A stretch of DNA of 27,594 nt from a virus: the IMG/VR virus record IMGVR_UViG_3300037358_000096, positions 1-27,594 of that record, one strand, 5' to 3'. A model generated the notes under the pieces. The model was not told where the DNA came from and searched no databases. It worked only from the letters and a program-made list of their open reading frames with translations. Positions 1 through 27,594 of the stretch are shown in pieces; position 1 is the stretch's first letter; each line of letters opens with the position of its first letter. The translations under genes were made by a program, and so were the position numbers.

Positions 1-324
1 GACGCGGTTTTGGATGGCGGTCAGACTGGAAAGATCCGCTGTCTGCACCGGCAGGTTTTCAGGATTGGTAATCGCGCCCAGGAACCGCGGCACCTGATCC
101 CCGCGCAGACTGCCGAGCGCGCCGGGATCGTATGGGAACGGCATCTGCGAGCGTTCGGCATCGAGCGGTGCCAGCCGACGCATTTCGCGTTTGTTGGTCT
201 GGCCGATGAATGCAGGGAACACGAGGCGACGCCGGCGACGCCGCGACCCGTTGCCGAGCGCGGTCGACGCGTGCACCGATTGCACGCCGGGCTGGGCTTT
301 GATCAGATCGGCGAACAGGATCAT
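1..324 (-). CDS. Partial phage protein running off the left edge
   Basis: An open minus-strand frame of 108 codons starts at the ATG at 322-324 and reaches base 1 without a stop, so the C-terminus lies outside the window. A GAGG ribosome site lies six bases before the ATG. The N-terminus reads MILFADLIKAQPGVQSVHAS, followed by a run of six arginines near residues 27-32 and later the hydrophobic/proline-rich segment MPFPYDPGALGSL. No family is recognised. It is the last visible member of the leftward head and packaging gene train, so a structural or assembly role is likely but unproven. The plus-strand frame on the same bases (10-510) has arginine-rich, shadow-like composition and is rejected. 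Confidence 0.6.
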   Translation of the reverse strand, partial: MILFADLIKAQPGVQSVHASTALGNGSRRRRRRLVFPAFIGQTNKREMRRLAPLDAERSQMPFPYDPGALGSLRGDQVPRFLGAITNPENLPVQTADLSSLTAIQNRV

Positions 325-335
325 GGAGAACCTCG

Positions 336-524
336 ATGGATCCGGACTTCGCGATATGCCCAAAATGCCTCGAACAATTCGACGTGCCGAAAGACGGGAC
401 GAAGTTATGGGGCCGCGTGGTCCGCTGTACCCATTGCCGGGTGCGCTGGGTCGTGTCCCTTGAAGAAAGCCCGCTCGATCACGCGATGGAGATCGTTTTG
501 GCCGACGTGAAGTCAAACGGCTGA
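336..524 (+). CDS. Small MJ0042-type zinc-ribbon protein
   Basis: This 62-residue protein contains CPKC at residues 8-11, then F-D-V-P, then G-R-V-V-R-C-T-H-C and a tryptophan. That is the spacing of the MJ0042/zinc_ribbon_5 family, in which two CxxC pairs bind one zinc. A GGAGA ribosome site lies eight bases before the ATG. The gene runs against its minus-strand neighbours. Its start is only 11 bases from the divergent start at 324, and the GGAGAACCTC between them serves as ribosome site on both strands. Its 3' end overlaps the convergent gene 479-757 by 46 bases. The role is unknown; members are usually small nucleic-acid- or protein-binding modules. Confidence 0.65.
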   Translation: MDPDFAICPKCLEQFDVPKDGTKLWGRVVRCTHCRVRWVVSLEESPLDHAMEIVLADVKSNG

Positions 525-757
525 TCGAACCAATCGACGGACGGCGGCTCAGACGGAAAGCCAGTGAACCGCGCAACGTTATCGAACTTGTTCCGGCAGT
601 CGGCGAGCGTCTTGCCGCACTGACCATCGCCGAGCGCCGCAAAAGCGTTGACGCGGCACGTGGCGTCGTACAGCCAGGCGTCGGGCACCGCGCAAACGCG
701 CAACAGCGTGTCGCGGAGAGCCTTGTCCATGGATGGCGGCGAAGTCAGGGTGCTCAA
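479..757 (-). CDS. Hypothetical small protein, TTG start
   Basis: 92 residues from a TTG codon at 755-757. The TTG start is favoured because it overlaps the stop of the upstream gene as TTGA (754-757) and is preceded by a strong GAGGGG site, whereas the in-frame ATG at 728-730 has no ribosome site. The protein holds four cysteines (C22, C34, C47, C54) but no recognisable zinc-ribbon spacing, and a C-terminal W-F-D-Q-P segment. No family is recognised. It sits in the leftward train of small genes after the head module. Its 3' end overlaps the zinc-ribbon gene on the opposite strand. Confidence 0.55.
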   Translation of the reverse strand: MSTLTSPPSMDKALRDTLLRVCAVPDAWLYDATCRVNAFAALGDGQCGKTLADCRNKFDNVARFTGFPSEPPSVDWFDQPFDFTSAKTISIA

Positions 758-951
758 AGAACAGGTCCCCTCGCACGGCTGAAATCAGAAGATGGCTTCA
801 GTTCCCGGATTAGCTCGCCACAGTCGCGACAAGACCAGTCGGTATGCTCAGCCACAAATTCTGGGTTGCGAATTAAAAACGAATAGGAGGGGCAAGCCCC
901 GATCATCACGCCGACGCTTTTGCCTCCCGGGCAACGGTCAGGTGTGCTCAT
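754..951 (-). CDS. Hypothetical small cysteine-containing protein
   Basis: 65 residues, ATG at 949-951 overlapping the upstream stop as ATGA. It has single cysteines near residues 7 and 20 and a CRDC pair near residues 41-44, which may form a loose four-cysteine metal site. The central segment SYSFLIRNPEF is hydrophobic. No named family is recognised. Stop-start overlaps with both neighbours (754-757 and 948-951) make it very likely to be translated as part of one polycistronic message. Confidence 0.55.
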   Translation of the reverse strand: MSTPDRCPGGKSVGVMIGACPSYSFLIRNPEFVAEHTDWSCRDCGELIRELKPSSDFSRARGPVL

Positions 952-1148
952 GGCTTGTCGCGCGGTGTCGGGTCAACGACCACCCAGGCCAAGCCCTCTC
1001 GATAAACCGGACGCGCGTCGAACTCACGGCCGGCGTTTCTGAAGTGTCGCTGACCCCAGATCACAAAGTCGGGAAGCACCAGGAACGGCGGGATGGTCGC
1101 ATACGACACGAGCGCGCCGCCCTCAACCTCAAGCCGAATGACCGGCAT
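948..1148 (-). CDS. Hypothetical 66-residue beta-rich protein
   Basis: Starts at the ATG at 1146-1148 (MPVIRLEVEGGALVSYATIP), with a GAGGTAG ribosome site just upstream and only two bases after the stop of the gene at 1151. A longer open frame extends upstream to 1637, but its arginine-rich composition and overlap with better genes show it to be a shadow. The protein is rich in V, I and aromatic residues and looks like a small all-beta fold. No family is recognised. It ends in an ATGA overlap with the next gene. Confidence 0.6.
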   Translation of the reverse strand: MPVIRLEVEGGALVSYATIPPFLVLPDFVIWGQRHFRNAGREFDARPVYREGLAWVVVDPTPRDKP

Positions 1149-1150
1149 GC

Positions 1151-1513
1151 CTACCTCCGAATGGTAAATCCCTCGCCGTAAACCGCGCCGCGCCGGCCCT
1201 CCATCACACCCTCGTATCCTAGATTGCCAGGCAGCTCGACCACTTCCAGGCCTTCGACGACGCCGCCCTTGATCTGGAACCCCTCCGTGCCGTTGCGCAA
1301 GGCCGCGTCGAACCGCGCCGTGGCAGCACGATATTCGGCGATGAACTCGGCATCGGGCGTATCGACGGAAACGATCGGCCGGGGCGGCGGTGCGACGTAC
1401 TCGTCTTTGATCGGCGGCGGGATCGGCGCTTCGTGGCGGGCTGCGCGCAGCTTGTTGTGCGCCTCGCGAAACCGCGGCGACAGCTTTGACCAGTTGGCGG
1501 TTTCGTAGCTCAT
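1151..1513 (-). CDS. Hypothetical 120-residue protein
   Basis: ATG at 1511-1513 overlaps the upstream stop at 1510 as ATGA. The N-terminal third is basic and helical (SKLSPRFREAHNKLRAARHE), followed by a proline-rich linker (PIPPPIKDEYVAPPPRPIVS) and a glycine/valine-rich C-terminal half that may be a small beta domain. No family is recognised. A helical N-terminus joined by a proline linker to a beta domain would suit a minor virion or adaptor protein, but this is only an inference from its place in the head-module train. Confidence 0.6.
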   Translation of the reverse strand: MSYETANWSKLSPRFREAHNKLRAARHEAPIPPPIKDEYVAPPPRPIVSVDTPDAEFIAEYRAATARFDAALRNGTEGFQIKGGVVEGLEVVELPGNLGYEGVMEGRRGAVYGEGFTIRR

Positions 1514-1668
1514 TTCGCCCGTGCTCCGCCACGCTCCGGCGCGCGATAGCCGGCGCTTGATGTCTCAATCGTCCACGGCAGCTTGTCGACGATCGCCAGC
1601 AGCACGGCGCGCAGCTCGTCCACCGATTGCGCGTCATCGACCGCCCGGACTGCGTCCTGTTTGGTCAC
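1510..1668 (-). CDS. Small helical protein, GTG start
   Basis: 52 residues from a GTG at 1666-1668, which overlaps the stop of the preceding gene (1665) as GTGA. It also ends in an ATGA overlap at 1513. A longer frame up to 1788 contains arginine-rich shadow sequence, so the GTG is preferred. The core DAVRAVDDAQSVDELRAVLL is an amphipathic helix pair. No family is recognised. Confidence 0.55.
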   Translation of the reverse strand: MTKQDAVRAVDDAQSVDELRAVLLAIVDKLPWTIETSSAGYRAPERGGARAK

Positions 1669-1913
1669 GGCATCAGTATCCTTCGGCGTTGATCGGTAAT
1701 GCTCGCGTCTGGTGCCGACTGCCGCAGCGTCGCGGCCAAGGTCGCATCGTTCTCGGCGGCGAACAACATCAGCGTGCGGCCAGCCCATTCGGGACCGAGG
1801 TCCGACAGGTCAATCAGCATTGACCGCGGCCCGATCAGCGCGCGCAGTTCGGCGTGCGTCAGGCCGATCGCGATCCCGAGCTTGTCCTGCACCTTGCCGG
1901 CGGATTTGAGCAA
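1665..1913 (-). CDS. Hypothetical 82-residue protein, TTG start
   Basis: Translation is assigned from the TTG at 1911-1913 because GAAGGGA lies seven bases upstream and no earlier in-frame start has a ribosome site. The protein reads as natural sequence (LGIAIGLTHAELRALIGP, then SMLIDLSDLGPEWAGRTLML). It overlaps the 3' end of the gene 1810-2181 by 104 bases, long for this genome, so either the upstream gene has a dispensable tail or one boundary is wrong. No family is recognised. Confidence 0.5.
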   Translation of the reverse strand: MLKSAGKVQDKLGIAIGLTHAELRALIGPRSMLIDLSDLGPEWAGRTLMLFAAENDATLAATLRQSAPDASITDQRRRILMP

Positions 1914-2181
1914 CGGACGATCCCTTCAGCCAATTCGGATCGAGCCACGGCGGCGGCAGCGGCACGGGCGGTTGCCAGTCGGGATCGTCGATCGCCGCCA
2001 GCACGGCGTAGGCGTTGCGCCGATCGCAATCAATGCGGGCCTGTCGGGCGTAGCGGCTTTTGAACATCGTCACGCGATCCCAGACGCGGTCGACGGTCCA
2101 GTAGGAGATGCCGCGTTGGTTCGTGCCGACGCTCACCGTGTAAGTGTTCAACGCGGCGATGGCGCGCTGACTGCGGGTCAC
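1810..2181 (-). CDS. Hypothetical protein, GTG start, C-terminal tail uncertain
   Basis: 123 residues from a GTG at 2179-2181 that overlaps the upstream stop as GTGA. Residues 1-88 look genuine: a basic N-terminus (MTRSQRAIAALNTYTVSVGT), an aromatic centre (ISYWTVDRVWDRVTMFKSRY) and a proline/tryptophan segment ending WLDPNWLKG. The last 35 residues are arginine/aspartate-rich and overlap the next gene, so they may simply be read-through to a chance stop. No family is recognised. Confidence 0.55.
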   Translation of the reverse strand: MTRSQRAIAALNTYTVSVGTNQRGISYWTVDRVWDRVTMFKSRYARQARIDCDRRNAYAVLAAIDDPDWQPPVPLPPPWLDPNWLKGSSVAQIRRQGAGQARDRDRPDARRTARADRAAVNAD

Positions 2182-2600
2182 AGCGCAATGACCTTCGGCA
2201 GCGCCGGCCGTTCACGTTCCCTGATCGGTGCGGGCGGCGGCGCTCGCAGCCGCGCCACGTGTCGACGGGCCATTAACCGGCTGCGCGCGTCGGGCGGGTA
2301 ATCGTCGGGCTCCTCGTATCGCACCGTCGCCCGTGCCGCGACGTGCGGGTATTCGGTGCCGTAGGCCTTGCGCCACTCGTGCGCCCGCGCACCCGGCGTG
2401 CCGCGCCATCCCAGGCGGATCGCCGTGATACACTTCTGGACCGTGCCGCCTTTGGCCCGCAGCGCGTTGGCCGCGTCGAGCGGGCTGGTGAAGAACGGCC
2501 CGAAAGCGATCAGTCGGCGCAACTCGCGCGGCAGGCTGTCGAACGCGGCCATTTCGGCAACGATTTGTCTGGGCGGCCGGAGCTTGCGCGGCCGGATCAC
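2178..2600 (-). CDS. DUF6525-like small protein
   Basis: 140 residues from a GTG at 2598-2600, in GTGA overlap with the ribbon-helix-helix gene and preceded by GAGGAC. Residues 15-65 (MAAFDSLPRELRRLIAFGP, then a helical segment ending in IRLGWRGTPG) resemble small alphaproteobacterial phage proteins of the DUF6525 type, which share an M-x-A-F-D-x-L-P-x-x-L-R-x-x-I pattern. The C-terminal half is basic and proline-rich. No biochemical role is established for that family. The family call is by eye, so moderate. Confidence 0.6.
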   Translation of the reverse strand: MIRPRKLRPPRQIVAEMAAFDSLPRELRRLIAFGPFFTSPLDAANALRAKGGTVQKCITAIRLGWRGTPGARAHEWRKAYGTEYPHVAARATVRYEEPDDYPPDARSRLMARRHVARLRAPPPAPIRERERPALPKVIAL

Positions 2601-2734
2601 GATCGTCCTCGATGCTCATCAATGATGCGCCGAACCAAATCCGAGACAGTCACGCCGAGACGCTTCGCCTCGACCTTGAGCCAGGCGAGTTGCGGCGCGG
2701 TGAACGTCACCGTCAGGCGTTGGGTATCAGCCAT
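2597..2734 (-). CDS. Ribbon-helix-helix (CopG/Arc-like) DNA-binding protein
   Basis: A 45-residue gene starting at the ATG at 2732-2734. The sequence follows the ribbon-helix-helix pattern: a beta strand with alternating residues (QRLTVTFTAPQL), helix one (AWLKVEAKRLG) and helix two (TVSDLVRRIIDEHR). Proteins of this fold dimerise and insert the paired strands into the major groove, acting as repressors or antitoxins. No partner toxin is visible, so a transcription regulator is the better guess. It ends in a GTGA overlap with the DUF6525-like gene. The ribosome site is weak. Confidence 0.65.
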   Translation of the reverse strand: MADTQRLTVTFTAPQLAWLKVEAKRLGVTVSDLVRRIIDEHRGRS

Positions 2735-2750
2735 CTGGTGAGAATACGCA

Positions 2751-2834
2751 TCACGTTGGCGTCAGGTCAACGCCCGTTCGCATAATTGTGCCCAAAATCC
2801 GGGCGCACTTTGCAAGCGCGGGGACCGGAGTCAT
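2751..2834 (-). CDS. Possible 27-residue micro-ORF
   Basis: ATG at 2832-2834 overlaps the stop of the upstream 31-residue ORF as ATGA, the coupling used throughout this genome. The product (MTPVPALAKCARILGTIMRT and seven more residues) is hydrophobic with basic residues. There is no clear independent ribosome site. It could be a real micro-protein or only a translational spacer before the ribbon-helix-helix gene. Confidence 0.25.
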   Translation of the reverse strand: MTPVPALAKCARILGTIMRTGVDLTPT

Positions 2835-2926
2835 GATCCGATCATACCCAGCCGATGGGCAATCTCCTGGCCGTAGCGGAAGGCGCCTTCCGTGGGGCTG
2901 CAGCAAAGTCCAGGCATCCATGTCAC
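2831..2926 (-). CDS. Micro-protein of 31 residues with strong ribosome site
   Basis: GTG at 2924-2926 is preceded eight bases upstream by AAAGGAGAG, one of the best ribosome sites in the window, and overlaps the stop of the frame ending at 2923 as GTGA. The product ends in a natural-looking amphipathic stretch (GAFRYGQEIAHRLGMIGS) and carries a CC pair near residues 8-9. No family is recognised. Its 3' end overlaps the next micro-ORF as ATGA. Confidence 0.4.
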   Translation of the reverse strand: MTWMPGLCCSPTEGAFRYGQEIAHRLGMIGS

Positions 2927-3069
2927 CACCACCGCTCTCCTTTACCGGAGGGCGGTGGCCGACCTCCGCTGGGCGGCGGCATAGCGTAGGCAATCGAGCG
3001 AATATCCGGCGGCAAGGCGCGCGCGCCGGCCTTCGCGGTCACGCCGCGGTGGCCACCCCAGGACCGCAT
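2923..3069 (-). CDS. Possible 48-residue proline/glycine-rich ORF
   Basis: The ATG at 3067-3069 has GGAAGA about eight bases upstream, and the stop forms a GTGA overlap with the well-supported micro-ORF at 2926. The product ends MPPPSGGRPPPSGKGERWW. It overlaps the gene 2942-3229 in another frame for most of its length, so at most one of the two is likely to be important; the overlap with the next start is the main argument for this one. Confidence 0.25.
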   Translation of the reverse strand: MRSWGGHRGVTAKAGARALPPDIRSIAYAMPPPSGGRPPPSGKGERWW

Positions 3070-3229
3070 GCTTGCGGTCTTCCGCGCGTGGAACGTACCG
3101 CGTGCACGCCAGCAGGAAGCGGCCAAGGAACAGGTCCGGTCGCTCTTTGGCGCGGCGCGCGTTCGCCAGCGCATTCAGGTGATTCTGACGGTTCGCGCGA
3201 ATGACCGCGAGGCGAGCGGCTGTCACCAT
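2942..3229 (-). CDS. Basic hypothetical protein of 95 residues
   Basis: Starts at the ATG at 3227-3229 with AAAGAGAA upstream; an earlier in-frame ATG at 3269-3271 has no ribosome site and lies inside the ATGCAT repeat. The first half is convincing (ARLAVIRANRQNHLNALANA, then RAKERPDLFLGRFLLACTRY): basic, helical, with a hydrophobic patch. The second half is arginine-rich and may be less reliable. No family is recognised. Confidence 0.45.
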   Translation of the reverse strand: MVTAARLAVIRANRQNHLNALANARRAKERPDLFLGRFLLACTRYVPRAEDRKHAVLGWPPRRDREGRRARLAAGYSLDCLRYAAAQRRSATALR

Positions 3230-3265
3230 TTCGGTTCTCTTTCGCAAGATTGCTAAATCGGCCCC

Positions 3266-3291
3266 ATGCATGGAAATGCATAAAAATGCAT
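3266..3291. repeat. Three ATGCAT palindromes phased at 10 bp
   Basis: ATGCAT occurs at 3266-3271, 3276-3281 and 3286-3291, separated by four A/G-rich bases each, so the copies lie on one face of the helix. The array sits in the short gap between the head-morphogenesis gene (stop at 3301) and the next leftward gene. It could be a protein-binding array or a cluster of adenine-methylation sites. Confidence 0.7.
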
Positions 3292-3300
3292 AACCGGCGA

Positions 3301-4353
3301 TCAGCCCGGCCGCGCGCCCTCGGCGATCTGGAACCGTTCGGTGCAGCGGCACCCGGTGTGCGGCTGCGGCGGCATGGCCACCGGCCCCTCTGGCGTCGCG
3401 TATTGCCCGCCGAACGGCACGCCGTCGGCGTTCATCAGCGGGATCGCTGAGCACACGGGACACACCCTTTCGTCGGCCGCCGTCTGCCAGAAACGCAGCA
3501 CGTCGCTCGCCTTGAGCCCGCGGCGATCGGCATATTGCGCCCAGGCAGCAGCTCGCCCGGCATTGGCTGCGGCCAGAGCTTCCTGCCGCGCGATGACGCG
3601 TGCTCGATAGGCGATGCTGCGCTCGGTGTAGCGAGCGACCATCTTGTCGATCTGGGCGTCGGTCAGCACGTCGCCGTCGATCGCGCGTTGCACGGTCGAG
3701 TCGAACCGCCGATCGCGCAGCACCCGGTTGAGGGCCGCGGGGGATCCATTCTCGAGCAACACCCGATAATTCTCGATCGCCGCCGCCTGCCGCGGGGTCA
3801 GCCCCAGCGTGTCAACGATTGTCTCGGCAATCTCGGTGGCATCGAGGCCGCCGGTCATGCCCTGGCGGATGTCCTGGTCGATCACGGTCTCGACCGAGTC
3901 GGCCAATCGTTGGATGAACGCGTCGCGTGCCGCGGCCTGGCCGGCGGTCACTGCGGGATCGATCGCGTCGAACACCGGGGATGCCGGCAGGAAGCCAACC
4001 GCCGGCGGCGGCCGATACGGCATCGTTGGCAGCGCTATCAGGTCGGCGTCGGCCTCGGCTACCTCGCCCGCCGTCACATCACCCGCCACCTCGTTCTGCA
4101 ACGTCACCAGCGCGGCCGTGGCAGGCCGCATGGCCTCCGCGATGTCTGCCCGGCTCACCATGGTCCGCACGGCCAGCCAGCCGCCTGCGGCCAATAGTGA
4201 CGCGATTGTGGCGACGTCCAGCGCGTCGCTCAGTCGTTGCCACCCGGCAGAGATCAGCAGGGCAATCGCTTCGTCCCGCGCTTCGGCGGCCTGCCGGGCC
4301 GGATCGTCCTCGTCCTGATAATCGGCTGCGGCGAGCGGTCGCTGTCCGGTCAT
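3301..4353 (-). CDS. Phage head morphogenesis protein (SPP1 gp7/Mu gpF type)
   Basis: 350 residues from the ATG at 4351-4353, in ATGA overlap with the DUF551-like gene; the longer frame to 4383 is not needed. The C-terminal segment carries the family signature: R-F-W-Q-T-A-A-D-E-R-V-C-P-V-C, then G-x-P-F, then H-T-G-C-R-C near the end, a four-cysteine/histidine site typical of minor head proteins that follow the portal gene. The middle is helical (RQAAAIENYRVLLENG, TERSIAYRARVIARQEALAA), matching the usual capsid-assembly domain. In SPP1 and Mu the homologues join the connector region and influence head assembly and DNA ejection. Position downstream of terminase and portal fits. Confidence 0.88.
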   Translation of the reverse strand: MTGQRPLAAADYQDEDDPARQAAEARDEAIALLISAGWQRLSDALDVATIASLLAAGGWLAVRTMVSRADIAEAMRPATAALVTLQNEVAGDVTAGEVAEADADLIALPTMPYRPPPAVGFLPASPVFDAIDPAVTAGQAAARDAFIQRLADSVETVIDQDIRQGMTGGLDATEIAETIVDTLGLTPRQAAAIENYRVLLENGSPAALNRVLRDRRFDSTVQRAIDGDVLTDAQIDKMVARYTERSIAYRARVIARQEALAAANAGRAAAWAQYADRRGLKASDVLRFWQTAADERVCPVCSAIPLMNADGVPFGGQYATPEGPVAMPPQPHTGCRCTERFQIAEGARPG

Positions 4354-4556
4354 GCGGTGGGTGGATCGGGAAACGGCATCCAATGAGTAGGTTGCGGTTT
4401 CTCGGCGTCGTCCTCCTCGTCGGGGTTGGTGCTGTCATGCCAACCGTCACCGTCGTCGCTGAGCCAACCGACAAAGACGCGCGTCCCGTTCCACAACAAC
4501 ACGTGCGCTTCGTCTCGCTCGGGCGAGTACGTTTCTATCGGTTGCCAGTTTGTCAT
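4350..4556 (-). CDS. DUF551-like small protein
   Basis: 68 residues from the ATG at 4554-4556 (ATGA overlap upstream). It begins NWQPIETYSPERDEAHVLLW and closes with T-H-W-M-P-F-P-D-P-P, with G-W...D-G-W-H-D between, which is the DUF551 pattern (W-x-P-I-x-T...V-x-V-x-W...T-H-W-M-P-L-P-x-P-P). These small proteins are common in phages and have no established function. A partial second copy of the N-terminal motif is fused to the neighbouring zinc-ribbon gene. Confidence 0.75.
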   Translation of the reverse strand: MTNWQPIETYSPERDEAHVLLWNGTRVFVGWLSDDGDGWHDSTNPDEEDDAEKPQPTHWMPFPDPPTA

Positions 4557-4741
4557 GCGTGCGGGCTCGCGTCTTCCGACAAATAGATCATGCCGTCCTT
4601 CACGATGATCTGGCGCAACGGCTGATCGTCGGGGCCGAGCACGACCGGATACCCTTTGGCCGCGCAAGCGGTGCTGCCCTCAAGGATGATCAGGTGCGTG
4701 ATCAGGTCACCGAGCGACATCGGCTCAAAGGCAACCGGCAT
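4553..4741 (-). CDS. Hypothetical 62-residue protein
   Basis: Starts at the ATG at 4739-4741 (MPVAFEPMSLGDLITHLIIL). Upstream in-frame sequence to 4882 is a shadow of the zinc-ribbon gene. Its start lies inside the 3' end of that gene (overlap 17 bases) and its stop overlaps the DUF551-like start as ATGA. The C-terminal half alternates hydrophobic and charged residues (PLRQIIVKDGMIYLSED), suggesting a beta hairpin. No family is recognised. Confidence 0.55.
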   Translation of the reverse strand: MPVAFEPMSLGDLITHLIILEGSTACAAKGYPVVLGPDDQPLRQIIVKDGMIYLSEDASPHA

Positions 4742-4955
4742 CGTGCGTAAAGCTCGCGAGCAGTGCTTGTATTTCCCACTCGGGTAGTGTTTCGATCGGC
4801 TGCCAGTCCGATAATCTGATAATGGTCTCCCCGCAGGCATGGCACACGCGGCATTCACGGCCAGGGTGAGTGGGGAGGCCATCCGGTATTACTTCCGTCG
4901 GGCCGCCGCATTGTGGGCAAGGGTCACCCGGCACTCTGTCGAATACGTCGGTCAT
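4725..4955 (-). CDS. Zinc-ribbon protein with DUF551-like tail
   Basis: 76 residues from the ATG at 4953-4955, with TAGGAG seven bases upstream. Residues 13-35 carry C-P-Q-C-G...C-R-V-C-H-A-C-G-E, a four-cysteine zinc ribbon. After it the sequence reads SDWQPIETLPEWE, the opening motif of DUF551 proteins, but the domain then ends after about 20 residues. The DNA under this motif is close to that of the DUF551 gene at 4556, so the tail looks like a truncated duplicate. No further function is assignable. Confidence 0.65.
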   Translation of the reverse strand: MTDVFDRVPGDPCPQCGGPTEVIPDGLPTHPGRECRVCHACGETIIRLSDWQPIETLPEWEIQALLASFTHDAGCL

Positions 4956-4972
4956 GTTGGAACTCCTACAGC

Positions 4973-5296
4973 TCACCCGGCCCTCCGCCGTGCCGCCCGG
5001 CGCAACGCATCGTGCCGGTCGGATTTCAACGCGGCGATCTCTTTGCGCGCCAGGAACAGCTCAGAGCGGGCTTCATTGCGCTCGCGCTCGTATTGCGTCG
5101 AAAGCACTTGCATGCGGTTCCACCATTCGATCTGGCAGGCCGTGACGGAGAGCGTCGCCTCGCGTGATTTCAGCTCGGTAAGCTCGGTAGTCAGTCGCGC
5201 AATGGTTTCGTCGTTGCGGACGCACTCATCCAGCGCGGCGTCCCGTTCTTTGAGCGCATGAAGCAACGCTCGTCCGCCCATGTCGTCTGCCATCAT
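4973..5296 (-). CDS. Coiled-coil small protein following the portal gene
   Basis: 107 residues, ATG at 5294-5296 in ATGA overlap with the portal stop. Almost the whole chain is helical with heptad-like spacing (DETIARLTTELTELKSREA, ERERNEARSELFLARKEI) and ends in a basic tail (ALRRAARRRAG). No enzymatic motif is seen. Immediate coupling to the portal gene suggests a role in head assembly, such as a portal-associated or scaffold-like factor, but this is an inference from position and coiled-coil content. Confidence 0.65.
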   Translation of the reverse strand: MMADDMGGRALLHALKERDAALDECVRNDETIARLTTELTELKSREATLSVTACQIEWWNRMQVLSTQYERERNEARSELFLARKEIAALKSDRHDALRRAARRRAG

Positions 5297-6834
5297 CCAC
5301 CTCGCATTCGCCTGACCCGTCGCGCCGCGCTGACTTCCAGCATCCGCTTGATCACTGCGGGGTCGGTCGCGTTGGCCGATGCACCGTAAGCCGCCTCGTC
5401 CGAGATGTCAGGCAGCCCCGCCGAATCCCGCAGTACGTTCTCCAGGTCGGCGTCCGGGAACAATTGCGCGCCGGCCATTGCGAGGTTGTTGATGTAGCCG
5501 CCCAGGCTGTCGAGATCGATGCGCTGCGCGAGGTCGGGCACGTATTCCGGCATCAACGCCGGGTCCAGCGCGTTCAGGCGCCAGATGCGCGGCAGCAGAT
5601 GCCGGTTCAACACCCCGGCGATGCCGTTCACCCAACCCTCGATTGCCTGAAAGAACATGTCCACTTTCGACAGGCTCAACGATTGCGTGCCGCGCGAGGA
5701 ATGGCCGAGCGTCAGAAAGTCGGCCATCACCGTGGTCATGATGTCGGTTTTATAACGCTGGATGATCGTGTCGGTGTTGAGCGCGCCGCTCGACCGTCCC
5801 TCCGGTGTCGTCAGCTTGAACTCGTACATGCGCACGCTCGACGGACCGTTCATGGTCTGGAACGTATCGGACGGCAGGATCACGCCCATCTGCTCGTCGA
5901 TGCGCACGTTGGTGATGATCGCCTTGTACGACGCCAGCGCCAGTTGCGCCCTGGCGTCGCCGTTGGCGGCGGCTTCAAGCAAGGCATTCGGCACGTAGAG
6001 CGTCGGCAGGCCGCCGAACCGCTCGACCATGATAGCCTCTTGTTCCTCCAGCCGGCGGATGAACGAGTACGGCCGAAACGAATTGCGCAGGATCGAGCGA
6101 CCTTCGGGGTTGCCCTTATGCATGCCGGGGCGGAACAAGAGGAATTTCTCGATCGGCAGATCGATCAAAGTCCCGGTGTATGGCTGCTGCGTCAGGCCCT
6201 TGATGCCGCCCGACTGATCGAGAAACCATTTGATGACGGTGTCCTGGCCGCGCAACGGCATGCGCCGGATGCCGATCCGCCCGTCGTTGAACTTGCTGGT
6301 GGGCAGCGGGATGCCGTCGAGCACCGGCGGGTTCGATCCGAGCCGCGCCTTGTAAATGATCTCGTGCGGCGCGTAGCCGTACGACAGCATCGACAACGCC
6401 TCGATGATGAAGTCTTCCCACGTGTTCGTCATGTCGAACCGCAGCGAGTCGGCGAAGTCGGCCATCTCCTGCGCGTCGGGTTTGTCGGATGCCGGCTCGA
6501 CCCGCCATTCCACCTTGCGGATCGACTGCATGATGGCGAACAGCACGGCGCCGACGGTGGGCGAGTTGTCGGTCATCTCGCGATACACGCGGGCGCCTTG
6601 CTGGCCCACGAGCTGCGGGAGGAATTCTTCGCGGATCCATCCGGAGAAAGCCCGCAGCCCGGACGAACCAACATCGGCGAACGTCATGCCCGACATCATC
6701 TGCGGCATGAACATCGTGCCGCCGTCGCGATACGGGCCTTGCCGTGCAGCGATCTCGCGCGCCGCCGCCTCGGTTGCGATCGGATCGGTGATCGGACCTT
6801 GCGTGGCTTCGGTGTTGATCGGGACTTCAGCCAT
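5293..6834 (-). CDS. Phage portal protein
   Basis: 513 residues, typical portal length. The region near residues 105-170 (VEWRVEPAS, then helical segments, then LSMLSYGYAPHEIIYKAR) is the portal wing/stem pattern shared with DUF935/Mu gp29-like portals. Later segments include FLLFRPGMHKGNPEGRSILR and AIMVERFGGLPTLYVPNAL, matching the region in which portals bind DNA and neighbouring subunits. A ring of twelve such subunits forms the DNA entry channel of the capsid and docks the terminase. It lies between the terminase and head genes in the expected order. ATG at 6832-6834. The precise portal subfamily is assigned by eye. Confidence 0.88.
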   Translation of the reverse strand: MAEVPINTEATQGPITDPIATEAAAREIAARQGPYRDGGTMFMPQMMSGMTFADVGSSGLRAFSGWIREEFLPQLVGQQGARVYREMTDNSPTVGAVLFAIMQSIRKVEWRVEPASDKPDAQEMADFADSLRFDMTNTWEDFIIEALSMLSYGYAPHEIIYKARLGSNPPVLDGIPLPTSKFNDGRIGIRRMPLRGQDTVIKWFLDQSGGIKGLTQQPYTGTLIDLPIEKFLLFRPGMHKGNPEGRSILRNSFRPYSFIRRLEEQEAIMVERFGGLPTLYVPNALLEAAANGDARAQLALASYKAIITNVRIDEQMGVILPSDTFQTMNGPSSVRMYEFKLTTPEGRSSGALNTDTIIQRYKTDIMTTVMADFLTLGHSSRGTQSLSLSKVDMFFQAIEGWVNGIAGVLNRHLLPRIWRLNALDPALMPEYVPDLAQRIDLDSLGGYINNLAMAGAQLFPDADLENVLRDSAGLPDISDEAAYGASANATDPAVIKRMLEVSAARRVRRMRGG

Positions 6835-6840
6835 CAGGCG

Positions 6841-7080
6841 TCAATCAGATTTGACGAAATAGCCGTACCAGGCGACCGCGTTTGTCAAACCTTGACAAGC
6901 TATGACCCGGTCGGCGTCTTCCTTGCGACGAAAGCGGAGGGTCGCCCCGTAAAAGTCGGTCGTCCACCCGAGCGTTCCATCGACCTCGCCGTACCAGGCA
7001 GCGTCGTTCGGGTCGGAGTCGATCCAGGCAATGTCCGGATCGCGGCGTCCCCGTTGAATCACCCAGGCGTTCTCTTCCAT
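6841..7080 (-). CDS. Small hypothetical protein between terminase and portal
   Basis: 79 residues from the ATG at 7078-7080, preceded by GAGGAGG at ideal spacing. The sequence is aromatic-rich (DAAWYGEVDGTLGWTTDFYG, later AVAWYGYFVKSD) and probably a small beta fold. No family is recognised. It fills the gap between terminase (stop 7091) and portal (start 6834), a slot often used by small packaging or head accessory factors. Confidence 0.65.
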   Translation of the reverse strand: MEENAWVIQRGRRDPDIAWIDSDPNDAAWYGEVDGTLGWTTDFYGATLRFRRKEDADRVIACQGLTNAVAWYGYFVKSD

Positions 7081-7090
7081 GTAGACCTCC

Positions 7091-8530
7091 TCATGGCCCC
7101 AGGTTTCGTGGTGTCATCGCAACGATTGCACCGACGATTGGAGTTGGCGGCGTTAGTGCGACATGTGAAAATGCCCGCGCCAAACTATCAACCTGGTCAT
7201 CTTTTGATCCCGCCGGAAACGAACCCAACTCGTCAATGAACGCCTTGTTCCACTGCCCGCGCACCATCAGCAGATTACCGACGTTGCACTGACTGGCGAC
7301 CGGCGAGGCGCGGGTTGCCTTGTCACCGGTCTCCGGCGAGGCGCGCACCGTGTAGCCGGCCAGTTGTCCGATGATCCATTGCGTCTGCGCCTTGCCGGCC
7401 TGGCCCGGGTCGATCGGCAGATCGATCGGCACGGCCTTGCCGTCCTGCGTTGCGGTGGCTTTGATCAGTTGCAGCACGTCGGCCGGGCCGCCGCGTGCGC
7501 GAACCACGTCCATGACGATGTAGCGTGCGTCAGGCAGCCGTCCGAGACGTACACCCACCGTCCAGTCCGGGTCGCGCGTTCCCGTCTTCGCGGTGGCGGC
7601 CAGGTCCCACGCGCGCACCTGGGCAACGACCGGTGGACACGCATCGAGCACGGTAATGAACGCCGGCTTGAACAGGGCGCCTTCCTGGGGGCGTGGTCTT
7701 TGCTGGTACTGCGCCGCCCATTCGCGGGTGGCCCCGCGCGCCTCAAGCGAGGCTTTGATCCCGGCCAGTTCGGCGCCGTAGCCGTAGGCATCGTCCGACC
7801 ACAGCAATTCGCCCGGCGCGCGGCCGAGCGGATCGTCACCGTCTTCCGCCTCAGCGCGCAACGTCAGCACGCGCCAGCGGTCCGGCTCGGTTTCCAGCAG
7901 CATGCCGGCCAGGTCGGCTTCGTGCCACCTGGTCATCATCAGCACGATGGATGCGCCCGGCGTGAGGCGCCGCTCCAGGTCGCCGTTGTACCAATCCCAG
8001 ACCAACTTGCGATCGGCTTCGCTGTCCGCCGCCTGCCTACCCTTCACGGGATCGTCGATCACAACACTGTCTGCGCGGAAGCCGGGCAGCCCGGTGCGCA
8101 CCCCGGCCGCGAGATATTCGCCGCCGTTGGTTGTGCTCCACCGCCCCTTGGCGTTGGAACGCAGGCTGTACCCGAGGGTCAGCCGGTTCTCGTTGATGAT
8201 GTCGTGGATCTTCCCGGAAAAATCGTCGGCGAGTTCGGACGTGTGGCAGGCGCCGATCAGCTTCATGTTCGGCCGGCGCGCGAGCTGCCACGCGGAGAAC
8301 AGGCGCGTCGCGTAGAACGACTTGGCCGAGCCCGGCGGACAGAACAGCATCAGCCGATTGACCTTGCCGTCCGCCACCGCTTGCAATTCATCGATGATCA
8401 GGCGGTGATGCGCGGCCGGCTTCTGGCCGTAGGGTTTGAGCGCGGCGAGACACCAGGAGAAGAACGACCGGCGACACTCGCGGCGCTGGTTGGCCTCTTC
8501 AAGCAATTGCCGCTCCATGGCGGCGGACAT
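7091..8530 (-). CDS. terL: Terminase large subunit (DNA-packaging ATPase/nuclease)
   Basis: About 479 residues. The ATPase half has a Walker A variant C-P-P-G-S-A-K-S preceded by strand RLMLFC, a Walker B-type V-V-I-D-D-P, and the coupling segment IVLMMTRWHEADLAG. The C-terminal RNase H-like nuclease half shows the first aspartate in R-A-W-D-L-A-A-T and a late acidic motif K-D-D-Q-V-D-S-L-A-R-A-F. It cuts concatemeric DNA and pumps it into the head through the portal. The start is uncertain: ATG at 8528-8530 is used; TTG at 8549-8551 or ATG at 8516-8518 are possible, and none has a clear ribosome site. The long plus-strand frame opposite it (7364-8548) is a shadow. Confidence 0.93.
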   Translation of the reverse strand: MSAAMERQLLEEANQRRECRRSFFSWCLAALKPYGQKPAAHHRLIIDELQAVADGKVNRLMLFCPPGSAKSFYATRLFSAWQLARRPNMKLIGACHTSELADDFSGKIHDIINENRLTLGYSLRSNAKGRWSTTNGGEYLAAGVRTGLPGFRADSVVIDDPVKGRQAADSEADRKLVWDWYNGDLERRLTPGASIVLMMTRWHEADLAGMLLETEPDRWRVLTLRAEAEDGDDPLGRAPGELLWSDDAYGYGAELAGIKASLEARGATREWAAQYQQRPRPQEGALFKPAFITVLDACPPVVAQVRAWDLAATAKTGTRDPDWTVGVRLGRLPDARYIVMDVVRARGGPADVLQLIKATATQDGKAVPIDLPIDPGQAGKAQTQWIIGQLAGYTVRASPETGDKATRASPVASQCNVGNLLMVRGQWNKAFIDELGSFPAGSKDDQVDSLARAFSHVALTPPTPIVGAIVAMTPRNLGP

Positions 8531-8544
8531 GCGGAGAGTGACAG

Positions 8545-8751
8545 ATGACAAGGGATGTGACCGCGTTGGAGCATTGGCGAATTGACTTGCAGATCATGCT
8601 CGATCATCTCGTTGAAAGGCTTCGCGGATCCGGGCCGAACGTATTGTCGCATCCGACGGACTGTTGCCTCGACAAAGCCGCAGGCGCGCTAGAACTGGCG
8701 CTTCAAGATATCGACCGCGACCTCGCCCGTGCGAACGCTACAGCGAGTTGA
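8545..8751 (+). CDS. Small helical protein divergent from terminase
   Basis: 68 residues from the ATG at 8545, with GGAGAG seven bases upstream. The sequence looks natural and helical (ALEHWRIDLQIMLDHLVERL, AAGALELALQDIDRDLARAN). It is on the plus strand between two minus-strand genes, diverging from the terminase start and overlapping the 3' end of the glycosyltransferase gene by 14 bases. No family is recognised. Confidence 0.55.
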   Translation: MTRDVTALEHWRIDLQIMLDHLVERLRGSGPNVLSHPTDCCLDKAAGALELALQDIDRDLARANATAS

Positions 8752-9679
8752 TATCCTCGTTGCGCGCCTGCAAATATTGATCGAAGTCGTGCCGCAGCTC
8801 GGGCTTGGTGTCGGCGAATTCCAGCACGCCGTGACTGTTGCGCACGAGATCGTCGAGCGGGTCGAACCCGTGTTTCAGGAACATGCCCCACCGCGTCTCG
8901 TAGCCGCGATCATCTTTGCGGCCGTGGAACAGATGCTCGATGGTGCCGCCGACAAATCCGATATTGTAATTGACGTGCCGCAGCGCTCTGTCCTGCCAGC
9001 GCATCACTTCGCGCCGGTAGCTGTCGCTCACGCCGTCGGCCATCGAGTAAGCCGCCTTGCCGACCAGCCCAAGCGCCATGTGAAAGTCGCCGCTCCCCAT
9101 GCCGCCAAGTTCGAACAAGCCGCCGACGCGGTCGAACGCCTCGCGCGTCATCGCCCAGGCATAGCCGGGATGTGGGTGGTCGTATTTGCCGCCGGCCCAT
9201 TTCCAGTTCTGCTTGCCCTCGACCGGCTGGCGCAGGAAGTACTGACGACAGAACGAGCGATGCGCCTGCATGACCTCGTCGTTCGGCCCAAGGTCAAGCG
9301 CGTCAGCCCACGGTTGCACCACGTGGTAATGCTGCAACGCCTGCACCGTCGCCAGCGCCCAATTCGGCCGGCGGAACATGATGTCACTGTCGATCCAGGC
9401 GATGTACTTGGCGGCCGGTGTCCGATGCACACCGATGTTGCAGAGGTTCTCTTTCGCCCACACCCGCGTGCGAGCCCGCACACCGATATGCCGCGCACCG
9501 GATTTCATGACGTCCGCGCAGCGGAACTCCTCTTCGCCATAGGCGCACTCGATGACAGTCAGCGTCACGCCGGCGGCGATCATGCCGGCGGCGAAGCGTT
9601 GCCAGTTGCGGTGTGGCTGATCCCAATGCAATGGATTTGACCGCGCGGTGAACACATGCAAATCCGAGGGGGTCAGCAT
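8738..9679 (-). CDS. GT-A fold glycosyltransferase
   Basis: 313 residues from the ATG at 9677-9679 (GGAGA upstream). Residues 90-101 (AKYIAWIDSDIMF) carry the D-x-D motif that holds the metal and nucleotide-sugar in GT-A glycosyltransferases. Residues 165-200 (HPHPGYAWAMTREAFDRVGG, then GGMGSGDFHM) match the acceptor-side pattern R-E-x-F-x-x-V-G-G-x-x-E...G-x-G-x-x-D found in related galactosyltransferase-like enzymes. Substrate is unknown. In phages such enzymes may decorate host surface glycans, virion proteins or modified DNA bases. It lies next to terminase but is not coupled to it, and it has no signal peptide or membrane segment, so it acts in the cytosol. Confidence 0.8.
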   Translation of the reverse strand: MLTPSDLHVFTARSNPLHWDQPHRNWQRFAAGMIAAGVTLTVIECAYGEEEFRCADVMKSGARHIGVRARTRVWAKENLCNIGVHRTPAAKYIAWIDSDIMFRRPNWALATVQALQHYHVVQPWADALDLGPNDEVMQAHRSFCRQYFLRQPVEGKQNWKWAGGKYDHPHPGYAWAMTREAFDRVGGLFELGGMGSGDFHMALGLVGKAAYSMADGVSDSYRREVMRWQDRALRHVNYNIGFVGGTIEHLFHGRKDDRGYETRWGMFLKHGFDPLDDLVRNSHGVLEFADTKPELRHDFDQYLQARNEDINSL

Positions 9680-9706
9680 GACGATCTCCGCTTGGGCGAG
9701 GTGGCT

Positions 9707-9979
9707 ATGAAGAGCGAACGGACATTGCAGCAACGTGAGGTTGCGCAGGTCCAGGCGGTCAGCCTCCAGCGCGCTTGCGCGGCGATCGACCGCAAATGGT
9801 CGCAGTCAGGCTACAACCCGCGCGGGCATCTGGAGCGGACAACAGCCAAGGGTGACGGGGCTGTCCTGAATGACTTCTGGCGACGCGAGCGGTACGACGC
9901 GCACGGGACGAACCTCAGTAATTATCTGGCCATGCGCGACATGCACGACGTGGGCTACGCAGTCCGCGCCAATCGCTGA
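9707..9979 (+). CDS. Hypothetical 90-residue protein
   Basis: Starts at the ATG at 9707 with GAGG six bases upstream; it diverges from the glycosyltransferase with only 27 bases between starts. The N-terminal half is a helix rich in Q and R (RTLQQREVAQVQAVSLQRA), followed by KWSQSGYNPRGHLERT and a C-terminal YLAMRDMHDVGYAVRANR. No family is recognised. It ends nine bases before the convergent gene at 9988. Confidence 0.6.
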   Translation: MKSERTLQQREVAQVQAVSLQRACAAIDRKWSQSGYNPRGHLERTTAKGDGAVLNDFWRRERYDAHGTNLSNYLAMRDMHDVGYAVRANR

Positions 9980-9987
9980 TGCCGCCG

Positions 9988-10188
9988 CTATAGTTCGCCG
10001 CGCGCCCGACGCAATGCTTCGTCCTGATGCACCGATTGCTGCAGTTTGATCAGCGCGGCGTCAAGCCTTCCACTGACCGGTGCGGGCCTCGGTGGCGACC
10101 CGTCACGGCGAATTCCAAGAGCCACTTCGATGATCGTTATGCGCTCATCGAGGCTTGCCAAAGTTGGCGGTTTGCGACGAAAGAACAT
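9988..10188 (-). CDS. Small coiled-coil-like protein, probably leaderless
   Basis: 66 residues, ATG at 10186-10188. The N-terminus FFRRKPPTLASLDERITIIE and the later helix RLDAALIKLQQSVHQDEALR suggest a short coiled-coil protein. No ribosome site is seen, but a strong promoter ends six bases before the ATG, so the transcript would begin at or next to the start codon. No family is recognised. Confidence 0.55.
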   Translation of the reverse strand: MFFRRKPPTLASLDERITIIEVALGIRRDGSPPRPAPVSGRLDAALIKLQQSVHQDEALRRARGEL

Positions 10189-10194
10189 ACCAGG

Positions 10195-10223
10195 AATATA
10201 GGTCCGTTGGCCGTTCGTATCAA
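10195..10223 (-). promoter_or_regulatory. Sigma70-type promoter TTGATA-N17-TATATT
   Basis: On the minus strand TTGATA (10223-10218) and TATATT (10200-10195) are separated by exactly 17 bases. Transcription would start about at 10188, the A of the downstream ATG, giving a leaderless message for the gene 9988-10188. This is one of the two best promoter matches in the window. Confidence 0.65.
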
Positions 10224-10258
10224 CGATTTACACTGTATCTCGCTGACATTTTTGTGAA

Positions 10259-10723
10259 TTAGCGGTCGGTGACAAGGCTCGGCGTGAACTTATGTGGCGC
10301 CGCGTTCTCAACCATGTGCTGCGTGAAAATCGTGCTCACCTTTTCAAGTGTCAGAGCGCCCTTGCTGGCTTTCACCAGTGCCGGCATGAGGGTTTTAACC
10401 TCAAGGTGCATGCCCGGCGTGCCAACCTCCAGGTCGATCCGCACGATGTCGCCGTCATAGACCACCTTGTTGGTGCCGACAGGGCACGGATCTTCCTCGT
10501 GATCGAACATCACGCCGGCGGCGATCGCTGCCTTGACGGCTTTCGTGGTGCGCGCCTTGGCGGTCTTCTCCAGTAATTTCGCCACGAATACTTCCCACGC
10601 GACCGCCTCCGTGTTCTTGTTGCCGGAGCGCGGCATTTGCGTGGGCGGAGTGTCGCCGATCAGCGCCAGGGCGTTGGTGATGGCAAGCGTCTTGGTGTTG
10701 GCGCGCGGTGCGTCCAGCGGCAT
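10259..10723 (-). CDS. Hypothetical 154-residue protein
   Basis: Starts at the ATG at 10721-10723 with GGAGAA upstream; the longer frame to 10906 overlaps the divergent plus-strand gene and is discarded. It has a helical, lysine/alanine-rich middle (LLEKTAKARTTKAVKAAIAA) and a beta-rich second half (KVVYDGDIVRIDLEVGTPGM). No family is recognised. It diverges from the plus-strand chain starting at 10748; the 24 bases between them hold ribosome sites for both directions. Confidence 0.6.
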   Translation of the reverse strand: MPLDAPRANTKTLAITNALALIGDTPPTQMPRSGNKNTEAVAWEVFVAKLLEKTAKARTTKAVKAAIAAGVMFDHEEDPCPVGTNKVVYDGDIVRIDLEVGTPGMHLEVKTLMPALVKASKGALTLEKVSTIFTQHMVENAAPHKFTPSLVTDR

Positions 10724-10747
10724 TTCGTGCTTCTCCGGGAGGTTGCA

Positions 10748-10966
10748 ATGGATCGATTGAACGTGAGCGGGGATCAGCCGACGCCGGCGGCCGTTGAGAA
10801 ATCGATCAAGCGCGCCAGGGCGCTTGCCAGAGCACACGGCCGCAGCTTCGAAGTCTTCCACCGCGCGACTGAAACCCCACTGGCCTTCGTCGACCCGCTC
10901 GGCCATGTCGACGCCACATGGGAGGGAAGTCGTTACGTCACCATCGCGCCATGGAGAGGGGAATGA
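10748..10966 (+). CDS. Hypothetical 72-residue protein, first of a plus-strand chain
   Basis: ATG at 10748 follows GGGAGG by five bases, a strong ribosome site. The protein has a basic helix (AAVEKSIKRARALARAHGRS) and ends in a small beta segment (SRYVTIAPWRGE). No family is recognised. Its stop overlaps the next start as ATGA at 10963. It opens a chain of seven plus-strand small genes. Confidence 0.6.
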   Translation: MDRLNVSGDQPTPAAVEKSIKRARALARAHGRSFEVFHRATETPLAFVDPLGHVDATWEGSRYVTIAPWRGE

Positions 10967-11211
10967 TCGACTGGAAAGAGTTGCAAAGCCGACTGCCTAA
11001 GATCGTCGACGCGCTCGGCAACACGATGGGAAATGACGCCATCGGCATGCTGATTTCGCTCAATGACGAGGTGATCATGGCGCCCAGCGTATCGATTGCG
11101 TTCGCAATGCCAGACGGCACGCGGCTTAAGGTGTCGCTGGCTATCGAGTTCGACGATCGGCCCCTTGCCGACGATCTCGACGATCACGTTGAAAGAGGGT
11201 TCGGCGCATGA
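10963..11211 (+). CDS. Hypothetical 82-residue protein
   Basis: ATG at 10963 in ATGA overlap, preceded by GGAGAGGGG. The sequence MIDWKELQSRLPKIVDALGN leads into a beta-rich C-terminal half (VSIAFAMPDGTRLKVSLAIE). No family is recognised. The stop overlaps the next start as ATGA at 11208. Confidence 0.6.
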   Translation: MIDWKELQSRLPKIVDALGNTMGNDAIGMLISLNDEVIMAPSVSIAFAMPDGTRLKVSLAIEFDDRPLADDLDDHVERGFGA

Positions 11212-11477
11212 CCGAGGTGATCAATACCGGGCCTTTGACCCACGGCACCGGCCAGAAGATCGAGCGGCTGTATGCCTGGACCGCGATCGAGCCCGACGGC
11301 AGCGAGGGGCTCATAGGAATGGCGCTGCCCGACGGCCAGCACATCCCGATGATCGGTGCGGACAAGGCGCGCATTGAGTCGTTGCGCGGCATTGCCGAAC
11401 GGCACGGCCGGCGCATGGGCTACTCGGTCAGGTTGACCATGTTCAGCACCGTCACCGTGCTGGAAACGATCGGGTAG
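11208..11477 (+). CDS. Hypothetical 89-residue protein
   Basis: ATG at 11208 in ATGA overlap. Segments KIERLYAWTAIEPDGSEGLI, HIPMIGADKARIESLRGIAE and RLTMFSTVTVLETI suggest an alpha/beta fold of about 90 residues. No enzymatic motif or family is recognised. Its TAG stop shares one base with the GTG of the next gene. Confidence 0.6.
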   Translation: MTEVINTGPLTHGTGQKIERLYAWTAIEPDGSEGLIGMALPDGQHIPMIGADKARIESLRGIAERHGRRMGYSVRLTMFSTVTVLETIG

Positions 11478-11617
11478 TGCCGCCGCTATGGGCAATCCTG
11501 CTGGTCGACGCCTTACTGATTACCCTGGGCTTCAGGTGGTTGATCCCGCGCATCGGCCTAAGAATAACAGTCGTCGCGGCGCTGGCCGCACTGATTGCCG
11601 GAGCGTGCATTCAATGA
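11477..11617 (+). CDS. Small membrane protein with two transmembrane helices
   Basis: 46 residues from a GTG at 11477, which shares a base with the upstream TAG stop; the stop overlaps the next start as ATGA at 11614. Residues 3-20 (PLWAILLVDALLITLGF) and 29-45 (RITVVAALAALIAGACI) are hydrophobic enough to be membrane helices, separated by a short basic turn (RWLIPRIGLR). Function unknown; phage proteins of this kind can be lysis accessory or superinfection-exclusion factors, but nothing here decides it. Confidence 0.6.
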   Translation: MPPLWAILLVDALLITLGFRWLIPRIGLRITVVAALAALIAGACIQ

Positions 11618-12000
11618 CCCCACAGCCGCAGCCGCATTGCCCTTACGTGGCCGACACGTTCTGTCCTGGCGAGTGCCAGTACTTGCTGCGTGAAGGCGAA
11701 TGCATCAACCAGCTCGGCGAGCTCGCCGTGATCGCCATGTCCTGTCCGGCGTGCGGCGCGCGGCACGTCGACGAAGGCGAATGGGCCAAGCGGCCCCACC
11801 ACAAGCATTTGTGCGCGAGCTGCGGGCACATTTGGCGGGTTGAGCCTCACGTGTTCGGCGCCGCCGCGCTGCCATCGTTCGTCTGTCCGCTTTGCCGCCG
11901 CCGTTCGTATCACCCAATGGACATCAAAGAGCACTTTTGCGGCGACTGCGGCTTTGTCGACGATGTCATTGAGGCGATACTCAGGTACGCGCCGCCATGA
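11614..12000 (+). CDS. Cysteine-rich protein with two to three zinc ribbons
   Basis: 128 residues from the ATG at 11614 (ATGA overlap); the open frame back to 11488 is a shadow of the small membrane gene. Cysteine pairs occur as C-P-A-C and C-A-S-C-G-H-I-W, then C-P-L-C and C-G-D-C-G-F, i.e. two zinc ribbons in series, with additional N-terminal cysteines (HCPY, FCPGEC, GEC). Such proteins usually bind nucleic acid or other proteins. No named family is recognised. Ends in ATGA overlap at 11997. Confidence 0.65.
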   Translation: MTPQPQPHCPYVADTFCPGECQYLLREGECINQLGELAVIAMSCPACGARHVDEGEWAKRPHHKHLCASCGHIWRVEPHVFGAAALPSFVCPLCRRRSYHPMDIKEHFCGDCGFVDDVIEAILRYAPP

Positions 12001-12221
12001 AAGCCGGCGATCACGTCAACATCACTTGCGATGGCCACACGGTTGAGGGCGTGATCTTGCTGTCGTCCGGCAATGCCGTGTCCCTGATGATCGAATTTGA
12101 GGCGATCCTTGACGGGCACGTTGGCCTGATGCCGCTGCTGATGGACGAGCGCGGCGACTATCGCTCGATCGTCACCGACAAGGTCGTGCTCATTAAACCG
12201 TGCGAGGAGGTGGCGGAGTGA
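11997..12221 (+). CDS. Hypothetical 74-residue beta-rich protein
   Basis: ATG at 11997 in ATGA overlap. The sequence (AGDHVNITCDGHTVEGVILL, then SGNAVSLMIEFEAIL) reads like a small beta barrel with a G-D-x-V opening. No family is recognised. The 3' end contains the GAGGAGG ribosome site of the next gene. Confidence 0.6.
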   Translation: MKAGDHVNITCDGHTVEGVILLSSGNAVSLMIEFEAILDGHVGLMPLLMDERGDYRSIVTDKVVLIKPCEEVAE

Positions 12222-12541
12222 GCATGCGCCTGGACATCAACGGCAACACCTGGCCCAGGTATCACGTTCTGGACGCCGCCGGCGACATTCACCAAACCGA
12301 CCGCGAGACGTGGCAGGCTTTTCTGGTGTCGCCGCAGCGCATCCTGGCCGATGACGTGATCGGCGGCGTCACGCGGGTGTCGACCATCTTTGTCGGCATC
12401 AACCGCGAGCGCTTTCAGTCGCTGATACAGGGCGGCCCCGACAACGGCCATACGTTCAATTACGAAAGCCGCACCGAGGCGCTGGAAGGCCACAAGCGGC
12501 TGGTGGAGATCCTGTCCTCAATCGTCACGGGCGAGCCATGA
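12218..12541 (+). CDS. Hypothetical 107-residue protein
   Basis: A GTG at 12218 overlaps the upstream stop as GTGA and lies close behind GAGGAGG; an ATG two codons later (12224) is an alternative start. It contains YHVLDAAGDIHQTDRETWQA, VSTIFVGINRERFQSLIQGG and a C-terminal helix ending in SSIVTGEP. No family is recognised. Ends in ATGA overlap at 12538. Confidence 0.6.
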   Translation: MSMRLDINGNTWPRYHVLDAAGDIHQTDRETWQAFLVSPQRILADDVIGGVTRVSTIFVGINRERFQSLIQGGPDNGHTFNYESRTEALEGHKRLVEILSSIVTGEP

Positions 12542-12837
12542 GCTGCGGCCTGATCTTTTGGCATGTCGCCCTCGTGAATGTCGGGTTTCTCATCGCCAAC
12601 CTGCTTCTCGCGTGGCGCGGGGTTCGCACGCTGCGCAACCTGCGCAAGGCACGCGCCATGTTGGACGCCACCGACAATAAACGGACTGACCTGCGCGTGC
12701 GCATGGAGCAACACTTACCGCCGCCGCCTGAGGCGTGGCTCTGTCGGGTCTGCGGCGCCAATCTGGCCTACAACCAGCCGGTCGCGCCGTCGTGCCCGCC
12801 GCACTGCCCGCTGCTTGATCCCGCCACCATCCCTTAA
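12538..12837 (+). CDS. Membrane-anchored zinc-ribbon protein
   Basis: 99 residues, last of the plus-strand chain. Residues 3-26 (CGLIFWHVALVNVGFLIANL) form one hydrophobic membrane-type helix, followed by a basic helix (RTLRNLRKARAML) and a C-terminal cysteine site: W-L-C-R-V-C-G, then C-P-P-H-C. A membrane anchor joined to a zinc site is suggested. No family is recognised. Its stop overlaps the convergent HTH gene by four bases. Confidence 0.6.
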   Translation: MSCGLIFWHVALVNVGFLIANLLLAWRGVRTLRNLRKARAMLDATDNKRTDLRVRMEQHLPPPPEAWLCRVCGANLAYNQPVAPSCPPHCPLLDPATIP

Positions 12838-13295
12838 CGCCGCCGCTCGCGCCGCGCGCTGAGCTTGCGCAGGCGCGCCTCGATCTCCGCGTCAGTCATC
12901 TTCGTTGGATCGTCGCCATCCCCGTCAGCGACCACCAGACGTTCGCTGCGCACCCAACCGTGCGTCTCCAGGTAGAAGATTTGCGCCTTCAGTTCGCCGC
13001 CCGGGTTGGCTGGCGTTCCGCGCGCCCTGGTCACCAGCTTGCCGGCGATGTCGGCCGTGATGAGGGCGTACGACGTGTCCAGTTCGCGACGATAGGCTCT
13101 CCGCAACACCGGCTCGGATATCCGCAGGCACCGCGCGATCAGGGCCTGATCGATGTTGGCGAGCACCAGGCGTGCCACGTCGGCGCGGCCTTGTTCGGTT
13201 GCCACATAAGCCGGCTTGCCGCGACCGCGTTTGGGTGGGGCAGCATGCGGTATTTTCGCAGGTTTTGCCGGTAACTTTACCGGCTTGCGAGCCAC
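12834..13295 (-). CDS. Small-terminase-like helix-turn-helix protein
   Basis: 153 residues from a GTG at 13293-13295, one base after the CtrA-like gene's stop. A basic tail (KLPAKPAKIPHAAPPKRGRG) precedes a helix-turn-helix (ADVARLVLANIDQALIARCL, RISEPVLRRAYRREL), then a helical segment ending in FYLETHGWVR. This order (HTH; L-R-x-x-x-R-x-E-L; A-x-I-F-x-L-x-x-x-x-W) is shared by many phage proteins annotated as small terminase subunits or HTH factors. It is far from terL (7091-8530) and on the same strand, so small terminase is possible but not certain. A perfect palindrome lies in its first codons. Confidence 0.65.
   Translation of the reverse strand: MARKPVKLPAKPAKIPHAAPPKRGRGKPAYVATEQGRADVARLVLANIDQALIARCLRISEPVLRRAYRRELDTSYALITADIAGKLVTRARGTPANPGGELKAQIFYLETHGWVRSERLVVADGDGDDPTKMTDAEIEARLRKLSARRERRR
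13267..13284. promoter_or_regulatory. Perfect inverted repeat in the start of the HTH gene
   Basis: GCCGGTAACTTTACCGGC has eight-base arms and a two-base centre. It lies at codons 4-10 of the HTH gene 12834-13295. The symmetry fits a dimer-binding operator or a short hairpin that could affect translation. It also encodes the basic tail, so chance codon use cannot be excluded. Confidence 0.4.
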
Positions 13296-13296
13296 G

Positions 13297-13986
13297 TCAC
13301 GCGACCTGGAGTGTCGGCTCGCGCAGGATGTAACCGCAGCCCCAGATGGTATCGATCAGACCCGGCACGCCGGCAGCGTCGAGCTTCTTGCGCAGCCGGC
13401 AGATGATCACGTCGATGGTCTTCATCTCCGGCTCTTCCATACCGGTATAGAGATGATTGAGGAACGCATTCTTGTTCAGGATGATGCCCTGCTTGAGGAA
13501 CAGCAGTTCCAGCACGCCGAACTCGCGGCGCGACACCGACAGCTTCTGTCCGTTCACCCGCACCTCGTGGCGGTCCAGGCTGAGCTCCACGGGCCCAAGC
13601 CGCAGCACCGAATTGGCATGTCCCTGGCTGCGGCGCACGACGGCGCGGATACGGGCCAGCAGCTCGTCCGGGCTGCATGGCGTGGTGATGAAATCGTCGG
13701 CGCCGTCGTCAAGGATTTGCGCCTTGAGATGCGGCGACAGGCTCTGCGCCAGGACGATCGTGGGAGTCGCAAGGCCGATCCCGCGGGCTGCGCGGATCGC
13801 CTGACGGGCGGGAATGTCCGGCAGCGCGTAATCCATCAGCACCAGCTCGTAATCGTAGAGCCGCATGAACTCGATTGAGTCGGTCCCTGACTCGGTGTGC
13901 TCGATGCTGATGCCATGCTGGCGCAGAATCGTTGCGTCGTCCCGGCCGGCGATCATCGGCGTGCGACCGACCCTGAGTATCAGCAT
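13297..13986 (-). CDS. ctrA-like: CtrA-like response regulator with degenerate receiver
   Basis: 229 residues from the ATG at 13984-13986 (GGGAGT upstream). The receiver half aligns with CtrA, the essential alphaproteobacterial cell-cycle regulator: YDYELVLMDYALPD retains the phospho-acceptor aspartate (D52). The acidic pair near residues 7-9 is replaced by G-R-T, the conserved Ser/Thr is A80, and the conserved lysine is T102 (F-I-T-T-P). The winged-helix half is well kept: SVSRREFGVLELLFLKQG, NAFLNHLYTGMEEPEMKTID, ICRLRKKL and TIWGCGYILREP, versus WGRGY in host CtrA. CtrA binds TTAA-N7-TTAA sites and blocks replication initiation. The receiver is probably phosphorylation-independent. It lies in a minus-strand unit with 12834 and 13991. 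Confidence 0.88.
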   Translation of the reverse strand: MLILRVGRTPMIAGRDDATILRQHGISIEHTESGTDSIEFMRLYDYELVLMDYALPDIPARQAIRAARGIGLATPTIVLAQSLSPHLKAQILDDGADDFITTPCSPDELLARIRAVVRRSQGHANSVLRLGPVELSLDRHEVRVNGQKLSVSRREFGVLELLFLKQGIILNKNAFLNHLYTGMEEPEMKTIDVIICRLRKKLDAAGVPGLIDTIWGCGYILREPTLQVA

Positions 13987-13990
13987 GCGG

Positions 13991-14266
13991 TCACTCCCAG
14001 GACGGCCGTAGCAGGTAGCGTGGTTCGTCTGGCCAGATGGCCACGATGATCGCGACCTCGCCGGCGACGGTCCCCGCAGCCGTCGCAGCCGCGCCAGGGC
14101 GAATGACATCGCCGCGCGCGACCTGGGCCAGGTCCCGCCGCTCGGCCACGTCATCACATAGACGGTCAATCCATTCGTCCTGCGCGCACTGCGCGACCAG
14201 ACGCACCCGCTGCACATCCGCAGGCGACGCGGCTTGTAGCCACGCATGAGACTCCGATGGGTGCAT
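13991..14266 (-). CDS. Hypothetical protein upstream of the CtrA-like gene
   Basis: 91 residues from the ATG at 14264-14266, with GGAG eight bases upstream. The first half is helical with acidic and arginine residues (ASPADVQRVRLVAQCAQDEW, then IDRLCDDVAERRDL). The second half is alanine/glycine-rich and ends in VAIIVAIWPDEPRYLLRPSW. No family is recognised. It is four bases from the CtrA-like start, so both are probably made from one message. The plus-strand frame opposite is a shadow. Confidence 0.55.
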   Translation of the reverse strand: MHPSESHAWLQAASPADVQRVRLVAQCAQDEWIDRLCDDVAERRDLAQVARGDVIRPGAAATAAGTVAGEVAIIVAIWPDEPRYLLRPSWE

Positions 14267-14351
14267 GCGGTGGCTCCGCGACCTGGAGACGCGAAACTGC
14301 GATTGCTTCGCCGATCATGGCGGCTACGCAATAATATTAGCGGTTAAATTG

Positions 14352-14398
14352 TTGGCTTCCTGCCGCGGGATGTCACTATGTCGTTGCTACCACACACC
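14352..14398 (+). promoter_or_regulatory. Promoter/leader element upstream of the DUF932 gene (copy 1)
   Basis: TTGGCT (14352-14357) is followed 17 bases later by ACTATG, and then by a conserved leader ATGTCGTTGCTACCACACACC. Nineteen of 22 leader bases match a second copy at 15825-15846, and the TTGGC is similarly placed there. An A/T-rich island (14329-14351) lies just upstream. The rest of the divergent gap 14267-14438 shows nothing else definite; it must also hold the promoter for the leftward gene at 14266. Confidence 0.5.
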
Positions 14399-14438
14399 GA
14401 CACGATATCCCAACAACCCACGACAGGAAGCACCCCCT

Positions 14439-15545
14439 ATGTCACACGAACTCTCGATCCGCAACGGCGTCGCCGAGATGGCTTACACAGGCGAGACACC
14501 GTGGCACGGCCTCGGCCAACAACTCGCAGTCGGCGCACCCATCGAGGAATGGATCGTCGCCGCCGGCATGAACTGGAACATTGACGCCGCCACCGTCGAA
14601 TTCGAAGCCGCCGGACACCGTCACGTCATGTCCGACCGCGTCGTGCTGCACCGCTCCGACACCTTCGCCCCGCTCGCCACCGTGTCGACCTCATACAATG
14701 TCGTGCAGCCCGGCCACGTGCTTGAATTCTTCCGCGAGCTGACCGACGCCGCAGGCTTTACCCTTGAGACCGCAGGCGTCTTGTTCGGCGGCAAGCGTTT
14801 TTGGGCCCTCGCCTCGATCGGCGCCGAGGCCGCGATCCTCGACCCGGCCGACAAGATGCGCCGCTTCCTCATGATCACGACCGCGTGCGACGGATCGATG
14901 TCGACACAAGCGGGCTATTACGACATCCGCACCGTTTGCAATAACACGCTGCAGGCGAACCTGAACCGCACCAAGGCCAAGGTCACCGTCAGCCACCGCA
15001 CCACGTTTGACCCCAAGGCCGTGCAACGTGACCTCGGGATCGAAGCCGCCCGCAGCGAATTTGAAGATGCCATGCGCGACTTCCGCCGCATGTCTGAGAC
15101 CCGCGTCGACCCCGTCGACGTGATCAAGGCCACCGCCGAATTGTTCGCCCCGGGCTTCGCCGACAAGGAGCGGGCCGAACAAGCCAAGCTGCTCGAAAAG
15201 ACCACTGGCCCAATCCACCGCGTTGGCGAGCTGGCCCTCGATCGCAAGGGACTGATCGGCAGCGACCTGGGCGGCACGCAAGGCACCGCGTGGGGCTGGC
15301 TCAACGCCGTGACCCAGTACATCGACCACGAAGCCCGCGCCAACAGCGTGGACACCCGTCTGAACTCCGCATGGCACGGCCGCGGCAACCAGATCAAACA
15401 GCGCGCCCACGAAATGGCCGTCGAAATGATCCGCGCCGATGGCTCCGTGCACACTGTCTACATCGCCGACAATCAGGACGCCGACGCAGACCACGCGCCC
15501 GGCCTGCTTGACGACATCCTGGCCGCCGCACCGTCCCACGTCTGA
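14439..15545 (+). CDS. DUF932 family phage/plasmid-like protein
   Basis: 368 residues from the ATG at 14439, eight bases after AGGAAG; the in-frame extension back to 14265 is not needed. The N-terminus G-E-T-P-W-H-G-L-G and V-S-x-x-Y-N-V-V-Q-P, followed by F-G-G-K-R-F-W-A-L-A and RTVCNNTLQANLNRTKAKVT, are hallmarks of DUF932 (TIGR03299) proteins. Length matches the family. Homologues occur on plasmids and phages and are often highly expressed, but no biochemical activity is firmly established. It has its own promoter-like leader and is followed by a strong hairpin. Confidence 0.88.
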   Translation: MSHELSIRNGVAEMAYTGETPWHGLGQQLAVGAPIEEWIVAAGMNWNIDAATVEFEAAGHRHVMSDRVVLHRSDTFAPLATVSTSYNVVQPGHVLEFFRELTDAAGFTLETAGVLFGGKRFWALASIGAEAAILDPADKMRRFLMITTACDGSMSTQAGYYDIRTVCNNTLQANLNRTKAKVTVSHRTTFDPKAVQRDLGIEAARSEFEDAMRDFRRMSETRVDPVDVIKATAELFAPGFADKERAEQAKLLEKTTGPIHRVGELALDRKGLIGSDLGGTQGTAWGWLNAVTQYIDHEARANSVDTRLNSAWHGRGNQIKQRAHEMAVEMIRADGSVHTVYIADNQDADADHAPGLLDDILAAAPSHV

Positions 15546-15553
15546 CCGTCATC

Positions 15554-15575
15554 GGGAGGCCCGGCCAGGCCTCCC
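15554..15575 (+). terminator. Hairpin after the DUF932 gene
   Basis: GGGAGGCC (15554-15561), six-base loop, GGCCTCCC (15568-15575): a perfect eight-pair stem nine bases after the DUF932 stop. No T-run follows, so it may be a weak or factor-dependent terminator, or an mRNA-stabilising 3' hairpin. Confidence 0.45.
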
Positions 15576-15600
15576 CCTGACACAAACAGAGGACTGAGCC

Positions 15601-15795
15601 ATGCCGCGTTACAAGATCAAATGCGCCAGCGCCATCTCGTTCTGGCAGGAGGCCATCGTTGAAGTCGAGGCCGAGTCCGCGGAAGCCGCGCTGGCGAAGG
15701 CCGAGGCGCTTGACCAGGAAGGCAAGCTGGAATGGCACGAGACCGCCAGCCACCAGCCCGAGGCAACGGAATATACCGTCATCGATACGGTTTAG
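15601..15795 (+). CDS. Hypothetical 64-residue protein
   Basis: ATG at 15601 preceded by AGAGGA. MPRYKIKCASAISFWQEAIV reads as a beta strand pair, followed by a helix rich in A and E (EAESAEAALAKAEALDQEGK) and a final strand (ATEYTVIDTV). This beta-beta-alpha-beta order, with W/F in the strands, resembles small DpnD/PcfM-like or DUF-type phage proteins, but the match is not strong enough to name. It lies between the DUF932 gene and the second leader element. Confidence 0.65.
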   Translation: MPRYKIKCASAISFWQEAIVEVEAESAEAALAKAEALDQEGKLEWHETASHQPEATEYTVIDTV

Positions 15796-15798
15796 TAC

Positions 15799-15846
15799 TT
15801 GGCATTTACTTGCCGATCCGAAATCATGTCCCTGCTACCACACACC
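15799..15846 (+). promoter_or_regulatory. Promoter/leader element (copy 2) before gene 15866
   Basis: TTGGCA (15799-15804) is followed 17 bases later by AATCAT and the conserved leader ATGTCCCTGCTACCACACACC. It begins four bases after the stop of the preceding gene. Both copies can also be read as a peptide starting M-S-L-L-P-H-T, so either a DNA/RNA signal or a leader peptide could be under selection. Confidence 0.5.
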
Positions 15847-15865
15847 TCACACAGGACACGACCCA

Positions 15866-16567
15866 ATGAAAACCACGATCCTCGACAAGCTGACGTCGCC
15901 CACGGTGACGCCCGACATATTGCGCTCGCGCGCCGGCTACTGGCGCGTTGTCGCCGATCGCCACGTGCGCGCCGATCGCATTGCACAGGCCGACAGGCTG
16001 CGCGTCAATTGCGACGCGATGGAACAGCAAGCCGCCGAGATGGAGACCTCGCGCGTGGTGACGTTCAGCGCGAAGCGTCGACGCAAGGGAGCGTTGGCGA
16101 TCGCCGACACCCGCTACACGTTCAAAGGCTATGCCGACTTCCAGGCGGCCTACCTGATCGCCAAGCAGGCTGCGCTACGCGTCTGCGGCGAGCGGTGGTA
16201 CTTGGACCCGCAGGCCTGCATCAAGGCACGCGTGCCGCCGTCGTGGGTCTCCTGCGTCATCCTGGGCCGGCCCTCGCGCACCCCGCGCGATCTGAACTTC
16301 CCGGCCGCCGAGTTCTGGCCGCGTGGCGCACTGCCGTATGGCCCGCAGTACGCCGAGCCGCCCGCTGCACTGCGCCCGCTCTTCACGCTAACGTCGCTGG
16401 TCAGCGGCAAGACGGTGGAGCTGCACGACATCGAGCTGGCCGGGTTCATCTGCCGCGAGGAGGCGATCAGCCGCAAGACGATGAAACACCCTCGCATCAA
16501 TGCACCGGCCGGCAACGATGACGCGCCGGCGGGCAATGTCGTGTCGCTCCGGCAGCGCGTGGCATGA
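15866..16567 (+). CDS. Hypothetical 233-residue protein
   Basis: Starts at the ATG at 15866, shortly after AGGA and directly after the repeated leader element. The N-terminal 60 residues are helical (AGYWRVVADRHVRADRIAQA). The middle (RYTFKGYADFQAAYLIAKQA, then GERWYLDPQACI) and the C-terminal part (TLTSLVSGKTVELHDIELAG) look like a compact globular domain; the tail is A/G/N-rich. No family is recognised. It is joined to the ASCH gene by an ATGA overlap, so the two products are probably made together. Confidence 0.65.
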   Translation: MKTTILDKLTSPTVTPDILRSRAGYWRVVADRHVRADRIAQADRLRVNCDAMEQQAAEMETSRVVTFSAKRRRKGALAIADTRYTFKGYADFQAAYLIAKQAALRVCGERWYLDPQACIKARVPPSWVSCVILGRPSRTPRDLNFPAAEFWPRGALPYGPQYAEPPAALRPLFTLTSLVSGKTVELHDIELAGFICREEAISRKTMKHPRINAPAGNDDAPAGNVVSLRQRVA

Positions 16568-16854
16568 CTGACGATCGCCCCTTGTTTGTCCCTCTGCGCC
16601 GCGAATGGTTCAACGCCTTCGCGGACGGGACCAAGACCGTCGAGTGGCGGAAATATGGCCCGCGCTGGAACGAGCGCACGGTGCGGGTTGGCCGACGCGT
16701 GATCCTCGCCCTCGGGTATCAGGGCACGCGCCGCCTGACTGCCACCGTGTTGTGGAGCCGCGTGATGCCTGCCCACGGGCCGGCCGGCGAGCTCTACGGC
16801 ACAGGCACGCCGTGCATGGTGTTCGGCGTCGCCCTCGATCCTCGGGAGGCCTGA
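16564..16854 (+). CDS. ASCH-domain (PUA-like) protein
   Basis: 96 residues, ATG at 16564 in ATGA overlap. It has the ASCH pattern: F-V-P-L-R-R-E-W-F-N-A-F, then G-T-K-T-V-E-W-R-K-Y-G-P-R-W-N, then V-G-R-R-V-I-L-A-L-G-Y and a later T-A-T-V-L-W. K-T-x-E-x-R is the conserved motif lining the pocket. ASCH proteins are PUA-like RNA- or modified-base-binding domains; one bacterial member (YqfB) removes the acetyl group of N4-acetylcytidine. The gene converges with the ABC-GNAT gene, which may be functionally meaningful. Whether this one is enzymatic cannot be told. Confidence 0.78.
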   Translation: MTDDRPLFVPLRREWFNAFADGTKTVEWRKYGPRWNERTVRVGRRVILALGYQGTRRLTATVLWSRVMPAHGPAGELYGTGTPCMVFGVALDPREA

Positions 16855-16871
16855 CGATGGCTGAGCCATAT

Positions 16872-16910
16872 CGGCCTACGAGTGGCGCCTGATCATCACC
16901 GGCTAGGCCG
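16872..16910. terminator. Possible bidirectional hairpin between convergent genes
   Basis: CGGCCTA (16872-16878) pairs with TAGGCCG (16904-16910) across 25 bases, in the gap between the convergent ASCH and ABC-GNAT genes. A second, shorter palindrome ATGGCTGAGCCAT lies at 16857-16869. No T-runs follow, so termination is a guess from position. Confidence 0.3.
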
Positions 16911-18030
16911 CCCCGACGAGCCGTTGCGCGTCAGCCAGCGGCATCGCCGGACCCTGATAGCTGAACACCGCGCACGGCCGGCCGCCGAACGATCCCGGCA
17001 CGACGCTGTGATTGTTGGCGGTGATCGCCGTCGAATAGTTCGGCATCACATAGCCCGGCTTCTTTTCCAGCGCCCAGACGCGCGAGCGATCGAACGAGCG
17101 GATCAGGCTCGGGTGCGCGGGGTATGCATGATAGCGACGCCCCAGCGCCTTGTAGGCAGCCCCGATCCTGTCCGCGAGAGCGAAGGCCAGCCCGAGGCCC
17201 TGGAAGTCTGGCAACGTCACCAGACGGCTCATGCCGTAGATGCCTGACACCTTCGGGTGCGGCCGATACATGACCCCGGCGAACGCCGCGGGCTGGCCAT
17301 CGATCGTCAGCACGTAGCAGCGTGCAGCCTTGGCCAGGCTCGCCGTCAGATAGTGAAAACGAGCGAAGAGTTGCCACGCTTCGTAAGGGGCTCGGTGAAT
17401 GGCGCATACAACATCGGGACGTCGCTGAACCGCCCTCCATCTGAAAGTCATGGTCGCCGGCTCAAGCACCCAATCCGGTTGCAACCAATCTTCCAGGTCG
17501 AAATGGCACGTGGCGGCGACGAACCGCCGGCCGGCCTTGCGAATGAATTTCTGCACCGCGTACGAGCCGATGCGCGCAACCTGACGATCGACCACCGACG
17601 TGAACTCATCGCACGCGACCAGCTCGCCGCCTTCCAGCAAGCGCCGCGCGAGGTCAACGCGGAACTTCTCGCCGTTCGACAGCACCGCGTACGGCCGCAG
17701 CCATGCCGGGATCGTGTTGAAGCCCACGGCCGCGCAAATCTTCGCCACGTCGTCGACCGTGTGCCGCTTGTCGAAATCGTCAATGACCGATGCACCCGGC
17801 CATTCGAATTCGCTCGGCAACCCGAACACCTTGCGCAGGATGGAACTCTTGCCGGAGCCCGACGGCCCAACAATGAGGCCCACGTTCCAGGCCTTGCCCT
17901 CGATTGGGAAATCCCCGTGCCATTCGCACCGCTGCGTATCGGTCGCCGGCACGTCAAACATGCTCGACACCTGTTTGGCGCGCACGCTGGTGCTGATCTT
18001 CGTCTCGACTACAAGATCAATGGGCGGCAT
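16903..18030 (-). CDS. ABC ATPase fused to a GNAT acyltransferase domain (COG2401-like)
   Basis: 375 residues from the ATG at 18028-18030 (GGGAGA upstream), overlapping the ParB-like gene by 22 bases. The ABC half has Walker A G-P-S-G-S-G-K-S-S (55-63), signature L-S-N-G-E-K (117-122), Walker B L-V-A-C-D-E-F (137-143) and an H-loop histidine in A-T-C-H-F-D (H176). There are no membrane segments, so it is not a transporter. Residues 205-340 form a GNAT-like domain with R-L-V-T-L-P-D-F-Q-G-L-G-L (269-281), the acyl-CoA-binding loop. This architecture is COG2401. The GNAT part recalls Mu Mom-like acyltransferases that modify adenine in DNA. DNA or tRNA modification is therefore possible, with substrate unknown. 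Confidence 0.85.
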   Translation of the reverse strand: MPPIDLVVETKISTSVRAKQVSSMFDVPATDTQRCEWHGDFPIEGKAWNVGLIVGPSGSGKSSILRKVFGLPSEFEWPGASVIDDFDKRHTVDDVAKICAAVGFNTIPAWLRPYAVLSNGEKFRVDLARRLLEGGELVACDEFTSVVDRQVARIGSYAVQKFIRKAGRRFVAATCHFDLEDWLQPDWVLEPATMTFRWRAVQRRPDVVCAIHRAPYEAWQLFARFHYLTASLAKAARCYVLTIDGQPAAFAGVMYRPHPKVSGIYGMSRLVTLPDFQGLGLAFALADRIGAAYKALGRRYHAYPAHPSLIRSFDRSRVWALEKKPGYVMPNYSTAITANNHSVVPGSFGGRPCAVFSYQGPAMPLADAQRLVGAA

Positions 18031-18815
18031 TTGATCTCCCTGCCTTGCAGCTCTTCCAGCAGCTCGGCTTGCTGATCTTCGCCGCCGGTGCACTCGATCA
18101 GGATCTGATACGTCAGCCCGGCCGACAGCGCCGCCGCGGTGGACTTCTCCTCATCGATCGGCAACAGCAGCTCGCGCAGATCTTTGTTGTCAAAGCCACT
18201 GAGTGCCAGGTCAAAGCCGCCGGTCATAAGCGAGCCCAGCTCGACCTTCAGCAGCTCTTCGTCCCAGCCGGCATCGAGGGCCAGCTTATTGTCGGCGATG
18301 ATGTACGCCTTGCGCTGCGCCGCCGAGAGGTGCGCGAGCTCGATGATCGGAACATCTCTCATTCCGAGCTGTTGGGCGGCCAGCACGCGACCGTGACCGG
18401 CGACGATGCCGCGCTTGCCATCGGTCAAAACCGGATTGGTGAAGCCGAATTCCCTGATACTCGCCGCGATCTTGTCGATTTGGGCCGCAGAATGGGTGCG
18501 CGCGTTGTTCGCGTAGGGGATCAGCGCCGCCACTTTGGCGATTCGATAGGCCGGGAATCGGTGTGCGACCAAGTCTGATGGTGCCGATTCGTTCTCAGTC
18601 GGGACTTCTGCCCTGGACTCTGCCGGCGTGGTCCCGCGGGCGCGCCGCGGGGTGTCGTCAGCCGGGTTAGGGAGGACTCGCCCGGCCGACTCGCGCGCGC
18701 CCGCGAGGGGGAAGATATTGGTGGCCGCCGGCGGCGACCCATCGGCGTCTACTCTGCGCTTGTTCGGTGTGCCGGCCTTCCGGCCACCGGTCTTAGGTCG
18801 TGTCGGTGGCTGCAT
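18009..18815 (-). CDS. ParB-like nuclease-domain protein
   Basis: 268 residues from the ATG at 18813-18815 (weak ribosome site). A basic N-terminal motif P-K-T-G-G-R-K-A-G-T-P-N-K-R-R and an unstructured linker to about residue 80 precede the ParB/Srx-type domain at 98-175: ARTHSAAQIDKIAASIREFG, then TNPVLTD, then V-A-G-H-G-R-V-L-A-A-Q-Q-L-G. This sub-type often occurs fused or adjacent to DNA methylases and modification genes in phages. The G-H-G-R variant of the G-E-R-R motif is typical of that group. It overlaps the ABC-GNAT gene, so the products probably act together. Plasmid-style partition is unlikely because no ParA is seen. Confidence 0.83.
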   Translation of the reverse strand: MQPPTRPKTGGRKAGTPNKRRVDADGSPPAATNIFPLAGARESAGRVLPNPADDTPRRARGTTPAESRAEVPTENESAPSDLVAHRFPAYRIAKVAALIPYANNARTHSAAQIDKIAASIREFGFTNPVLTDGKRGIVAGHGRVLAAQQLGMRDVPIIELAHLSAAQRKAYIIADNKLALDAGWDEELLKVELGSLMTGGFDLALSGFDNKDLRELLLPIDEEKSTAAALSAGLTYQILIECTGGEDQQAELLEELQGREIKCRPLIL

Positions 18816-18832
18816 GTTTTCTACTTCTCTAC

Positions 18833-19567
18833 TCAAGTCCGGGCGGCTCGCTCTACTCGCCACACCTGGCTCGGATGCCATTGGTCACCGCCTGACGGTG
18901 GCCGAATACCGCGTGCTGTCAGCGCAATTGCCACCTGTGACAGCGAATTGGCGCCAGCTTTGCGCGCAGCGGCGATGTAAGGCAGCACGTCGGCCGCATG
19001 TTCTGTTGCCAAGCGGGAACGTTCTGCTCGCGCGCCGCGCATGGCGCCCGGCGTGCCAGCCGGCAGATGGGGATTACCCATTTGGATACCGCGCGCTTTC
19101 GCAGCCGCCATTGCCGCCTTGGTCCGTTGGCTGATCAGGCCAGCTTCAAATTCGGCGACCGCGGCGAGCAATGTCACCATGAACGTTCCAGCCGGCCCAG
19201 GCGGAAGTTGCGGCAAGTCACAGAACGCAATGCCGCCCACACCAGCGCCGCGCACGATGGAAAGTAGAAATTCGGTATCGCGGGCGAGACGATCGAGTTT
19301 GGCAATGATCAGGGTCGCGCCGCGCGCCCTCGATGCAGCCAGCGCCAGCGCGAGCTGCGGGCGGTCGCGTCGCTTGCCGGACTCGACCTCCTCGAATTCG
19401 GCAACCAGCGTGCCTGGCGCTCCGGTGACATAGCGAGAAACGGCTTCCCGCTGGGCATCCAGGCCGAGCCCGCTACGGCCCTGTTTGTCAGTACTCACGC
19501 GATAGTACGCGACGAACCCTCGGATTTCGGAGGCGCCACGACGCACCACAGGGCGACCACGGGGCAT
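18833..19567 (-). CDS. Serine recombinase (resolvase/invertase family)
   Basis: 244 residues from the ATG at 19565-19567 (AAGGG upstream). Y-Y-R-V-S-T-D-K-Q-G carries the catalytic serine S25, K-L-D-R-L-A-R-D the conserved arginines R93 and R96, and EFEAGLISQRTKAAMAAAKA the long E helix with Q-R-T. The C-terminal 50 residues (SLSQVAIALTARGIRPPSGG then WHPSQVWRV) form a helix-turn-helix. The protein is longer than a classic resolvase (about 185) but far shorter than large integrases, so inversion or resolution is more likely than phage integration. The gene follows the HNH gene and precedes the ParB-like one. No paired recombination sites were identified. Confidence 0.88.
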   Translation of the reverse strand: MPRGRPVVRRGASEIRGFVAYYRVSTDKQGRSGLGLDAQREAVSRYVTGAPGTLVAEFEEVESGKRRDRPQLALALAASRARGATLIIAKLDRLARDTEFLLSIVRGAGVGGIAFCDLPQLPPGPAGTFMVTLLAAVAEFEAGLISQRTKAAMAAAKARGIQMGNPHLPAGTPGAMRGARAERSRLATEHAADVLPYIAAARKAGANSLSQVAIALTARGIRPPSGGDQWHPSQVWRVERAART

Positions 19568-19622
19568 CCTGGCGCCCTTTCATTGTGATGGGACCCTATG
19601 ACACGATGAAATATAGAGGACG

Positions 19623-20213
19623 CTACGCCGCGCGCCGTCGAACCTCGATGAACGCGGCAAGATCCGCCATGAATCGATGGTGATCGTCGATGTATTCCGC
19701 GAGCTGGCGCAACCGCCGTGGCGAGTCCTGCACCGCGCCAAGCGCCGTGTTGCACCCGCCGCACAGCAAACCTCGAACGCGGCCGGTGAAGTGACAGTGA
19801 TCAACGTGGAGCTGTCGCGGCCCGGGTCCCATAGGATCGTCGCATGATCTGCAACGGCCGGCCTGGTCGCGCACCATCGTGTCAAACTCTGCGTTCGTCA
19901 GGCCATACTTACTGACGCGCGCCTTGTCAGCCGCCGCCCGACGAATCGCTGGATCGGCCGCGTAGAGGCGTCGGTTGCGTCGCAATCGTTTGCGATAGGC
20001 TTTGGGGGTCTCGCGAGGACACAGCAACGGTTTGAGTGCTGGCGGCGCTGGCGCCGGCGCAAGTGGTCGTTCGATCAACGGAACACCGAGAGCCAGCAGT
20101 CGGCGCAGCACCGTCGCCTTGTTCGGCGTTCCAGCGACCCGACCGCCCGTTTTGCGGCGCTTCGCCCGCGGTTGAGCAGACACGGAGTCAGGGTGGTAAG
20201 ATTGGTCAGCCAT
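19623..20213 (-). CDS. Endonuclease VII-like HNH nuclease
   Basis: 196 residues from the ATG at 20211-20213. The C-terminal half has C-R-S-C (121-124), L-H-V-D-H-C-H (135-141) and L-L-C-G-G-C-N-T-A-L-G (149-159), the zinc and catalytic pattern of recombination endonuclease VII, which cleaves branched DNA such as Holliday junctions. The N-terminal part carries R-K-T-G-G-R-V-A-G-T-P-N-K-A, nearly the same basic motif as in the ParB-like protein, then a proline-rich linker. Phage homologues can resolve replication or packaging intermediates, and some behave as homing-type nucleases. It is expressed from its own promoter at 20278-20306 and begins the leftward cassette. Confidence 0.85.
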   Translation of the reverse strand: MADQSYHPDSVSAQPRAKRRKTGGRVAGTPNKATVLRRLLALGVPLIERPLAPAPAPPALKPLLCPRETPKAYRKRLRRNRRLYAADPAIRRAAADKARVSKYGLTNAEFDTMVRDQAGRCRSCDDPMGPGPRQLHVDHCHFTGRVRGLLCGGCNTALGAVQDSPRRLRQLAEYIDDHHRFMADLAAFIEVRRRAA

Positions 20214-20277
20214 GGTGAGGTCACATCTCATCGGGTCAGAGGTGGCGCTCGCCCTTGCCGGGGCTGCGCTGCCTCGC

Positions 20278-20306
20278 ATTCTACTCGGAATGCGCCGTAT
20301 ATGCAA
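20278..20306 (-). promoter_or_regulatory. Sigma70-type promoter TTGCAT-N17-TAGAAT
   Basis: On the minus strand TTGCAT (20306-20301) and TAGAAT (20283-20278) are separated by 17 bases, giving a start site near 20271 and a leader of about 58 bases to the HNH start at 20213. It probably drives HNH, recombinase, ParB-like and ABC-GNAT genes. The 60 bases upstream (to 20365) are A/T-rich and hold no gene. Confidence 0.65.
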
Positions 20307-20365
20307 CGATTAACGTGTGATACTATCTACTTTTAGACATATCAGCCGAAGAACCGGCGCAGGCC

Positions 20366-21205
20366 TTAAATCGCAGAGGCTTCGCCGATTACCTCGACAA
20401 CGCTTTGCCGCATTTTGGTCGGCACGTTGTCGCGGTTGAACCAGCCCATCAGCATGACCACGCGTTCGCCGTCGCTCATTTCGCAAATGCCGGCGCGGTC
20501 CAGCAGCGGTCCGTCAACCAGTCGCAGAGCGGTGCCCGCGTCGATCGGCTGTTCGCGGTCGCGTGGCGCGCGATAACCGGGCGGGTAGAAAACGCCCTCC
20601 GGCGACAGCTTGGCGCAAAGCCATTCGATGGCGCGGTCAGCGACAGGGATCGGTATGCCGACACCGTTGTTGACGACGTGGCCGCCGCAAATGATGCGCT
20701 CGACGCTGTCCATCGCCGGGATCAAATGCCAGCGCGGGTCGGCCAGATCCAGTCGCACGATCACGTATCGGACAAACAGCGAGTCGAAACGCTCTTCCCG
20801 CGAACGCACATATTTGCCGGCGGGCGTGCGGTGGGCGCGCACGGCAGGTCGATAAAGTTTGGCGGTCAGGATCTCGAAGCCGGCCTCGCGGATTTCGAAC
20901 TCGGCCAGCGCGGTGGGCGTTGCGCGGGCAATCGGGTCGCCGCTGTCTTCGAACGCCTTCCGCTGCGCCTCGGCAAAGCGGAACCCGACCTGGCTGTCTT
21001 CGCCCAGGCGGTGCACCGCTCGGACCACGTACCAACGAAGCCCGTCGGTAGAGGGCGGCGTTATTGTGCACGGGCGACCGGCACCGGCGCGTGCGCCACC
21101 GCTGTTCAGACGAGCGCCGCCTGAATTGCGCCGCGCACCGCCCGCATTTTCGCGCGCACCGCCGCTGTTCGCGCGCGCGCCGCCATGTCCATTGCCATTG
21201 GCGAT
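20366..21205 (-). CDS. NusG/RfaH-like transcription antiterminator
   Basis: The conserved part begins with W-Y-V-V-R-A-V-H, the first strand of the NusG N-terminal (NGN) domain. RFDSLFVRYVIVRLDLADPR, matching the pattern L-F-x-x-Y-x-x-V, and WHLIPAMDSVERIICG follow, and a KOW-like G-T-A-L-R-L-V-D-G-P-L...V-V-M-L-M-G-W ends the chain. An N-terminal array of G-G-A-R-x-N-S/A repeats and G-A-G-R-P precedes NGN. NusG proteins bind the RNA polymerase clamp and suppress pausing or termination. The start is unclear: homologous-looking sequence begins A-N-G-N-G-H-G right after an ATC codon at 21205-21203 that has GGGGGAAG upstream; in-frame ATGs at 21382 or 21439 would add a low-complexity extension. 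Confidence 0.75.
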   Translation of the reverse strand: MANGNGHGGARANSGGARENAGGARRNSGGARLNSGGARAGAGRPCTITPPSTDGLRWYVVRAVHRLGEDSQVGFRFAEAQRKAFEDSGDPIARATPTALAEFEIREAGFEILTAKLYRPAVRAHRTPAGKYVRSREERFDSLFVRYVIVRLDLADPRWHLIPAMDSVERIICGGHVVNNGVGIPIPVADRAIEWLCAKLSPEGVFYPPGYRAPRDREQPIDAGTALRLVDGPLLDRAGICEMSDGERVVMLMGWFNRDNVPTKMRQSVVEVIGEASAI

Positions 21206-21468
21206 GATGCTTCCCCCGGCTTGATACCGTCTGCCGGGAGGCCCGCGCGCGTGCGCATGCGATCCCGGGCGGTGGATCTTGCTGCTGCTGCTGAATAAAG
21301 GGGATTTTCGCAGATAGCTGCCGCACGACGCATGCAGGCCCTCGTCTGGCACCCGCGCATCACCGGCGGCAGAGACAAGCATAACGAAAGGGGGGGTGTC
21401 CATCTGGGTTAAGTGGCCCGGTGGCGATGCGTCCGCCATGATGCAAGTCAGCCACAAGGTTAAACGAT

Positions 21469-21482
21469 GCTAACTTGTTAGC
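21469..21482. promoter_or_regulatory. Perfect palindrome upstream of the NusG-like gene
   Basis: GCTAACTTGTTAGC has six-base arms with a two-base centre. It lies in an A/T-richer stretch (21440-21540) upstream of the NusG-like frame and is a plausible operator for a dimeric repressor. No convincing -35/-10 pair is visible beside it. Bases 21483-21592 hold no supported gene. Confidence 0.45.
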
Positions 21483-21592
21483 TGCAAGCCACGGGCGGCG
21501 TTGAGTATTCTGAGGTCAAGTATTTCGAAGGCCTTAACTTTCTGGCGCCGGTGGAAAGACGACGCCGAGCCCGTACCGCCAGTCGAAAACAA

Positions 21593-21655
21593 TCAGGGGT
21601 GTAAGCCCAAACCCCAGAAAATTCCGTCCGCGTCGGGCGGGATCTCCCGGTTCAC
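21593..21655 (-). CDS. Possible 20-residue micro-ORF in the 31-bp repeat
   Basis: A GTG at 21653-21655 overlaps the stop of gene 21652-21915 as GTGA. The peptide ends D-G-I-F-W-G-L-G-L-H-P at a TGA inside repeat copy 1. The same ten residues G-I-F-W-G-L-G-L-H-P would be encoded by repeat copy 2 in the frame that starts at a GTG at 22059. It could be a leader peptide, or only the translation of a conserved DNA element. Confidence 0.25.
   Translation of the reverse strand: MNREIPPDADGIFWGLGLHP
21596..21626. repeat. 31-bp direct repeat, copy 1
   Basis: Begins GGGGTGTAAGCCCAAACCCC and continues A-G-AAAATTCCG on the plus strand. It matches the copy at 21991-22021 at 30 of 31 positions. The GGGGT and ACCCC ends can pair as a short hairpin. 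It lies just downstream of gene 21652-21915 and upstream, in leftward sense, of the NusG-like gene. Confidence 0.85.
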
Positions 21656-21915
21656 CAGAACGACCCGCGCGGCGCGGCCGACGCCACCGCATTGCTGAGC
21701 AGGCGCAGCGGCAAGGCGTCGACCGCCCGGCCGCCGGCGACACATTCGCCCGCCGCTTCCTCGAGCGCGTCGGAAATGATCAGGTAAACGTCCGCCGCCA
21801 GGTCTCTCCGCGCCAGCACGTTGGCGATGATCCGCAGCAAGGTCCGGTCGATGCGAGGGTCGCGTGCCACCAGCTCGGCCAGCCAGCCATCTACGTCCCG
21901 CGTTGCAGCATCCAT
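21652..21915 (-). CDS. Hypothetical 87-residue helical protein between direct repeats
   Basis: Starts at the ATG at 21913-21915, with GGGGAG at ideal spacing. The sequence is a convincing helical protein (ATRDVDGWLAELVARDPRID, RTLLRIIANVLARRDLAADV, YLIISDALEEAAGECVAGGR). No family is recognised. The gene is bracketed by the two copies of the 31-bp direct repeat, the upstream one 75 bases before the ATG. Confidence 0.65.
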   Translation of the reverse strand: MDAATRDVDGWLAELVARDPRIDRTLLRIIANVLARRDLAADVYLIISDALEEAAGECVAGGRAVDALPLRLLSNAVASAAPRGSFW

Positions 21916-21990
21916 TCCGCACTCCCCTGCCAGCGCACCGCGAATCGTATGACGGACCCCGGCCGCTCGCCAGCCGCCCGCTCCGACGTG

Positions 21991-22021
21991 GGGGTGTAAG
22001 CCCAAACCCCAAAAAATTCCG
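21991..22021. repeat. 31-bp direct repeat, copy 2
   Basis: Same element as 21596-21626 with a single G-to-A change, 395 bases away. In leftward transcription it lies in the leader of gene 21652-21915. Confidence 0.85.
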
Positions 22022-22131
22022 GACGTGGCCAGCCGCTCCCGCGCCCTCTCAGCGGGCACCTGTCCCTGAGCAGTCTTTTTTGCCGGGCTTGCCCGGCTCA
22101 GCGGGGGTCAGCGTAGCGATAGCGAAGCGTA

Positions 22132-22150
22132 GGGGGGTGCTTAACCCCCC
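22132..22150. terminator. Strong GC hairpin in the non-coding region
   Basis: GGGGGGT (22132-22138), five-base loop, ACCCCCC (22144-22150). Only two T residues follow on the plus strand and none on the minus strand, so it is not a canonical terminator. It could still slow polymerase or act as an origin hairpin. Confidence 0.4.
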
Positions 22151-22386
22151 TTCATGACGGATCAGCCGGCGCGGCTTTGCCGTGCTCCGCTTTTAATCTT
22201 TCTTCCTTGTCTGATTCTCGCCAGGCCTTGGCATCAGAGGTGCGCCGCTAAACCCGCCGGAACTTGGCATCAGAGTCCCCGGTGGCGCGCGGACTCGCAA
22301 CACAACCGGAACGAGCAGCCGTCGTTGGGTGGCAAAACCAGGCAGATTGTTTTGGTTAGGGAACAGGTTACTGGGCACTCGCGGAA

Positions 22387-22419
22387 CGATCACGCCCGAA
22401 TCACGGGTGAATCACGCGT
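22387..22419. repeat. Three 11-bp iterons containing GANTC sites
   Basis: CGATCACGCCC, GAATCACGGGT and GAATCACGCGT abut without gaps, placing CACG at 22391, 22402 and 22413. An 11-bp period keeps the copies on one helical face. Copies two and three each contain GAATC, a GANTC site as methylated by CcrM in alphaproteobacteria. The last copy ends in the palindrome CACGCGTG. Confidence 0.65.
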
Positions 22420-22477
22420 GCGTACAGGCGTCCGCTGCGCTGATGCGAGGGCCATGCGGCGCCTGCCAGGGCGATCG

Positions 22478-23329
22478 TCAGGCGGGGTCGGGATTTGTCC
22501 GATCGGAAACGCGCGAGGTCGCGTTGAGCCCGTAGGGGCGCACCTGAAGGCCCCACACCGCTGCGCCGCGTGACAGCGTGCGGCTCTCACGCCACAGCGT
22601 GCGCGCGGCCGGCTCATCAAGCGCCTGCGCCTCCTCGGCGTCCTCTCTGCCGAACAGCAGGTACACGTTGGAGTCGCGTTTCAGCGTCCTGTCCTCGTCG
22701 CGGTAAAGCGTGTTGAGTGTGCCGATCCAGCCGTGCGCTTCCAGCCAGCGGATTGCCTTGCGCACCGTCTCACGGCCCCAATTGCCTTCGGTGCGCCCCA
22801 GCCTCGCAAGCCGGCCGATCGACGCGTACGCGCGCTGCACGTAGCCGAGGCCGTCGCTGGCAACGGTCTCAATGGCCTGAACAATCGATTGGAAATACGG
22901 CAGTGAAATGTCTTCGTTGATCACGCGGAGTTTCGCAAAATTGCTAATCGCGTCACGCGCCCAATTGGCCGGGGGCGCCACCTTGGCCTTTGCCGGCTTC
23001 ACGTTCACGCTGAGGATCTTGGGGTTGAACACGCGCCCGCGCTGCCACCCTACCTTGTCGGCGAGGAATGAGGCGACGGCGCCGATCGCGCGACCGACTT
23101 TCTGCCAGGGCTGCGCGTCGTCAGGCGTGGCGGGTGCGACGGGTGTACCGGCTGCGGCAGGCGCGACAGGTAGGGTAGGTGCGGCAGGCGCGACAGGTAG
23201 GGTAGGTGCGGCGGGCGGCGGATCCCCTCGCTCTGCCGCCTGTCGCGCAAGCCGCTCCTGGTTCAATCGCTCCAGGTACTGGCGGTGGTTTTCCCCGGGG
23301 CGCGGCCCCCATGGCGTGTGCGCTGCCAT
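22478..23329 (-). CDS. Winged-helix replication-initiator-like protein
   Basis: 283 residues; ATG at 23327-23329 directly abuts the upstream TAG. The N-terminal 75 residues are proline/alanine-rich and include two copies of A-P-T-L-P-V-A-P-A encoded by a 27-bp tandem repeat. Residues about 150-245 look like the winged-helix module of phage O-type or plasmid initiators: YVQRAYASIGRLARLGRTEG, then W-G-R-E-T-V-R-K-A-I-R-W-L-E-A-H-G-W-I-G, then S-N-V-Y-L-L. The S-N-x-Y end is typical of these proteins. It would bind origin repeats and recruit host helicase. The downstream iteron region supports this. A transcription regulator is the main alternative. Confidence 0.65.
   Translation of the reverse strand: MAAHTPWGPRPGENHRQYLERLNQERLARQAAERGDPPPAAPTLPVAPAAPTLPVAPAAAGTPVAPATPDDAQPWQKVGRAIGAVASFLADKVGWQRGRVFNPKILSVNVKPAKAKVAPPANWARDAISNFAKLRVINEDISLPYFQSIVQAIETVASDGLGYVQRAYASIGRLARLGRTEGNWGRETVRKAIRWLEAHGWIGTLNTLYRDEDRTLKRDSNVYLLFGREDAEEAQALDEPAARTLWRESRTLSRGAAVWGLQVRPYGLNATSRVSDRTNPDPA
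23156..23209. repeat. Two perfect 27-bp tandem repeats inside the initiator-like gene
   Basis: Copies at 23156-23182 and 23183-23209 are identical. They encode the repeated proline linker A-P-T-L-P-V-A-P-A on the minus strand, in frame. Identity at the DNA level suggests recent duplication, and copy number may vary between related phages. Confidence 0.85.
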
Positions 23330-23668
23330 CTATGCCGCCAGCTCACGGGCGCGACGGACTTCCTCGACCGATAACGGCCGGCGATCTTCGTCACGCCGAA
23401 CGGTTTTTTTGGCAACCACGAAGCCGGCTGGCCCAAGTTGCGCGCGCGTTGCGGCGAGATGGTCCGGGCTCAACACCGCAAACGGACGCAACGGGCGTTT
23501 TGCCGTCATCGCAAATTGGCCGAGCTCGCGCACCAACTTAAAATCGGCCTGCGTTACGGGCTGCCAGCCGTCCCACGCCGAGAGGGCAAGCAACGCAATG
23601 GCCTGGATTGTTGCGGAGTCGGAGTCTGAGTCTGTTGACGGTGAGGGAAAAGGCTGCGGCCCCGTCAA
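23330..23668 (-). CDS. Hypothetical 112-residue protein, TTG start
   Basis: A TTG at 23666-23668 overlaps the upstream stop as TTGA; no ribosome site is seen, so translation probably depends on coupling. After an S/D-rich start the sequence is natural (IQAIALLALSAWDGWQPVTQ, FKLVRELGQFAMTAKRPLRP) and ends in a helix (SVEEVRRARELAA). No family is recognised. It directly precedes the initiator-like gene and may be an accessory replication factor. Confidence 0.55.
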   Translation of the reverse strand: MTGPQPFPSPSTDSDSDSATIQAIALLALSAWDGWQPVTQADFKLVRELGQFAMTAKRPLRPFAVLSPDHLAATRAQLGPAGFVVAKKTVRRDEDRRPLSVEEVRRARELAA

Positions 23669-24060
23669 GGCGGCGGCGCGGCGATGGCGAGACGTTGTTG
23701 CTGATCGCTACCCTCGTCGATCGGCGGCGGTGGTTCGACTGTGAGGCCGGGCGCTTCGTCCGGTTCGTCCGGCGCCATCTCGAGTACAGCCCCCGGCTTG
23801 CCGGTAAAGGCCACGCGCAGCGCCTCGACCGCGCGGAGCATTTGCCAGATCGCGAACGGGAGGGTCGCGCCGTAGCGGCGCACGCCCTCGGCGAGCGGGG
23901 TCTTCTCCCAGCGGCCGTCCTCGAAGCGTCCGAACGGGACGTGGCCGGCCTTCAACGCGCGATGCAAAGTGTGGGCGGCGACCAGCACGTCATCGATCGC
24001 GCGGAACACGTCGCGGATCTGCGTGGCGAGTTCGCCGCGGACCCAGTTGCTGCCGATCAT
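23665..24060 (-). CDS. Hypothetical 131-residue protein
   Basis: ATG at 24058-24060 in ATGA overlap. The N-terminal half is helical (ELATQIRDVFRAIDDVLVAA, HTLHRALKAGHVPFGRFEDG), the middle has FAIWQMLRAVEALRVAFTG, and the C-terminus is proline/acid-rich. No family is recognised. It is part of the leftward chain from the GcrA-like genes to the initiator. Confidence 0.6.
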   Translation of the reverse strand: MIGSNWVRGELATQIRDVFRAIDDVLVAAHTLHRALKAGHVPFGRFEDGRWEKTPLAEGVRRYGATLPFAIWQMLRAVEALRVAFTGKPGAVLEMAPDEPDEAPGLTVEPPPPIDEGSDQQQRLAIAAPPP

Positions 24061-24302
24061 GGCGGCGGCACGATCAAATCGATGAGGTCGGCTTGCGCAG
24101 ACCTCAATCGATGGCGGTGCGCAGCGCGATACGAGGCCCGCGTTTGAGGCAGCGTCCGGTTTGCGCGGATAGCCCGTTCGCGGACCGTCAATAGGAGGCA
24201 GCTTTCGCAGCGTAACAGTTGGCCACGTGGCTTGCGCAGCAACACGGCGCCATCAGCGGCGGTCCCGCCGCAAGAGGCGCATACACGAACCCGCGCGCTC
24301 AC
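24057..24302 (-). CDS. Small zinc-ribbon protein, GTG start
   Basis: 81 residues from a GTG at 24300-24302 overlapping the upstream stop as GTGA; the longer frame to 24698 is a shadow of the GcrA-like gene. It holds C-A-S-C-G (8-12) and C-E-S-C (32-35), a zinc ribbon, then a basic helical tail (LTVRERAIRANRTLPQTRAS, YRAAHRHRLRSAQ). A nucleic-acid-binding role is plausible. Confidence 0.6.
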   Translation of the reverse strand: MSARVRVCASCGGTAADGAVLLRKPRGQLLRCESCLLLTVRERAIRANRTLPQTRASYRAAHRHRLRSAQADLIDLIVPPP

Positions 24303-24508
24303 GCCGCAGCCTCGACCGGTTGCACGCAGGCGCTGCACAGATCGTCCCTGACCCAATGACAGGCCTGCCCGGTACGCTCGATGCACTGACGGCAGTCGTT
24401 GTCGGTGCAGCCGCACGAACGGCAGGTTCGGATCATGGCAGCGGTCAACGCCAGTTGGGTTTGGCCGTGCGCCGGCACTTGAGGTTTGAAGCGACGCGAT
24501 CGGATCAT
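24299..24508 (-). CDS. Cysteine-rich phage protein (C-G-C-T-D type)
   Basis: 69 residues, ATG at 24506-24508 in ATGA overlap. The second half R-T-C-R-S-C-G-C-T-D-N-D-C, then A-C-H-W-V-R-D-D-L-C-S-A-C is a recurring phage motif in which C-x-x-C-G-C-T-D and C-x-W-V-x-x-D-L-C-S-x-C form a zinc site. The first 24 residues are basic. Proteins with this motif are common beside phage replication and regulatory genes; the function is not known. Confidence 0.7.
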   Translation of the reverse strand: MIRSRRFKPQVPAHGQTQLALTAAMIRTCRSCGCTDNDCRQCIERTGQACHWVRDDLCSACVQPVEAAA

Positions 24509-25320
24509 GGGTGCGCCTCACGAATGACCGGCGCGTGTTTGACGTAAGCGACGCTGACGTGATCCTTGCAGTAGGGACGGCCAGGATCGGATGGTACATC
24601 GCAGAAACGAAAGGATCGCGCGCCGGGCTCGCCGATCGGCCAGCAACATTCGACGACGGGCCCGACGCGCGGCGCCACCACAACGGGCTGCTCGGCAACG
24701 CGGACCCTGGGGGCTGCCGTCAGCGGACGATTAAGTGCGATGGGCGTCAGGCGTTTCGGCGTTGCGATCTTCGGGGGTGCGATCTTCGGGGCTGCGACCT
24801 TCGGTGCGCGCGGCTCCGAAGTTGCTTTCCTGGAAGCGTAGTATTTACGCTGCGTCTCCAAACGTCGGGCGTGGCGTTCTGCGGGCGAGAGCGCAGCGGC
24901 GCGGCGACGCTCCCTCTCCCCCGGGGGTGTCTTCCCGGTATAGCCGCCAGGACGGGCGTCGATGGTTCCGTTCTCGATCAGCCGGTGGGACTGGCCGACG
25001 GCCGCGCCTTTGGTGATTCCCATGCGCCGGCCGATTTCGCTGATCGAATGCCCCTCGCGCCAAAGGGTCCGGTACTGCTCGACCAGGTCGTCAGGCCAGG
25101 CCGGATTACGCAGCGCGAGAAGGCCGGCCTTCAGCAGGCGCCGCAGGCTACAGAACAACGTGGAATCTTTGGCTCCGAGCTGTTCGGCGATTTGAAGTAG
25201 CGGCACGCCGGCCGTGTGCGCGCGATGAAGCGCAAGCAGACGGTCGACCGGCCAGTCGCGGGCGACCAGCGGCGCGAGCCGAGCCTCCAGCTCCACCGTG
25301 GTCAGTGCCTCGCCGCTCAC
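24505..25320 (-). CDS. gcrA-like: GcrA-like cell-cycle regulator with two HTH units
   Basis: 271 residues from a GTG at 25318-25320 (GTGA overlap with the other GcrA-like gene). Residues 76-122 (WPDDLVEQYRTLWREGHSIS, E-I-G-R-R-M-G-I-T-K-G-A-A-V-G-Q-S-H-R-L) match the GcrA DNA-binding domain. Residues 225-262 (C-C-W-P-I-G-E-P-G...F-R-F-C...G-R-P-Y-C-K-D-H...A-Y) match the C-terminal GcrA domain that holds the sigma70-interacting region. An extra HTH-like unit occupies residues 8-70, and a lysine/proline repeat (P-K-I-A repeated, 173-190) links the domains. Host GcrA activates promoters with methylated GANTC sites. The phage copy is about 100 residues longer than host GcrA. Confidence 0.85.
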   Translation of the reverse strand: MSGEALTTVELEARLAPLVARDWPVDRLLALHRAHTAGVPLLQIAEQLGAKDSTLFCSLRRLLKAGLLALRNPAWPDDLVEQYRTLWREGHSISEIGRRMGITKGAAVGQSHRLIENGTIDARPGGYTGKTPPGERERRRAAALSPAERHARRLETQRKYYASRKATSEPRAPKVAAPKIAPPKIATPKRLTPIALNRPLTAAPRVRVAEQPVVVAPRVGPVVECCWPIGEPGARSFRFCDVPSDPGRPYCKDHVSVAYVKHAPVIREAHP

Positions 25321-25652
25321 GGCGAAGCTCCTGATCGCAGCTCGCTCGGCAACGGCGGCAGCGTGTGGGCGCCGTAGGGCAGCGGGCGCGATCGGGACAC
25401 GGGGACGGCAGGCTCTCTGGGCAGCGGCGACGCACGGCCCGGCAGAACTCCTCGGGCTTTGAGCCGGCCCACTTTGCCGATCACGGCGTTTTTTGAAACG
25501 CCAAGCTGGCGGCCAATTTTTGACGCGGACTCTCCGGCCCACCATTCGCGGCAAAGGGCGACCATGAGGTCCACCTGCCAGGCCCCGCGCCATCGGAGAC
25601 GACCGTGGGTCAGGGCGATGCGCAGCTCGGCCTCGCCGAGCGGGGCGGTCAC
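25317..25652 (-). CDS. Second GcrA-like protein, N-terminal domain only
   Basis: 111 residues from a GTG at 25650-25652 (GGAGG is about 13 bases upstream, so the start is tentative). Residues 26-68 (VDLMVALCREWWAGESASKI, G-R-Q-L-G-V-S-K-N-A-V-I-G-K-V-G-R-L) are a near-canonical GcrA HTH, closer to host GcrA than the neighbouring protein. The C-terminal cysteine/histidine domain is missing; the rest is proline-rich. Without the sigma70-contacting part it might compete with host GcrA for GANTC sites or work with its neighbour. Bases 25653-25759 upstream hold no supported gene. Confidence 0.8.
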   Translation of the reverse strand: MTAPLGEAELRIALTHGRLRWRGAWQVDLMVALCREWWAGESASKIGRQLGVSKNAVIGKVGRLKARGVLPGRASPLPREPAVPVSRSRPLPYGAHTLPPLPSELRSGASP

Positions 25653-25759
25653 GGCGGCGCGTCCGCCTCCCGGTCGTTAACTGCGCCACGCCAGGAATTG
25701 CTTGAAGGAATCGGCCGAAAATGGGAAAGACCGGGCTGATACATATCAACTTTCACCAG

Positions 25760-25796
25760 CCCCGGACAGGTTCGAGCCTGGTCCGGGGTTTTCTTT
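25760..25796 (+). terminator. Rho-independent terminator oriented rightward
   Basis: CCCCGGACAGG (25760-25770) pairs with CCTGGTCCGGGG (25777-25788) with one bulged G, followed by TTTTCTTT on the plus strand. It is a canonical terminator for plus-strand transcription, yet no plus-strand gene lies upstream. On the minus strand it directly follows the stop of gene 25795-25989 but has no T-run there. Confidence 0.7.
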
Positions 25797-25989
25797 ACGG
25801 GGTTGCGGAAATCGTTACGGGGATGACGCCGCGGCGGAGCAAGGCGCTCCGCACGGCCTCGCGCTCGCCGGGCTCCGGGATGGATGCGATCCAGCCGCAG
25901 ACCGAGCAGCGCGCCGGCGACGGGACGACGTCGGTGCCGGCGTCATAGACGCGGGCCTCGCAGTCGATGCAGATGAATTCGATGGTCAT
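25795..25989 (-). CDS. Small zinc-ribbon protein
   Basis: 64 residues, ATG at 25987-25989. It has C-I-D-C-E (7-11) and R-C-S-V-C-G-W (27-33), then a helical tail (PGEREAVRSALLRRGVI). The combination R-C-x-V-C-x-W followed by E-P-G-E-R-E is seen in other phage zinc proteins. A GTG start at 26019 is possible, but the ribosome site GGGAGG is better placed for the seven-codon ORF that precedes this gene. Function unknown. Confidence 0.6.
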   Translation of the reverse strand: MTIEFICIDCEARVYDAGTDVVPSPARCSVCGWIASIPEPGEREAVRSALLRRGVIPVTISATP

Positions 25990-26009
25990 TGGGTGGGCGC
26001 CCACGTCAT
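25986..26009 (-). CDS. Seven-codon ORF with the best-placed ribosome site
   Basis: M-T-W-A-P-T-Q-stop starts at 26007-26009, nine bases after GGGAGG, and its stop overlaps the zinc-ribbon ATG as ATGA. It also overlaps the stop of the upstream 38-residue ORF. It may serve only to deliver ribosomes to the next start. Confidence 0.3.
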   Translation of the reverse strand: MTWAPTQ

Positions 26010-26122
26010 CTGACCGCACCTCCCAATTTCACTCGCGCGGCCTGGTAACGCCGTTCCCAGCGATCTGCGCTGGCCTGTGCGCGGCGCCACCGCCACTGAC
26101 AGAAGAACGCCCAAAGCGTCAC
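26006..26122 (-). CDS. Small basic, tryptophan-rich protein
   Basis: 38 residues from a GTG at 26120-26122, in GTGA overlap with the upstream gene. The sequence is a single amphipathic helix (TLWAFFCQWRWRRAQASADR, then WERRYQAARVKLGG) with a hydrophobic, tryptophan-rich start that may associate with membrane. No family is recognised. Confidence 0.45.
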   Translation of the reverse strand: MTLWAFFCQWRWRRAQASADRWERRYQAARVKLGGAVR

Positions 26123-26463
26123 GACTCGTCCGCCATGCGGGCCAGCCGCTCGCGTGCGGCGGCCGAGCGGGCGGTCAGATGGTCGGCCTCCGTGTCCAGA
26201 TGGCGCAGGAAGGCGGCGCGGATGCGGGTCAACTCTTCGTCGTGCAGCGCGACGGGATCGCCGTAGAGCAGGGCGCGGGCGCGGGCGCGGCGGAATCGCA
26301 GGCCCAACTCCATTGCCGCCAGCCGCAAGGCGTGCTCGCGGGTATGCCCGCGATTGCGGATTGCGGTGACGGTGTCGTCGACCAGTTCTGACGCGTGCCG
26401 CGCCGCGTCGGTTTTCGCCGCGCCGGATTTGGAAAGTTGAGGCCAGGCCAAAGCCGTCTCCAT
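26119..26463 (-). CDS. Hypothetical helical protein of the early operon
   Basis: 114 residues from the ATG at 26461-26463, eight bases after AAAGGAC. Nearly all helical: AARHASELVDDTVTAIRNRG, HTREHALRLAAMELGLRFRR, then HLDTEADHLTARSAAARERL. No catalytic motif or family is recognised. Its ribosome site is part of the palindrome at 26473-26485, which may tie its expression to a repressor. Confidence 0.6.
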   Translation of the reverse strand: METALAWPQLSKSGAAKTDAARHASELVDDTVTAIRNRGHTREHALRLAAMELGLRFRRARARALLYGDPVALHDEELTRIRAAFLRHLDTEADHLTARSAAARERLARMADES

Positions 26464-26472
26464 CGATTAGGG

Positions 26473-26485
26473 TCCTTTCAAAGGA
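26473..26485. promoter_or_regulatory. Palindrome covering the ribosome site of gene 26463
   Basis: TCCTTTCAAAGGA has perfect six-base arms around one base. The AAAGGA arm is the ribosome site of the leftward gene. As DNA it could be an operator; the loop is too small for an RNA hairpin. Farther along, CCCGCG-CCGGAA-CGCGGG (26522-26539) forms another stem without a T-run. The rest of 26464-26575 shows no gene. Confidence 0.35.
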
Positions 26486-26575
26486 TGGAGGGTTACTCAG
26501 CGAAACGAAGGTTGTTACGAGCCCGCGCCGGAACGCGGGGAGCAGGCGAAAGGCAGGGTGAGGCGGTGGGCGCCG

Positions 26576-26836
26576 TCATCCTGCTGCCTCTGTGGGGGCC
26601 GATTCGGCCGCGTCAGCCGATAGGCGCCTGCCTCGCGGCCTTCTGGCAGCCGCTGCGGCGGCCTCGGCCGCATCCCGGATGCGCCGGTAGTTGCTCAGCG
26701 AGGGCTCGGTCTCCCCGGACTTCCACCGACTGAAAATGGACGGGGAGATGCCGGCCCGCCGGCACAACTCAGCCATCGGAATCCCGGCCTGCCGGGCCAA
26801 GTCCTCTACGTCGCCAGGCGTCAGCAAATCGCTCAT
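26576..26836 (-). CDS. Cro/CI-type helix-turn-helix regulator
   Basis: 86 residues from the ATG at 26834-26836; upstream in-frame sequence to 27031 is shadow. The HTH is clear: D-V-E-D-L-A-R-Q-A-G-I-P-M-A-E-L-C-R-R-A-G-I-S, then P-S-I-F-S-R-W-K-S-G-E-T-E-P-S, the XRE-family pattern with recognition helix. A basic, alanine-rich tail follows and no dimerisation or peptidase domain is present, so it is Cro-like in size. It diverges from another HTH gene across 83 bases of TTGCA-rich operator-like DNA and heads the leftward operon. Confidence 0.8.
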   Translation of the reverse strand: MSDLLTPGDVEDLARQAGIPMAELCRRAGISPSIFSRWKSGETEPSLSNYRRIRDAAEAAAAAARRPRGRRLSADAAESAPTEAAG

Positions 26837-26919
26837 GGCCAACCCTATTTGCAAAATTGCACTTGAGTCAATAGCACTCTTGCAAACAGACTGTCGGCCG
26901 GTTGCGTGCAATTCTGCGC
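26837..26919. promoter_or_regulatory. Divergent operator/promoter region of the HTH pair
   Basis: Contains the palindrome TTTGCAAA (26848-26855), ATTGCAC (26856-26862) with its inverse GTGCAAT (26906-26912), and TTGCAAA (26880-26886): at least four TTGCA half-sites. On the minus strand TTGACT (26871-26866) is a good -35; a weak -10 near 26848-26843 would start transcription about at the ATG. The -35 overlaps GAGTC (26865-26869), a GANTC site. Neither flanking gene has a strong ribosome site. Confidence 0.65.
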
Positions 26920-27387
26920 ATGATGGATATTGACGAGCAGCAGGCCGCGATTCGTGGCTTAATTCACCTGATGATGGAGGCATCCGGGCTCGACGCGACG
27001 AGCCTCGCGCGCGCGGCAGGGTTGGCGCCATCGACGCTGACCCGATTCCTCAATCAGCCGGTCAAGCATCTTTTGACAGCGCGCACGTTGGCGAAACTCT
27101 CAGCGGCAACCGGCGTGTCGGTCCCTGCTGGCACCCCGCTTCTGACGAGCGCCGAGCGAGACCTCCTGGCGGACTTTCGATCGACCGACGACCAGGGCCG
27201 CGAGATGGCCTCCCGCTTCCTCGGGTCTTTACGCGCGCCCGCAGGCGCACCTTCGAATGCGCCATCACGTCCGAAGGAGCGCGCGCCACCGCTCCACCCT
27301 ACGTCGGGGGGAAGCGCCGCAAAGAGCGTGGGTCGTAGGGGGTGCGAGAAGGTTGTGAGGCTGACGCGGCGGCCGGAGCGGGTGTGA
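26920..27387 (+). CDS. Helix-turn-helix repressor-like protein
   Basis: 155 residues from the ATG at 26920 (a second ATG follows at once). Residues 8-60 form an XRE-type HTH: I-R-G-L-I-H-L-M-M-E-A-S-G-L-D-A-T-S-L-A-R-A-A-G-L, then A-P-S-T-L-T-R-F-L-N, and an A-R-T-L-A-K-L-S-A-A-T-G-V helix. The C-terminal part is short and proline/arginine-rich, with no LexA-like peptidase, so induction by RecA-dependent self-cleavage is unlikely. By position it is the CI-like partner of the divergent Cro-like gene. No ribosome site is seen; translation may be leaderless. Confidence 0.75.
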   Translation: MMDIDEQQAAIRGLIHLMMEASGLDATSLARAAGLAPSTLTRFLNQPVKHLLTARTLAKLSAATGVSVPAGTPLLTSAERDLLADFRSTDDQGREMASRFLGSLRAPAGAPSNAPSRPKERAPPLHPTSGGSAAKSVGRRGCEKVVRLTRRPERV

Positions 27388-27594
27388 ACGGCCACCCGCT
27401 ATGGACCGACCTGATCACATCCCTGGCGACGGCCGTCACAGCACTTGTCGCCGGACTGGCGGCGTGGGCGCGCTGCGGCAGGCGGAGCAGATGCTTCACG
27501 CAATGTCCGCTGAAAGTAGCGGACAACCTCAGTGATGAACGCGCGCCAGCTTCTGGTCATGCCGCCACGGTAGCACGGATCAGCGGATGGTGCG
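27384..27594 (+). CDS. Partial small membrane protein at the right edge
   Basis: A GTG at 27384 overlaps the repressor-like stop as GTGA, and the frame stays open to the window end (70 codons). Residues 8-28 (DLITSLATAVTALVAGLAAW) form one transmembrane helix, followed by a cysteine/arginine-rich segment. An inverted repeat TGTCCGCT-GAAAGT-AGCGGACA (27504-27525) lies in the coding sequence. The C-terminus is outside the window. Genes beside repressors sometimes encode superinfection-exclusion proteins, but nothing here proves that. Confidence 0.5.
   Translation, partial: MNGHPLWTDLITSLATAVTALVAGLAAWARCGRRSRCFTQCPLKVADNLSDERAPASGHAATVARISGWC

Follow-up and report, generated by a model that had tools for sequence, protein, structure and literature searches.

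A CtrA-family response regulator in a tailed phage and its cellular relatives in the Tad pilus loci of Acetobacteraceae

Introduction

CtrA, whose canonical box is TTAA-N7-TTAA, is a master regulator of the cell cycle and of pilus genes in Alphaproteobacteria. Phages are known to read the CtrA of their hosts (PMC9437464, PMC10589892). The locus described here raises the question of what a phage would do with a CtrA-family gene of its own, particularly one whose product retains the phospho-acceptor Asp and little else of the phosphorylation pocket. The initial annotation proposed that the phage had dismantled the pocket of a CtrA homolog and that the targets of the protein were those of host CtrA. 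The window, i.e., the whole stretch of DNA that was analyzed, comprises all 27,594 bases of an IMG/VR record that is classed as virus and is perhaps a fragment.

Phage setting and gene map

The features of the window that are referred to below are as follows.

5293-6834, minus strand: Mu-type portal
7091-8551, minus strand: large terminase (TerL)
12834-13295, minus strand: likely small terminase (TerS) gene, 59 to 60% identical to homologs in phages L070 and L071
13297-13986, minus strand: CtrA-paralog gene, 229 amino acids, with the ATG at 13986 and the stop codon ending at 13297
13315-13623, minus strand: winged-helix DNA-binding domain, residues 122 to 224 (identity and dN/dS against the nearest cellular paralogs)
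13336-13338, minus strand: codon for the wing residue C217 (WGCGY), a paralog signature (residue alignment)
13375-13425, minus strand: recognition helix, residues 188 to 204, of which 188 to 202 are the same as in the cellular paralogs L006 to L009
13624-13986, minus strand: receiver domain, residues 1 to 121 (Pfam, model pLDDT of 92, match to 4qpj_C, residue table)
13831-13833, minus strand: codon for D52, the remaining phospho-acceptor Asp (residue alignment)
13991-14266, minus strand: 91-amino-acid open reading frame (ORF) of no known family, ending 4 bp upstream of the CtrA-paralog ATG
14348-14376, minus strand: sigma-70-like promoter match GTGACA-17-AACAAT, a weak consensus match only

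The Mu-type portal, the large terminase, and a Mu-F-like head protein form a minus-strand packaging and head block of a tailed phage. The ORF at 12834-13295, which begins 1 bp downstream of the CtrA-paralog gene, matches a PHROG to which no function is assigned and is likely the small terminase; its homologs in L070 and L071 are placed between a ParB-like gene and TerL. The 91-amino-acid ORF and the CtrA-paralog gene are probably on the same transcript, and the sole sigma-70-like promoter match (1 found, 0.4 expected) lies ahead of the run that these two genes form with TerS. A longer version of the CtrA-paralog ORF with a TTG start (at 14331) was dropped because close homologs begin at the equivalent ATG. 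A chimeric contig or host contamination was also ruled out, as the gene sits between phage genes and only the CtrA-like ORF matches the bacterial Tad loci described below.

The remainder of the window has several other recognizable genes. A DUF932/TIGR03299 phage-plasmid-like protein is encoded at 14265-15545 on the plus strand, opposite to the CtrA-like run. The minus-strand ORF at 16903-18093 (phrog_11143, 5e-95) fuses an ABC-type ATPase part to a GNAT acetyltransferase part and has relatives with ∼65% identity in the related phages L149 and L152. Three consecutive minus-strand genes encode a resolvase-type recombinase (18833-19567), an endonuclease VII-like protein (19623-20306), and a NusG/RfaH-like protein (20366-21457), the last of which has a 51% identical relative in L070. 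Two adjacent minus-strand ORFs, at 24505-25749 and 25317-25652, match Pfam GcrA (1e-19 and 4e-9); the score against the NCBIfam GcrA model, whose cutoff is 280, is 61 bits. Together with the CtrA-like gene, they give the phage relatives of two cell cycle regulator families.

Receiver and DNA-binding domains of the phage protein

The product of the ORF is an intact OmpR/PhoB-type protein (Pfam Trans_reg_C, 7e-17; Response_reg, 3e-11). It matches the NCBIfam CtrA model (NF045991) with an E value of 8e-68 and a score of 228 bits (228.5), which places it below the CtrA threshold, the equivalog cutoff being 350 bits. These matches are far above chance and, with terminase, portal, and head genes in the same record, they bear out the initial description of a CtrA-family protein in a phage.

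Residue alignment likewise agreed with the initial annotation on the ORF, its coordinates, and the residues that it had named. The stretch R5-V6-G7-R8-T9 stands where CtrA has its acidic residues, Ser is replaced by A80, Lys by T102, and the wing Arg by C217, so that D52 is the only one of the canonical receiver residues (acidic pair, phospho-Asp, Ser/Thr, and Lys) to be kept. A protein lacking the acidic pair, the Ser/Thr, and the Lys is unlikely, judging from the alignment, to work as a normal phospho-switch, and to this extent the impaired pocket seen at the outset stands. Structure prediction (pLDDT, 92) added that the receiver fold is kept, the receiver model aligning with the Brucella CtrA receiver 4qpj_C at a TM score of 0.85 on target. 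The full-length model aligns with DNA-bound PmrA and DNA-bound CosR at TM scores of 0.66 to 0.69, with domain orientation in such predicted models being no reliable sign of an active state. A retained receiver fold without the pocket residues is the pattern of atypical, phosphorylation-independent OmpR/PhoB regulators.

The recognition helix reads KTIDVIICRLRKKL in the phage protein and in the cellular paralog described below, versus KIIDVFICKLRKKL in canonical CtrA, and it fits the paralog pattern K[TA][IV]DV[IL][IV]CRLRKKL. The winged helix had been called nearly CtrA-like, which holds loosely, at ∼55% identity of the DNA-binding domain to canonical Acetobacteraceae CtrA, whereas its identity to another cellular protein is 92 to 94%. 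This canonical comparison rests on CtrA genes fetched from Acetobacteraceae genomes and not on the Caulobacter CtrA reference row, which served for numbering and as one of the 35 canonical rows of the tree.

A paralog clade in Acetobacteraceae

The four close cellular relatives found among 84,980 species genomes, L006 to L009, are 66 to 79% identical to the phage protein over the alignment, and all come from Acetobacteraceae metagenome-assembled genomes. Weaker paralogs were found in nine further Acetobacteraceae genomes, the whole set of 13 spanning 44 to 79% identity. In the family of one close relative, 208 of 249 genomes have a CtrA-family match and some have a second, divergent copy; the 13 paralog-bearing genomes read are a lower bound, since further genomes also have two matches. 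Ordinary CtrA is also present in all 12 paralog genomes for which both proteins were in hand. At a strict cutoff of 1e-70, the 337 genomes sampled from the class yielded no clade members besides that of L008 itself.

All 13 cellular paralogs have the acidic pair replaced (by RVG, QVG, HVG, RIG, or RTG) and the Lys residue (Lys101) replaced by T, A, S, L, or V; the D52 equivalent is kept in 12 and is Arg in L077. Canonical CtrA retains the acidic pair in 33 of 34 sequences and the Lys in all 34. In three proteins of the canonical type (L051, L090, and L046), the phospho-Asp is changed to Glu (D51E), with the Lys kept. In a maximum-likelihood tree, the paralogs split from canonical CtrA with SH-aLRT support of 100, and the window protein, rather than clustering with CtrA orthologs, groups with L006 to L008 inside the paralog clade (support of 99). 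Since the acidic pair and the Lys are missing from all 13 paralogs and the window protein nests within them, the loss of the pocket predates the phage, contrary to the initial view that the phage had dismantled it. The wing Cys fares no better as a phage change, with WGCGY occurring in 9 of the 13 cellular paralogs. Capture of the gene by the phage, following ancestral loss of the pocket in bacteria, is thus well supported by alignment and tree, and the bacterial host of the phage is likely a member of the Acetobacteraceae.

Neither a single-sequence search nor an alignment of the five closest proteins retrieved viral relatives. The closest match in a phage collection, L002 (57%), was discarded as a phage copy, being a 4-kb "UNVERIFIED" fecal scaffold whose other ORFs look bacterial; one of these encodes an 895-amino-acid membrane protein. 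The papers searched contain no description of a Tad-linked CtrA paralog or of its capture by a phage, which is weak evidence of novelty.

Location of the cellular copies in Tad/Flp pilus loci

By synteny, checked against Pfam, the majority of the cellular copies belong to Tad/Flp pilus loci; the arrangements in the 13 genomes are as follows.

L077: CpaB-CpaA-Flp pilin (two)-transglycosylase-paralog, diverging from TadG-TadE-TadE
L008: paralog-transglycosylase-GT87-Flp-CpaA-CpaB-CpaC-CpaE-CpaF
L009, L078, L079, L080, and L081: TadG (mostly with TadE) divergent from the paralog
L007 and L082: Flp nearby
L006, L076, and L083: transglycosylase seen
L075: LuxR-type neighbor only

This gene order suggests that the cellular paralog regulates the Tad pilus locus. 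A flagellar regulator of the Rem/FtcR type, suspected at one stage from the nearby transglycosylase, was dropped because the neighbors are Tad/Flp genes. Near-perfect CtrA boxes lie 26 to 58 bp upstream of the paralog ATG in L077 to L081 (5 loci, versus 0.4 in shuffles, with none of 500 shuffles reaching as high), which suggests that ordinary CtrA acts above the paralog in these genomes. The CtrA-like gene is all that the window and the Tad loci have in common, and this argues for the capture of a single gene.

A candidate operator upstream of the paralog

In 10 of the 13 paralog loci, the palindrome TTAGGCC-N4-GGCCTAA, or a close form of it, is located 97 to 126 bp upstream of the ATG, and in each of these 10 a leave-one-out weight matrix ranks it above every other site in the fetched locus. 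Examples upstream of the paralog are positions 5897-5914 in L009, 3779-3796 in L077, 9741-9758 in L078, and 4939-4956 in L079; a second, weaker palindrome follows 14 bp on in L077 to L080. At no more than one mismatch, the palindrome was found in 6 of the 18 genomes searched, in one copy each and upstream of the paralog in five of the six, and in only 13 genomes of the 249-genome set. All 10 paralogs with the helix KT[IV]DV have it and none of the three with KAVDV do, a 10:3 split that is correlative and not phylogenetically independent.

The palindrome is able to fold as an RNA hairpin. Because its spacer varies and some pairs are broken (L006, L008, and L075), a DNA site fits better in our judgment. 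The palindrome is a candidate operator for the paralog and for the phage protein, although it could instead be an RNA hairpin or the operator of another factor.

The window contains no such site: its best score is 6.8, compared with 17 to 27 in the hosts, and neither the region between TerS and TerL nor the stretch upstream of the run that carries the gene has one. Hence the fragment offers no sign of activity of the phage protein. Most cellular copies combine a Tad/Flp location with the upstream palindrome; the phage copy has neither and is therefore a transferred relative by descent and not a resident member of such a locus.

Selection on the phage copy

The two halves of the phage protein have evolved at different rates. 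The DNA-binding half is 92 to 94% identical to those of L006 to L008, which are 94 to 96% identical among themselves, and its dN (0.04 to 0.05) and dN/dS (about 0.07) are as among the cellular copies. The receiver is 66 to 70% identical to those of L006 to L008 (88 to 90% among themselves), with a dN of 0.22 to 0.26 against 0.06 to 0.08 among the cellular copies, i.e., three to four times higher. Both halves are under purifying selection, which is strong in the DNA-binding half. The conservation of that half and the higher dN of the receiver indicate that DNA recognition is maintained by selection and that constraint on the receiver has been lost.

Possible roles in the phage

The reading that we favor, with confidence slightly above even, is that the phage has captured a Tad-locus CtrA paralog, probably phosphate independent, that acts in trans on the Tad locus of the host. 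The paralog lineage of Acetobacteraceae lost its phosphorylation pocket within the bacterium, and by analogy with other atypical OmpR/PhoB regulators, the protein most likely dimerizes and binds DNA without phosphate. The phage has retained the DNA-binding half nearly unchanged while the receiver was left to drift, and it probably expresses the captured regulator along with the packaging genes. As the phage fragment has no site, the natural target would be the host operator that precedes the host paralog and the Tad genes, on which the regulator most likely works in trans. This would override the control that the host itself exerts over the display of Tad pili; both the direction of this regulation and any advantage that the phage draws from it are putative, the latter possibly consisting in the exclusion of pilus-using competitors or in holding a favorable surface state.

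Alternatively, the regulator could control the late or packaging genes of the phage itself through phage operators that lie outside the fragment or have diverged, so that packaging would be timed by the Tad or cell cycle state of the host. We consider this unlikely, although it would account for the CtrA-paralog gene forming one run with the small terminase, 1 bp apart, and the 27.6-kb record is perhaps only a fragment. It also draws on L070, in which the palindrome occurs twice, 14 bp apart, at 4452-4483 in a late cluster, 86 bp upstream of a 102-amino-acid ORF of unknown kind between TerS and TerL. The 14-bp spacing, which also speaks for the favored reading, is that of the main and secondary sites at four host loci (L077 to L080), both L070 palindromes are strong, and among 213 loci, the tandem form was seen only in Tad loci and L070. 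However, across all viral contigs, the tandem palindrome is found in 56 stretches, several of them strong and in unrelated viruses that lack the gene, so little can be concluded from the L070 sites by themselves; the absence of the palindrome from the window, including its TerS-TerL region and the stretch ahead of the gene's own run, further counts against own-gene control. The 102-amino-acid ORF has no other relative in viral_contigs. Strong palindromes in viral contigs without a CtrA-like gene include L218 (49-80) and L214 (443-474), both tandem, as well as L232 (4646) and L247 (3983). TerL-based relatives in Acetobacteraceae genomes were of no use for synteny, TerL alone being common with the window.

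The idea closest to the initial annotation, that a phosphate-free CtrA occupies host CtrA sites (origin and cell cycle promoters) regardless of CckA/ChpT, seems improbable. Membership in the CtrA family, the lost pocket, and a recognition helix similar to that of CtrA speak for it, but the helix and wing bear the changes of the paralog (I to T, F to I, K to R, and R to C), the DNA-binding domain has diverged from canonical CtrA to the extent given above, and loss of the pocket occurred in the cell lineage rather than in the phage. CtrA boxes are not in excess in the window either (11 seen, 11.8 expected), and the supposition that CtrA targets are addressed was not upheld.

Little probability also attaches to the receiver being a decoy or dimer partner, forming a heterodimer with host CtrA or the host paralog and so changing the activity or turnover of that partner. 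In favor of this, the receiver has retained its fold, and residues on the alpha4-beta5-alpha5 side such as K88, D97, D98, E108, and R112 do not vary across the five closest proteins; a partner-binding decoy should, however, conserve its receiver, which is the fastest-drifting part of the phage copy.

The gene is absent from all of the about 60 related phage loci that were reached via TerL, portal, and TerS and is therefore rare cargo. That a single phage among the relatives read has it, and that this copy sits on a long branch (0.78, versus about 0.1), would suit a functionless passenger, picked up by chance and decaying, but with an intact frame, purifying selection on both halves, and tight packing between two phage genes, such a fate is very improbable.

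The favored reading, action in trans on the host Tad locus, can be extended to a two-sided circuit, in which the Tad locus of Acetobacteraceae is run by a phosphate-blind CtrA paralog with a palindromic operator and phages join from both sides, one carrying the regulator and a sister phage the operator. This extension is tentative and rather doubtful; if true, phages could read or set the display of host Tad pili. A probably kinase-free regulator, in any case, occurs both as a Tad-locus paralog in Acetobacteraceae and as phage cargo, and if the palindrome is its operator, the way in which a bacterial family controls its Tad pili, and in which a phage takes over this control, becomes directly testable.

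Comparison with known systems

CtrA (NF045991) shares with the phage protein its domain order, its winged-helix fold, and family-level homology; the phage protein differs in lacking the acidic pair, the Ser/Thr, and the Lys, in its altered helix and wing, and in belonging to a separate clade whose cellular members co-occur with canonical CtrA in the same genomes. ChxR of Chlamydia, HP1043, and NblR are atypical OmpR/PhoB regulators that work independently of phosphorylation (PMC3960148) and, like the phage protein, have a receiver fold without the phosphorylation residues. The phage protein, in contrast, belongs to the CtrA branch, keeps D52, and is phage borne, and its phosphate independence is a prediction. 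DNA-bound CosR (PDB 8uvk and 8uvx) aligns with the full-length phage model at TM scores of 0.66 to 0.68, yet it is only 24 to 26% identical and comes from another organism with other targets.

Other alphaproteobacterial phages with CtrA-type DNA-binding genes are the Roseobacter phages RDJL6, RDJL Phi 1, and RDJL Phi 2 and the Paracoccus phage vB_PmaS-R3. Their ctrA-type genes, that of RDJL6 being only 462 bp long, encode products with only 38 to 46% identity to the phage protein over the DNA-binding half. Also comparable are TldR, by which phages control a host surface organelle via flagellin (PMC13418256), and the phage GcrA homolog of phiCbK (PMC3556154), both of which are, like the phage protein, regulators aimed at host surface or cell cycle genes. 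TldR is RNA guided, however, and GcrA belongs to another family, whereas the protein described here is a captured Tad-locus regulator with a putative target in the host Tad locus.
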